Part shown: positions 1 through 64,000 of the stretch, one piece after another | How the letters are laid out: every line of letters starts with the position of its first letter | Position numbering within the stretch: the stretch's first letter is position 1 | Notes under the pieces: generated by a model | Database searches by the model: none | Told to the model about the DNA's origin: nothing | What the model saw: the letters and a program-made list of their open reading frames with translations, nothing else | Origin: Daucus carota subsp. sativus | Taxonomy: Eukaryota; Streptophyta; Magnoliopsida; Apiales; Apiaceae | DNA length: 64,000 bases | Assembly (NCBI RefSeq): GCF_001625215.2 | Contig: NC_030381.2 | Coordinates: 55,043,214 to 55,107,213, forward strand | Reading direction: 5' to 3' | Position numbers and translations under genes: made by a program

Positions 1-44
1 CATAGAAACTTGTATCCATGTTGTTTATCGGAAATCTTGTACAG

Positions 45-994
45 GTGAATAATGCAGGAGCTCCAGGACTGGTTATAGCAAAGCCTCAGGATTTCAGGTC
101 CTTTAAAGATGGAGCAGGATTTGTAAGTAGACTTAAATTACTTAGTGGATCAACTTGTATCAATCAATCTAACTTGTTGACGAAGTAGTATTAATCATAT
201 GAATACAAAGTTATATTAATAAAAATAAAGAGATTAAAATCAGCATATCTGCTACATGAGGTTTTATCATGCTCACACAAACTTAAGAAATTAATGTATT
301 TTAGCCCTCCATGACTGACCATACAGATTGTCCCTTCCAGTTCCAGGTGATCGATGAGAATGCACATTTATTAGAAGGAATTATTGAAGAAAACTATGAA
401 TTGGCAGAAGATTGTCTCAGAACAAACTACTATGGAACAAAAGCGGTGACTACTGAGCTGCTGCCGCTGCTTCAACTCTCAAATTCTGCAAGAATAGTGA
501 ATGTATCATCATTTTTTGGTGAACTAAAGGTAAGTTAGTAACTTGTCAATACAAAACTCATGCTAAACCTCCCACACACACAAAAAACCTCACTGTGTTA
601 TTACTCTTTATTTCAGTGGATTTACAATGAGAAGGTGAAAGCAGATTTGAATAATTTGAAAAGTTTAACAGAGGAGGACATTGATAAGACTGTGGAGTGG
701 TTTCTCAAGGATTACGAGGAAAAAAACTTAAAGGCTAATGGTTGGCCTATTGTAGTGTCAGCTTATAAAATATCCAAAGCAGCCATCAATGCCTATACTA
801 GATTGCTAGCAAAAAAATACCCCAATATGCTTATCAATTGCGTTCATCCAGGCTATACTCAAACAGAATTGACAAGTAAAACAGGACCCCTAACTCCAGA
901 GGAAGGTGCCAGAGCTCCCGTAATGCTGGCACTGTTGCCGGATGATGGTCCTTCAGGCACCTACTTTCTGGAGATGCAACCATCAACTTTCTAG
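45..994 (+). CDS. Short-chain dehydrogenase/reductase, 3' part (gene cut by window edge)
   Basis: Three exons are visible (45-122, 347-529, 617-994) with GT-AG introns and closed phases. They encode the last 212 residues of a classical plant SDR of the salutaridine/menthone reductase type, NADPH-dependent carbonyl reductases that are normally about 300 residues and cytosolic. The first exon starts at the cofactor-supporting VNNAG motif. The second carries the active-site serine region (RIVNVSS). The third carries the catalytic YKISK (YxxxK), the PG motif of VHPGYTQTE, and a normal C-terminus ending in STF. The glycine-rich TGxxxGxG exon must lie left of the window. Related copies lie at 1716 and 2379, so this is a tandem SDR array. 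The substrate cannot be predicted. Family is confident; completeness is unknown. Confidence 0.9.
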
Positions 995-1715
995 TACCCA
1001 AAATTTTCTGCCTTTATTACACAACTATAAAATGTTAAAATAATTTTCTATTGATTGAGATAATAGATTTATGGTGTTCTGTCTTTTACTGTGATCCTCA
1101 AGATGATCGGACAGGTCATCTTTTTGCTGTATCTGTTTCATAATAAACTTTGGTCTGCATGTAAACCAGATCATAGCATGTATTTTTAGATATCAGAGAG
1201 TAGATATCAGAGAGTTATTTCTGGTTTTAGCCTGGCGGATGCTATTTTTTTTTACGGATAAGAGATCGAAAGATCAAGCAGAGGTAGAAGTTCTTAAGTA
1301 TTAAAGTTCTGTAGTTGACAATGAATCCCCTAAACAAATATCCCGAAAATGCAAAGTTTGCAAGTAAAGGCGGACAACGGAAAAGTATTATAATGCATTT
1401 CCAATTTATGTATACAGTGTTGCTGCTAAATTATCAAACAATACTTTATATGTTTATAAAACTGTAATAATCAAACTAAATGATTATTTCAAATAATTTC
1501 ATATCCGTATATTTGATAATTCAAACTTATAAGTTACCATTAAATCACTTTCACTTTTACTTATTACATAAATAGTCTAGTAGTAAACTTATAAGTTGCT
1601 AATTAGGGACTATTTATAAACTGCACTAACTATCCTCCTCGACTGCATCCTCTCCTCTCCTCTTTTTTGTAATCTGTAACCCGATCCGGCCTATTCACCA
1701 CTCATAAAGCAGTGA
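995..1715. other. Intergenic: 3' flank of SDR gene
   Basis: AT-rich sequence with no open frame that looks coding. It holds the presumed 3'UTR of the upstream SDR, a short tandem copy of TAGATATCAGAGAG near 1190-1215, and AT-rich stretches. Nothing else is recognised. Confidence 0.5.
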
Positions 1716-2236
1716 GCGGAAAAAAGGTAATATAGCTGAAAATGAAATTAGAGTAATATTATTAGCAGGAAATGAGAATAATGAGACTGAGGCTGTGGAA
1801 AAAATTAGAAGTCCTCATATATTGTTAGAGCAACTCCAATGCAATGCTATACTTGGTTCTATTGCTATATTATAGCATCAAAAGTAAAAAAACTCAACTC
1901 CAAAGAGGTGCTATAATTGGATGCATCCATGCATAGATGCATCCTTGGTTCTATATTTGAAACCAAGGATGGATCCATCCATGTTGCCACATCCTTGGTT
2001 CTATATTTTATTTATAGAAGTTAGGTAAAAGTTAATGAGTTGGTTAAATTTGAAAGTAGTTATAGAACTTAGCATTGGAGTGCAAGTTTTATTTTAGCAT
2101 TAAAAAACACTTTTTGGTGCTATATTATAGCAATAGCAATAGATATATAGCATCTAGCATTGGACTTGCTCTTAATCATCAACTAAATGTGAAAGATTTA
2201 GCAAGTATTGCAGCACTGGAAACTGTGTACACACAG
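1716..2236 (+). pseudogene. Decayed SDR exon, split by a MITE
   Basis: Bases 1716-1827 and 2172-2236 together align with the second exon of the SDR copy at 2541. Examples are GCTGAAAATGAAATTAGAGT at 1735, matching 2598, and ATCATCAACTAAATGTGAAAG after the insertion, matching CATCAACTAGATGTTAAAG at 2701. The reading frame is broken by small indels, the glycine-rich start of the exon is absent, and a 344-bp MITE sits in the middle. It is a dead remnant of a third SDR copy between two better-kept ones. No transcript or product is expected. Confidence 0.75.
1828..2171. mobile_element. Tourist-like (PIF/Harbinger) MITE
   Basis: The terminal inverted repeats begin GAGCAACTCCAATGC on the left and end GCATTGGACTTGCTC on the right. 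Both ends are flanked by TTA (1825-1827 and 2172-2174), the target duplication typical of PIF/Harbinger MITEs. The element has no coding capacity. It contains self-complementary TATAGCA-rich inner sequence and short direct repeats (ATCCTTGGTTCTATAT twice). It interrupts the SDR remnant, and removing it restores alignment with the paralogous exon. Confidence 0.85.
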
Positions 2237-2378
2237 GTTAGTGGTAGAAACTAAAGATAACAAGAGAGCCAACAGATGGACCATAATAAATGCAGTACTT
2301 TCCCAAATATAGGATAAGAAGAGATCTCTTCCTTATGTAAGAGCATACTATAATATATCAAGAAAACCAAGTATAACA

Positions 2379-3560
2379 ATGACAGACAGCAGCAGTCTAA
2401 GTGGAAAAAGGTAATATTTTATATATGTTATGTGCAGGTGCAATCGCAGAACTTTTAAAGCAACAAGTGAATACAATAATGTCATGTGAATTATTAAGTA
2501 GTTAAATTTGATGTTTAGTTGTGACCTGCACTTTTCGTAGGTGTGCTCTGGTAACAGGAGGAGGCAGAGAAATCGGCTTTGAGATATGCAGAAAGCTTGC
2601 TGAAAATGAAATTAGAGTGATATTAACAGCAAGAAATGAGAAAAACGGAATAGAAGCTGTCAAAAAACTAAAACTTGCTGGCTTGTCAGATGTTAATTTT
2701 CATCAACTAGATGTTAAAGATTCAGCAAGTATTGAAGCAGTGGCAAACTATGTAAAAAGCAATTTCGGAAAACTTGACATTCTGGTAATTAATCATTATG
2801 ATATCGCATATTTAGACAACTTGCCTGGCAGTTGAATATATGGATCTTGTCCAACTCATTGAAGGGACATTACTTGTGAAACTAACCTATATCCTTAATC
2901 TTGTCCAGGTGAATAATGCAGCAGCTCCTGGACTAGTTATTGTGAAGCCTCAAGAACTCAGGTCCTTCAAAGATGGAGCAGGATTTGTAAGTAGACTTCA
3001 TTAGTTAGTAACCAGTAGATTACAAAGTATAATCAGCATTGTTTGTGGAAATTAGAATTTTTGTTATGAACTCAGTCTTTCTTAGTTGCTTAATTATATT
3101 TGTGCACTACGTATCCGAATCTATTCTTATATATAACACCATAAGAGTGATCCTCAACTTCAGAAATCTCAGAATATAAAGATTTTCTGCAAAAATATTA
3201 ACAACTGTTATAGTTATCGAAGTAACCGTATACAGTGGCAGAAGGAGGATTAGTTACCAGGATACTTCAGAAGGCCTTAAATAAATAAATATTAAAATCA
3301 TAGGGTACAGTAAGACTAACCCTGAGTACCAAATGCCGACACCATTGACCAATTTGATGGTCCTTCTCCGGTTCCAGGTGATCGATGAGAATGCACAGTT
3401 ATTAGAAGAACTTTTTGTGGAGGACTACGAATTGGCAGAAGATTGTCTTAGAACAAACTACTATGGAACAAAAGCGGTGACTACAGAGATGCTGCCGCTG
3501 CTTCAACTCTCCAATTCAGCAAGAATAGTAAATTTATCATCGTTTTATGGTGAACTAAAC
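2379..3560 (+). pseudogene. SDR gene copy lacking its terminal (catalytic) exon
   Basis: Four exons join in phase: 2379-2410 (starts MTDSSSLSGK), 2541-2784, 2909-2986 and 3378-3560, giving 179 residues of a classical SDR. No last exon with YxxxK and the C-terminus follows. About 35 bases after the final donor site the sequence switches to shuffled unc-13-like gene sequence. Two cofactor motifs are also altered: the glycine-rich motif reads TGGGREIG (second Gly of GxxxGxG is Glu) and NNAG reads NNAA. These point to a non-functional, 3'-truncated gene. A chimeric transcript is still possible because the promoter side and the first four exons are open. The start was chosen because its short exon and AG donor complete the Arg codon before CALVTGG. 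Confidence 0.85.
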
Positions 3561-3596
3561 GTAAGTGGCTAATTTGACATATAACATTAATGCTAA

Positions 3597-4735
3597 ATCA
3601 TTACAAGTGCTTTCAAGATAAGTTAACAGGGAGCTTGCAAATCATAGAAGGTACCAGAAATTTGTGCAATAAAACAAGCAGCTGAAAATGAAAAGTAATC
3701 ATTACAGAAAAGTCTGTACAAAATAACAGGAATACCAGAAGGCATATGTGCATCCAGACTACAAGACACTGGGTTAGTGAAGATTCAAGGAGAGCAAGTA
3801 TAAAGTAGCAAGATGTGGACAATGGTAACTTGCACATACCTATGTGGCTACAACCTTTATGTAAATAGCTATCCAACAGGTTGCCATGATAAGCAACAAA
3901 AACCACCACCAAAAAAATACATCTTAGCCATTGCATTATGCCATTACCCCTCTCCATTTGAGATCCAAGATTCATATTATCTTCCATCTGAGATCATACG
4001 GTAGAATCTTATATATGTAACCACCATTCACGGAAATCTTTTTAAATAAGACAAATTCATATGACTGCCAATGACTCACCCGCCTATATGCAGGCTTTAA
4101 AAGATCTCTCAACATACATTTTGACATGTACAACGTCAGGCCCACTAAGAGGCTAGAGCATCAGATTTTAACTGAAATATATACTGTCTCTTGTAAAGGA
4201 ATCATATTATAAAACATCTACAACACTTCAATCAACTACCAAGAGATTAAAAATTGATGATCAAATATTAATAGCACTGAGTAAAAAACCAAATTAACAA
4301 GGTAAATACAACAGGTTGCCATGCTAAGCAACCAAAAACCACCACCAGGAAAATACACCCTAGCAATATAGCAGTACCTGATATCGGTCAAGTTCTAGGC
4401 TAGAAAAGGACCGTGACTCGTTTGCTTTACATGTAGAGAAAAAAGAAGAGTCGGACCATGCTCCAACCTACCGACTGCTGGAAGCACTAATTTAACTTCG
4501 TCTGAAAGAGAGCAAACTTGCTCAACGAATGGTTTCTGCAGATATTGAGTTAATACAAAATTAGCACATCGCATATATGCACAAATATACAGAGTTGGAG
4601 AAAATGTCGCTGTCAATCATGGAAACCAACCAGTCTTTCACCATAAAGTTGGTGCAGTACTTTAGCTGCAACCATTGCTGATTCTGGATGCCAGTCACAG
4701 AGGATAGGTGAATGCAGTAATGTACCCTACAAATA
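3597..4735 (-). pseudogene. Shuffled duplicate of unc-13-like gene segments
   Basis: The sequence matches the unc-13-like gene of this window in four blocks whose order differs from the source: 3597-3876 with 40861-41145 (part of exon 17 and intron), 3877-3930 with about 42109-42160, 3930-4310 with about 42567-42920 (exon 13 start and exon 12), and 4311-4735 with about 42109-42530 (exon 14 and part of exon 13). Exon frames are broken by indels; for example the exon-12 copy gains bases at AGGCTTTAAAAGATC. It sits where the last exon of the SDR copy should be. It is a non-coding mosaic, probably made by template switching or repair filling. Confidence 0.85.
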
Positions 4736-4854
4736 AGACACTGTCAACATAAGCTAGCACCAAACTTCTACACTCAGCGCTGCTTTCTCAATCATCATCT
4801 AGACTCAGGAGAATTTCAGTTGACTTGTTCAAATCCGGTGACTGGAACTAGGCT

Positions 4855-4935
4855 CTCTGTATACTTATAAACATGCCGGGTGTAAAGACGTTTAGCCATA
4901 TCAGTTGAAAGTGGGAGAATCTTGGCTCTTTCTTA
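4855..4935 (-). pseudogene. F-box gene C-terminal fragment
   Basis: This short stretch resembles the 3' coding end of the F-box gene at 17185-17270. Both contain AGCCATATCA followed by a CTTGGC(C)TCTTTCTT block, which encodes the KKEAKF region on the minus strand. The frame is lost and nothing upstream of it survives. A short match, so only moderately sure. Confidence 0.5.
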
Positions 4936-5000
4936 TGAATATAAGTTATGAAACTATACTTTAAATACAGTCTAAAATGTGTTACAAGCAGTAAAAGAAA

Positions 5001-6016
5001 ACTCTTAAAAAAATAAGAGGGACGGAGAGAATAACGAAATATTAATATTGAATAACGTTTAATTACAAACATTAGGATCAGAGATTCAAGTCGGAAATGT
5101 AGACTTAACATCATAAATATGCCTCAAATAACAATTAAAGTTGCCTAATTGATTAATCATATTTTCTAACCAACCAAACACTAACTACTGAAGGCCCAAA
5201 AATTAAGCAAGTAACTAATCTGCAAATAACTGCAATGCGGAAGATAAGACTAGCTAGTGGCAGTTCAAGCATGAGCTGAAGGATTAAGCACATGACCTAT
5301 GAACTCCACCATTCCAGTAGCGTTTTCCCGAATGACAAACAAGAATGGGTGGTCTGCAACAAAGTCAGTCACAACCTTTACCCGAGGTACACAACTTGAT
5401 CCACTCATGCCAACAACAGTGGCAGCAGCAGCTTCAGTACCTTTCTCATCGACTTCAATAAAGGATTTATGCACTATTTGGGAGACAAAGAGAGGGAGAG
5501 AATTAGAGACCATCTCCCCGAGGCCTCCTGATGGACCAAAGAGCGAGACCAGTCCTGGGCTCTGTAACGCTTCGCTTGCTTCAATGTTATACTCAAATAA
5601 AAATTTTGGAATTCGGAACTTTCCAACTTCAACTCTTCGACTTGGAACATAGCGGTCAAGGAATCCAGGTTCTGAACCAGCTCTCTCTATAAGTGCTGGC
5701 AAGCCGTCTTTTTCATCTGTCAGGTAAATGTAAATGGAAAAAAGAAAGCTTTTTCTCCATGCTTTGGTTCCGGGCTTGTTTGTAAGGAAGCTCCAATACT
5801 TTGAAACCATCAAAAACGCTGATATATTGATCCTCATTGCTGGTCATGGAGGGTATTTGAATAGAGCTGGAATTGAATTTGAGGAGGTAAAAGTCATAGT
5901 TTCTTGTATAGAATTCATTGAATGGGCTAGACCATTTTCCTTTGAAATACAGGGCATTGGCTAATATCAGCTGAGTTGACCTTTCGACTGAATCCAGAAT
6001 ATTTTTTATAAGACCA
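5001..6016 (-). repeat. 1-kb duplication shared with 8732-9741
   Basis: The block from ACTCTTAAAAAAAT to the GAATATTTTTTATAAG segment is nearly identical to 8732-9741, covering the 3' flank and most of the second exon of the serpin gene. Homology stops abruptly on both sides. On the right it stops exactly where P450-derived sequence begins. This copy is the derived, broken one. Confidence 0.85.
5265..6016 (-). pseudogene. Serpin pseudogene (second exon only, frameshifted)
   Basis: Compared with the intact serpin at 8997-9791, this copy keeps the end of strand/helix region LIKNILD through the C-terminus NPSAHA. It has lost the N-terminal exon and the start of exon 2. An extra A in the run near 5736 (AAAAAA against AAAAA) shifts the frame just after SMEKKLSF. 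The reactive-loop hinge VDEKGTEAAAAT is still readable and the loop then reads VVGMSGSSCVPR, differing from the intact copy (VVLMLGSSCVPR). No promoter or start remains. A recent pseudogene, judged by how few other differences have accumulated. Confidence 0.9.
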
Positions 6017-6018
6017 TT

Positions 6019-6196
6019 GAGGGAATTGCTTTTGCTATGGCCACCAATGAATTTGTGTTGGCAAATCTTCTGCATAAATTTGAGTGGAAGTTGCCTGGGG
6101 AAAAACGGGGAGGATTTAGACATGCGCGAAAGGCCTAGTTTAACAGTCCAAAGAAAAGTTCCTCTTTTTGCTGTCGCAACTTCATGTTGCTGCTAA
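6019..6196 (+). pseudogene. Cytochrome P450 (CYP71-like) C-terminal fragment
   Basis: On the plus strand the sequence reads GIAFAMATNEFVLANLLHKF and then, after a frame change, EDLDMRERPSLTVQRKVPLF and AVATSCCC stop. This is the region after the heme-binding cysteine up to the end of CYP71-clan P450s. The heme Cys itself and everything upstream are missing. It begins within a few bases of the serpin pseudogene breakpoint, in the opposite orientation, so the two fragments were joined by one rearrangement. Non-functional. Confidence 0.85.
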
Positions 6197-7076
6197 TGTG
6201 GAAATGAATTTGCAGAATTTCATTGTTAATTACTTTCCGACAAATGTATCCATAGCATTTGGACGGCCTCTGGAATCGATATCAGATTCGGGGATGGGGG
6301 GCGATATAGCGACTCCCCAACCCTGAAATGACCCGATATTCATCCCTGAACAAAACATGTATTATTCTGCTCTTGGATTTTAAATACTCTGTAACTTCTT
6401 TCTGCAGCCCTGTTGAATATTCACTTTAATCAGTTAATATAACTTGAAAAATGTATGTCCAGGTACATAAATGAATCTTAAAGAAAATAATGCTTAATAA
6501 ACCAGCACAGTTGCATCATTAAGCCAAGTGCAAAATAAAGAGACCAAATCAAATGAAAGAAGAATGTTAATTCTTCAACAATTTCACTACAGGAAGCAGA
6601 TTTAAATGAGAAAATAGCATGATCATGCATGTCCTCAACAACGACTGGACAAATATATTTACTTAAGAAAATCCAGAATCCAACCACTCAACAATGAGGT
6701 ATTCATCTCAATTATACAGAAAAATGGAAAGAGGAAACAGGGTTGGGAGTGAATGGCAAATACTGATAGCCAGTAACTCTAGATGATAGGTTTCTCAAGA
6801 GACATAAACGATATCATAAATAAAGACATTACCCAACGACTGATCATGACCTTGATGAATCAAAACATGAATAATAAGGCACAAGGAACTGCCTCTGCAA
6901 AATCTTCAATATTGACAAACAAAACAACAAAAAACTAAATACTACAGCAACTGTATCTATAATCATGAAGGAGAATCATCCGGAGGAAAGACTAATTTCT
7001 CTACGCATTTTTAACGATCTTCCATTTATTTCTCTAGCATTGATAAATGATAAGTGGCAGGAGAAAACTAAAATAT
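6197..7076. other. Intergenic, no gene recognised
   Basis: AT-rich DNA without a convincing reading frame. The short open frame at 6478-6687 on the minus strand has no family resemblance I recognise and no splice context. Possibly decayed coding pieces, not assignable. Confidence 0.4.
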
Positions 7077-7735
7077 CAACAGAACTATATATAAAATGTA
7101 ATAGTAAAATATCATAAATCATAACTAAAGCATGTACCAGGGAGTTCTCTTCCAAGACTTGCTTCTTTCAACGCGCGGGACTACATGATTCAATAAGGGG
7201 TTTAAGCTGATCTACCACTTCATCGTCGCCTTCCCCTACCAATGAAAAATTAAACATATTTTGGGACAATAATAACCTCAGGGCTTCTCAAAAAGTATGA
7301 ATTAAATTAGTCCATGAGCGTGCCACGCCTGCTACACAATGTTGCAAAATATGAAGTCCATGAGCTAGGCACACTTGCCCCAGCTACAATATACTCAAAA
7401 AGTATATTTCCAGCAGCCAGAAAAGCAATAAAATCACCACGCTCTACTCTTAGATACACAAATGAGCCTCCAGATTTAGCACAAAAAAAATAAAAATGAG
7501 ACTCCGGCAACAGGAATTTCCACAGAAAATTCGGTATAACAAAGGACAGAAAGCAGAGCAGACAAACCTGAAATGAGGTATGATATTATGACAGCAGGCC
7601 CAAATACGCTTAAAATTTCTGTACAACTTAGTATGTCTTGGATTTTCTTTGATTGCATTTAAAAGATCAACAGAACTATATATAAAATGTAAAACCAAAA
7701 CACCAGGAATCATAACTAAAGCATGCACCAGGGAT
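7077..7735. repeat. Direct repeat pair flanking transporter fragment
   Basis: About 65 bases beginning ATCAACAGAACTATATATAA at 7077 recur at about 7668, ending in AACTAAAGCATG(T/C)ACCAGG in both. The two copies flank the amino acid transporter fragment. Between the first copy and the fragment a short frame reads GDDEVVDQLKPLIESCS on the minus strand (about 7165-7235), unassigned. Confidence 0.6.
7334..7601 (-). pseudogene. Cationic amino acid transporter (CAT) exon fragment
   Basis: Reading the minus strand gives GPAVIISYLISGLSALLSVL and CYTEFSVEIPVAG, then after an extra stretch of about 30 bases SFVYLRVERGDFIAFLAAG and NILFEYIVAG up to SSWTSYFATLC. These are consecutive transmembrane segments 2-4 of plant CAT-family (APC superfamily) amino acid transporters. 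The inserted bases and the absence of flanking exons show it is a dead, isolated fragment. Family assignment is from conserved motifs recalled, not a search. Confidence 0.8.
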
Positions 7736-7937
7736 AAACTTCAAGATATGTAGTAATTTGGAGTAGATATATGAAAGAGCAACAAAAAAGCACACAAAAA
7801 GGCTCTAATTTTTAGAAGAAATATGTTTCCAGCTTGAATTAGAGCTTTATTATAGTGCACTTGAGAGAATCTATAATATCAAATCATACAGAGAAAACTT
7901 AAGGACAACTGTACATATAAGATGACTGAAAACTGAC

Positions 7938-8120
7938 CTTGCAGATGGACATGAAATCATGGTCAGATTCTTGATCTCCGAGGCCTAAGTCGGGTAAATT
8001 GTTGCCAAATTCTTTAAGAACAGCCGCTTTTTTATGTTCACCTACGACAACACCTGGCTCTTTCACAAATCCAATAGCTCGTCCTGATTTACAAACTTGT
8101 AATTCTGTGCCAATAAAAGT
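7938..8120 (-). pseudogene. Glycerol-3-phosphate acyltransferase (GPAT) exon fragment
   Basis: The minus strand reads [26 protein letters not shown] and [20 protein letters not shown] then DHDFMSICK, followed by a good donor (AAG|GTCAGT). This is the N-terminal HAD-like phosphatase motif region of land-plant sn-2 GPATs (cutin/suberin type). Only one exon is present, with no acyltransferase domain nearby, so it is an isolated captured or duplicated exon. The frame is open through the whole piece. Confidence 0.8.
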
Positions 8121-8172
8121 GGCAGAAGTAAGACTTAAGAGGGCATACCATTTTGCCAACCTCAATATTAAA

Positions 8173-8203
8173 GTTCAGGCTCAAGCTCAAGCTCAAGCTC
8201 AAG
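8173..8203. repeat. CTCAAG hexanucleotide repeat
   Basis: Four tandem units of CTCAAG/GCTCAA lie just outside the GPAT fragment. Confidence 0.85.
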
Positions 8204-8731
8204 AGTATGGAAAGCACCGTATTGTGACTGAAGACTGTCATGATTCCAAAATGTTACATTTTGAAATTTTGCATTCGTCTCCCAGCTACCTGAATCTTCC
8301 TCAGACTTGTCACTTAGTTACTACAATATCAATGTTGTGTTTGACAATCTCTCATCATGTAATTTGATCCTCTTTAACGACAGGGTCTTGTAATATACAG
8401 GCATCACATACACAAGTTGTGCTGGGTGCTGATGATTAGGACCTGAGAATGAAAAAATAGATATCTTGATGGCAACATGCACAACAGCCTTTACCTTGTG
8501 CAAAGCTGTTCAGAAACCGTACAGTTCTTGTAGCTATCTCATGGCAAATTCTTATTATTAGCATATCTGAATAATATCCTGTACTTGTTTTGCTTAGCAG
8601 TTTTGTACATGGAAGGTTGCCATATAATTTGATCAGACCAGATGCTTTACTATTAAACCCTTTGTGAAGCATCAGTCCATGCAAAAATACCATTTCAAAA
8701 AAATAATAATAAGCACAAAATTGTAAGTTTA
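8204..8731. other. Intergenic, no gene recognised
   Basis: No coding signal recognised. It separates the GPAT fragment from the downstream edge of the duplicated serpin block. Confidence 0.4.
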
Positions 8732-8996
8732 ACTCTTAAAAAAATGAGAGGGACGGAGAGAATAACTAAATATTAATATTGAATAACCTTTTAATTACAA
8801 ACATTAGGATCAGAGATTCAAGTCGAAAATTTAGACTTAACATCATAAATATGCCTCAAATAATAATTAAAGTTGCCTCATTGATTAATTATATTTTTTA
8901 ACCAACCGAACACTAACTACTGAAGGTCCAAAAATTAAGCAAGTAACTAATCTGCAAATAATTGCAACTCAGAAGATAAGACTAGCTAGTGGCAGT

Positions 8997-11175
8997 TCAA
9001 GCATGAACTGAAGGATTAAGCACATGACCTATGAACTCCACCATTCCAGTAGCGTTTTCCCGAATGACAAACAAGAATGGGTGGTCTGCAACAAAGTCAG
9101 TCGCAACCTTTACCCGAGGTACACAACTTGATCCAAGCATGAGAACAACAGTTGCAGCAGCAGCTTCAGTGCCTTTCTCATCGACTTCAATAAAGGATTT
9201 ATGCACTATTTGGGAGACAAAGAGAGGGAGAGAATTAGAGACCATCTCCCCGAGGCCTCCTGATGGACCAAAGAGCGAGACCAGTCCTAGGCTCTGTAAC
9301 GCTTCGCTTGCTTCAATGTAATACTCAAATTTAAATTTTGGAATTCGGAACTTTCCAACTTCAACTCTTCGACTTGGAACATAGCGGTCAAGGAATCCAG
9401 ATTCTGAACCAGCTCTCTCTATAAGTGCTGGCAGGCCGTCTTTTGCATCTGGCAGGTAAATGTACATGGAAAAAGAAAGCCTTTTCTCCATGCTTTGGTT
9501 CCGGGCTTGTTTATAAGGAAGCTCCAATACTTTGAAACCATCAAAAACGCTGATAAATTGATCCTCATTGCTGGTCATGAAGGGTACTTGAATAGAGCTG
9601 GAATTGAGGAGGTAAAAGTCATAGTTTCTTGTATAGAATGCGTCGAATGGGCTAGACCATGCTCCTTTGAAATACAGGGCATTGGCTAATATCAGCTGAG
9701 TTGACCTGCCGACTGCATTCAGAATATTTTTTATAAGGCCACGGGTCTCCTTTTCGACCCAAGAATTCACCAAGTTTTTTACCTCCTCAGCCTGCACAAG
9801 GTACATTTAATCAAAATCATATTACGTTCATCTTGATATCATGTAAATTAACCATCATATAAACAAGTACAAATAATTATAAATTTTTCAAAATTTTATG
9901 GTGGTAACACTACACTCCCTTCGATTCTAAATAATTGTTCACTTTAATTATTAGCACTTTTTGCACGTACAGTAAGGTGTAAATTAAAGAGATTCAAAGA
10001 GAATTAATTGGTTGAGATATGCTGACCTTGTTCTGAAAATCGACACGATGAGAAGCCGCCTTGTACATTGTTTCCGCAACTTGCTGGAACGAAGGCTTGA
10101 ACGATACGGACTCGTCAAGCCAAACACCATTGGCAATGGACACGCGAGGACCGCCAGAGGAGGAACCATCAGCAAAGACAACATCAACAAGAAGTGCATA
10201 GACAGAGTTAAGTTCATCCACACTTTCAGCTTTCAGAAAAGAGAGAAGCTGGTCTCGGGTTTCGCCACTGGAACCAGCCGCAAGCAGGCTAAGAACAACT
10301 TGTATGGATAGCGGAGAGAAGACGAGGTTTGAATCTTTGCCATAGTTTAACAGGAGGTGCTTGGCTAAGGTTAACGAAACATCCACCTGGTTTTTGCGAG
10401 AGCCTTGATCAAGTCCGGGATAGTTGTTTCGAGCAGCAGGAAAAATAGTGAATAGTTCAGAAGCCTCTTCAGGACTGAGATAGTTTTCTGGAGAAGCCTC
10501 TTCAGGACTGAGATAGTTTTCTGGAGCCATCGGGAAACCAGGGAATTGTTGAGGACTCCGGTCATGTCCCAGATAGTTGTTTTGAGTCGTTGGAAAATAA
10601 GGAAATTGTTGAGAGCCATGTTCAGGATCGAGAGAGTTGTTTCGAGTCGTCGGAAAATCATAGAGTTGTTGAGTAGCTATTGGAAAATTAGGGAATTCTT
10701 GAGGAGTCCAACCCGAAGAGTTGTTTCGAGTCATTGGAAAATTAGGGAATTCTTGAGGAGTCCAACCCGAAGAGTTGTTTCGAGTCATTGGAAAATTAGG
10801 GAATTGTTGAGGAGTCCAAGCCGGAGAGTTGTTTCGAGTCCTTCGAAAGTTAGGGAATTGTTGAGGAGTCCAACCCGGAGAGTTGGTTCGATACATTGGA
10901 AAATTAGGAAATTGTTGAGGAGTCCAACCAAGAGAGTTGTTTCGAGGTACATGAAAATCAGGGAATTCTTGATAGTCATGGTAAAGCCCGCGAGAATTGT
11001 TTGGAAGCACACGAAAATCAGAGAATTCTTGAGAGTGGTGATCAAGACCGGAAGAATTGTTTTGAGGCATAGGGGATTCTTGATAGTCTTGATTAAGATG
11101 GGGAGAATTGTTTTGAGTAGGAACCCTAGAGGATCGCTGAGAACCCTGGTTGAGGAAAGAGTTTTTGTGAGCCAT
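8997..11175 (-). CDS. Serpin with a long N-terminal repeat extension
   Basis: Two exons, 11175-10027 and 9791-8997, join in phase 0 and encode 647 residues. Residues from about 261 to the end are a full plant serpin (about 387 residues, normal length): SNLVFSPLSI, the hinge VDEKGTEAAAAT, then FVADHPF and the C-terminal FIGHVLNP. Serpins are suicide inhibitors of serine and cysteine proteases; plant ones are usually cytosolic. By counting from the hinge, the reactive loop reads LMLGSSCVPR with Ser at P1, not the common Leu-Arg. Residues 20-257 are 12 or so imperfect 18-residue repeats of type NNSxGWTPQxFPNFPMTR, rich in Asn, Pro, Gln and Phe. No signal peptide is seen at MAHKNSFLNQ. The start is the only Met before the repeats and has a TATA box 55 bases upstream. 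Extension function unknown. Expression not shown. Confidence 0.9.
9115..9173 (-). other. Serpin reactive centre loop
   Basis: Encodes the hinge GTEAAAATVV and the loop LMLGSSCVPRVK. Counting from the conserved Gly at P15 places P2-P1-P1' at Gly-Ser-Ser. This assignment is by counting and could be off by one or two positions. Confidence 0.6.
10405..11118 (-). repeat. In-frame ~54-bp tandem repeats in serpin exon 1
   Basis: About 12 imperfect copies of a unit near 54 bases encode the NNSxGWTPQxFPNFPxTR repeat. The three central copies (about 10690-10860) are almost identical, and outer copies are diverged and of variable length (18-28 residues). A separate 30-base direct duplication encodes ENYLSPEEAS twice near 10460-10520. 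Each unit keeps the frame, which argues for coding constraint. Most units contain Asn-Asn-Ser. Confidence 0.9.
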
Positions 11176-11229
11176 GAGAAAATCAAAGGATTATGAGTAT
11201 GATTCTTTTCGATCTGTACCAAAAACCCT

Positions 11230-11237
11230 TATTTATA
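11230..11237 (-). promoter_or_regulatory. TATA box of the serpin gene
   Basis: TATAAATA on the minus strand, 55 bases before the serpin ATG, which leaves a very short 5'UTR. Confidence 0.6.
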
Positions 11238-11369
11238 AGGACTGCAATTAATATTACCAAATTAAAATTAGAATTATATATGGATATAATCAAAGTTTAC
11301 TTTGATATTGGGCATCCTTGCCTCCTTCCATAATTATGGTATTTGATCGAATTTACATTTTATATATTA

Positions 11370-12302
11370 CTAGCTTATAACTCGTGCCATGCACGGGCGG
11401 TTATAATATTTGCTATCTTATCGTATATATTTTAACTTAAATTAATATTATTGTGAGAATAAAATTATAATAGAATACTATTATTATATAATTTTTTTAT
11501 TTAACAGCTGATAAATTCTTAATAGTTAATTCAGTCAAACGGCTAATAAAAAATTAGGTTGAACATGTATATTTTACTGAGAATGTTCAAATATTTTTTT
11601 TTTCATCTTATAATTTAAGAAGATCTATAAAATCATATATAAATCAACCAATCAATCTTCTAATATTTCGTTATTGATAATTTATAATATAATATGGAAC
11701 ATATAATAAGTTAAAAAGACTCGTAAAACCAAATACCGACACATCATACTAACGTAATTTTTAATATTTTGGTTTAATAGATAATAAAAAATATATTATA
11801 ATATGTTATAAATTAATGAGGTTCATGGGACGAATACCAACTGGCTCACCGAACTCGATTGACCGACCGACTAACTGAAATTGTCATGATTTAACAGTAT
11901 AATAGTATATTATAGATTTATAATATTACTTTTAAAGTGAGTCCATTAGAGTATTTAAAAATAATGTTAACGTGTTTGGTTGAAAAATATCACAAGTTAT
12001 TTATTAATAATTATATATAATAATATTATATTTTTATATATATGTAGCCCGTGTTAATTGTAGAAAATCCGTTTTTTAGTTAGTATATATAAAAAAGATA
12101 ATGTATTTTAGTTGAAAAGGTAATTACTATGTTTTTCGATGTTATTTTAAATAATGGAGTTTTTTTAGTTAAAAAATATAAAAAAAGATGACATATTTTA
12201 CTTAAAAAGAATAATTGGTATATAGATAGGCCCGTATTTTGGCCAAAGTACCGACTGACCAAACTTTCAATGTTTCGGCTTTAATAATATAGTAAATATA
12301 GA
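11370..12302 (-). mobile_element. Non-autonomous Helitron
   Basis: On the minus strand the element begins A|TCTATATTTACTATAT (host A at 12303) and runs into TTAAAGCCGAAACATT, a common plant Helitron 5' end. It finishes with a CCCGTGC/GCACG hairpin, TTATAAG and CTAG before a host T (11369). There is no target duplication, as expected. It is 933 bp with no Rep/helicase coding, so mobilisation would need enzymes from elsewhere. Confidence 0.8.
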
Positions 12303-12419
12303 TGCGTATGTATTTTTTTAAGGTTTGACTTTAGTTTTGGTAAGGTCAAATATGTCTTATATTTGTTTTATATTTTGCTCTTATATTTTTTTTTTATGTT
12401 TTGATTTGTTTACATTTTG

Positions 12420-13335
12420 TTTGAAATTCACTAATTTTGTTTGAAACCCGCTAATTATAAAAGTCTGTATAAAAGCCCGTGTATTGATCGACCAAATTTT
12501 TAATGTTTCAGTTTTAATAGTATAATATTTTTTAAGGTTTGACTTTAGTTTTGGTATAATCAAATAGGTCTTATATTTGTTTTATGTTTTGATTTGTTTA
12601 TATTTTGTTTGAAGCCCACTAATTACAAAAGTCCGTATAAAAGCCCGCGTACCGATCGACCAAACTTAGCCCATTAATTTTGTTTGAAGCCCGCTAATTA
12701 TAAAAGTCCGTATAAAAGCCCGCGTACCGACCGACCAAACTTTTAATGTTTCGGCTTTAATAGTTTAACAGTATAATAGTATGTTATAGATTTATAATAT
12801 TACTATGTTTCTCGATATTATTTTAAATGATGGAGTTTTTTCAGTTAGAAAATCAATATCATCAATATACTTATCTATACTATACTATTAAAGCCGAAAC
12901 ATTAAAAGTTTGGTCGGTCGGTCGGTACTTGGGCCAAAACACGGGCCTATCTATATAATCAATTATTCTGGGCCTATCGGTTTTATATTTGTTTTATGTT
13001 TTGATCGTATATTTGTTTTATATATTGATTTATTTATATTTTGTTTAAAGCCCACTGACTTTTTTTATAGACCGCAATATTTATATTTTGTTTAAAGCCC
13101 ACTAACTTTTTTTATAGACCGCTAACTATAAAAGTCAATATAAAAGCCCGCGTACCGACAGATCAAACTTTTTGTTTGAAGCCCACTAATTTTGTTTGAA
13201 ACCCGCTAATTATAAAAGTCCATATAAAAGCCCGCGTACCGACCAATCAAACTTTTTGTTTGAAGGCCACTAATTTTGTTTGAAACCCGCTAATTATAAA
13301 AGTCCATATAAAGCCCGCGTACCGACCGACCAATG
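12420..13335. repeat. Minisatellite array spanning Helitron ends
   Basis: A unit containing GAAGCCCACTAATT, ATAAAAGTCCGTATAAAAGC and CCGCGTACCGACCGACCAAA recurs at least six times with variable spacing. Several copies carry the Helitron 5' motif AATGTTTCGGCTTTAATAG in reverse (near 12500, 12740). The array covers the interval between the two complete Helitrons and the first part of the second. Confidence 0.8.
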
Positions 13336-14476
13336 CCTATCTATATAACCAATTATTCTGGGCCTATCTATATAACTAATTATTTTTTTTTAATTTGGGC
13401 CAAAATACTGGCGTATCTATATAACCAATTAATAATCCTTTTAAAACCGAAATATTAAAAGTTTAGTAGTTCAATACTTGGGCCAAAACACGGGCCTATC
13501 TATATAACCAATTATTCTGGGCCTATCTATATAAGTCATTATTCTTTTTAATTTGGGCCAAAATACGGGCGTATTGCCCGCAAGGGTTGGTTCAGCTGGT
13601 TAAAGAGGGGACAAGTATCCTCTTGGTCACAGGTTCGACTCCCGAAGGGAGCAGAATTTTGAGATTATGCCTTCTGAATTGCGTGAGCTCGTGGGTTTAC
13701 CTTGTGCGCACCCAAAAGGTAGCGGCTGCGGGTTCCTACGTTAAAAAAAAAAAATACAGGCGTATCCATATAACCAATAATAATCCTTTTAAAGCCGAAA
13801 TATTAAAAGTTTAGTAGTTCAGTACTTGGGCCAAAATAAGTGCATGTCTATGTAACCAATTATTCTGGGCCTATCTATATAACCAATTATTTATTTTTTA
13901 ATTTGGTTCAAAATAACCGAGCTTTTACAATTAACACGGGCGCCATATATATAAAAATATAATATCATTAAATATAATTATTAATAAATAACATGTGATA
14001 TTATTCAACCAAAATACATTAATAACATTATTTTTTAATAATATTTTTATAACATGTTATAGTATATTTTTTATTATCTATTAAACCAAAACATTAAATT
14101 TAGGTTAGTATGATGGGTCGGTATTTAGTTTCATGCGTCTCTTTAAATTATAATATGTTTTATATCATATTATTAATTATTAAACGAAATATCAAAAGGT
14201 TGATCAGTTAATTTATATCGGCCTCCTTGAATTATAACATGTAAACGAAAATATTTTAACATTCTTATTAAAATATATATGTTTAACCTAATTTTTAATT
14301 AGACATTTGACGGGTTTAACTATGAAGAATTTATCCAACTGTTAAATAAAACATTTATTTAATCACATTATTCTATCATAAATTTATTTCTACAATAAAA
14401 TTATGTAAATTTAAAATATATACGATAAAATAACAAATATGTTAACCGCCCGTGCATTGCACGGGTTATAAGCTAG
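12874..14476 (+). mobile_element. Non-autonomous Helitron, opposite orientation
   Basis: The 5' end is A|TCTATACTATACTATTAAAG at 12874. The 3' end is a perfect 7-bp stem hairpin CCCGTGC-ATT-GCACGGG (14449-14465), then TTATAAG and CTAG before a host T. The 1603-bp element belongs to the same family as the one at 11370 but lies in reverse, so the two form large inverted repeats (about 11370-12060 against 13915-14476). A SINE is inserted in it. No coding capacity. Confidence 0.8.
13575..13751 (+). mobile_element. tRNA-derived SINE
   Basis: The head carries pol III promoter-like boxes: an A-box-like GGTTGGTTCAGCTGGTTAAA and a B box GGTTCGACTCC, about 35 bases apart. The body has GCGTGAGCTCGTGGGTTTAC and GCACCCAAAAGGTAGCGGCT, and the 3' end is oligo(A). 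It is flanked by a 14-base target duplication AAATACGGGCGTAT / AAATACAGGCGTAT (13561-13574 and 13752-13765) with one mismatch. It inserted into the Helitron, so it is the younger of the two. Confidence 0.88.
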
Positions 14477-14990
14477 TATAAAGGAGAAGCGAGGGGCGTG
14501 TAGGTGGCGCCTCTCACATCGCTCCGTTTTATTTTTCTAATTTTCTGGGATTTTTGGATGAAAAATATTAAAAATTAGAATTACCTTTTTTAGTTTCGGG
14601 TATATTAGAAGCAAGTTTCAGAATCTGATTTTGTTTCAATTTTGTTTCAGATTATCTATTGAATATAGTATCTTGAAAGTTTTAATCTGATTTTGTTTCA
14701 GATTATTTATGGAATATAGTATCTTGAAAGTTTTAATCTGATTTTGTTTCAGATTATTCAACTATGGGAAAGACAGATTATTTATGGAATATAGTAGATT
14801 GAAAATTTTAATCTGATTTTGTTCAGATTATTTAATTATGGGAAAGAGTAGCAAATAAGTCTCTAGCTTGAAAATTTTAATCTGATTTTGTTCAGATTAT
14901 TTAATTATGGGAAAGAGTAGCAAACAAGTCGACCAAACTTTTAATGTTTCGGCTTTAATAGTATAGTATAGAAGTATAGATTATTTATTT
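14477..14990. repeat. Tandem repeats plus a Helitron 5' end
   Basis: Units of about 55-75 bases with TTTTAATCTGATTTTGTTTC and AGATTATTTATGGAATATAG repeat five times between 14600 and 14920. At 14979-14980 a further Helitron-type 5' terminus (TCTATACTTCTATACTAT on the minus strand) follows, without its own 3' end nearby. Probably the outer edge of an older, nested Helitron. Confidence 0.65.
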
Positions 14991-15261
14991 AAACCAGGGA
15001 TCTAGTGGAATTAGTCTGCCAAGTGATATAGATTAGGAGCTGCCTATTTTTCCCTAGATCTCTGCCTTACTGGGTGAAGCATAATTTTTTCTGTTGCAAA
15101 AAACTTGAACTGAACTGTTCCCTTGCATCAGAAAAGATAAGATTCCACAAAATCAGAACTGGTCATGACTTGTTAGGATAAATTTACAATTATTGCATAT
15201 TATTTGATTAATTTTACATTGTGTGACTAACTTCGGCAAAACTGTTGCTGGATTTCCTTGT

Positions 15262-15813
15262 AGCCTGCAGATGTTTATCTAATAGATGAACCAAGTGCGT
15301 TTATGGTTGCCGAACAAATTGTTGTTGTCTCTAAAGTCATTAAAAGATTCGTACGTCATAACAAGAAGACAGCGATTGTGGTGGATCACGACATTATGTT
15401 GGCAACATATCTCGCAGACGGAGTCATTGTTTTTTATGAAATATAAGTATAAGATCCATAGAGGGGCCTCCTCTAACACCTTAAGGTTTTAGAGGGAATG
15501 GTTCTCCACAGAGACCATCAATTGAGTGTACTGCAAACTCTCCTCGCTCGTTATTGACTGGAATGAATCTTTTCTTAGCGGTAAGTCGCTCATGTTTTAC
15601 TCATGGCCAAAATATGTTTTCGTCAATTGGCCACTCCATTATTTTGTCTTATAATGTGAGCTTGTAGCAATTTCACCTTCACAATTTTTTTTGTAGAACA
15701 TGGACGTCTCGTGTAGACAAGACCCTGTCACTTTTCAGCCAGTAATTAACAAGCCGAACTCTGCCTGCGACAAGGAGCAGAAATCCTCTGGACATTATTA
15801 CCTGAACGATTAG
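15262..15813 (+). pseudogene. ABCE/RNase L inhibitor (RLI) C-terminal pseudogene
   Basis: Three pieces in order match the second ATPase domain of ABCE proteins, the ribosome-recycling factors. The first (15262-15441) reads [20 protein letters not shown] then [10 protein letters not shown] and [19 protein letters not shown]. The second (about 15505-15580) reads SPQRPSIECTANSPRSLLTG and MNLFLA with a donor site. The third (about 15700-15813) reads SCRQDPVTFQPVINKPNSAC and DKEQKSSGHYYLND stop. The Walker B region is altered at LD-SEQ (here FMVAEQ), the first piece runs into stop codons after VFYEI, and the N-terminal iron-sulfur and first ATPase domains are absent. Clearly dead. Exon edges are approximate. 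Confidence 0.85.
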
Positions 15814-16114
15814 TTGGTATTGGCAGTAGATTTTGCCATTAAACTGTGTTCCTTTTGCTACCGGTTTCTTGGAGCTAAGATTGCATTTAGTCAGACAGGT
15901 GTATAATTCTTTGCAATCATGAGTTTCTCCTTTGGTAATGTTTAAACCTCTGTAGACTCTTATGGTTGTGGATGGATACAATTCCCTGAACTTCTTTAAT
16001 GTCTTGTGGAATTTTCAAGACAAAACAGCTATAATACTTTAATCAACTGCTAAATAATTTGAAAATAATAAAAATTTAGTATACAAAAAATTAACAGCGG
16101 ATATTTTTTCATTG
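15814..16114. other. Intergenic, no gene recognised
   Basis: No coding or repeat signal recognised beyond the 3' flank of the RLI pseudogene. Confidence 0.4.
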
Positions 16115-16700
16115 TCTGCTGTCCTCAGTTCACAAGAACTTGCCAGTACTCTGAGCCCAGTTAGTTAGTTACAGTTCATTTCATCAAAGCACTGTGTCAC
16201 AAAAGACTTTTAAGGTGCAGAGGATTCTAATCATCGTTAAAGATCTAGTTCCATAGATTGGACACAAACCACAAACCAAAAAGTTAACCTTGTTTTCATC
16301 TCAAGCACAAAAAAATTTCTCAAGAATGAATGTTATTCAGGCAATGCCAATGTAAAAGAGTTTATTACGGTGAAAATCTGGAATTAATGCCTCTTCGGCT
16401 CTTCTTACTGACTTTGCTATTGAAACAAATACTTGAAATTAGTTTACTTAGATTACAGGCATAGTAGCTAAAAGAATTTAGCCAGTGATATCCAAATTAT
16501 GGATGCTAGTGTAACTCTGAATCAGAAATGAACCAAATTTATTTCTGATTTGGAGTAATCACATTCTGTGTAAAAAATCAAGCTGTTCATATACTCTTCA
16601 TCTTTCAGTTAGAGTGAGACTTCCACAAACTGTCAATTCTTGTGAGGATTGTTCTTTCACACTTTCTGGCAGGATCTTAAATATGCACTATCTTTTAGTG
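16115..16700 (-). pseudogene. Second dispersed copy of unc-13-like gene sequence
   Basis: Blocks match the intron before and the exon around exon 10-11 of the unc-13-like gene: 16125-16270 with about 42935-43065, 16320-16495 with about 43285-43455, and 16530-16620 with about 44115-44200 (exon 10, encoding the CYIECDDSKSE region). Order is preserved here, but large parts of the source between blocks are missing and frames are lost. Confidence 0.75.
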
Positions 16701-16788
16701 CTTGCTCTATATGAAACAGAGCCAAGAGAAAATTAAGAGCGAAAAATATGCAAGAGAAAAATATAAAGACAATTGATACCCGTATCAG

Positions 16789-16955
16789 CAGGAGCGGATC
16801 TAGGAATATTTTCTTAGGATGGCAACAAGCAAATTTTCGAAAAACATCAGGGGGACACTTATATAATTTTGTAAATTTTAGAATTGTGAAAAAATGTCAA
16901 AAAAAAATTTAGGGGGAGAACGTGCCCCCAATGCCTCTTACTAGATCTGCCCCTG
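16789..16955. mobile_element. hAT-type MITE, 167 bp
   Basis: Termini CAGGAGCGGATCTAG and CTAGATCTGCCCCTG are inverted repeats. The element is flanked by 8-base duplications CGTATCAG / CGCATCAG (one mismatch), the size typical of hAT elements. No coding capacity. Confidence 0.8.
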
Positions 16956-17146
16956 CGCATCAGTATGCAAAATATAACAGCTCACGGTAACATTGTCAAT
17001 AACATAATTGTTTGAAACGGATTCAGTTAATGAGATGAAAAGTTTACAGCGAAAGGAAAATTAAAATGCCTTCAATCATAAGTGACTACGATAAAAGAGA
17101 TACTGCCATCATTAGTAAACATAATAATCCCAGAATCATCAACATT

Positions 17147-18340
17147 CTAGTTGACATGTCTGAATCCTGCGAGTGAGATCAGGCTCTCCTTGTACTTGAA
17201 AATTACGCTATCTTGACAATGTTCAGCCATATCAAGCAAAGGTGGAGCAAACTTGGCCTCTTTCTTGTCAACATTACACGAAATCCACATTTTAACATCA
17301 CTTACATAATTTGTTAATAGTAATATGAGATTCCCATTGCTGAAGTAGCCATAAAACTGATCGGGTCTCATACGTGTATCAATGCTAAGCACTGGCGTCC
17401 AAGATGCCTCAACTCCACCAACTCGAACTCCACCAACCCGAAGGCATGCATCATCATCCAATGTCCACGTGTTGATGTTCCTACTCGAACCAATCATCAT
17501 AATAACAGCAACAGAGTTATTAAACTCAATAATACGAGCAAAATTATCATCAGCATCATAATCATGAGCATCATTAATAACATTCATAACAGGAAGCTTA
17601 ATAGTACAATCCAGCAGGTGCTGAGCATGAGCCTCATCGACATCACCATCGGTAACAGGGAGGTTAATGTGACAATTCAGCACCTCCCGGTTCAGATCAA
17701 AAGCCATCATCGCATAAGTACCACCACAACAACCACACAGGAATCCATTAATGCATACATCAAAACCATCCATGCCAGGAGAATGTATCGTCTCAGGTAC
17801 AATTCTCCAAGCATTCCTATTCTCCGAATACACCACATAATTGTCTACATAAACAACAATCTTATAATCATCATCTACTCCATCATAACCAAACCCTAAA
17901 ACTCTCACACTAGCATTAAACGATGACGGAACAAATTTGGATTGTGTAGTAGCAGGATTCCATAGGCAAATACTAGTGTTTCTATAATCATCATGACTAC
18001 CAAACACAACAGAAACACAAACAATACCATTAGCAGAACCAACAAGATTAAGATACATTACATCATCACGTCGAGGAAATGGAAACTTGAGATAAGCCAC
18101 GTTCCGGCCAGAATCGAGATGGAGTACTGAGGAACGGTCAGCTTTGAGAAGAGTTTGATCATCAGTTTGGGTAGTGAGGGCGTGACGGAGCTGAGATTTG
18201 ACGAAACTAGGGTTTTTAATCATCGATAACCATGTCTTGGAGACTGATTGGTATTGAAGTAATGATTTCACCGGCACGCGTATTAGAATCTGGCTTATTA
18301 GTTCGTCTGGTAGTGTCGGATTACGTCTAACAGGCGCCAT
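17147..18340 (-). CDS. F-box protein with F-box-associated domain
   Basis: A single-exon frame of 397 residues. Residues about 8-50 are an F-box (LPDELISQILIRVPVKSLLQ then VSKTWLSMI), which binds SKP1 in SCF ubiquitin ligases. The rest resembles the plant F-box-associated (CPR1/CPR30-type) interaction domain: NGIVCV, LWNPATTQSKF, VLGFGYDG, YKIVVYV. An in-frame duplication LRVGGVRVGGV lies near residue 300 and an Asp-rich stretch near 250. A TATA box lies 68 bases upstream and the Met is in a normal position, so the gene appears intact. Such genes form large, fast-evolving families and the target cannot be predicted. Confidence 0.9.
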   Translation of the reverse strand: MAPVRRNPTLPDELISQILIRVPVKSLLQYQSVSKTWLSMIKNPSFVKSQLRHALTTQTDDQTLLKADRSSVLHLDSGRNVAYLKFPFPRRDDVMYLNLVGSANGIVCVSVVFGSHDDYRNTSICLWNPATTQSKFVPSSFNASVRVLGFGYDGVDDDYKIVVYVDNYVVYSENRNAWRIVPETIHSPGMDGFDVCINGFLCGCCGGTYAMMAFDLNREVLNCHINLPVTDGDVDEAHAQHLLDCTIKLPVMNVINDAHDYDADDNFARIIEFNNSVAVIMMIGSSRNINTWTLDDDACLRVGGVRVGGVEASWTPVLSIDTRMRPDQFYGYFSNGNLILLLTNYVSDVKMWISCNVDKKEAKFAPPLLDMAEHCQDSVIFKYKESLISLAGFRHVN

Positions 18341-18407
18341 TGATTATAAGAAAACAGGACAAAATACAGAGTTAGGGTTTTGGCGCAGGGAATGGATGGA
18401 TGACATC

Positions 18408-18415
18408 TATTTATA
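18408..18415 (-). promoter_or_regulatory. TATA box of the F-box gene
   Basis: TATAAATA on the minus strand, 68 bases upstream of the ATG. Confidence 0.6.
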
Positions 18416-19619
18416 CAAGATTATTCATGAAACTATATCGTGATGCGATCAAAATAAATTATCGATATACTTACCTCTGTTTCAATTTATATGTCCATTT
18501 TTAAGAGAAAAAAATTCAAATTATTTGTCCACTTTAACTTTGAATACAAAATCATATTTTTAAAATCAATTCTACTCCACATATCTCTAATTTATATTTT
18601 CTAAATTAATCCTACTCCACATATTACAGTCATTTAAGGCAATCAAATTGTGAACATCCATTTTTCTTAAACTGTGTGATTTCCTGAAAATGTACGTAAT
18701 CTGAATCGTAGAGACTAAAAAAGTATATTTTAAGTAATACTTTTTGTTTTTGTTACACGTAATTCAATCAAACATAATAGTTTAAGAATTTAAATTCTGT
18801 CAGAAAAATACAATAATTTACAAATTATTTTTTAACTAATTATTTTACTTGATTAATATTCGATCATTTTTATTTTTCAATATGTATGATAAGTCTCGTA
18901 CTTGTTTTGTTCTGTTTCGGTGAAAAAACGATAATATTAAGTTAATAAACAATATTCATAAAAATTGAAGATTGTTCATTTTTCTTTTTGACTGATTTTT
19001 TTGTTGTTGATTATATATTTTTATATGAAAAAAATTTAAAATAATATTTTTAATCATCCGGTCAAAACAATTAAAAATACGTGTTTTTTTGAAACAATTA
19101 AAAATGCGTGTTAAAAGTCAAGATGTCAAATAGAAAAAATTCCGGAGGGAGTAACTTGTAAACTCTGGTTGGAAGTTAATCTTCAATAGTTACATGGATA
19201 TAGAAGGGATACGATAAATCATTTTCGCCGGATTAGAGGCAAACTAGCCACAATTGACGTCCAAATTCTTTGTTAAGTGTGACTTGTGCTGTAAATAATC
19301 AGCGATTCTGAGCACCAGGGTATTTTCTCTATATGTACTATTATATAAATACAAATCAAAGTTTTCTATTATATATAATATAAATATATATAAATTATAA
19401 AAATGAGGCCCTTTTAGAGTTTAGTGATCCTAAGCAACCGTTTAGTTGGCTCTACTGAGCCGGCTCTGAACAAAGGCATAACTATATCTCAACATCACGA
19501 CTCTTTCTCATAGACTAAATAAAGCTCTTCGAATAAGTAGACAACAAGGAGGATAGCAGCAAGAACCAGAGTGTATTTGCTTCTGCCCCTCACTCATGTT
19601 AACTTAAAACTACTTCGTC
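18416..19619. repeat. F-box upstream region; its first part is duplicated at 21948-22650
   Basis: Sequence from about 18405 (ATTTATACAAGATTATTC) to about 18900 recurs at 21948-22650, including TCAATCAAACATAA and TTTAAGAATTTAAATTC. The second copy has an extra hAT MITE. The remainder to 19619 is AT-rich, with no gene recognised. Confidence 0.7.
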
Positions 19620-21600
19620 TCAATGCTTATATATCATCTCAGCATCAGAAGTGACTTCTGTCTTGTGTGTTTCGACTGGTGGAGGAAGTGAGAGAAACCT
19701 TCCTTTTTGAGCACGTGGAGGCGGATGCTTCGTGTGTTTCCTGGTACCATTAGCATGCCAAGGCAAAAATACTCCAGTGCCACCCCGTGACATCCTTTTA
19801 GGGCCTAGGACCATTGGACGAACCGGAGCTAGCACATAACATGCCTTGCTACATCGGCACTGTTTCATCACTAAGACTAAGAGTGACCTGCATAGTGACC
19901 AGAATTACATTAGTTATCAGTGCAAGTGAAGTGACAGAGTGATTAATAAAACAAGGAAAGGTGTACTTCATGTTATAAGTTAGTGCAAGACCAATATTAG
20001 AGGTTGCATACAAACTCTAAAGTAGATGGTGTACAAGGTGTTCTAGCACATAGCCTTCCTACAAGAGTACGTCCAAAAGCCATTTCTGATTCGGAGAGGA
20101 GAAGAGTAGAAATTGGTTTGTCAATGTGAGGTGGTTTCAGAAAAGGCTGGGAAAACTCCCCCTACTTAAATATTAATTAATTTCTTAATAATCAACTAGT
20201 TATTTGTAAAAATAATTGACAAAAAGCCCATCCTAACAATTAAGATAAGTGAACAATACACTGAAGCAAATAAATACCTCATCAAAGAAGTTAATGATGC
20301 AGCTGTTTGGCTTTCTGTTCTCTGAAATCCAACGCCACATAACTAGATGGTCGATGACACCTTGTAGGATATCTGGAATTGGTTCAATATTACCTGTAGT
20401 CTGTAGATAGATATTGAGTAAGAAAGTAGATAGATGCAGAACTAGCATGACATGGGGATAGTGTCTGAAGCAGCAAAACAAATATATTTCATTAACTTTT
20501 TGGGCAATGATCTGTAGCATCTTCTTTTATTGGTCCAAAAATTGGAGCTCCAAGCTGAATTGACTCTCTCTTGTTGCCCCCCTTCACTTGCTGTTTAGCC
20601 TGGTTGTACATGATAAAGGTCGCCCCTGTATTCATGTGTAAACTGAGTCGTTATAAACACTAACTTGTAGATTTTTGGGATGAACACAAGTCCTGCCAGA
20701 GGATCTATTCAAATCTTAAAGATAACTAACAGACTTTATAATAGTAATTAAGTGAAAAGGAGATCAACACAAAATTTAGAGGCTACAGAGTAATCTAACT
20801 CACATAATCTGCAAAATACTAAGAGAGCTGAACATACCAAAAAGAAGTCAAGGATCTAGATGTACTCGACTACTCGACTTAACTTTCTTCTTTAGAAGTT
20901 GATAGAAAGATGTTTTATGCCATCACAAATTTTATATATAACTCTGTATTTAATTTTCTCCTATGCATGGAAGTCTCCCCTGAATATGAGATATTTGAAA
21001 CAATAAAAAGACCAAAACCCCCCAAGTGTGCATAATATAATGTTAGTGGAACATTAAGGATTAGTGTCTGCAACTAAAATTACTTGCAGAGATAAAAAAA
21101 ATAATAATGGCCAAACCTTTTCAAGCAAACATACAGAAGGTGTCCTCTAATATCTCAAAACTTCGTTGCCAGAACAAAACAACAAGTTTAACTATAAAAG
21201 CATCACGAATCATGGGGATCCACCTGATAATTCGCCATTCTGACCAGCAACTCGAAGCTCGTTCACATAGTCTGTCAACTTAGAGAGCTCAGTATCAGTA
21301 AATATTTCATCATATAAGATATAACTTCAAACCCCTTACCACATTCACCTGTAAAATATGATTTACTATAAATCAGCAAAGTGACAATACAATTGAATAC
21401 CAACTTACATATCTCTTTCCTGATGTGTCTACATATATAAGATAAACTTTCAATTTTTTTCTGAAAGAAAGAACTCGCCATATGCCATTTCATTGGCTCC
21501 TTTGCTACGAACCCTTTTGTCATATTGATTGGAGCACGGCGGGCTTCACAGTTCTCATGGTTGGAGCATATCTCAATATTCTGCAACATGTGCTGCACTT
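19620..21600 (-). pseudogene. ALKBH10-like RNA demethylase pseudogene
   Basis: Minus-strand pieces in order resemble plant ALKBH9/10 2-oxoglutarate/Fe(II) m6A RNA demethylases: NHENCEARRAP (about 21530), VNVVRGLKLY (21340), FTDTELSKLTDYVNELRVAG (21220-21300), MYNQAKQQVKGGNKRESIQL (20530-20625), GNIEPIPDILQGVIDHLVMW and PNSCIINFFDE (20278-20393), GEFSQPFLKPPHIDKPISTL (20161 downwards) and the C-terminus LAPVRPMVLGPKRMSRGGTG (19871-19620). A frameshift separates KLY from DEIFTD. The donor after KEDAT reads AT in place of GT. The part of the double-stranded beta-helix with the second iron-binding His and the RVSITFFRV segment is absent. The first iron ligands (His-x-Asp in PPHID) remain. Judged non-functional; exon limits are approximate. 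Confidence 0.8.
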
Positions 21601-21837
21601 CATGAGAACCTGCATAATATTTAGAGGAATTAGCACCAGCGTGATCATAACAGAACGAAGGCCAAGTAGTATCAAATTAACCAATATATTTCCCAATTTA
21701 CTTTTAAGGGTCATTCACCATCTCAAAGGGAGAATTCAGTTTACCAAAACAGAAACGGGCGTACAATTTAGTGTCTCAAAGACTATATTTCTACAAGTAC
21801 AGTCACACTTGCACAAGGTACCATTTCACGTAGAACA

Positions 21838-21947
21838 GGGGATACTCAGTTCACTAGAACTTGCCAGCACTCTGAGCCAGTTACAGTTCATCCCATCAAA
21901 GCTCTATGTCATAAAAATCATTAAAGATTTAGTTTCATAGACTGGAT
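21838..21947 (-). pseudogene. Third dispersed piece of unc-13-like intron
   Basis: About 110 bases (AGAACTTGCCAGCACTCTGA... TTAGTTTCATAGACTGG) match 16135-16262 closely and 42950-43065 less closely. It abuts the duplicated F-box upstream region. Confidence 0.7.
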
Positions 21948-22650
21948 GGCTATTTATACAAGATTATTCTTAGAACTAATATCGCGATGCAATCAAAATA
22001 AATTACGAATATATATTTTAGGTAATATTTATCCTTTTTGTTACGTGTAATCAGGGACGGAGCCACACTGGGGGCAGTGGGGCCTGGGGGTACTTGCCCC
22101 AGTAGCTCGTGAATGGTTTACTAGTTCTATTATGTAAATTAATGAAGTATGGCTTTGCCCCCTTGGTTTAGATGTGTGTCTTTTCTGGATGTGGTTCAAG
22201 TTCGACTCCTCTCAGCTTCATTTGATTTTTTCTTGCCCAGTCTTTACTACATTTGTTTTCTTTTTTGCCCAATCTTGTGTCTCAGCCTCTTCAGTCCCAT
22301 AAGGCTGGGTTAATATCACTACTTCTCTCCATATTTTGTGAATTTCTTATCATAAATTCGTATATTTAACTCATTAATCAACTCAAACCATTTTTGGTTA
22401 AAAGAAAATTAGCGACTTTTTTTTTTTGTTGTGTTTTTTGCCCCCACATAACCAAATTCCTAGATCCGTCCCTGCGTGTAATTCAATCAAACATAAGAGT
22501 TTAAGAATTTAAATTCAATTAAAATAATAATAATTTAAAAATTAAGTTTTAGTTAATTATTTTATTCTTAATTAGTTATTTGATCATTTTCTTTTCAACG
22601 CGCATGATAAGTTTCATACATGTTCATTCTATTTCGGAGAGAAAAAATGA
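21948..22650. repeat. Paralogous copy of the F-box upstream region
   Basis: Matches 18405-18900 apart from a 423-bp hAT MITE. The F-box gene itself is not present next to this copy. Confidence 0.75.
22052..22474. mobile_element. hAT-type MITE with paralogous empty site
   Basis: Termini CAGGGACGGA and TCCGTCCCTG are inverted repeats. The 8-base duplication CGTGTAAT flanks both ends (22044-22051, 22475-22482). The duplicated segment near 18755 has a single CACGTAAT and no element, i.e. the empty site. No intact coding region inside. Confidence 0.9.
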
Positions 22651-23504
22651 TAATATTAAGTAAATAGATTTTATTCATAAAATTTAAAATATATAAAAAA
22701 AAAATATTGTTTGGATTTTCACTCGATATTTTTATTATTGTCTTTATTGTTTAATATGGTAGAATTTATACTATTTTGTTAAGATTCATTTCAAAAATAA
22801 TTTATGATTATGTGATTCAGATAATATCATAATTGTAACAAACAAATTAATTAATAATCTCACAATGTCATCATTCAATTCTCTCTTTTTTTGACGAAAA
22901 CTGAAAAATTTAATAAATAATTGAAATTCAGCCGAGACAAACCAGCTTGATAGTATTTAATTCCCTTCTACGATCATGTTTTTATCCAATGGGATTCGAC
23001 ATTCTTGTTTGTATACATCTTTCACTTTATCACATATTTATTCTTTCTTTACTAAACGAATTTTATCAAGTGAACTAGAATATGATAATCATTTTTTCAG
23101 GAAGATAAAAAGAAACCGTGCCATACGAAAAATCACAACGAAGACAAAATATTAAACAAGTTCTTCCTCCGTCTTTTTTTAAATATCCTTTTTAAGAAAA
23201 ATTTTATACCAAAATAATTGTCTCATTTCTTTTTTAATATTTTTTATGAAAATACTCTTTCAATACAAGTTCTCATGTTTTGACAGCCACACATATTAAA
23301 TCTAATTCAGTATATTTACTAGGGATGTACAAGGAAACCAAAAACTCAACTAGTTTTTTTTAATTTTTTCAAAAATAACATGCAAAAGAAAAATTAATTT
23401 ATGTCAGTATATTTATTAGGGATACACAAGGAAACGAAAAACGCAACTAGTTTTTTTGTAATTTTTTCGAAAATAACATGTAAAAGAGGACCAAAGTAAT
23501 ATTT
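22651..23504. other. Intergenic AT-rich DNA with a tandem duplication
   Basis: No gene seen. Two copies about 90 bases apart share TCAGTATATTTA and CAAGGAAAC(C/G)AAAAAC and AACTAGTTTTTTT (23310-23360 and 23403-23460). Confidence 0.6.
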
Positions 23505-24378
23505 TATACTTATATATAATAAGCGTAAGGGAGATAATTTGGTCGCATGGTCCAGAAATTTATCATCCGTTGGATCGTATATTGAATAAATAAGTACCGT
23601 TAGATTAGAACAAAATTAACTTCTAATTTCATAAGGCAACTGATATCTACTTGCATGTTTATAATTCCTTTTCTGAATTCAAAACAAATTCTGTCTTTCA
23701 CATGTTTATGATTTTTTAATCCAAAATAAATATTTTAACCAGATTTAATTGTAGAATCATATAAATCGCACCGTCACAAAATTATTTTTATCTAATATAT
23801 TTTAAAATTAATAAGCCGGATATTTTAATCTAAAATAAATATTTCCCACCAGTTTTAATTGTAGAATCATATAAATCGCACTGTCACAAAATTATTTTTA
23901 TCTAATATATTCTAAAATTAATAAGCCAAATTTAAATCATATTATAATAATTATAATATAAAATACATTTATAAATATAATCTAATGGAAGTTGACGTCA
24001 CATATTCTACTCAAGATATATTAAAATTTGATATTTAATACTTTGGCATGATACATAAGAGGAAAGGAATGAATTGATTACAATAGTTTATTTGAAGTCA
24101 TTAATGACTGTGACGGTGTATTTTATACAGCATCGCCACTGTCAGATGATCCAACATGTGTAACCAGTTTTTTTTTTACGAAAACAAGTCTAAAAAGTAG
24201 ATTCTATATATTTTTACAATAGTTCTGACTTACAAACAAATCATAATTTCAAATTTTATTTAGTTGAAAATTTTAATTTATTATTTATAAATTAAATTCT
24301 TTCACACCACTTACAATATATTTGAAAAGTTTATAAATAATTAAAAAGCTTCCGTGCCTTACACGGGCTATAAGCTAG
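23505..24378 (+). mobile_element. Probable Helitron (3' end clear, 5' end uncertain)
   Basis: The 3' end has hairpin CCGTG-CCTTA-CACGG, then GCTATAAG and CTAG before a host T, like the Helitrons at 11-14 kb. The 5' end near 23505 (TTATACTTATATATAATAAG) resembles the family but lacks a clean TC. Inside, a unit of about 117 bases is tandemly duplicated (23713-23820 and 23830-23935: AATTGTAGAATCATATAAAT). Confidence 0.6.
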
Positions 24379-24589
24379 TAAAGTATAAAGTATATAAAGA
24401 AATTTGATATAACGTGGCTGTAATTGCACAATAAATACACATATTAAATGTACAAAATAAAAAACGTTTAAAACTGTAACGTCTGTGTATGTGCAGAATT
24501 AAATCGAGACCGTTGATCTTCATCATCTGCTCATTATTCCTTCTAACGTAAGCTTTTAGCTATATCCAAGCCGTTTTAAAAGATCTCAC

Positions 24590-24700
24590 ACACACACTCA
24601 CACACACACACACACACTTTTTGGACTCATATTATTTGTTTCCCGCTAACTCTTTTATATGGATCTTCATCTTTTTAATAACCCCTTTTAAACCCTAGTC

Positions 24701-24739
<39 letters not shown>

Positions 24740-24740
24740 A
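24590..24740. repeat. CA and CT microsatellites in the 3R-MYB 5' region
   Basis: A (CA)n run at about 24590-24618 and a (CT)n run at about 24706-24737. The CT tract probably lies in the promoter or 5'UTR of the 3R-MYB gene, where pyrimidine-rich tracts are common in plants. Confidence 0.8.
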
Positions 24741-25172
24741 TCTCTCTCTGAGGCTGATCCTCTGTGTGAGTGTTTACATTTTTAGATGCATACATTGATT
24801 GCTGTGTGTGTATGGAAAAAACCCATTTTGTTTCTTTGTCATTTTAGCGATATTTGGTGTAAAGTTGCAATCTTTATGTGTAATTGCATTGATTCTTGAA
24901 TTGATTGCTTGTGAAACGGCTAAAAATCTGATCTTTTTGGGTTTCTTGGTTGTTTTGGTTAATTTATTAATTATTTATGGTCTTGTTTTTTTGGTTAGAT
25001 TTGGGATTGTGGTGTAATGCAAGATTAAGCTTTTTGGGGTTTTGTTGATTTGGGAAGTGAGATTTGAGGTAAATCTGCAATGTCCTTCTGTATATGTTTG
25101 AATTGATTTTTTGTGTGATGAATGTGATGGTTATGTTTGATATTCTTGACAGGGAAGTGGGGTTTCTTAATC

Positions 25173-28100
25173 ATGATGGTGAAGAAGGAAAATGAAGGAG
25201 TGATCGTGAAGAAGGAGATTGATTTTGTTTCGTCTTCTTCAATTTCTGATAGTAGTTGTGATACTGGGTATGTTTTTGTTGAATATTAGTATTTGTGGCT
25301 CTGAAAGAGGACTTGTTTGTTGTGAATTTTTAATGGGTCATTGCACTTTTTTTCGTACTGTTCTATTATTGTTGTGTCGATGATTAGTGGATTTATGAAT
25401 TATTGAGTGGTTGATGGGCTAGTCTGCTGCCACATGGCTTAAGTGGTATGCATAAGTTATTGTAATAATTGGGATTGTTAATTGTCTACATTCTCTGTTG
25501 CATTTAAGGAATCAGAGACTTGAAAGAAAGTCGAATTATAATTGTGTTTGCAACTACCAAGACATCATCTTGATTAATTATGGAATGTATTAGTTTTCTG
25601 CTCTGTGTTATAGCTGCTCTTGCTCGAGTCTCTTATGTATTAACATTTTGGCGTTTGTTTAGTTATAAGAGGAACAAGGTCGCAAAACGTTCATCACAAG
25701 CAGGATGGACTGAGGAAGAGGTTGGTAGCTAGAATTTTACATCTCACATCGGGAGCCTAAATTTATGTTATTGTGCTGACTGTGTTGCTATACAAAGTAC
25801 TTTGAAAGTATATAATATCTGGATGATACTTCAGTGGATATACTTTATTAATAATTTTGCAGAACAGTGGTGACATTAGAAAATTAAGTTGCACCTGTAT
25901 TGGCTTCCACATTATCTTTTAAAAGTATGCAGCTATAAACATTTCTCTTTGCGTTTTTAGGACAACCGATTAGCTGATGTGGTGAAGAAGTTCAATGGGA
26001 GAAACTGGAAAAAAATAGGTAAATATGGCATCATTCTGGACTTCTTGTTTAATTTTATTGGCTAGTAGTTTGATCATAATTCTGGTAATTAAAAAGATCT
26101 TGTTTTTATCTTTGCTCCAAACTATGTTCTACAAAAAGAGGGCTTACAGTGTTCGTCTTCCTTGTTTAATGTTATTGGCTAATAGTTTAATTATAATTTT
26201 TGTAATTGAAAAGATTTTTTTTTGATCTTTGCTCCAAACTGAGTTATACAATAAGGAGGCTTATATAGAGTTGCTCTTCCTTGATCAGAATTCTTCTCAG
26301 AGATACCTTACAGTTCAATATCCGTGAAAGTTCAACTTGTACTCTTTCAGATATTTTCCCCAAGAAGTTTTTAAGTTTTTGATTTGTTAAATTAACTAGT
26401 GGAACGTAGGAGGCTCTGCATGATGTTGAGATATGTCAATGATGATCAATTAGTTTACTTATTTGATCAACAACAGTTGCAGTGATTGAAAATAGTGGTA
26501 CTATTACCAATGCTGAAAATTATTTTGATCATTATCCATATCTTTTTTCAGTAGTTATAATTGTTTATTTAATATATTGTTGTAGGCAGAGAGGTAAATT
26601 ATACTTATTTACAATAGCTAACTGAAATTCTATGTTTGTCACCAGCTGAATCCCTTCCAGGAAGAACAGATGTTCAATGCCTGCATCGCTGGCAGAAGGT
26701 TCTTAATCCTGAACTTTTTAAAGGACCCTGGAAAAAGGAGGTGTGCTTATATTTATCTTTTTTGTATATCAGTAGTCGTAGGGTTTTGTTGATAAACTAA
26801 ACATGTAAAGCAAATTCATGATTATGCTTACAGGAAGATGATCGTATTATTCAGCTGGTTCAGAAGTATGGTAGTAGGAAGTGGTCTGCTATTGCAAAGT
26901 ACTTACCAGGGCGCATTGGCAAGCAATGCCGGGAAAGGTACTTGATGCCAAGTACTAGTCCTAGTTTAAACTCTGTTGCAATGTGCTGATAACCTGAACT
27001 TTTTTGCAAGTGAACAAGAATGACATTAATTCTTAACTACGTCATGTTTATATAGCACCAAGTAAGAACATGATGTGATGACATGGTATTCTTTATAATC
27101 GCATAGAGCATTTTATTTAGAAGGTCAGAACTCACTTGCATAAAAAGCCTGCAGAATAATAAAACATAGACCCTGAACTCATCTATGACATTTCTGTTAT
27201 TAGTTACTTGTCTCTCTTCTTTCTTTATTTCTGTAACGTCAGACATTCCTGCGGTTGTCACTTGAACTCGGCAAACAGCCCTCTTTATAAATGTTCTGTA
27301 CGATTAGTAATATGGTGGTTCATAAATATTGTGCAGAGAGCTGATACAGTGATGTATACATAATACATACAAGGAGTAACATATAAGGGTAGTAATGTAG
27401 CATGCATATATGTATTAGGATATTTATAATTTATAATATGTTTTTTTCAGGTGGCATAACCATTTAGATCCAGCTATCAAGAAGGAAGCTTGGTCAGAAA
27501 GGGAGGAAGCAATCCTCTCCTATTACCATCAAATTTATGGGAACAAGTGGGCGGAAATCGCCAAGTTCCTACCTGGAAGGTACATTTTTTTGCTTGCCTA
27601 TCCGTAGTTCAGAAGAAATAACAGGTGTTATTTCCAAGAATCAGCCTTTAACACTGGGTTTGGCTTTATTATTATACTTGCTATAATTATATTACAAAAC
27701 TGCGTATATTAAGCATATCAACCAGACTAGAAGTTGTTACTCCTAGTTGTATAAAATATTGGATGGCATTCAGAATTGCAGATTGCGAAGAAAAGGTGTT
27801 AAGTTGGTAACTTTGTTACACCTAAATTACCGTTTTTGAATCTATGTTATTGAAGCTAAAACCCCAGTTTCACCCACATTTTGCTGAACAAAATTTACAT
27901 GTAATACAGCCCACCCTTGAATCCTTGACTAGGCTCCTATATCCGTTGAATAGCTTAAATATGTAAATGTCAATATTGTTTCCAACTTTGTGTTTGCATG
28001 ATTGCCATGTAACTGGGAATTAGCTGTTAAGTTTTATTGTAAAATATATAAATGCTGAATATAAGTTTGAATTTTATGCAGGCACTTGCAGTTGCTTATA

Positions 28101-29548
28101 AATTAACAATTTCATTTACCCGCTATACTTTCATTACTTGGTAAAGCCCTAATTTGTTCAATATTTTGGTGACCAGAACCGACAATGCAATAAAAAATCA
28201 CTGGAACTGCTCGTCGAAGAAGAAGTTGGATAATTTGGATTTGAATTTGCCTCTCCAGTCTCCGCTGAGCGATGATCTCTCTAGTGAAGCAAACCTTGAA
28301 TCTGTGAAAATTCCTGCAGTGCAACTGGGTGTTGGCAAGGCAATGTCCACATATCAAATTGCTGGTCCTGTAAGGAAAGTGTCTGACATGTGTTCAACGG
28401 ATTTGACTCTTGGAAATGCATATACTTGTGAAAGTTGGCTGGGATCGAAATCTTCTAGAAGTCAGAAATATCCCGAGCAAGAGGCAGTTAATCAGCCATT
28501 AAGCAGGGTCCAGTTTCGTGGAAACAGTAGCATCAATAATGGTAAGATGGATCTGCCATGGAAAAGAAACTTCCATACATCTAATGTACTTGCCTCTTTC
28601 TTATCCTCTTCATCCTCTATTACAGAGGAGGCATCTGGCGGTAAAACAAATCTTGCTCCTCAAGGGGTTCTTCATCCTCTAACTTCTGGGGGAATGTTTG
28701 CATCTTGTAAAAGGCCTAGAAATGGTGATGTAGCTATCTTCAATTCAGAACATAAGTCTATATTATCAGATAAACCCTGGATGAGTTGTTCACCTGGATC
28801 CATTGATGTTGAAACACCTCCTCAGCTAGATAAAAAACTCTGTAATGCTCCTTACAAGCTTGTCCATCATTTCACTCCTTCAAAAATGGTTGAGAATTGT
28901 GAAAGGCCTAGAAGTGATGGTTCAAATATCATCAATTTGAGACGCGAGTGTGTACAAGGTAATTCCTTGCTAAACTTGACCCCTGGATCTAGTCAGTATT
29001 CCAATTATATTGGTAAGGGTAACACAGTTCTTCAGACTCCAAAGCTAGATGCAAAGCACTATGGTTCCTTTTCTGATGGACCACCATACGTGAAGGATAT
29101 TGTTGCTCCTGTCAGAACTGGTGAGTATTCAAGTGTAGATGATATCACAAAAGCTAACAGTCAATCCTTCTGCTCAACTCCTAGCCTTGCACAGAGCATT
29201 GTCTGCACTAGCAGTCCAGAATCCATTCTGAGGAATTCAGCTATGAAATATGAACACACACCTTCCATTATAAGAAAGAGTCGTCCCAAAGAAGGTGGCA
29301 GTTGCAGTCCTGTTCATAAAATATCCATGACCTGTGAATCCAGAGCTGCGAATCCGATAGATTTGATGGATGATAAGACAACTTTACATTCTCAGCTTCA
29401 TAGATCTGCATTGTCAGTTGCTGGAAAGCCACTAGAAAGGCGCTTGGAATATGCGTTTGATAGAGAATGGGATCCATTGGCTGTTAGATGTAGCACACCA
29501 GTATCAGCACCATCAGAGGCTGTACTCGGTGCTAGACTTCAAGCCTGA
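25173..29548 (+). CDS. MYB3R: R1R2R3 (3R) MYB transcription factor
   Basis: Seven exons (25173-25267, 25663-25720, 25961-26018, 26646-26740, 26834-26937, 27451-27579, 28177-29548) give 636 residues with all phases closed. Three MYB repeats lie at about residues 47-198, each with its spaced Trp residues: R1 GWTEEED...NWKKI...HRW, R2 GPWKKEEDD...KWSAI...ERW, R3 EAWSEREE...KWAEI...NHW. Plant 3R-MYBs bind MSA elements (AACGG core) and activate or repress G2/M genes in the nucleus. The long single last exon encodes a Ser-rich tail with SP/TP sites. A 5'UTR intron (25069-25152) precedes the ATG. Whether this is the activator (MYB3R1/4-like) or repressor (MYB3R3/5-like) type cannot be settled by eye. 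Confidence 0.93.
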
Positions 29549-32123
29549 TCTTGTCCCTTTAGTTTGGTGAGTGAAACATGGACTTGTTTTTTCAACATCT
29601 GTTGTAGTGTTGCATAATTCCTTGTACCTCCATATCTACTTGATTAATATTGTCCTTAGTGTTTTTGCACATAGTTTAAACCAAACTCTGCTCTGTTGAT
29701 TTATCTATTGTCAATTTATGTCTTAGTTTAACCACGTCAGGAGCCAACATTTAGACAAGTCCCTCTCTTTCATATGTCTGTTGAATTTCTTTTATCTGTT
29801 TAAGAAGGGAACCCTACTTAAAATATGAAGAGTCTTGTTCTTTGAAACAGACAAACAGTACTGACAGGGATCAGGCTTCTACTTGATTATATTGACTATA
29901 TACTAATAGTGATCAAGATTCTATGTCTTTATAGGATTTGGTTACCAATTTGATAATTATCTCGACAAATCATATTATTTACAAATTTTTATCATCCTAC
30001 TCTGCACCTGAAGGGACTTGTATACAGCTTGTGAGGAACTAAGGACTCATTCAACTCTGTAGCTTGTTGTTAGGGGTTTTATCTCTGTTACTACCATGAT
30101 AATTAATTATTTGTGTTAATTTTTGCCAGAGCTTTCCATGCATTTATCATACGGAAGACGCAGACAATAAACCAAGTGATTAGATCATAGGACTACTGTC
30201 AATGAAGAAAGTGTGACGTGCTTTATCAAGCCTGGACGGAGTTGAAATTCTTGAGTTATTCCAGCTTTACGAGCAGGAGTGACGAGGGAAGTCCTTTTCA
30301 CTTTGTTTATATGTTAAACTTCTTCCAGAGAGTCTCCAATAGTCATTTTAAATTCTACAATAGTCTTTTCATACTTGAGAATCATTCAGGAGAAGTCCTG
30401 GCATAGTTGTTAAACATAAGGATTTTACAGGAACCGGGAAAAATGTTCCCATGGCTGCGGTGGTATAGGAAAGCATAGTATAGGTTCAAATAATATGCAG
30501 TTTACCTATACTCATAACAGAAATCAAGCTCGAGAAAACTATTCTTAAGCACTCTTCTGTGCGTCTGCATTTGTTTTCAACTTTTCGTTTGTTGAGATGA
30601 CTGTTATATGCAGCAAGAAGTCTGTTAGTTATAAGTCTTGTTTTTCTTTCCTTTTCTTCCCCCCCTTTAAAATCCAGATGGATCGTTGGTCAGAATGAGA
30701 ATCTGGGACGAGAATGAGAACAGAATCAGGAACGAGAATAAGAATGAGGAAGATAGGAAATCTGAATACATAGTCAGAGAATAATTTATTCTTCTAATAA
30801 GAATGAGGTTTATATGTCCTGTTTCTTATTATCGGGATTCATTAATCATGAGTTTCTTGTTAATCGACTCATTAATCATGAATCAAACGACCGGGCTTGG
30901 ACCCGACTATGTTAGTGTTTCGGCTGGCATCTGTTAGAGATGTGATGGTGAAGCGGTTACTTGAAATGGCATTACTATCAGCAAGAGCTAACATTGATAG
31001 GAAAGCAACAAACAGAATAATAAACAAGAACATGCTTGCTTATGTTTCAATTAATGGGTAGGGTGGTGCCTTCATATAAAAGCAAGGATTATAATTTATT
31101 ATTTCTGTAAATTATTTTATAGTCCATGTGATTATTTTACCAAAATTATTAATTCGGAACGTCAAGTATTACGCGCCAACAACTTGCACCATCGTTAATC
31201 AAATTATACTTCTCGTACCCACCATCCTACGATAAAGAATTTGGAAATTATATTTTGAACAGTTTAAAGTCAAATTATAAGCTGTTCCCAAAAGTCAAAA
31301 TCACTTGCAGATTATTTTGAGATTCGAGTAGGTTTAAGTAGATTTTAAGAAATCATAACTGCAGTCATACTTGCAATGTTCATTTGACATTATTTTCTTA
31401 AATTTTTTATACAAGTTTTCAAACTTCACTTTTTTGAAAAAACACGCTAGGAGTTTCGTACCTTTTTTGTGACATGCAATATTTTACACCCTCTAGTCCC
31501 TGGATATGAGTTACTTTAACTTTTACACACAAATGTAGACATCTTGACTATATATTGAGAATTGATATTTTTTAATTTTTTCAAAATAAAAATATACGTC
31601 TCATATTTTAATTCAAGAAAAGAAATTTTAGGAAAAATAATTTTAACTAGGTTATCAAAAAATATAGAATTGTGTGTAAAAAATCCAAGTGATTTATAAA
31701 AAGATGAAAGGCGACATGTAATATGAATAATTTTGACCAGATATACTACTATTAAAACTATTTTGAATCAAGATCTCTGTCTTGATTGTAGAAGAAGGAA
31801 GTATTAGGTTGGCCGATAAATAAATATTCATATTCATATTTATCGGTAACAAATTATGGTCTTCAATCGATTAGTTTCTAGTCGATTTTATATTAACAAT
31901 TGATCATCAAAAATTAGTAATTTATATAAAATTTAGTGTAAATTATATATTCCGTGATGATTTAACTATTCTTGCGACATGTCAAGGACATCACCACCAA
32001 ACGTATATACACCTCACAAAAAAAATTCATTATATTTGTTATTTAAATATTTCCAACATTTTCCTAAAAAAAAGAAAAAAGAAAGACATGCTTACACAGT
32101 TTACATATACACACATTTTTGTC
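29549..32123. other. 3R-MYB 3'UTR and intergenic DNA
   Basis: The first kilobase probably contains the 3'UTR of the MYB gene. A purine-rich degenerate repeat (GAATGAGAA, AACGAGAATAAG) spans about 30690-30800. No gene seen in the rest. Confidence 0.5.
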
Positions 32124-32131
32124 TATATAAA
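32124..32131 (+). promoter_or_regulatory. TATA box of the epimerase gene
   Basis: TATATAAA about 290 bases before the ATG. A CT-rich tract (32268-32325) follows in the presumed 5'UTR. Confidence 0.5.
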
Positions 32132-32417
32132 CACACACCCGCCAAGACCTCTACACATACTACATTACAAGATAATTTGAAACCATTCTCTCTCTAATAT
32201 TACTTGCTCACTCAATCAACTTCACTTTCTTGATTTGCTCAATTCCAGATCATCCCTATCTTCTGTATGCCTCTCTCTCTCTCTCTCCCCCTCTCTCCCT
32301 CTCTGTCTCTGTCAATCTCTCTCTCGCTATAAATACATGTTTTGCAAGAATACCATCATGGGCTATTCTTGAATTCTCTCTTTGTGTGTGTTGTTGATTG
32401 TTGCAGGTAATTAAGAC

Positions 32418-34962
32418 ATGGGTTCTTTGCAGAAGAGTGTTCTTGTGACTGGAGGGGCTGGTTTTATTGGCACACACACTGTACTTGTGCTGCTTAATCA
32501 GGGCTATAAGGTCTCTATTATCGATAATCTTGACAATGCTGTTGAAGATGCTGTCTCTAGAGTCAGGGATTTAGTGGGTTCTCAGCTTTCTCAGAATCTT
32601 GAATTTCATTTGGTAATTCTTGGCCTCTCTGTTTTTTTGTGATCTTGACTGTCTTTAATTTATTGTTTGCTAGTAATGTGTAACTTTTATGGCTGATCTC
32701 GGAGTTCTGTGTAATTCTTGAATCTTGAATTTCATTTGGTAATTCTTGGCCTCTCTGTTTTTTTTGTGATCTTGACTGTTTTTAATTTATTGTTTGCTTG
32801 TAATGTGTAACTTTTATGGCTGATCTCGGAGTTCTGTGTAATTCTTGAATCTTGAATTTCATTTGGTAATTCTTGGCCTCTCCGTTTATTTTATTTTTTA
32901 TAGATTGCTTCTGTGTTTTATGTGTAATTTTTTTTTTGATACTGTTTTTAATATATTGTTTTCTTGTGATGTGTAACTTTTATGGCTGATCTCGGAGTTC
33001 TGTGTAATTATGTTTTTAATATGATTGCAGGGAGATATCAGAAATAAGGATGATTTGGAGAAGCTATTTTCGAAAAATAAGTAAGTATTGTTGTCATTTG
33101 AGTTTGTTTGTTGTGTTGATTTTGTACTCTTGTGAAAAAATGGGGAAAATAGGAAGAAGTAGAAAAACGCATAGATTGTGATGTGTCAAATGCATGTTAA
33201 GTTATACAGTAGTCTTTATCATTTACCAAATTGAACTCTTAAATGTTGGATTTATGTTTCTTGCTATCGTCATGATTAGATCATGGTATGTTGTTGACAT
33301 ATTGTTGTATAGGTTTGATGCTGTCATCCATTTTGCGGGGCTTAAGGCTGTGGGGGAGAGTGTTGCTCATCCTTTCCGTTACTTCAGTAACAATTTGGTC
33401 GGATCAATCACTTTGTATGAGACAATGGCCAAGTATAACTGCAAGAAGGTTAGTCTTTTCTGATTCTCTTGGTATTGTAAATTTGTCATTTATCTTTTCC
33501 TTTTAGTTCATGGAATTCAGTCAATGTGGTTACGATCTGATGTTTCATTTAGCCGTGGTTTCTCCTAAAGATTTATGAAGAGTCTTATAATGTGATCCTG
33601 TTAATGTGATCTTGTAGTTGGTTTTTTCATCCTCCGCAACAGTTTATGGGCAACCTGAGAAAATTCCATGCGTTGAGGATTTCGAGTTACAAGCCATGAA
33701 TCCATATGGGCGCACTAAGGTACATGATTTAGTCCCCTGATAGTGTTCTTTTTTAATTTGGCATGCCGTAGTATAATCTCTTTGAGTTATTTTCTTTTTT
33801 CCAAACTTAATTTAGCTAATAATTGCGTTGCTCTAGCTTTTCCTTGAAGAAATTGCTCGGGACATTCAGAAGGCGGATTCAGATTGGAAAATCATTCTGC
33901 TAAGGTACTTTAATCCTGTTGGGGCCCATGAGAGTGGCAAAATTGGTGAAGATCCAAAGGGCATTCCAAACAATCTTTTGCCTTACATACAACAAGTAGC
34001 TGTGGGCAGATTACCTGAGTTAAATGTATATGGTCATGACTATCCCACACCAGATGGTACTGCGGTATGTAAAAACTTTCATTATTGTTATTGACCATAT
34101 ATCTGCACCTAGTAATAGAATGGATAAGTGAAAATTATATGTTGGCAAAAGTTATGTGGCTTACATTACCTATAGTGTAACCAAACTTATGTGTCCTCTT
34201 AATAAACAGATCCGCGATTACATCCATGTTATGGATTTAGCAGATGGTCATGTTGAGGCACTTAAGAAGCTCACATCAGATGATATAGGTGATTGCTGCT
34301 ATATGTATATGACATTTGTTGATAATACTTGCACTGTCATAAATTTTCACTGATTTCTCCAAGTTATAAAATCCTATTGTTCAAGATGTTATTTAGCCTT
34401 ACATTTATGACTCTGTAATATTTGGCTTTCTTACATGGTCATCTCAAAATTTATCATGTATGTGCCAGGTTGTATTGCCTACAATCTGGGGACTGGCCGT
34501 GGTACATCTGTGCTTGAAATGGTTGCGGCATTTGAGAAAGCATCTGGAAAGGTAACCATTGATGTTCTTTCTGTAAGTCACACAATAAGACGAGTATACT
34601 GAAGCACATTTAAATTGTATTCAATTACATATTTTCCTACAGAAAATCCCTTTAAAGCTTTGTGCAAAGAGGCCTGGAGATGCTACCGCTGTTTATGCAT
34701 CAACTGAGAAAGCAGAGAAAGAGCTTGGTTGGAAGTAAGTTTACGATCTACTTTATTTCTTCACACTTGATTAGTTCCCTATTATCTGATGCCTGCTAAT
34801 CTACCTTTTAGAACGAGACTCTGTGCCTTTTAGCTAGTTTGTTCTCAAAATTGTTCATATATTACGTTTTTCAGGGCAAAGTATGGTGTGGAGGAGATGT
34901 GCCGTGATCAATGGAAATGGGCAAGCCAGAACCCGTATGGATACAGATCCAAGCCTGAATAG
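32418..34962 (+). CDS. UGE: UDP-glucose 4-epimerase
   Basis: Nine exons (32418-32612, 33031-33080, 33313-33448, 33618-33719, 33837-34064, 34210-34288, 34469-34551, 34643-34734, 34875-34962) give 350 residues, the usual length. The enzyme interconverts UDP-glucose and UDP-galactose with bound NAD, feeding galactose into cell-wall polymers and galactolipids; plant isoforms are cytosolic. Evidence: NAD-binding VTGGAGFIG at residue 10, [11 protein letters not shown], catalytic Ser in FSSSATVYG, catalytic Tyr and Lys in [17 protein letters not shown], and the C-terminal NPYGY. No lesion is seen. Isoform (UGE1/3 or UGE2/4/5 type) is not assigned. The first intron carries duplicated copies of the exon-1 donor region. 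Confidence 0.96.
32590..33015 (+). repeat. ~125-bp tandem repeat copying the exon-1 donor site
   Basis: A unit with AATCTTGAATTTCATTTGGT and GGCTGATCTCGGAGTTCTGT starts at about 32595, 32721 and 32848, with a fourth partial copy near 32950-33010. Each full copy includes the last 15 bases of exon 1 and the donor GTAATTCTTGG, so intron 1 holds two extra perfect donor contexts (about 32739 and 32866). Confidence 0.9.
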
Positions 34963-35949
34963 CAACACCAAAAGAAATACACAGCGTCTGCAAAATGGTT
35001 ACCGAACCCCTTACATACTAGAAAGGGTTTGCTAAGCTTCTCCAGATATGCACTATACTGTCAATTTCTTTTCTGTGAATCAAAATGGTTTACAAGAAAT
35101 TTGTGAATGCAAATAGAATAATACCAGTGAACTGATGTGAAGTTTGTGATAAACAATGTTTTACCAGTTAATCATGGATCCTTTGAATATGCTGTTGTAA
35201 AGTAGTCCTCTTCCTCTACTCCAAAAGATAATAGTTACAAGAGTGGCAGATTGCTTGGAATTGCTTTTGGATCGTTCGTTTTATTATCTCTGTAGGTTTT
35301 CTATAGATTGTTTCTTGTAGATATGCGGAAATTAACTGCAGTTGTTTGCAGTACTAATATTTTCTTGCACTATACACTATTGCTTATGAATGGCTGTCTG
35401 GAACTGGCCTTGAAACTTACAGAGCTTCCAGCTAGATACGATATGAGGTTATTTACATGTAAAAATATCATTCTAATGCGATTAGGACAGGCATGACAAG
35501 TGGCAGAATGACGGGGCAAAGCCAAGGTTCCATCCCCGTCTTAACTGAACTTGAAACCCTTAAGAGCTCTTAAGAGCTCTTGCTCTGCCACTGCATGCGG
35601 CTCGAGGTTTTACAGATAATATGCAGATAAGAGCAAGCAAGAAGCTTCTTGGGGCCTTTTAGTTCTTGACAGTTGACAGTGTCAAAACAGTGACAATGAT
35701 GTTCAATAATTCTACCACAACCTAGGAAATTGTCACCTTCTCCTACTCTCCCCCACAAATACAATAATATTCTCTTTCTGTCGCTGTTTATACATATTTT
35801 CTCTCCGAAATTAATGTTAATTTAAAGCCTTACGTTTCAAATTTCCAGCTTCCAACTATTCCACATGAGGAAGTTGCACCCTCACTAGCTAGTGAAACCC
35901 TCAAGAACCCTCCTACCACATTCAAGTCATTTGTATATATATCTGGTTC
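34963..35949. other. Epimerase 3'UTR and intergenic DNA
   Basis: Contains the epimerase 3' end and the 5' flank of the C2 gene. A perfect 12-base tandem (TTAAGAGCTC twice, near 35560) is seen. No gene recognised. Confidence 0.5.
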
Positions 35950-36603
35950 ATGAACATGAGTATATGCATTCATAGAATGCAGGAAGATTATCAAATCGAG
36001 TGGCCCTTTGTGACGATGGATGTTACTATTGTATCGGCTCAAGGCCTCAGAAGTCGAACAAATCTTTTCTCCAGCCGCGGAATTAGACCATTCACCACTC
36101 TCAGCACCAACATCAACGGGGTTAAACACCTTCATGTTTACAGAACAAAGGTGGATAACTATGGTGGTGCAAACCCTGCCTGGGGCGACAAGTTCCAGCT
36201 GCCGGTTGATGAAGCCACCTTCAACTACAGTAATGTAATATCGTCTTACATATATTTGGAGGTTTTTACCAAACGTCTAGTTGCAGGACAGTCGACACTG
36301 GGTTGGTGCCAGATTCCGGTGACTGATATCGTGAATGAATTTTTTCCCAAAGACGGTGTTCGCCAGCTGAGTTACCAACTGAGAAACAGAGATGGCTCGA
36401 GGGGTCAAGGAGTTGTTAATATTGAAGTCAAGTTGACAGGCTTATTCCATGAAAGATTTCAGAGGCTTCAACGGCCGCTGATTTGCAGTGGGGGATTGCC
36501 ACAGCAATACGTGCCGGAGACGGTGATCGGCATTCCTGTTAACCAAAGCGACGGCAGAGAGTTCCTGCCCATCATCAACATGCATAAGCAGCACCCAGTA
36601 TAA
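35950..36603 (+). CDS. C2-domain protein, BAP (BON1-associated)-like
   Basis: A single-exon frame of 217 residues. A C2 domain occupies about residues 20-165: VTMDVTIVSAQGLRSR, the strand with VYRTKVDNYGGANPAWGDKF, IYLEVFTK, STLGWCQIPV and VVNIEVKLTGLF. This arrangement resembles BON1-associated proteins, small membrane-binding C2 proteins that restrain cell death and defence in Arabidopsis. The C-terminal 50 residues have no recognised motif. The Met at 35950 is the upstream choice; the Met at 35977 (MQEDYQIEWPF) is an equally good start. The assignment to BAP rather than another small C2 family is moderate. Confidence 0.8.
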   Translation: MNMSICIHRMQEDYQIEWPFVTMDVTIVSAQGLRSRTNLFSSRGIRPFTTLSTNINGVKHLHVYRTKVDNYGGANPAWGDKFQLPVDEATFNYSNVISSYIYLEVFTKRLVAGQSTLGWCQIPVTDIVNEFFPKDGVRQLSYQLRNRDGSRGQGVVNIEVKLTGLFHERFQRLQRPLICSGGLPQQYVPETVIGIPVNQSDGREFLPIINMHKQHPV

Positions 36604-36645
36604 TTGCATAAGCACCCATCCAATCTATTTCGGGACTATATGTTA

Positions 36646-36743
36646 CTCAGTCCGTTTCAAAATAATTATCTGAAAAAATGTAATTACCGTATCCCGTCAA
36701 TACATTAAAATACATCGCGACAATTATTTTGAAACGGAATGAG
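36646..36743. mobile_element. Stowaway-like MITE in the C2 gene 3' flank
   Basis: Inverted ends CTCAGTCCGTTTCAAAATAA and TTATTTTGAAACGGAATGAG, flanked by TA on both sides; 98 bp. Confidence 0.8.
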
Positions 36744-36747
36744 TAAA

Positions 36748-37404
36748 TTTTGGTTGCCAAGGACAGTGTGTAAGCTGTAATGATTGAAGAGTAGCAGATA
36801 AGTTAAATGTTTTGGAATTGATTAGGAGACCATTGGATATGAAAACGACTTGCTGCTTTATGTAGCAGGAAGCTTCTAGCTGACTTGCTTCAAACCGAAA
36901 ACCAAGTCAACTCAGTGATTTACCTCCAGCTTGGGATTATAGGAAAAAGAAAAAACTCATGTTTTTCCTGTACTTTGATTTGAGATATGAATGGGAACAT
37001 GGTGACAACTATATTGTGTAGTAAATATTCACAAAACTGAAATATATATACAGTACTCTTCACACTGTAAAAAATAAAAAACTGAAAGAGAATACCTTCA
37101 ACTATTATCCGACGAGATATGTAAATACAATTACCCTGATCTATATCAAACTATTAAAGAGATAAATGTAAATATAAATTAATCACTTAGCACATATATA
37201 TTTATATGTAACAATCAAAGGGTTACATGAATACAAGGATATACTGCTGTACTACTGTGAACTTTATCTGATTTGTGCTGTTTATGAGTGTTTTTGCAGA
37301 GGATATGTACAGATTTTTCATACTTCACTTGCTCTGCATGATTTGCTAGTATTGGCCGTCTGGTTGACAGTCTGACCTTGTACTAATAATCCAAACTACA
37401 CCAG
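36748..37404. other. Intergenic between convergent genes
   Basis: Convergent 3' flanks of the C2 and unc-13-like genes. No gene recognised. Confidence 0.5.
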
Positions 37405-40400
37405 TTAAGAGTAAGACAATGATCCTGAGTGCCGGATCTCTGATGTTACCTTTTGGAATTTCTTCTTAATTGATTTAAAGCTGTCATGGCCATTATTTGA
37501 CCACTGCATTGAGGTGTTTCTTAGAAGATCTGCCATCATGGGTGGTTTCAGACCAGGTTCCTTCAATGGGCTCTCATCTTCATAATCTGCACATGAACAC
37601 TTAGATCAGCCGGCAGTATTATACTACTGTAATAAAGTTACATCTTTTATAGATTACCCGAGTGAACTGCTAGAACCATCATGTATCTACTAAGAAGATT
37701 TGTCACAGTGGTATACCGTAATAAACTTGCACGTGCAGGTATAAATGACTCATGCAAGTTTTCAACAAAATGAAAAGAATATGTTTGAAGATCAAAACCA
37801 CCTGATGATGCAGGCAGCTGGTAGTGCAATTTTAAGAACTGGGATGCTTCTTTATCTTTCTTGTGGCATAAAACCCGTACTAGTGTGTGAGCATCTACCA
37901 AGTGCCTATGTCTATGCTTATGTGATTCAACTCCAGTCGGAATAAGTTCGCTTGCAGTCATCAACATCTGGATCACAGATTCAGTCTGATATAGAAGAGA
38001 GAGGATCAGTGTGAACATAATTACAGTTACAGGTAATTTGTTTAGAAACTGAAAAAACTTTAGCAAAATTAGCCACCACAACAATTAAAACAATACAAGA
38101 AAATATTGATAAACTTGAGATTTGACAAACCTGAAGGGAGTACAAATTCAAAATTTGATGGGCAAATTGTGCTTCGTTCTCAACTAGTGAACGGGGAAGG
38201 CCTTCACCATCAGCTATAAAAAAATCCTATTTAAGAAGCATGGAACTACCGTGAGCACTGATTTATTGGCAACTAGATGCAGAAGAACCTAACCGCTTAA
38301 TTTCAAAATTGATGATGATGATAATTTAGCAAGCACACACAGAGCCCATACCTTTAACATATTTAGGTCCTCCTCCATCATATTGATATCTGCATCAGAA
38401 AATGCACAAGAAGGGCCACCATCCAGAAGTACCCAAACAAAGCCATCCTATACCAGGGCAATATATTAGTACATCAGAGTCGGGGCCTCGAAAGACTAGC
38501 CTCACAAGGATAAAACATACCAGTGACGCCTTACAAATGCTTGCCACCACAAGATCTCTAAGTACGTCATCAACATAATCACATATATTGTTGAGAACCT
38601 GCGTATAGGTATCAACATATAATAATCACTATGGGTTCTAATACACAAAGACTACTTATAAATAGTTACAGGGGAGAGTTGAGACATGAAGAGAAACTTG
38701 GTATCTTACGCTATCAAAGTTTGGAAGTATGTTATCGAAGCGAGCACTTCCAACACTACCACGATATAATCGAAACAAAAATGTGTCTCTCATATCCCAG
38801 AACACGACTCTTGCTCCTACAAGTAATGTGAGACATAAGCTTGTAAACACCATCAAGTGATAAAATTAAAGTGGAACTATAAACTTACTTCCTAACAAAA
38901 CACAAGTACATATCAAGTCACTAGAAAAAAATTAACTCTACAGATAAGTCCAATAACTCAGACTTTGTATTCCTTTATTAATTAAAGGTTGCAAACCTAG
39001 TAAAGTAGAAGGAATGTTCATAATTAAGCAAACACTCATCCAATACTTTAAAATATGTTTTACAAGAAATTGATTATCTTTCGATTGTGAGTCGATGCAA
39101 TTCGGGTTAGGGATATGTTTTGGGTGGAATCTTGGCTACAGAATAAATATCACTTCTTTTATAGAAACTTAGTGCGTCTTATCTGCATGGTGCTCCTACC
39201 TTGAGTATAAACTTTAAAGGGAAGTACTGAAACTTCCACTAATTATACACCAAGAAGTTATGTTACGATTAATATTACAGACTTACCTATGAATTCACAT
39301 GTTCTTTTGATTGCATCAGCTGCTGTATCCCTCAGACTGTCAAAGGTAGCAACAAAAAGCTCATCAACTGATTCACTATACTCAGATACAGTTTCTGAAG
39401 TCTCTCGACTTTCTTCACCTAGATAAAAAAACATAGAACAGTCAGAAACTGTTAAGCAGAAGTTACTATATTTGGGTTGGAACCTTATGAATGAGACATG
39501 ATCAAAGTAAAAGTAAAGTTTAAATCAACAACAAATAATCATAAATATTTCTATCGTAACTCAATCAGATCAAGCATGTTGCTTTAACATTAACTTCAGA
39601 TAAAATTCTCCATAATATAAAAACATTGATAGCACATCTAATAAAGTATCAATTTATCACTACTAAAATGCAAAACAGTAGCAGTCTAGCCTAGTTGTAA
39701 TTCATTACTGGTAAGGCAATCCTCCCACACGAAAAAGGTCATGGGTTCAAATCAAAGAAAATTATAAATTTCAAAAAGAAAATAAAATAGTAATACTTCA
39801 ACTTAATATTTACTCTCACTAGCAAGACAAATAATCATATTAAAGGCTGATTCTATCAGTTTTAACAGAAATATAAGCATTATTTGCAATTTTGAACATA
39901 TGTCAAAAGAATAAACTTTTTGGCTCCAAAATCTGTTACAAAAACTGAATCACAACCTCTGCTGTTGTCAGATATCGTCGCAGATCCCCAAGATTTCCTA
40001 ATTCCATCTTCTAGTATACCCATTTGTTTCTGAATATACTGCAGAAATCAATAAAATCACATTAGAATATTAGATTCTTCCTTAGAATATTTGACATATA
40101 CCATCATGCCGACAAATTGTTGTTTTTTTATCACCTCTTGATGGTCGTGTATTTGAAACTGATAATAGCAGAAAGCACAAATGCCTCTAGTGTGTAGGAT
40201 GCAGTTACTTGAAACGTTAACAGGAATATTTTGTTTTCAATGTTTCTAAAAAAGTTTTTGGTGGAGGTAAAGGGGGTATGCAAGGTCAGCAGGTTAGTGC
40301 ATCTTTAAAAGTACCCACTCAACTCTTGACATGCTTTGTACTGGCATAAACCTTGTCCATATTGTATAAGGTTTTGTCATTGTATTTTGTGCCAGTGAGG

Positions 40401-43400
40401 TATCATCTTTTAATAGTTTAAATCACTCGTATAATTCTCTTTTAAGTGGAACAAAAAAGGAGCTACAGCAGATATAGCCTAAAGTATGTGAAGTGAACAT
40501 TCAAAATGTTAAAATAAGAGTATATATGACAGAAACTAAGCATACTGCGTAGTAAAGTGATATTATTGGGTAAGGATAATTAGTGATACTCACTTGAAGG
40601 GTGTTCAATCTGATGCAGAGCTTAGACACTGTCAATTCCACCAAATTACCATTAATTTCCTCTTCAAGAAGTACATTCTCAACAACCTTCTTTTTTATCA
40701 TGGGGAATACTGCCTCCTTGTATCGGGTCAATGGAGGCACAGGAGGATACAAATGGTGCTTATCAACTGCATTAATTATTTCATAAGTTTACTGCATACA
40801 TCCAAATCCAACAGGCAATCACATACACAAAACTTAAAAGCTAAAAAAAAACTAATCATTAGTCATTACTAGTGCTTTCAAGAAAGGTTATCAGGGAGCA
40901 TACAAATAATGGAAGGTACCAGAAATTTGTGCAATAAAACAATCAGCTTAAAATGAAAAGTAATCATTACAGAAAAGTGTGTATAAAATGACAGGAAACC
41001 AGAAGGCATATTTGCATCCAGACTACAAGACAATGGGTTAGTGAAGATTCAAGGAGAGCAAGTAAAAAAGCAGCAAAATGTGGACAATGGTACCCAACAC
41101 ATACCTATGTGGCTACAAACTTTATGTAAATAGCTATCCAGTGTGTGGAATATTATGGAAAGTAGAGCTTGTAGGTGTGTAATATCTAACGGAAGCCTCA
41201 GTCCAAAAAATTGATCCACCGTCTGCAAACCAAGAAGGATGTAAGGGTCACTGTAAGAGTATAAAAAAGGATAAACTATTTATCAAGATAGCAGAATTGT
41301 CATTACAAGCATACTGACTGATTGTTAATGGAGACTGTATAGACAATAAAATTATCTTGGGAAGTGCATCCAAGCGAAATCAATATGATTCTACAATATT
41401 TACACATCCAGTATTGCTACAGAAAAAGTTCATTAGCAAAGACATGCACCTCCTCTATTATTCTAAACACTTCAACTGCTGAAGATGAGTGTTTTTGCTG
41501 ATATGACAGTGGTTCCCAATCCTGTAAGCAGAGAGAACTAGAGTGAGGAGGAGTATTTGCACAGGTACGTATAAGAATATAAGCACACATTAAACATGTA
41601 GCACTTGTTAGGTTCTATTCAACTAATAAACTTATAAACCATAGTAACATTTATACTGCTAATGTTTCAGAAGCCATTACATAGTGCAGTCAAATGCATA
41701 CTTTAATAACCAAATGTAAAATAAACCTCGAGGTCGAGAATGCGCCCAGTCCATTCTAAAATTCGTGCATGCTGAGCAATTACCCACTCAAGAATAATAG
41801 GCCTAGAAAACTTTCCAACCTGCAGATAGTGTGAGATAATAGTTAATCTACATGCTTCATAATCAAAAGTTTCCTACCAATCCAGAACTGATGGTTTAAC
41901 AGAATATGTTTTTAGTAAAAATTAAAAACTCCCCAGTCAACGTAAATTTGAACTTCTGACGTGTTTAACAAATTTAAATCTTAAAGTGATCCAGAGACAG
42001 CAAAAAGTATGTAGTAGCAGTCAAGTAATTTTGCAGCATGTACTGAATTCAACTATTGACCAGAAATCTACTGTTCATTTTTACAAGACAAAGTTAGAGT
42101 TAATGGACCAACAGGTTGCCATGATAAGCAACAAAAAACCACCACCGGGAAGATACATGTTAGCAATTAAGCAGTACCTGATATCGGTCAAGTTCTAGGC
42201 TGGAAAAGGACCGTGACTCGTTTGCTTTACATGTAGAAGAAAAAAGAAGAGTCAGACCATGCTCCAAACTACCCACTGCTGGAAGCACTAATTTAACTTC
42301 GTCTGAAAGAGAGGAAACTTGCTCAAGGAATGGTTTCTGCAGAGATTGAAAATAATAATAAATTAGCACATCGTAAATATGCACAAATACAGAGTTGGAG
42401 AAAATGCTGCTGTCGATCATGGAAACCAACCAGTCTTTCACCATAAAGTTGGTGCAGTAGTTTAGCTGCAACCATTGCTGATTCTGGATACCAGTCACAG
42501 AGGACAGGTGAATACAGATTAAGTTCTTTCTCAGCAATCACTCTTACATCATTTGCAAGCACAGCCAATGCATTACCCCTCTCCATTTGAGATCCAAGAT
42601 TCATATTATCTTCTATCTGAGATCATATGGTAGAATCTTAAATATGTAATCACCATTCATGAGGAATCTATTAAAATAAGACAAATTCATGTGACTGCCA
42701 ATGACTCACCCGCCTATATGCAGCTTCAACAGATCTCTCAACATACATTTTGACATGTACAATGTCAGGACCACTTAGAGCATCAGATGTCAACTGAAAT
42801 ATATAATGTATCTTGTAAAGGAATCATATTATAAAACAGCTACAACACTTCAATTAACTACCAAGAGATTAAAAATTGATGATTAAATATTACTAGCACG
42901 AGTAAAAACCAAATTAACTAGGTAATTTCTTTTCATTGTTCACTGTCCTTAGCTTATAAGAACTTGCCAGAACTTTAAGCCTGTGTTATAGAATTAGATT
43001 TAAGGAGTGAATATTCTAGTAATCGTCTAGAAGATCTGGTGTCACAGATTGGACACTAAAAATTTGCCATTAAGATTATCCCACAACCAAGAAGTCCTAC
43101 CTTGTTTTCATCTTGAGCACCATAATTTTTGTTTCTAAGTACCGACGCCAGGGTCAGAACTTTTGCGAAGAAGTCATGTTCCTAAACAGAATAAGAAAAA
43201 ACAATAAGTACTCGTACAATAAAGCTTTGCAGTAAGAACAACACAACAAACTACTTTCAGAAAGTTACAGAAGATTTTGAAGGAATGAATGTTACTCAGG
43301 GAATGCCAATGGAAAAGAAATCATTCCACTAAAAATCTAATCTGTAATGCTTCTTCCTCACGGTCTATACACTGACTTTAGAGGAAACCTAGAAATTAGT

Positions 43401-46400
43401 TGACCCAGATTACCGGCATGGTAGCTAGAAGCTAAAGATATCCAAATTTTTTATAAAGCGTAGGCTGTACAGCAAGCCATCTGAGATTCTGAGTACCAGG
43501 TGTAATAGTAGATCCTTCTGTCTATTTAGGAAACTACGAAGTTACTAAATGTTACTCCATCTCATATTATATGTCTTGTTTTAACTATTGAAGAGTCAAA
43601 TTGATTAAACTTTGACCGCAAATTACACATATTATCCAACTTAAAAAGATTAAAAAACTTCTTATTAGAAAATATATCTAATCCCCTTCAAAATCCATTT
43701 TTCAGATTTTTAAAATAATTAAAAAAAATTCTTTAACTAATGGTCAAAGTTTGGTCAAATTGACCAACTAATAGTCGAAAGAGGACACATAATATGAGAT
43801 GGAGGGAGTATAGTTTTCCTCTATGGTGTTGAGGTAGCAGCAGCTACATCAATGAGGCTCTTGATACGATGCTTACGTTGATTGAAAAATGCCCATTGCC
43901 ACTTTCAATGGTTGTCTATGTTTTTTCTAAACATATATAGCTGAAAGAAAACTCTTGTAAACTACACAAAGACAGTCAGGCAAAAAAATGAGAACACTAA
44001 GTAGGGTTTGAGAAACAGCACTGAAAGAGAAGCAACCTCACTGAAGTGCAGATGATAATCTTGAAGTTTGCTGTCACACCAATAGGTAATTGACCATAAA
44101 ATAGCTTGCACCAAGCTCATTTCTGATTTAGAGTCATCACATTCAATGTAACAAACTAAGCTGTTTATGTATTCTTCATCTTTCCCTCTGCTACTTTCAG
44201 CAGATAGAAGTTTCTGCACTTCAATAATTGCATGATCAAGAAGCATTTCCTCTTCAGTCAGAACAAACTTCACAAGCAAAAGTACTATGTTAGAAATTTT
44301 AGTAGAAACTAGAAACGAATGATTATAACAAATATATTTTAGTGATTATTCAGTTTTATTAATTAAATAAATACATATATACAAATGGATATTCGGTCAT
44401 CACCATCACTTATGATCACTAACCGACTACCACCTTTAATTGTAGCTATTAACGATGACTATTAATCAACTTCTCACATAAAAATCACTACTTTCACATA
44501 TTACTTATAACTGCCACATTCAGACTTCAATCACCAATTTATAGTACAAAAATCACTAACATGTACTTTCTCTGTCCCTCTCATTTCTTAACATTTTATC
44601 CCACTGCTCGACACGCAGTTTGATGCGCCTATTAGACATAGTTCTATAACTTCTTCTAAAAATTTTCTTTTTTCTGAATAAAAATTTTAAATTTTTTTAT
44701 AGAACTATACTTTATAGGAGCATTAAAGGCATACACCTGTGCATTGTCACCTGGAAGTCATTATGATGTCATACAAAATATAAAATTCATGACATATTCC
44801 ATATTCATTACAAACTGGAGTAGAGGACAGAAGAAAATAGTATAAGATGCCAAAACTGGCAACCAGTAAAAGGAGTGTAACAGCATCATACATGTAGAAT
44901 CTCATACCAAGAGCTAGACTCCAGAGGGGTAAAATGGAAGCTAAATTTCATAAATAACTGGATAGTCACAGTGTACATCATATCTATTAACAATCTACTT
45001 AACACAAGTTGTGGGAACAAGTGCTAAAATACAACAATCGACAGATTCAACCGAAATTTACAATTAGTGACCCTAATTCATGCAATTTTGTCTTGCCGAC
45101 CAGGTCCTCGAGATGTATTTGTCACACAAATTGGGTTTATGTATATATCTTTTCCTTAATTCACATTTCAGTATAAAAGACCTCAAATTTTATAATCACC
45201 CACTCTACTTTAATGTTTTACAATGCTAAAACTCATTTTTCTTTATTCCAAAATTTGGATATAGAAATTCAAATGTAGTTTCTAGGAACTTCATCCCATT
45301 ACTAGAAAGAAATTTATACCTGTTGAAACAGCACCCAACCATATAGTGCATTATGCATTTTCTGCGTAATTCCTAAAGTAGACCACGTCAACTTGCAAAG
45401 CTTCAAAAATTCATCAGCTTCCTATATAATATAATATCTGAGTAATTTATTGGTGTTCGACAATACAACAGACATCAACTAAAAAAACAACAATCATATA
45501 CCTCTATAAAATTGCCTTCATCTAGAATGTCAAATATGCCAAAAAGCAACTTCTCATAAAGTCTGATGTTAAAGTGATAACTGGTAGCCCAATAGCATGT
45601 TTCACCTTGAATACCAAAATGACCATTAACAGAGGACAATAGCAAAGACACCTGGCGGATAGCTGCCAGGACCTCAGTACGTTCAGAGGTCGACATTAGG
45701 TTGTCCCATTCCTGCAATATGACAAAATAAGAATTGCTACCAAATAACTGATTAAGGATCACCTTTAGATGCCCTATTAATGTGGAAGTACCTCAGAGTT
45801 GTTCATCTTTGCAAGTAATGTGTCAATTACTTGCTTATCAGTTATTAGATGATTAGCAGAAATAAAGACTTCTTCAAGAATATTTGCCTAGACAACAAAA
45901 TCATAGAGTTACAATGAATAGCTGAATATTAAAATACTATTATAAAAACTCCAAATAAAATAATTTATACAATTAAGATCTAAAAATCTACTTGCACAAC
46001 TTCATTCTAAAAGTCAAATGTCAAATACAAAACCACCAAAATTTGTAAAATACTATGAACTTATCAAATTGCGACAAGGTTTGATTACTTGTCGTTTCTT
46101 CCATTGCATATAAGGTTTTTCATAAAGAAAGTCGGACTTAAATATGCCATTCAGAAGCCCCAGTGAAATCTGAGGAATATCAAGTTGTCCACATGCTTTT
46201 CTTGAAGCAAACTGCATTGATGTTTGCCTAACACAAGCATCCATTGCTTCTGAAATCTAGGAAGAGAAAATAAAAATTGTCAGCTATTACACAAACAAAG
46301 GTCTGAACCATGGAGAATCTCTATTCAATTCTGTATCCAAGTGAGATTCAAAAACTACACATATTTCAAGCCACAAAAGTGGTGAAACTGACAAACTGTC

Positions 46401-46599
46401 GACACACTAATCAGATTTTCACAAGTGAAAACTGAACAAATTTATACGTCAAGTATTTAGTAATCTAAGTCTCCCATGTATTGACTTAGTAATTGTAGGC
46501 TTTTTGGGTACACTGACGAGCACTATAATTCTACAACAAGATTATATCAATAATTCAATAATTCATACACTAAAAAGTGTATTTTGGTGGTCAGTTACA

Positions 46600-46669
<70 letters not shown>

Positions 46670-49600
46670 TAGATATATACACCTCCCTCCCTCAAGTGCC
46701 ATAAAAGTAATTCAAACTATAAAAGCTGACCTGCATCTGAACACGAATGGTGTTAATGACTTCATCATGTCTTTCAGGAGATTGGGACTGAGACCGAGGA
46801 TGTTTTTTGTCCTTTTTATTCTTCAACCCAGCAAGAAACCCTGAACTTTTATCTTTCTTTTGATCCTCAAAAATATATATTTCAAGCCTAGTAGTAAATA
46901 AAGAACGGAAGTTAAATCAATTAACAAACACCAATAAAGACAGGTGATCAGGTCAGATCAGGAGATATAACATGACAGGTAAAACTGCATACTAAGTAAT
47001 AGCAAGTGTAAAGATTATGTGACATATAATGACATACCCATAAAATGCCATACACGTCAACAGTATTTCATAAGCTGATTCCCGCAAATCATCATCCGAT
47101 AATCCTTTAGAAGTTCTAAAAGTATATATCAGTCACTCAAAAGAAAAAGTTTTCAGGCGTTGTAGACCATATATAAATTGCAAAAACAAAATATAGCCAG
47201 AAACACCAAAATTATACCACTTCTAAAGTATTAATATAGAAGTACTCTTAACATTTTTAAGGATATTAGTTGAGAAATAGATACCTGTATGCAGCGCAGG
47301 TAATCCTAAAGAAAGAACCCTATTTACTGGCTTCCATTTTTGCTTATTAGCTGCATATTTGTCCTTAGATTCATGACTGGGGACAGATATTTTTTGAGCT
47401 ATCAAACTGTCATGTAGATCAGATGGATGCAAGTCATTACTGCTGGAATGATTTACAACAATCGGAGGAGGAGCACGGTGAGGAGGAGATCCAGCTGACT
47501 CTGGATCTGAAACAAGGAAATAGGTATCCCCTAACTCAGAATCCATCTGCAGAGAATAATGCATAATTAAAGTAACATTTAGGTTGGTGACTGAGGATAC
47601 CCACGTAAAGGCAAATCCCTTCAGTAAAGATGATAATATGTATGCAAGCTCTAGGAAAACATTCCTCGTAAGAACTCTAAAGAAAACAAGCAACAAATCT
47701 GGGTTTATACTAGTACAATACAAGTCACAGGTTAGACTATGAAATTTTACTAGTCATAATCATAATAAACAATAACTTCAGACCCACTGGATTATTACAA
47801 TGCACGATTCTGATGAGTTCTTAGTGTTCATTTTTAGCACAAGACTGTATATTGAACTTCAAAAGTTGAAAAATATCACACTCTCACACACACACACACA
47901 CATATTTACAGCTGAAAAGGAGAAACTTAAGATTGGGACTGAGATGTGCATTATCAAATACAATAACAAAACAAGATACTGAGGCAGCAAAATCCTACCG
48001 TGATGGGATACTGAGCTTCTTCTGTGAACTTCCTTGTTGCCTCGGATATATCAAGAATTCCATCTAATTATCATAAACCAAAAAGCATAAATCAAATATA
48101 AAGCTAGCTGGAAAGGCTAAAATTAACTCTCATAAATAACTACATGTAGAGGTGTACTTCAAATAAGAACATTGCATTACAAAACTGGTGACTGGTGATT
48201 GGTAGTTCCATGACAGGTATTTTCTAGCTGATTAGAAGAGTTGTAGACTGAAATAACATCACCTAATAGATATATTTATAATTGTAATATAGTAGAACCC
48301 CTCTGAAGTGATATCCTGGGGACCGGAGAAATTTATCACTTTATGGAGGTTATTACATAAGAGAGGATTCTAATTTTTTTATAAAAATAATTATTACTCT
48401 CTCTGTCCCTCTCATTTCTTTACACTTTTTTTGCATTGCTCGACACTCATTTTAAGGCGCATATAAAACATACTTTCGTAATTTTTTTAAAAAAAAATTC
48501 TTTTTTGTATAAAAGTTTAGACAGTAAATATTTATTCATAAAAGAAAAAAATTCAAAATAATTTATCAAACTATGTTTTATGAGAGCATTAGAATGCATG
48601 CCGAGGCCCCGTCCCCCAATGTAAACAATTGAGGGGGACAGAGGGAGTATTAATTTTCTACATACTAGTAAATATTATATACATTATTCTTTTGAATTTT
48701 CAAATGATATACTACCATTTATGTGCATTGCCACTTGAAAGGTCAAAATAACACATAAGAACTAGATAACATTCCCTAAATTGATGAAATTTTATTGCAA
48801 ATATCATATAAAAGATATCATTTTGATGGCTTATTTATCCTTTTTATCTTTCTATGAATTTTAATATCAGGTTATATTTACTAATATGTATTACTATGTA
48901 CTTATTGCTATTTATATTTAGTTATATTCTTGTGATATTTATATTTTATTAAGTATTAAATTTAGGTATCTAACCAAACAGATTTCAGTATCCCTTCGGC
49001 GTAGATTTTATTATGTTTCAATTTATATAATTTCTTGATTTTGCTTACCTTATTTATTAAGAATCTTTATAATATTTTCATATTTTTCCTCTTTTAAACT
49101 ATAATTCAATTGACTCTTTATTTTATCTGTTGGTTTAAATCTTTTTCATAATCTTGTTGGCTCTACGGACTTATTATTTTCTTTGTGTTGTATCTTTCAG
49201 GGTACATGACACAAAGTAAAGCAGAGCAGGAGTTTTCGTGGTGCTTATAGCTTGTTGTATTATGATACAATTCATTATATGAATATGTATCTTGTGCCAA
49301 AACAAAAAAGAGATCATACAGATGTATTATAGATAATTTACATGAGAATACATAGTGTGAAAGTTATTCAACAAGAAAAAATTGCACAAATCAGTATTAA
49401 AAATATTTTATAATTACAAAATAAATATAAAAGCATGTATATGGTTGAGAATATCACTTTATGTGAAAGTTGGGACCAATATTAACACTACAATTTTCTT
49501 AAAATATATTAATTATCACAATAGAGGGGTTATTAGATTTTAATACTCGTCCCAGCTTGGGACCGGAACTTTTTATCAATTTAGAGAACACATAAGCCAA

Positions 49601-49966
49601 ATTCACAATTTCCAAAACAAACCAAGTGAATGTATGCACACATATATAACTGTATTAGCTTACTCATTTTAATAGTCCTTACAGTCAGTTACGGATGCTA
49701 AACATTAGAACATGAAAGTAAGCTTATTCTATTAGGTAACAAACATGACAGGTGCTAAGTTTAAATAATCAAAACGATAGCAAGTGAATTTATGCAATGG
49801 TATAAACTACTAGATTGATCTGAATTATAAAATGAATTGCAGCTTAACTTCATCTTAATTTGATATGATACGATAATAGTGACTTGAAAAGGTAGAGCAA
49901 CTATATAGATGCTAAATTTGAATTAAAGCGAAAAAGCAAGTGATATATAGCTTACTAATTGGATGC

Positions 49967-50003
<37 letters not shown>

Positions 50004-50266
50004 GGAGGGAGAGGGGTAGAGAGAGAGAGGGAGGGGGAGGGAGAGAGAGGGAGGGAGAGAGAGAGAGAATAAGCTATAATGAGCATACTGGATTGGATGC
50101 AGTGGAGAATATAATCGGCGCTGAGAGTATCATAATCAACGCTAGAGATAGAATTCGAGGAGTTGCGAAGCTCTTTGACGAAGCCAGCGGCGGGAGAGAG
50201 TAAGAATTTGATGAGCTTCCGGCGATCTCGGCGGTAGCGTTGGAGTAAGGACGGCGTCGTTTCCAT
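37405..50266 (-). CDS. Unc-13-like MUN/DUF810-domain protein
   Basis: Twenty-six exons on the minus strand, all phases closed, give 1152 residues: 50266-50089, 48063-47999, 47546-47285, 47104-47038, 46887-46731, 46256-46089, 45887-45792, 45711-45502, 45421-45320, 44267-44037, 43181-43101, 42793-42710, 42616-42431, 42336-42178, 41819-41727, 41521-41450, 41222-41105, 40766-40594, 40038-39957, 39418-39287, 38816-38710, 38598-38521, 38447-38352, 38226-38131, 37985-37802, 37586-37405. The start METTPSLLQRYRRDRRKLI and GDTYFLVSDPESAGSPPHR match the plant DUF810 family, closest from memory to At4g11670 and related to PATROL1. These proteins carry a MUN-type helical region and are thought to tether or prime vesicles for exocytosis. 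Domain limits cannot be drawn by eye. Introns are full of microsatellites and MITEs. Three fragments of this gene lie elsewhere in the window. Confidence 0.93.
39676..39790. mobile_element. Possible decayed SINE in an unc-13-like intron
   Basis: An A-box-like AGCCTAGTTGTAATTC and a B-box-like GGGTTCAAATC are spaced about 50 bases apart, followed by an A-rich end. No clear target duplication, so weak. Confidence 0.35.
43555..43808. mobile_element. Stowaway MITE in unc-13-like intron 10
   Basis: Ends CTCCATCTCATATTATATGT and ACATAATATGAGATGGAGGG AG are inverted repeats flanked by TA; 254 bp, non-coding. Confidence 0.85.
44570..44720. mobile_element. Partial Stowaway-like MITE in unc-13-like intron 9
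   Basis: The left end resembles the MITE at 48397 (CTCTGTCCCTCTCATTTCTT, then CACTGCTCGACAC), but no matching right end is found. Confidence 0.5.
46595..46680. repeat. Compound microsatellite (CA)n(GA)n(GATA)n
   Basis: Contiguous runs of CA, GA and GATA units in the intron between exons 5 and 6 of the unc-13-like gene. Likely polymorphic. Confidence 0.9.
48290..49590. mobile_element. Possible non-autonomous DNA element in unc-13-like intron 1
   Basis: Left sequence GAACCCCTCTGAAGTGATAT and GGGGACCGGA has reverse counterparts on the right (ATAGAGGGGTTATTAGA, TTGGGACCGGAAC). Ends are not sharp and no target duplication is certain. It encloses the MITE at 48397. Confidence 0.35.
48397..48647. 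mobile_element. Stowaway MITE
   Basis: Ends CTCTCTCTGTCCCTCTCATT and GAGGGGGACAGAGGGAG are inverted and flanked by TA; 251 bp. Confidence 0.75.
49968..50070. repeat. GA microsatellite beside the unc-13-like exon-1 donor
   Basis: An imperfect purine run of GAGA and GGGA units about 100 bases long starts 19 bases inside intron 1. In the transcript it is a long CU tract directly after the first 5' splice site. Confidence 0.9.
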
Positions 50267-51356
50267 TGCCGGCGATGAAAGAGATTCGAAAACGAAAATT
50301 AATAATTTCAATTATTTAGTAGGCGGCTTTACAGAGAAAAGTAGTAGAAGAAGTCTGAATTTAGGGGCGCCAAAATGTCCTCCCAGCCTGCACTCTCTTA
50401 CTTTTCTCTCTTTCCTGTCTCTTTTTCTTGAAATGAATTGGTCCTCGGTGTAGTCAAATAATCGGATTTAACTCGAACTTCGTAAATTTCGATTATTAAT
50501 ATTGATGCTCTGGATATTACTTGAATTAAAGATTTAATATCGATAAATCTCTGCTCATAATAATACTTGAATATAACTTGATCGTAATGTTTAATATTTT
50601 AATTTAAATAATTATGCAGAATTCAAACATGTCGATCGAATTTATGCTATCAAGTTTAAAATTGTATAATTGAAACATATATTCGTGATTGTAAAAATCA
50701 TGAATCAGAATTTTGATTGCCAATTCAGAATTTATCATAAAAATATTGAATATTTTTTAATAAATCAGGAGTTTTTAATTTATTATGAAAATATTGAAAT
50801 TTTCTTTTACTAAATCAGAAATTTTTAATCAAATCGAATCAGGTGGATCCATAAAATATTTTTTTTGAAATTAATTAAAGATTTTTCAATAAATCAAAAA
50901 TCCTTAAAACAGAGGTTTTATAAATTAAGTTCGAACTTGAATTGAGATCGTAGTAGGTGAATATTAAACAGCAACTTGGAATGGAAAATCCTTGGCGAAT
51001 GTTATGTTGTAGTAACTTAATAAAAATGTTGTTTTCATGAAAATACAAGCAAGGAACAAGACATCGAGAAGGTCTCTAAAGTCCAAATACCAAATTACAT
51101 CATCTAGATAAATTATTATGTAGACTTTTCGACCAAAGTTAAAAAATGCACAACGATGAATACAGGAAAAATATTTAGCCAAAACTTTACAATACAGGAT
51201 AAGCAGCATACAAAAAAAATTCATTTACAGAGAAGAGAATTAACGGATGATATTGAAAATTGATTTACTTTTTGTGTTTGTGAATATACTTTTATAAATA
51301 CAAGGATTATCATGGGCCTCCTGAGAGGCGAGAGCTATGAGAAGACAGGACTTTTA
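50267..51356. other. Intergenic between RING and unc-13-like genes
   Basis: About 1.1 kb between two minus-strand genes, containing the 3'UTR of the RING gene and the promoter of the unc-13-like gene. AT-rich with no gene and no clear TATA box. Confidence 0.5.
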
Positions 51357-54300
51357 TCAGACCTCTTCGATGCTGGTATGGCTTTGCTTTAGAATATCGT
51401 ATTTGCAAAGGGGGCAGGTGGCGTTGATGTGAAGCCATTTGTCAATGCAGGCACAGTGAAAATGGTGAGCACAGGGAAGTTCTCGGAGCTCCGCTCCATC
51501 GTCATAGGTTGCGAGGCATATGCAGCAATCCTGTAAATATTATCAATATCATCTCAGGTAGTTTTGCAGATGTTATACTTGTTTATCTGAAAATGAAGGG
51601 AGGAAAAAAAAAAAAGCGAGGGTGGGGGAATAGAGAAAACATACCACATCCTCTGCTGCCAGGATTCTTTCAGTCGGCGAGTCTGTGCCACATTCAATCA
51701 TTACTCCACCAAAAGATACTTGGATCTCGCCATTTGATTTCTCTGTGTTGGCAAGCCTCCGGAATTTATATTTCGACAGTTGTTCAATGTCTTCTTTGGT
51801 TGCTCCTTCCTGCATTAATAATATTGGGAGAAAGTTTGGAAAATATAGAAGTAGAAACCCTGACAAAAAAAATTGGGAGTAGAAACCTATAATTCATAGC
51901 ACTTGTAAGTTGTATCATAATCTTCTAGTACAATCCCTTGTGGGTAAAAAATGTAACGAATACCAACTTTCATAGAATACAAATAATCCTAATGTTTTTA
52001 ATTGCAAAGAAAAATTAATAACCAGTTAATCAATTACAAGTAATTTCATATTATTCCTAGTTTCCTACACGCTTGAAGATGTACAAAATAACCAAAACAA
52101 TTTCACTATGGGTTGAAGTAGTTACACACTTACACTTCATCATTTACTCAAAATCCAAGTCATTTGAGTACTTCGATACCAGAAGAAGAATTGAACATAA
52201 AGAATTAGCATAGATGAACCTTACCTGATCTACCACAGCATACAACACAGCAATAATGCAGGGAAGGCAGCAACAAACTGCAATGCCAATGATGCATGCC
52301 AGTGCCACGCAAAACACAACAAAGAATACATCAAAAGCCAAAAATATTATACAAAGCCTGCGCAAAGATCACATAATCAATCATTTGGATTTAATCACAG
52401 TAAATTAGATATGAAGAGGTAGTGCCAACACAAACCAATATAGCTGAGGAGATTGCTCGATTAATGCTTGCCCGTCAGGAGAGACCCAATAAAACCCAAT
52501 GATCCACCAGACGAAGGAAAACATTGTATTCGCCGATTCCAAATTCTTCACCACAGAACTAAGAAGAAAAACACAATAGATATGACTATATGAGCACAGT
52601 ATATTAACTCTCAAGATATTGCCTAGAACTTTCCGCACTAAATCTTGTGATCTCGTGCATTTACTCTAGATATATATGTAGTGTGAGGATAGCGGTATTA
52701 GCTTAGTATTAATTACGGAACCATACACATCTATAAATGTCAACTTCCCACTACACAATTAAGACATTTTTTCTTTACATGCATGTCAAACCTAACAACT
52801 GCAAAACTACCATCTGACTACACCAGATTTATTTGGGGATGTGAAGGAGCAAAACAATACTCCCTCCGTCCCTTTTTAGTTGTCACATTTCTATTTTTGT
52901 TGGTCAAATTGACTAAGTTTTGACCCAAGATTATAGGTCACTCTTTCATTATTTTAAAAAACTGAAAATTACATCTTAAAGTAGATTAAAAGTTATTTCC
53001 ACTGACATATTTTTTTTATTTTTTCAATTGATAAAATATTAATAAATTTCCGTCAAACTTTAGTCAATTTGACCGGCACAAAGCCAAATAAGACAACTAA
53101 AAAGGGACGGAGAGAGTATCTAGTAAGACTAAATTAATATATGACCTTTATGGACTTTTGTTCCTTTCGAAATGCTATCCATAACTCCATGACAAAAATA
53201 TTGATCGCAATTGGGCAGAAGTCAACAAGAGTCACGCCATTTTCAACAGTAACATAAAATTCACAGTAATCAACTAATGAATAACTATCAACAATAAACA
53301 AAATCCTATTATGGTTTCTCATGATTCATATCTAAATTCTACTCAACAGATATAAACAATGCTGCAATTAATAGTTCCTAATTCCATGGTAATATTGTCA
53401 AGTATTTTGCAACCATAATAATCTTCCTATCATATCTAAAGTAATAGAAATAGTTTTCAACTACTTAGTTTTTGAAAAGTAGCACTGATTAGTACAAGAA
53501 TAATTACGCAACAGTGTTTAACATTTTGACCTTCATTAGTCTAGGGTGGCAATTTAGGAAACATGTGTGTCAAACCTGATGTTTACTACAGTACCATTCT
53601 ATCTGCACTTTATTCAAGGGATGTGATTGAGCTGTTAATAAACGTTGGTATAAACTAAAAGGGAAAATAGATTTTTTTGCCACTCAACTTATAGTGTTTT
53701 TAGAAATTTACCACTCAACTAATTTTTTTATTCTTTTAGTCATTAATGTTAGGTTTGGTTTTGTTTTTAGCCACCAACTTAGGTTTGGATTTGATTACTA
53801 GCATTATGATAATTTTTTGTAGCATCATTTATACATAGGGATAGTATCTAATCTTTGATAATGTGTCGTATGTTTATATCCTTATATATAGCAATAATAA
53901 TATAAAATGAGCCGATGAAAAATTAAAATCAGGAAAAATAGTAATTAGATTCTAAAAATTCAATAAATCATGAATATGAAATCAATGATTTCAAACAATT
54001 CACCCTCTCTCATAAGATAAAATGTAATTGAGTGATATGACGCATCATCTTTCGCTATTAAACTTTCAATGGACTAGCTCAGTCTAAGATCTCTCTTAAA
54101 TTTATCTTCAAAAATTTTAATAACTTTATCTTATTATAATTTTCGAGATAAATAAATAGAGAGGAAAACTTAATTTTCGATGATTGTCCTCTATATATAA
54201 TGCATCATTTTATATTATTATTACTCCCTCCGTCCCTCTCATTAGTTTACAAATTTTCTCTAGTGCTTAGCATGTATTTAAGATTCTTATAAAACATAGT

Positions 54301-56443
54301 TTCATAACTTATTTTTGTGTGTAAAAATTCAAACGCTGAATTTTCATTCGGAAGAAAAAAATAAAGTTATATATGAAACTACATCTTTTAAAGGCCATAT
54401 AATGCGTGTAAAATTCTTTTCATCCAAGGTAAGCGACCTTGAAGACATAAAAGTACTACATATAAAAATACTACATAAAAAGTACTACATATAAAAATAC
54501 AAACATATATCAAATCATCAAAATATTACCGACTACCACTATATTTTAATAATGATACACATAAAATGTAATGCTAATAATCAAATCTGAATCTAACTTC
54601 AGTGACAAAAAAAAAGAGCTAAATCTAACACTAGTGAGTAAAATAAAAAAATTATAGTTCAGTGGTTAGTTTCTAAAAACGCAATAAGTTTAGTGACAAA
54701 AAAATTATAATAATGCTGGTAATCAAATCCAAACCTAAGTTGGTGGCTAAAAATAAAACCAAACCTAACATTAGTGACTAAAAGAATAAAAAAATTAGTT
54801 GGGTGGTAAGTTTCTAAAAACACTATAAGTTGAGTGGCAAAAAAATCTATTTTCCCAAATCTATTTTCCCAAACTAAAAAATGACCTCTATAAACTGTGT
54901 ATGTTACATTTATAGTAATCAACTAATCAAGAACTATCAACATGAATTAAACTAAAGTTTCGGAGTAAGAGCAAATAATTTCTAAAACCAATCCGCTTCA
55001 CATAAGTTACTAATAACATGATAAACTTTACTAGTCATTCCAACTATACATCAATCTTGTCATTATATTTAGATTCATAGCAGCGAGCTCTAACTATTGT
55101 AAACAATGAGATACTTAGTTTCCGATGATTACCACCGATTAGCACAAAATAAATTGTGCATCAGGCCATCGGCATATAACATTCAGAACTTCATTAATCT
55201 AGGTGTGCCAATTTCAGATTTCAGTTGTTTACAAACTCATCAACTGTATCAATCTGAAACTAACAATTTTTTTATAAATAATCATACATACTCAAAAGAA
55301 TATATAAGTTCAATAAAGAAGTGATTTCGGATCATATTCATTTTAATCCAACCGTAACCTCTCATTCTAAATTTCGTTAAAATTAAGTCCAATTCTAGTA
55401 CATGTAATACATCGTCACCCCTAACCAATCATTAACTGCAATAAGAATAATCACACCAACTCGATAACACCTAAGAAGCTCGAGCCAACATACCTAAGAA
55501 CCCTAAGTTAATAGAATATATGAGTTAGCTATATCAGATTTTGAGTCATTCACATTAATGTGAACGGCTGAACGCATCAATTTCGAAATGCTCTAAAGCT
55601 ATTAAATAAACAAACATATAAGCTTAAAAAAAATAAAAGAACAATAAACAAGTCATTTCGGATCATATTCATTTTAATAACCTCTAATTTGCCAATTTCG
55701 TTAAAATCAAGTCAAATTATAGTCCCCCTACACACATTACCGCCCTCAATCAATTATAGAACGAAATTACCACAATATAACCTTGTTGTAATTCAATAAA
55801 CACTTAATAACCTTAAACTCAATTTTTCCATCTTCAATTCATCCCTAACCTCTCATTTTCCATCTTAGTTAAAATCGACTCAAATTCTACTACATATCAC
55901 ACATTGTCACGCAAAACCAATACCAAAACACAAATAACACAATCGCAATAATCCAAAACCGCCACCATCACCAACATACCTCGGAACACGTTCTGTCAAC
56001 CGCGCCAACGTCACATACCCCTCCCCCTCCTCCTCCCCCTCCCTCCTCCTCACCCTCCTCCTATACTCGAAACAAACACAAACCATATGCACCCCACATT
56101 GCACTCCATACCCTAGAACCCAAACCCTCAACGGCGTCTCCGGCCTCTCCTCCCCACTAATCCCCACCACCACAAACCCCACCACAATAAACACAAAGTT
56201 CCACAGCAAATCCAGCACCACCACGGGCCTCGAGTAGGCCCAATCCGACTGCCTCTCCTCCAGCTCCTCCGCCGCCGTCTCTCTCACAACCATAGATGGG
56301 TTGGTCAACATCCGCCGCCCCGTTGACCGGCGGAGAAACCGGGAGGCCTCACGCAGACTCTGCTGGCGCAATGATGGGCTGGTGGGGTCGGGGGTGGTGG
56401 GGTCCAGTAGAGGCGCGGAGGTGGATGGGGTTGAGGGGATCAT
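51357..56443 (-). CDS. Membrane-anchored RING-type E3 ubiquitin ligase
   Basis: Five exons (56443-55980, 52558-52436, 52357-52225, 51809-51645, 51530-51357) give 352 residues with closed phases. The N-terminus has [10 protein letters not shown] and [20 protein letters not shown], the signature of the plant E3 family that includes At4g11680 and At1g12760 (recalled). Hydrophobic segments follow at about 75-95 and 105-125, in exon 2 ([13 protein letters not shown]) and exon 3 ([20 protein letters not shown]), so it is a multi-pass membrane protein. The C-terminal RING ([30 protein letters not shown]) should bind E2 enzymes on the cytosolic side. Exon 1 is GC-rich. The 3.4-kb first intron contains two transposons. 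Intact; substrate unknown. Confidence 0.94.
52860..53116. mobile_element. Stowaway MITE in RING intron 1
   Basis: Ends CTCCCTCCGTCCCTTTTTAG and CTAAAAAGGGACGGAGAGAG are inverted repeats between TA dinucleotides; 257 bp. Confidence 0.9.
53661..54870. mobile_element. Mutator-like element with long inverted repeats
   Basis: Terminal inverted repeats about 160-170 bases long (start GGGAAAATAGATTTTTTTGC; right end CTATTTTCCC). A perfect 9-base target duplication AAACTAAAA flanks it (53652-53660, 54871-54879), which is the Mutator signature. A 16-base stretch at the right end is duplicated. It is 1210 bp with no transposase, and a Stowaway-like left end (54229) is nested inside. It lies in intron 1 of the RING gene, so the pre-mRNA could form a long hairpin. 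Confidence 0.85.
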
Positions 56444-57634
56444 TGGGATGCGTGCTGGGAGGAACCCTAATTGGAGTGGCGGTGAAGCTGAAGAGGATGT
56501 TGTGGAGTTGTGTAATGAGAGAGTAGCTTTCGATTAGTTGGCGAATAATCGTGGGGGGCTTTTGGAATCAGGTGAATTTCGTGGATGTGTTGATGGAGTT
56601 GATTTCTTTGTTTGACTTGTATTTTGTTTATAGTTAAGCATGTTGCGAAAATCGGGGGTCGGATTTATTCGGTGAAATCATGGAACAAGGATTAATCGTT
56701 GATTGATTGAATTGAATTGATCGGGGATTAATCGGATTAATCAGTGATTAATCAGAAATTTAATCAGTTCGACGAGTTACGAAACAGAGATTAATCGGTG
56801 ACTAATTATGATTAATCACCTAATTTTAGAACAAAGTTAAGTGGTCCTTATCCTTAAACCTGCAGGTTCATGTTCATGTTAATGATATCTTCTGTATTGA
56901 TAAACTCCTCTGTACACTCTCTGTTCCATTCACGTGTGTACAGCGATATTTGGCACAAATCTAAGTTTAAGATGAATATAAAATTTATTTTTGTAATTTA
57001 ATTCTAAATTTTCTTATTGATAATTTTCATTTTATGAAAATAAAATAATTTATAAAATTATTATTTGTAAAACCGTTAAAAATGTGCCCAATTTTCATTT
57101 TTCAATGTATATTTTATGGTGAGGCGGAAGGAATAACTCTTTAACATTATAATTTTTTTAGATAAAAAATGTCAGCTTTTCAGAAAAAAATCAAACCAAC
57201 AATTTTAACGGAATATTATAAAATCTGACACGTGATATTTTGGTTTCTACAATGACAAAAAACGAGTACAGTGAGAAATTATTTTCAATATTACCGTATA
57301 ATTAAAAATTTTATTGATGTTATCAAAATATTTCTTTAGTTAATAATATTTTTATTAATTAAATATTTTCATATATATTATTATACTAATTGAAATTGTG
57401 TTATAAGTATATGTATGCTAGTCAAACATTAGAAATTATATTGACATGTAAGAAAAATCATTCTAAAAATTTTTCTGAAGGAAAGTTGGACAAGTTTCTG
57501 GAACAATTTTTTCTCACCAGAAATACATGGAAAATGGGACTGAGAGAATATTTGATGCGCGAGCACAGAGACTTTGTTTCGTTTTTGTGATTTCTTCATT
57601 GATTCAATTTTCAATTTTCCATTATATTTCTAAG
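56444..57634. other. RING gene promoter region and intergenic DNA
   Basis: The 5' flank of the RING gene. A stretch at about 56690-56830 repeats ATTAATCGG/GATTAATCA motifs many times. No gene recognised; the short frame at 57390-57590 looks like chance. Confidence 0.5.
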
Positions 57635-58179
57635 AGTAAAGTGCATTTTGTACCTGCACTTTAAGCGACACCACTTACAATACTAAACTTCTAAAACCAC
57701 CACATGCAATATCATATTTCATAACCCGATACAATTTATACAGCCCTGTCTATAATTCTTAATGCCGTTAACAAACAAAGGGGTATTTGTGTAATTTCAC
57801 CTCTGCAACAACTCTTTTATGCTTCTTTTCGCTATTTAACGAAGCTGCAACCTCCCAAATCATTCTACAGCCTCACGTAATCCTAATTTTTCAACTAGCA
57901 TATGAGACGACCCGGGAAATAGGGGTGGTGTGAGTGTGTAGAATGATTTGGGGGGTTGCAGCTTAATTAAATAGAAAAAAAAGAAGCACAAAATAGCCGT
58001 TACAGAGGTGAAATTACACAAATATCCCTTTGTCTGTTAACGACGTTAAGAATTATAGACGAGACTGCATAATTTGTATTTTGTTATGAACTATATTATT
58101 GCATGTGGTGGTTTCAGAAGTGCGGTATTGCAAGTTGTGTCTCACTTGAAGTGCATGTACACAAAATGCAGTTTACTCT
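57635..58179. mobile_element. Mutator-type MITE with ~180-bp inverted arms
   Basis: Left arm (57635-57810) and right arm (58010-58179) are inverted copies, e.g. AAGTGCATTTTGTAC against GTACACAAAATGCA, and CACCACATGCAATA against TATTGCATGTGGTG. Flanked by a 9-base duplication ATTTCTAAG (57626-57634 and 58180-58188). No coding capacity. It lies 3' of the IQD gene. Confidence 0.85.
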
Positions 58180-58335
58180 ATTTCTAAGATTGCATAGAAT
58201 TTCAGAGGTTTAGCAGTTCATCTATTCATTAAACTTTAAACTTTAGCATGCACAATGGGATGGATCTTGTTACACAGTTATCTTATAATCGAAATTTCAA
58301 TTGATGCAGATTCATAAAAAGTCCTAAATTCATCT

Positions 58336-60804
58336 CTAGTAACTGCTTAAAAGGCCGCAACTGAACGCTACACCATTACTTCCCAGGGGACTTCCAAGCC
58401 TGTCTAGCCGGCCAGACCCGGGGTAGGCTTTGCTGACAAATTTAGAATGCAGTGTCGAAGGGACGTTGTGAACGCTTGATGATTTCATGTTACCATATCC
58501 CCCATTAATTGGAAGCCTCTTCGTCGTATTGGATCTTTCCAGAGTCTTCTGATGAGGGGCACTGAGGGATGGGGACCTCACCTTGGCCTTTGACGATGCT
58601 GTGTATGACATGTAACTCGGGGAGTTGTCAGAGTAACCGCTTTTAGAGCTTTTTGAGATGTCGCTTCTAGGTGTAAATGGTCCACTTCGCGTAAAACTAG
58701 CCCTTCTTGATGTATTAACGTGTAGGCTAGTTTCAGCTGCGCAAAAGGCTTCATCGACATCAATTGTGTACTTGAGAGGGCTCAGTGACTGTTCTTCACC
58801 TGATAATGGATAGAAATATGCTTGATGGTAAGTTGAGTCTTGTAAATAAACTCGGTCCTGTGATTCTCCGTCAGTACTATAACGCACGTTTAGTTTTCCT
58901 TTATCAGGTCCAACCTTAGAAGCTGTTATTGATCCATTTTTCTGTATATATTAGAAGGAAAAATATCAGGGATTACATGTAAGATACTTTACATTAATGA
59001 GGACATTATGAGGAAATTATTCGATGTTCAACAGATACCTCTAGCATAACTGATTGTTCGTATTTTGAACTCCTACTCCTCCGTATATCATGCTCAGAGT
59101 TTTCGGGTGTTGCAGGACCCTGAGGAATATGCGAGGTTTGTAAATTTATGATGCCTTTTATTTACAATTGTTACTTATTTAATTGATGTTTGACCTTTTG
59201 ACATGTATATTAAGGTGTCAAAAAAATTGTTATATCAAATTAAAGTAAGATACATGTCAAAAAATCAAACATCAATTAAAATGGGACAGGGGAAGCCAAA
59301 TTTTGAATCATTGTTGAAGTAATTCTTGCTTTGCTTCTTGTTGATGCAGGTTAACTGTCAACATCTATTGAATGACATGGTAGTAATTAGAAAGGACCAC
59401 AAATGTTAAACCATGACTACTGATTCTGTTCTCGAATATGTACTTTCAGAGATAATTCAAATTTAAAATTTTGGCGGGGAAGTGAAATCGTCTTACAAGG
59501 TGATGTATGTGAGAGGGCTTGATAGTTGACTGAGGAGCTTCATAAATCTGGGCCCGTAAAGCTCGAGCTCGTGTTCGAGCACGTAAGGCTGCCTGCATCT
59601 GCAGCAGCCTCCCTGCAATCTGTTTTCTCACAATGTGTCCCCTGACTAGGGCCTGGAGCTTCACCAACCCTCTCAATGCCCTCAAAGCCTTTCTTGCCTT
59701 TAAGACACCACCAATACAATTTAATGTTAAAATTTTAAATCTCTTGAAATTTCGAAAACTATTCAGGTTTAATTTCAGAGACACAATCTTCACGTGAGTA
59801 CTAATAATTGGTGTCATAAATACTAGAATGATAGCAAGGACAGATCTAATTTTTTTTTTTAAACTAGCAGACAGTTCATTACAATCTACTCATGATCAGC
59901 ACAGTACACTTGACAAAAAAAAACCTAGGACTAGGAGTATTCGAGAAGACCGAGACATATCACCAGACACCAGCATTCTGGTAAACATGGGAATTACTAT
60001 CCAGGACAGCTCTGTACTAAGCACCTCGTTCCAACGTCTCATAAGACTCTTAGAGGGCGTTTGGTTCATAGTTAAAGAATCCGGTTAACGGTAATCGAAA
60101 CCTCAAAGGCTCAAAATCATGTGTTGGTATTTAGAGTAACAATTTTCTGAAATGGGAACCACAATCCCACTCGGAGAGTAAATCATTCCTAACACAGTAA
60201 CACCCCCATTGCGATATCCATTCCCATACCCTTCATTTCCCACCCTTCATTCTCATTCCCGATTCCTATTCTCACTCACTATCCAAACGCCCCCTTGAAC
60301 TTCAACTATTAAACTTAGGTAATACCAGTACTTGAGTGCATCTACTAATGTTTCAGTTGAGTTGGTAACTTAACGTGGTATCATAGTTCTTAACTTGTGC
60401 CAGGACTAAACATGGATACCATACGTATCAATGTAAATAACAAACATGCAACGTATAATTCAAAGAATAAGAAGATTAGTGTATGTTAAACATACCAGAA
60501 ATCCGCGAAAATGTGCCTGTATCTTAACTGCAGCCCAGTGATCACAATTACCCTTCAACTCACTCATATTCTTCACTGCTGCTGCGATCATATGCTTCTG
60601 TTCTTTGTCGCCTTTCAAGTGAACCCGAGGCAATGCAGAAACGATGGAATCCGACAGAGTGTGGTAGCGGTTTGAGGTGGACCTTTTGAAGCTCCAACGT
60701 CGACTTGGAGTTCGTTTTGCATCAGTACAGGGGGTGGTTATAGTGATATTGTTCGGCCTTTTTAGGCCGAAAAGGCTGCGAAACCATTTGGCTGCTTTTC
60801 CCAT
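58336..60804 (-). CDS. IQD (IQ67-domain) calmodulin-binding protein
   Basis: Four exons (60804-60496, 59697-59497, 59119-59039, 58941-58336) give 398 residues. The N-terminus MGKAAKWFRSLFGLKR is typical of the family. The IQ67 domain spans about residues 90-155 with IQ motifs AVKIQAHFRGFLARKAL and LVKLQALVRGHIVRKQ and LQMQAALRARTRAR, and is split by the conserved phase-0 intron after FRGFL. The C-terminal DUF4005 region is recognised by SPSYMSYTASSKAKVRSPSL. IQD proteins bind calmodulin and microtubules and shape cells. Highly basic. Looks closest to the IQD22-24 group, but that is recalled and unsure. Intact. Confidence 0.94.
60053..60298. mobile_element. MITE in IQD intron 1
   Basis: Ends AGAGGGCGTTTGG and CCAAACGCCCCC are inverted. 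The target duplication is not clear, so the superfamily is unassigned (hAT or PIF-like). Confidence 0.65.
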
Positions 60805-62048
60805 GTCTTAAATCAGGTGATTAACGTTTGGGAAGATAGAATTGTGTGTGAATATAGAGAAAGATGGATAGATTGAGTGATGAGCACAGGGAGAAGTGGC
60901 TTAGAGTGTTGAACAATTTCTCATGAACACAGAAATGACAGAGCAACTTCGGTGGCGTGCCGCTCTCTGGTTTATATCAAGAGGATGTCCGTTTGACTTA
61001 ACTTATAAGTAACTTATAAATAAAAAAATATAAAGATTCAAGTAGGACATTAATGACACTTTTTAAATTTTTTGAAATTCATATACCGTGGGAGGTAGGG
61101 TGGCAAGGGACCAAGGAGTAATGTCTATTTTTAATTATCTGACTTTAATTTTTTATGCAGGTCAAACATATTTTAATGTTATTTTTTTTTCTTTTCAGGC
61201 GATATCTTTGTTTTCTTTATCAAAAAGAAATTAGCTGAGAATTTTCGAAAAAAAATAATAATAATAAAGAAGTGACATCCTTTTTCAAATTTGAAGTTTA
61301 AAATTATTTCCTCTAAATGATTTTTCATTTGAAAAGAAAGAAAAAGTTTGAGTCTCTCTGATAATATTTTAGAAAATAATGTGGATGTTTGACTTATCTT
61401 ATTTCTTAATAGTAAGTGTTTATTTTTAAAAATATTATACAAATTGAGTAAATTTTTATAATTTTTTACTAATTTTTGTTGAAAAAATAATGTCATGCAT
61501 CCTATAGGATCATTATTTCATATAAAAGTAGGTAAATACGTATTTTTGCCCGAATATAAGTCCATATTTTTAAAATGACTTTTTTGCTACATAACATTAA
61601 CACGTCCAAACCAAATAATTTTAATATTTTCTAAATAGAATTAATTTTCCCAATGAATTGAATAGCTCAGGACTCCATATTTAATTTTTTTGTATAAAAT
61701 AGAAGAATCAGAAGTGTTAAGAGTTTTTCCTTTGGTATGGGTCAGCTTACAAGTAGCTCTAAACCAAGATTGTATGTCAGCTTATAAGTAACTTATAAAC
61801 CGAAAAATGTATGTTCCGAAAATATATAATAAACCCTTCCCTGAAGTTGGATGAAGACGTTCTAAATGCAGTTCTCAAATCAGAAACAAGTAGGTACCCC
61901 AAGATTGATGGGGTTGTAATCGACTCTGCGGCACACCACCCAATTTTGTTCGTCTACAGAATGAATGGTGCAGTTCACCGGAAGAAAGGCTATAGGTATG
62001 ATGAAAATGAGTGAAAGTGTGAAACTATGCTAATAATCTGACCGGAAG
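60805..62048. other. IQD upstream region and intergenic DNA with an unassigned coding-like fragment
   Basis: The IQD 5' flank, then AT-rich DNA. At 61838-62014 (+) a frame reads SLKLDEDVLNAVLKSETSRY and PKIDGVVIDSAAHHPILFVY then RMNGAVHRKKGYRY. It looks protein-coding in composition, but I do not recognise the family and there is no start or splice context. Probably a gene fragment. Confidence 0.45.
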
Positions 62049-62465
62049 CAGTGGCGGATCTTAAGGGCCGTTTGGGTTAACTTAAAATAAGTGCTTTTTG
62101 CTTAAAATAAAAAAGTAGAGTAGAAGTGGAGCAGGTTAAGACTTATAAGTGATTAAAGTGTTTGGCAAAAAAAGAGAAGTCCTCAAACAAAAACTAGCAA
62201 TCCTAGCTTTTTATAAGTGTTTTTCAGCTTTTTACACAAACGGTGCGAATAAGTGCTTCTAACTTATAAACCAGAAGCCTGATTTTTAAGCTGGAAACAA
62301 ACACACCCGGGGAAGGGGGCAACTGACCCCCTTAATTTTTTTTTATATTATATATATTTTTAGGTTGTAAAATTGAAATTGACTCTCTTAATTTTTTTTG
62401 TGACCCCTCTTAATTTTTTTAAAAAAGAATTAACCCCCTTAATTTTATAGTCAGATCCGCCACTG
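62049..62465. mobile_element. hAT-type MITE
   Basis: Ends CAGTGGCGGATCT and AGATCCGCCACTG are perfect inverted repeats, flanked by the 8-base duplication ACCGGAAG (62041-62048, 62466-62473). It contains a second element-like insert (about 62066-62310, GGGCCGTTTGGGTTAAC ... AAACAAACACACCC). Confidence 0.9.
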
Positions 62466-62846
62466 ACCGGAAGTAGACTGATAGCAGATAACAAGAACAC
62501 TACTGAATTGATTTCCGCTCTTCGGATTATGGGGTATATGAGAACTAAGCTATAAAATCAATATGTTTCTTGCATAAAATTTTGGTTATCTTCTTAAAAA
62601 TGAGAATTCAATATCTGGCTAAATTTATTTGATGAAAATTAAGAATTCTTCTCATATCAGCATTATATATATGAACAAAAAATTATGATAAATGACAGCT
62701 AGAGAAACCTGTGAAGATGAACACATAAATTGACTGTTTTACTTTTTTAACTATTATTCATCAATACAAAACCTCTTTCATTCCGAAGCATATGCAGGAA
62801 TATTAGCCGACCTGTATTCTGTGAAACTAACCAAGAGGGCATTTTT
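62466..62846. other. Kinase gene 3' flank
   Basis: Probable 3'UTR and flank of the kinase gene. No gene recognised. Confidence 0.5.
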
Positions 62847-64000
62847 TTAAGCATCCACGCTTCCGCGAGTTGACCCTTGAAACGCGAGGATTAAGTTTGT
62901 CATTATCTTGATTATGTCTTTAAATGAGGGGCGATTTTCTGGATTGCTGAAAAGCACAAGTAATTACTTTCAGAAGATGTATAATTACAAGTGACAGGCA
63001 GATTTTACTGGCAAACAAACAAATAGAGAAAGCAATTCGCCAAAAATTGTCTATTTAGAGAGCTTCATAAGTACCTTTGCCAACAGTCTTTGATTACAGA
63101 AGATATGCGAGGATCCACCGCTTCAGGTATGTCTAACCTGCGATCCATGAACCCTACAACTCCAACAACCTTCAGGGATATAAGAAAAGGACTTCAGTTT
63201 ATTAAGAAACTACACCATCAAATGAATGCATTTCTCTCTCAAAGTACAAAGGAATTATCAAAACATAGATACTCATATCAAAGAAACCATTTTAAATATT
63301 TTACCTGTAACGAATTAAGATCACTCCATGGAATGGATTGTGTCATTAGTTCCCAGAGTATAACGCCAAAACTGAAGACATCCGATCTGTAAAGCGAAAA
63401 ATGTTCAAAATTATTCATATGAAGTATAGACATCTTAAACCTCAGCCACAGTTGAGGATTTTCCGCCCTCCCGATATACAAGAACTACATATGACCATTG
63501 ATGGGAAGTGCAAGTTCAATTAAGTATCTACAGGTTGTGTATGTGAAGAGAAGACATAAAACAAAACTTGGTGCTTACTTTTCATTCGACCGTTCATTTC
63601 GAAGAACTTCAGGAGCCATCCACTGAGGCTGCATATAATAAATGTAAGGTTAATGCACATCGCACATGGAACTACATATAAGGAGTAAGGAATAACTATT
63701 ATATGAATACTCTTTGAGAATGAATCTCTAAGAAGTGCAGAAAGACAAAGCAGGAAGGTTATTTTTCTTTCTTTTCTTTGGCGGCGGGGGGGGGATTGTA
63801 CCGTTCCTCTTCCAGATTTTGCTGTTAGGAAAGTTGCATGTTTCAGCTTCGACAGGCCAAAGTCTCCAACCTGTTGCATGGCATTTGATCAACTCAGTCC
63901 TAAATATTCGTGGAACAAGGGTATTACACATTACTAGTACCTTCACGTTCCAGTTTTTGTCAACAAGCAGATTTGAAGTTTTAAGATCTCTGTGTACTAT
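62847..64000 (-). CDS. Raf-like MAPKKK-type protein kinase, C-terminal part (cut by window edge)
   Basis: Six exons on the minus strand (64000-63941, 63870-63802, 63628-63579, 63386-63305, 63169-63075, 62946-62847) encode the last 151 residues in continuous phase. They hold the catalytic loop HRDLKTSN, the DFG motif with GDFGLSKLK, activation segment GRGTPQWMAPEVL, SDVFSFGVILWEL, and the conserved Arg in NPENRPSF, then the end GSTRGSVDA. This is the plant Raf-like (tyrosine-kinase-like) class, most like PAS-domain group B members from memory. The ATP-binding lobe lies beyond the window. Intact as far as visible. Confidence 0.92.

Follow-up and report, generated by a model that had tools for sequence, protein, structure and literature searches.

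Serpins joined to a second module are known from the cellulosome, where celpins combine the inhibitor with a dockerin that places it, although the dockerin is a folded module unrelated to the repeat tail considered here. Among serpins of known structure, the closest to the carrot protein described below is AtSerpin1 (Serpin-ZX, PDB 3le2, 3le2_A), which is the best PDB match for both exons and shares the fold, the hinge and the C-terminal motifs, with 200 of 372 aligned residues identical. AtSerpin1, however, has no counterpart of the 255-residue repeat tail, and its reactive centre is Leu-Arg-Gly, in contrast to Gly-Ser-Ser in the carrot gene. A plant serpin with an N-terminal extension supported by cDNA has been described in rice (OsSRP-PLP), but this extension is 45 residues long and its printed sequence, judged by eye, shows no such repeat (PMC3534287). 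The six predicted full-length Arabidopsis serpins were reported to be about 340–440 residues long in the work on AtSRP2 and AtSRP3, the available excerpt of which mentions no long tail. In the bacterial serpin tengpin, the N-terminal extension is functional and binds the serpin body; the accessible portion of that report mentions no tandem array, and no homology is claimed (PMC8233489). Long serpin models have been listed, with maxima of 540 residues for Brachypodium and 520 for barley (PMC7692276, in excerpt), whereas several long models in rice were shortened because cDNA support was missing (PMC3534287, in excerpt). Within the available text of the open-licence papers searched, no plant serpin with a comparable repeat tail was found.

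The carrot gene lies in the window, i.e., the whole stretch of 64,000 nucleotides that was analysed (C1:55043214-55107213), and its features are collected in Table 1. The interval 8997-11175 given by the earlier note proved correct, with the gene on the minus strand. The spliced model contains no internal stop, has canonical splice sites, and joins 255 residues of imperfect repeats to 392 serpin residues without interruption. That repeats and serpin share one exon without a stop, as had been claimed, was borne out by a frame that starts with the ATG at 11175 and meets no stop before the donor at 10027/10026. The exon 1 donor reads AAG/GTCAGC, and AAG/GT occurs at the same position in three paralogues (L009, L010 and L011) that are compared with the window gene below.

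Table 1. Features of the tailed serpin gene and its partial copy (positions within the window)
Feature	Position	Strand	Basis and remarks
Serpin gene, two exons	11175-8997	minus	Open frames and spliced model, 647 residues
Exon 1	10027..11175	-	383 codons (1149 nt): repeat tail (255) and first third of the serpin domain (128)
Intron	9792..10026	-	235 bp, phase 0, 28% GC
Exon 2	8997..9791	-	Remaining serpin domain; hinge EKGTEAAAAT, reactive-centre loop VVLMLGSSC; Pfam, AtSerpin1 alignment
N-terminal repeat tail, residues 1-255	10411..11175	-	Unit table, composition, tails in L009 and L010, fragment L026
Five units of 18 residues (54 nt each) that resemble one another, residues 79-168	10672..10941	-	Tandem Repeats Finder, unit table
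Perfect 33-nt tandem duplication (ENYLSPEEASP)	10459..10526	-	Tandem Repeats Finder, 100% matches
Leader with TATA-like stretch CCTTATAAATAAGG, without ATG	11176..11260	-	Common to L009 and L010, less so L011
Partial serpin copy (exon 2 and 3' flank)	5000..6016	-	94.6% identity over 1018 columns

The serpin domain is complete, in line with the first description. The Pfam Serpin family (PF00079, cut-off 27) matches exon 1 with 78.8 bits at positions 3-121 and exon 2 with 228.2 bits at positions 120-370, the latter with an E-value of 2.3e-67 (query 8997-9806). The gene fits the plant group P serpins, with AtSerpin1 as its closest PDB relative and a single intron at the same site in L009, L010 and L011, which is presumably the general plant serpin site. 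Group P serpins habitually, though not by definition, start within tens of residues of the fold, and here 255 residues precede the domain. An intron at a 'conserved site' is mentioned for serpins in the excerpt of PMC3534287, and the rule for inhibitory plant serpins, as worded in the available parts of two papers, asks for Glu at P17, Thr at P14, Ser or Thr at P8, and 17 residues to P1 (PMC2689219, PMC9917288). Counted by eye on the alignment, the window gene follows this hinge rule, with EKGTEAAAATVVLMLGS/S giving E17, T14, T8 and S1 and with Gly-Ser-Ser around P1, suggesting a suicide inhibitor with a small-residue reactive centre. In L009, L010 and L011 the loop has one more residue, so that Gly falls at P1 by the same count. 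The residues before the conserved GSSC vary strongly (VVLM-L, VVCMAT, VFCTAP and EVECMM in the window gene, L009, L010 and L011, respectively), as if target specificity were diverging between these paralogues.

The tail is built of units that open with Asn-Asn-Ser/Tyr or a variant of it. The earlier note had described an extension of about 240 residues made of 18-residue repeats; a long repeat extension is indeed present, although its true length is 255 residues and the 18-residue period applies to the five central units (residues 79-168), the others comprising five units of 20 residues, one of 17 and three partial ones (10 residues, 11 residues, and residues 250-260, where the array passes into the serpin part). 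Residues 3-21 may represent a further degenerate unit. Tandem Repeats Finder reports a 54-nt array at 10679-10972 (5.4 copies, 89% matches) and a 60-nt array at 10932-11069 (2.3 copies), and the perfect 33-nt duplication is probably the latest event in the array. The identity of the tail with itself at lag 18 amounts to 73 positions, compared with at most 36 for any lag from 17 to 21 in 2000 residue shuffles. Closer units are more alike than distant ones (Spearman −0.46, p 0.0014, calculated on non-independent pairs), as expected from unequal exchange and in agreement with the homogenised centre proposed earlier.

The composition of the tail is dominated by Pro (14%), Asn (12%), Ser (10%), Gln (9%) and Phe (9%), with one Lys, 14 Arg and no Cys. 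Position 2 of the unit is Asn in 13 of 13 units and position 16 is Phe in 11 of 11. A FoldIndex of −0.15 for the tail, versus +0.23 for the serpin, and the absence of a Pfam match in the tail at E up to 1 both favour disorder; the tail is probably disordered. An AlphaFold model of exon 1 computed without relatives is uninformative on this point, since its confidence is too low even in the serpin part (mean pLDDT 34.6, with 380 of 383 residues below 50). Prion-like domains are recognised by a composition rich in Asn and Gln and poor in Pro; in the tail, Asn and Gln together account for 21% and Pro for 14%. Two other readings of the tail were set aside: N-glycosylation of the NNS motifs, because no hydrophobic signal segment is seen by eye at the start, and a retained intron, because the GC content is 43% in the tail versus 28% in the intron.

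The serpin family was then surveyed in the same genome (441 Mb, 11 contigs). Of 50 serpin matches listed, 43 fall in the 16 regions examined and 4 in the window, the remaining 3 being stray short matches on C4, C5 and C7 that were left out. By our own count, the 16 regions hold 22 other serpin first exons (one that appears in two overlapping loci being counted once). The tail is present in L009 (129 residues, 387 nt) and L010 (145 residues, 435 nt), compared with 765 nt in the window gene, and L011 has nine residues of it. Both L009 and L010 have open frames through the tail and begin with the same MAH start and leader as the window gene. Of the 22 first exons, 18 offer a Met within about 30 residues of the fold. 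The earlier statement that known plant serpins start within tens of residues of it has to be qualified by the cDNA-backed extension of 45 residues in OsSRP-PLP (PMC3534287, in excerpt). Another of the 22, L012, has an unrelated repeat tail of 80 residues, suggesting that N-terminal arrays may have arisen more than once in this genome. This extension (L012:2065-2304, on C1 at about 7.155 Mb) is rich in Lys, Pro, Thr and Glu and consists of imperfect PKLEPSETK repeats with a period of about 36 nt. Two further serpin clusters are located on C5 (about 44.81-44.88 Mb) and C3 (about 46.31-46.33 Mb); one group of them begins MEQSFRKRQRKSSNP, a basic N-terminus that may, as a guess, direct the protein to the nucleus.

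Searching the same genome with the tail at E up to 10 yielded seven matches, namely the window gene, L010, L009 (two), L026, the start of L011 (weak, E 1.1) and one on C3 (E 3.3, chance level). The confident matches are confined to the chromosome of the window, within about 220 kb; this search scores the best candidates, so the repeat counts are lower bounds and further weak copies are possible. L026 (376-516) is a 47-residue tail start with the shared leader, located about 200 kb away and followed by unrelated sequence, and a search for a serpin match in L026 found none. Outside this genome, no relative of the tail was found in Pfam, the PDB or a plasmid set, while IMG/VR gave two pattern matches and GTDB contigs gave ten, none of them confirmed; an IMG/VR search with exon 2 returned nothing. 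IMG/VR, GTDB and the plasmid set are not plant genome collections, so their silence means little, and the own-genome search is the informative one. Compared with the first observation, the surrounding gene family and the likely self-origin of the repeat discussed below are what this analysis adds.

The alignment gaps between the paralogues bear on whether the tail is translated. Gaps in the tail measure 3, 50, 10, 162 and 153 nt between the window gene and L009, and 3, 54, 198 and 75 nt between the window gene and L010; seven of these nine lengths are divisible by three, and the remaining 50 and 10 add up to 60 between them. For the same two pairs, the gaps in the leader (1, 12, 1 and 1 nt with L009; 1 and 19 nt with L010) and in the intron (14 and 37 nt with L009; 3, 18 and 8 nt with L010) include three multiples of three among 11, and the intron gap with L011 is 19 nt. 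Loss of frame within the tail would ruin the serpin behind it, so that frame-keeping gaps are what a translated tail predicts, although they follow in part from the unit lengths of 54 and 60 nt. The claim that the units keep the frame holds both within the array and between paralogues, and relatives with out-of-frame repeats, which the earlier note had named as evidence against its observation, were not encountered in L009 and L010, the two long-tailed paralogues. In addition, there is no in-frame ATG between Met216 and Met370, and an internal start therefore cannot strip the whole tail from an intact serpin, which would carry at least about 40 extra residues, barring an unseen splice or a non-ATG start. 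Openness of the frame by itself tells little, since the antisense strand is also open over most of the array (10456-11196, 246 codons), and the absence of stops is weak evidence for coding (simulated P 0.015 under a star phylogeny and 0.15 with half the changes). Codon-position counts between units revealed no third-position excess. Codon-usage correlations of 0.69 between tail and serpin, 0.77 between the serpin and an F-box gene, and 0.60 between the tail and the F-box gene lend weak support. The pattern of the gaps makes translation of the tail very probable, provided that the gene is expressed.

Domain and tail differ in their substitution patterns. In the serpin domain, pN/pS is 0.51 for window-L009, 0.49 for window-L010 and 0.36 for L009-L010, all with 95% limits below 1, indicating purifying selection on the domain in the genes that carry the tail; the comparisons with L011 gave higher values of 0.80, 0.74 and 0.66, and for 0.80 and 0.74 the limits extend above 1. 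For the tail, the values are 1.06, 0.87 and 0.64 in the same order of the three tailed pairs, with limits that include 1, and the pN/pS between units within the window tail is 0.92 (95% 0.53-1.49), pointing to a tail that is near neutral and weakly constrained. The dS of the tail (0.135, 0.219 and 0.352) exceeds that of the domain in the same pairs (0.09-0.10), suggesting that the codon alignment of the tail may pair non-orthologous units. With the three paralogue pairs, which are not independent, taken together, 39 of 63 aromatic positions are identical, as are 46 of 59 Asn, 34 of 49 Gln and 38 of 74 Pro positions; the other residues give 106 of 227. The contrast between domain and tail suggests that the inhibitor is maintained, while the tail drifts in sequence with its composition roughly kept. 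The proposals of the earlier note that the array tethers the inhibitor, drives assembly or acts as a bait receive no direct support; residue change in the tail is near neutral, and kept Asn, Gln and aromatics seem to be slightly in excess. A tether or assembly role is possible, but no observation calls for it, and the gene is best read as a working-looking serpin with a young, probably disordered and weakly constrained tail.

The origin of the repeats was approached through the starts of the relatives. L011 starts with MAQNNSFGLDQGSRKNQVDV, while L013, the nearest untailed relative in the DNA tree, starts with MAQGNS, and L016, L019, L020 and their kin start with MAQ. When the 21-nt start context of L013 was slid without gaps along the window tail, it scored at least 12 at nine places, all of which are unit junctions (MTR-NNS and similar) in frame 0; the best score was 16 and six reached 14, whereas in 300 shuffles the best scores averaged 11.9 and never exceeded 15. 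These nine junctions are copies of one unit and count about once, and the comparison was made after the resemblance had been noticed. On the tails of L009 and L010, the best scores of the same context were 16 (shuffle maximum 16) and 14 (shuffle maximum 15), respectively, whereas the L011 start scored up to 19 against the same junctions of the window tail. The tail starts of the window gene and L009 align to the L011 start better than all 1000 shuffles, and 12 of 1000 shuffles were as good for the tail start of L010. This pattern suggests that the units are copies of the region in which the gene itself starts. Support for the order in which the four paralogues branched is low in the DNA tree (44/56 and 43/48), with 89/69 and 89/70 and the window gene first in the protein tree, so that the short start of L011 may be a loss, and L011 could be derived from an L026-like start by deletions. 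However, the ATG GCT CAA of L011, as in the outgroups, slightly favours a state before growth over a collapse afterwards.

We consider it probable that this serpin was lengthened N-terminally when the region around its start codon was duplicated in tandem and in frame, which gave it a mainly tolerated, probably disordered tail. The duplicated segment would have spanned the leader, the start codon and the first codons, and the units would still show a trace of that former start (leader, ATG GCT CAA, AAC AAY TCT). The duplication would have set a new upstream ATG in frame and so lengthened the protein at its front end, after which the array may have grown and shrunk by unequal exchange or slippage. 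In the product, a Pro/Asn/Ser/Gln/Phe tail, variable in length and probably disordered, would stand before the serpin fold. The serpin presumably works as a suicide inhibitor whose N-terminus is free, and for this reason the tail would be mainly tolerated, its effect being at most dependent on length and composition, e.g., on reach, solubility or weak self-association. A more ambitious version, in which repeated in-frame start duplication left a fossil start codon in each repeat and the tail was recruited as a length-tunable tether, letting a small serpin family with divergent reactive-centre loops act in different places, seems rather improbable to us.

Selection for a multivalent disordered tether, in which aromatics in an Asn/Gln/Ser/Pro background would mediate self-association, scaffold binding or placement at a membrane or condensate and so raise the local inhibitor concentration, is the alternative to which we give most weight, though we regard it as unlikely. 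The composition is kept across tails of different length (F+W+Y 37 of 255, 18 of 129 and 19 of 145, with 1, 0 and 1 Lys and no Cys in the window gene, L009 and L010), and the constant Asn and Phe of the units, the higher identity of aromatics, Asn and Gln between the non-independent paralogue pairs and the negative FoldIndex all fit. However, the aromatic excess is small and the tail pN/pS is near 1, a kept composition follows merely from copying one unit, and L011 manages with nine residues. The Pro/Gln/Phe repeats might alternatively act as a bait that attracts or saturates the target protease, as has been proposed for the prolamin-like reactive centres of grass serpins; those of grain serpins resemble prolamin repeats and a shield role has been suggested for them (PMC9917288, in excerpt), and the unit motif PQQFPNFP is rich in Gln, Pro and Phe. 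This is an analogy only, and the reactive centre GSSC is unlike the tail, which makes the bait very improbable.

Somewhat less likely than a selected tether is a dead or dying gene: the locus would have lost its expression or its use, and the tail would be a sign of that. The gene differs from the partial copy at 21 nonsynonymous and 5 synonymous codons, a broken exon-2 copy and transposon-like ends lie nearby, and a tail fragment is stranded about 200 kb off. On the other hand, AtSerpin1 resolves 13 of the 21 sites, assigning the change to the copy at 9 and to the gene at 4 and leaving 8 open, comparison with L009 and L010 gives the domain a pN/pS of about 0.5 whose limits stay below 1, and no damage is apparent in the hinge, the stop, the splice sites or the TATA-like leader. 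We likewise doubt that the protein starts inside exon 1, e.g., at Met216, which has the context ttcccgATGG and would give a serpin of 432 residues with about 40 extra residues, the rest being leader. Rice serpin models have had their N-termini trimmed before, by 25 residues in OsSRP-QKG and by 117 and 126 in two others that had no full-length cDNA (PMC3534287, in excerpt), but no ATG lies between the TATA-like stretch and the one at 11175 (tttctcATGG), which is common to L009, L010 and the L026 fragment and heads a frame that the tail gaps keep. A similarly low probability is given to a tail captured from another gene, or carried in by a transposable element, and then fused to the serpin, which a repeat-rich segment appearing suddenly and a degenerate Helitron-like end seen by eye about 190 bp upstream of the ATG would fit. 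Against capture, the seven tail matches listed comprise five strong ones and one weak one within this serpin family and one at chance level, no tail relative was found in Pfam, the PDB, IMG/VR, GTDB or plasmids (of which only Pfam and the PDB cover plants), and the unit junctions resemble the serpin family's own start.

If transcripts confirm the gene, it would be a recent case of a protein acquiring a long disordered stretch, with the region of its own start as a possible source. Tails of 9, 129, 145 and 255 residues coexist in one genome, and the carrot tails thus let one ask whether such an extension is a tolerated by-product or a change in the inhibitor's working. They also warn against trimming over-long N-termini by default in plant serpin models.

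The partial serpin copy lies 3.7 kb downstream of the gene and contains a frame-shifting indel; no exon 1 or tail was found for it. Its reactive-centre region reads VVGMSGSSC and differs from that of the gene at two residues. On the upstream side, inverted repeats of about 446 nt that are 82% identical span 11368-11812 and 14046-14478. The end at 14473 carries the hairpin CCCGTGCATTGCACGGG followed by CTAG, which resembles a Helitron 3' end, and the degenerate Helitron-like end noted above lies near 11371. Between the two serpin copies, at 7899-8174, a fragment matches the HAD-like domain of RAM2-type glycerol-3-phosphate acyltransferase in Pfam.
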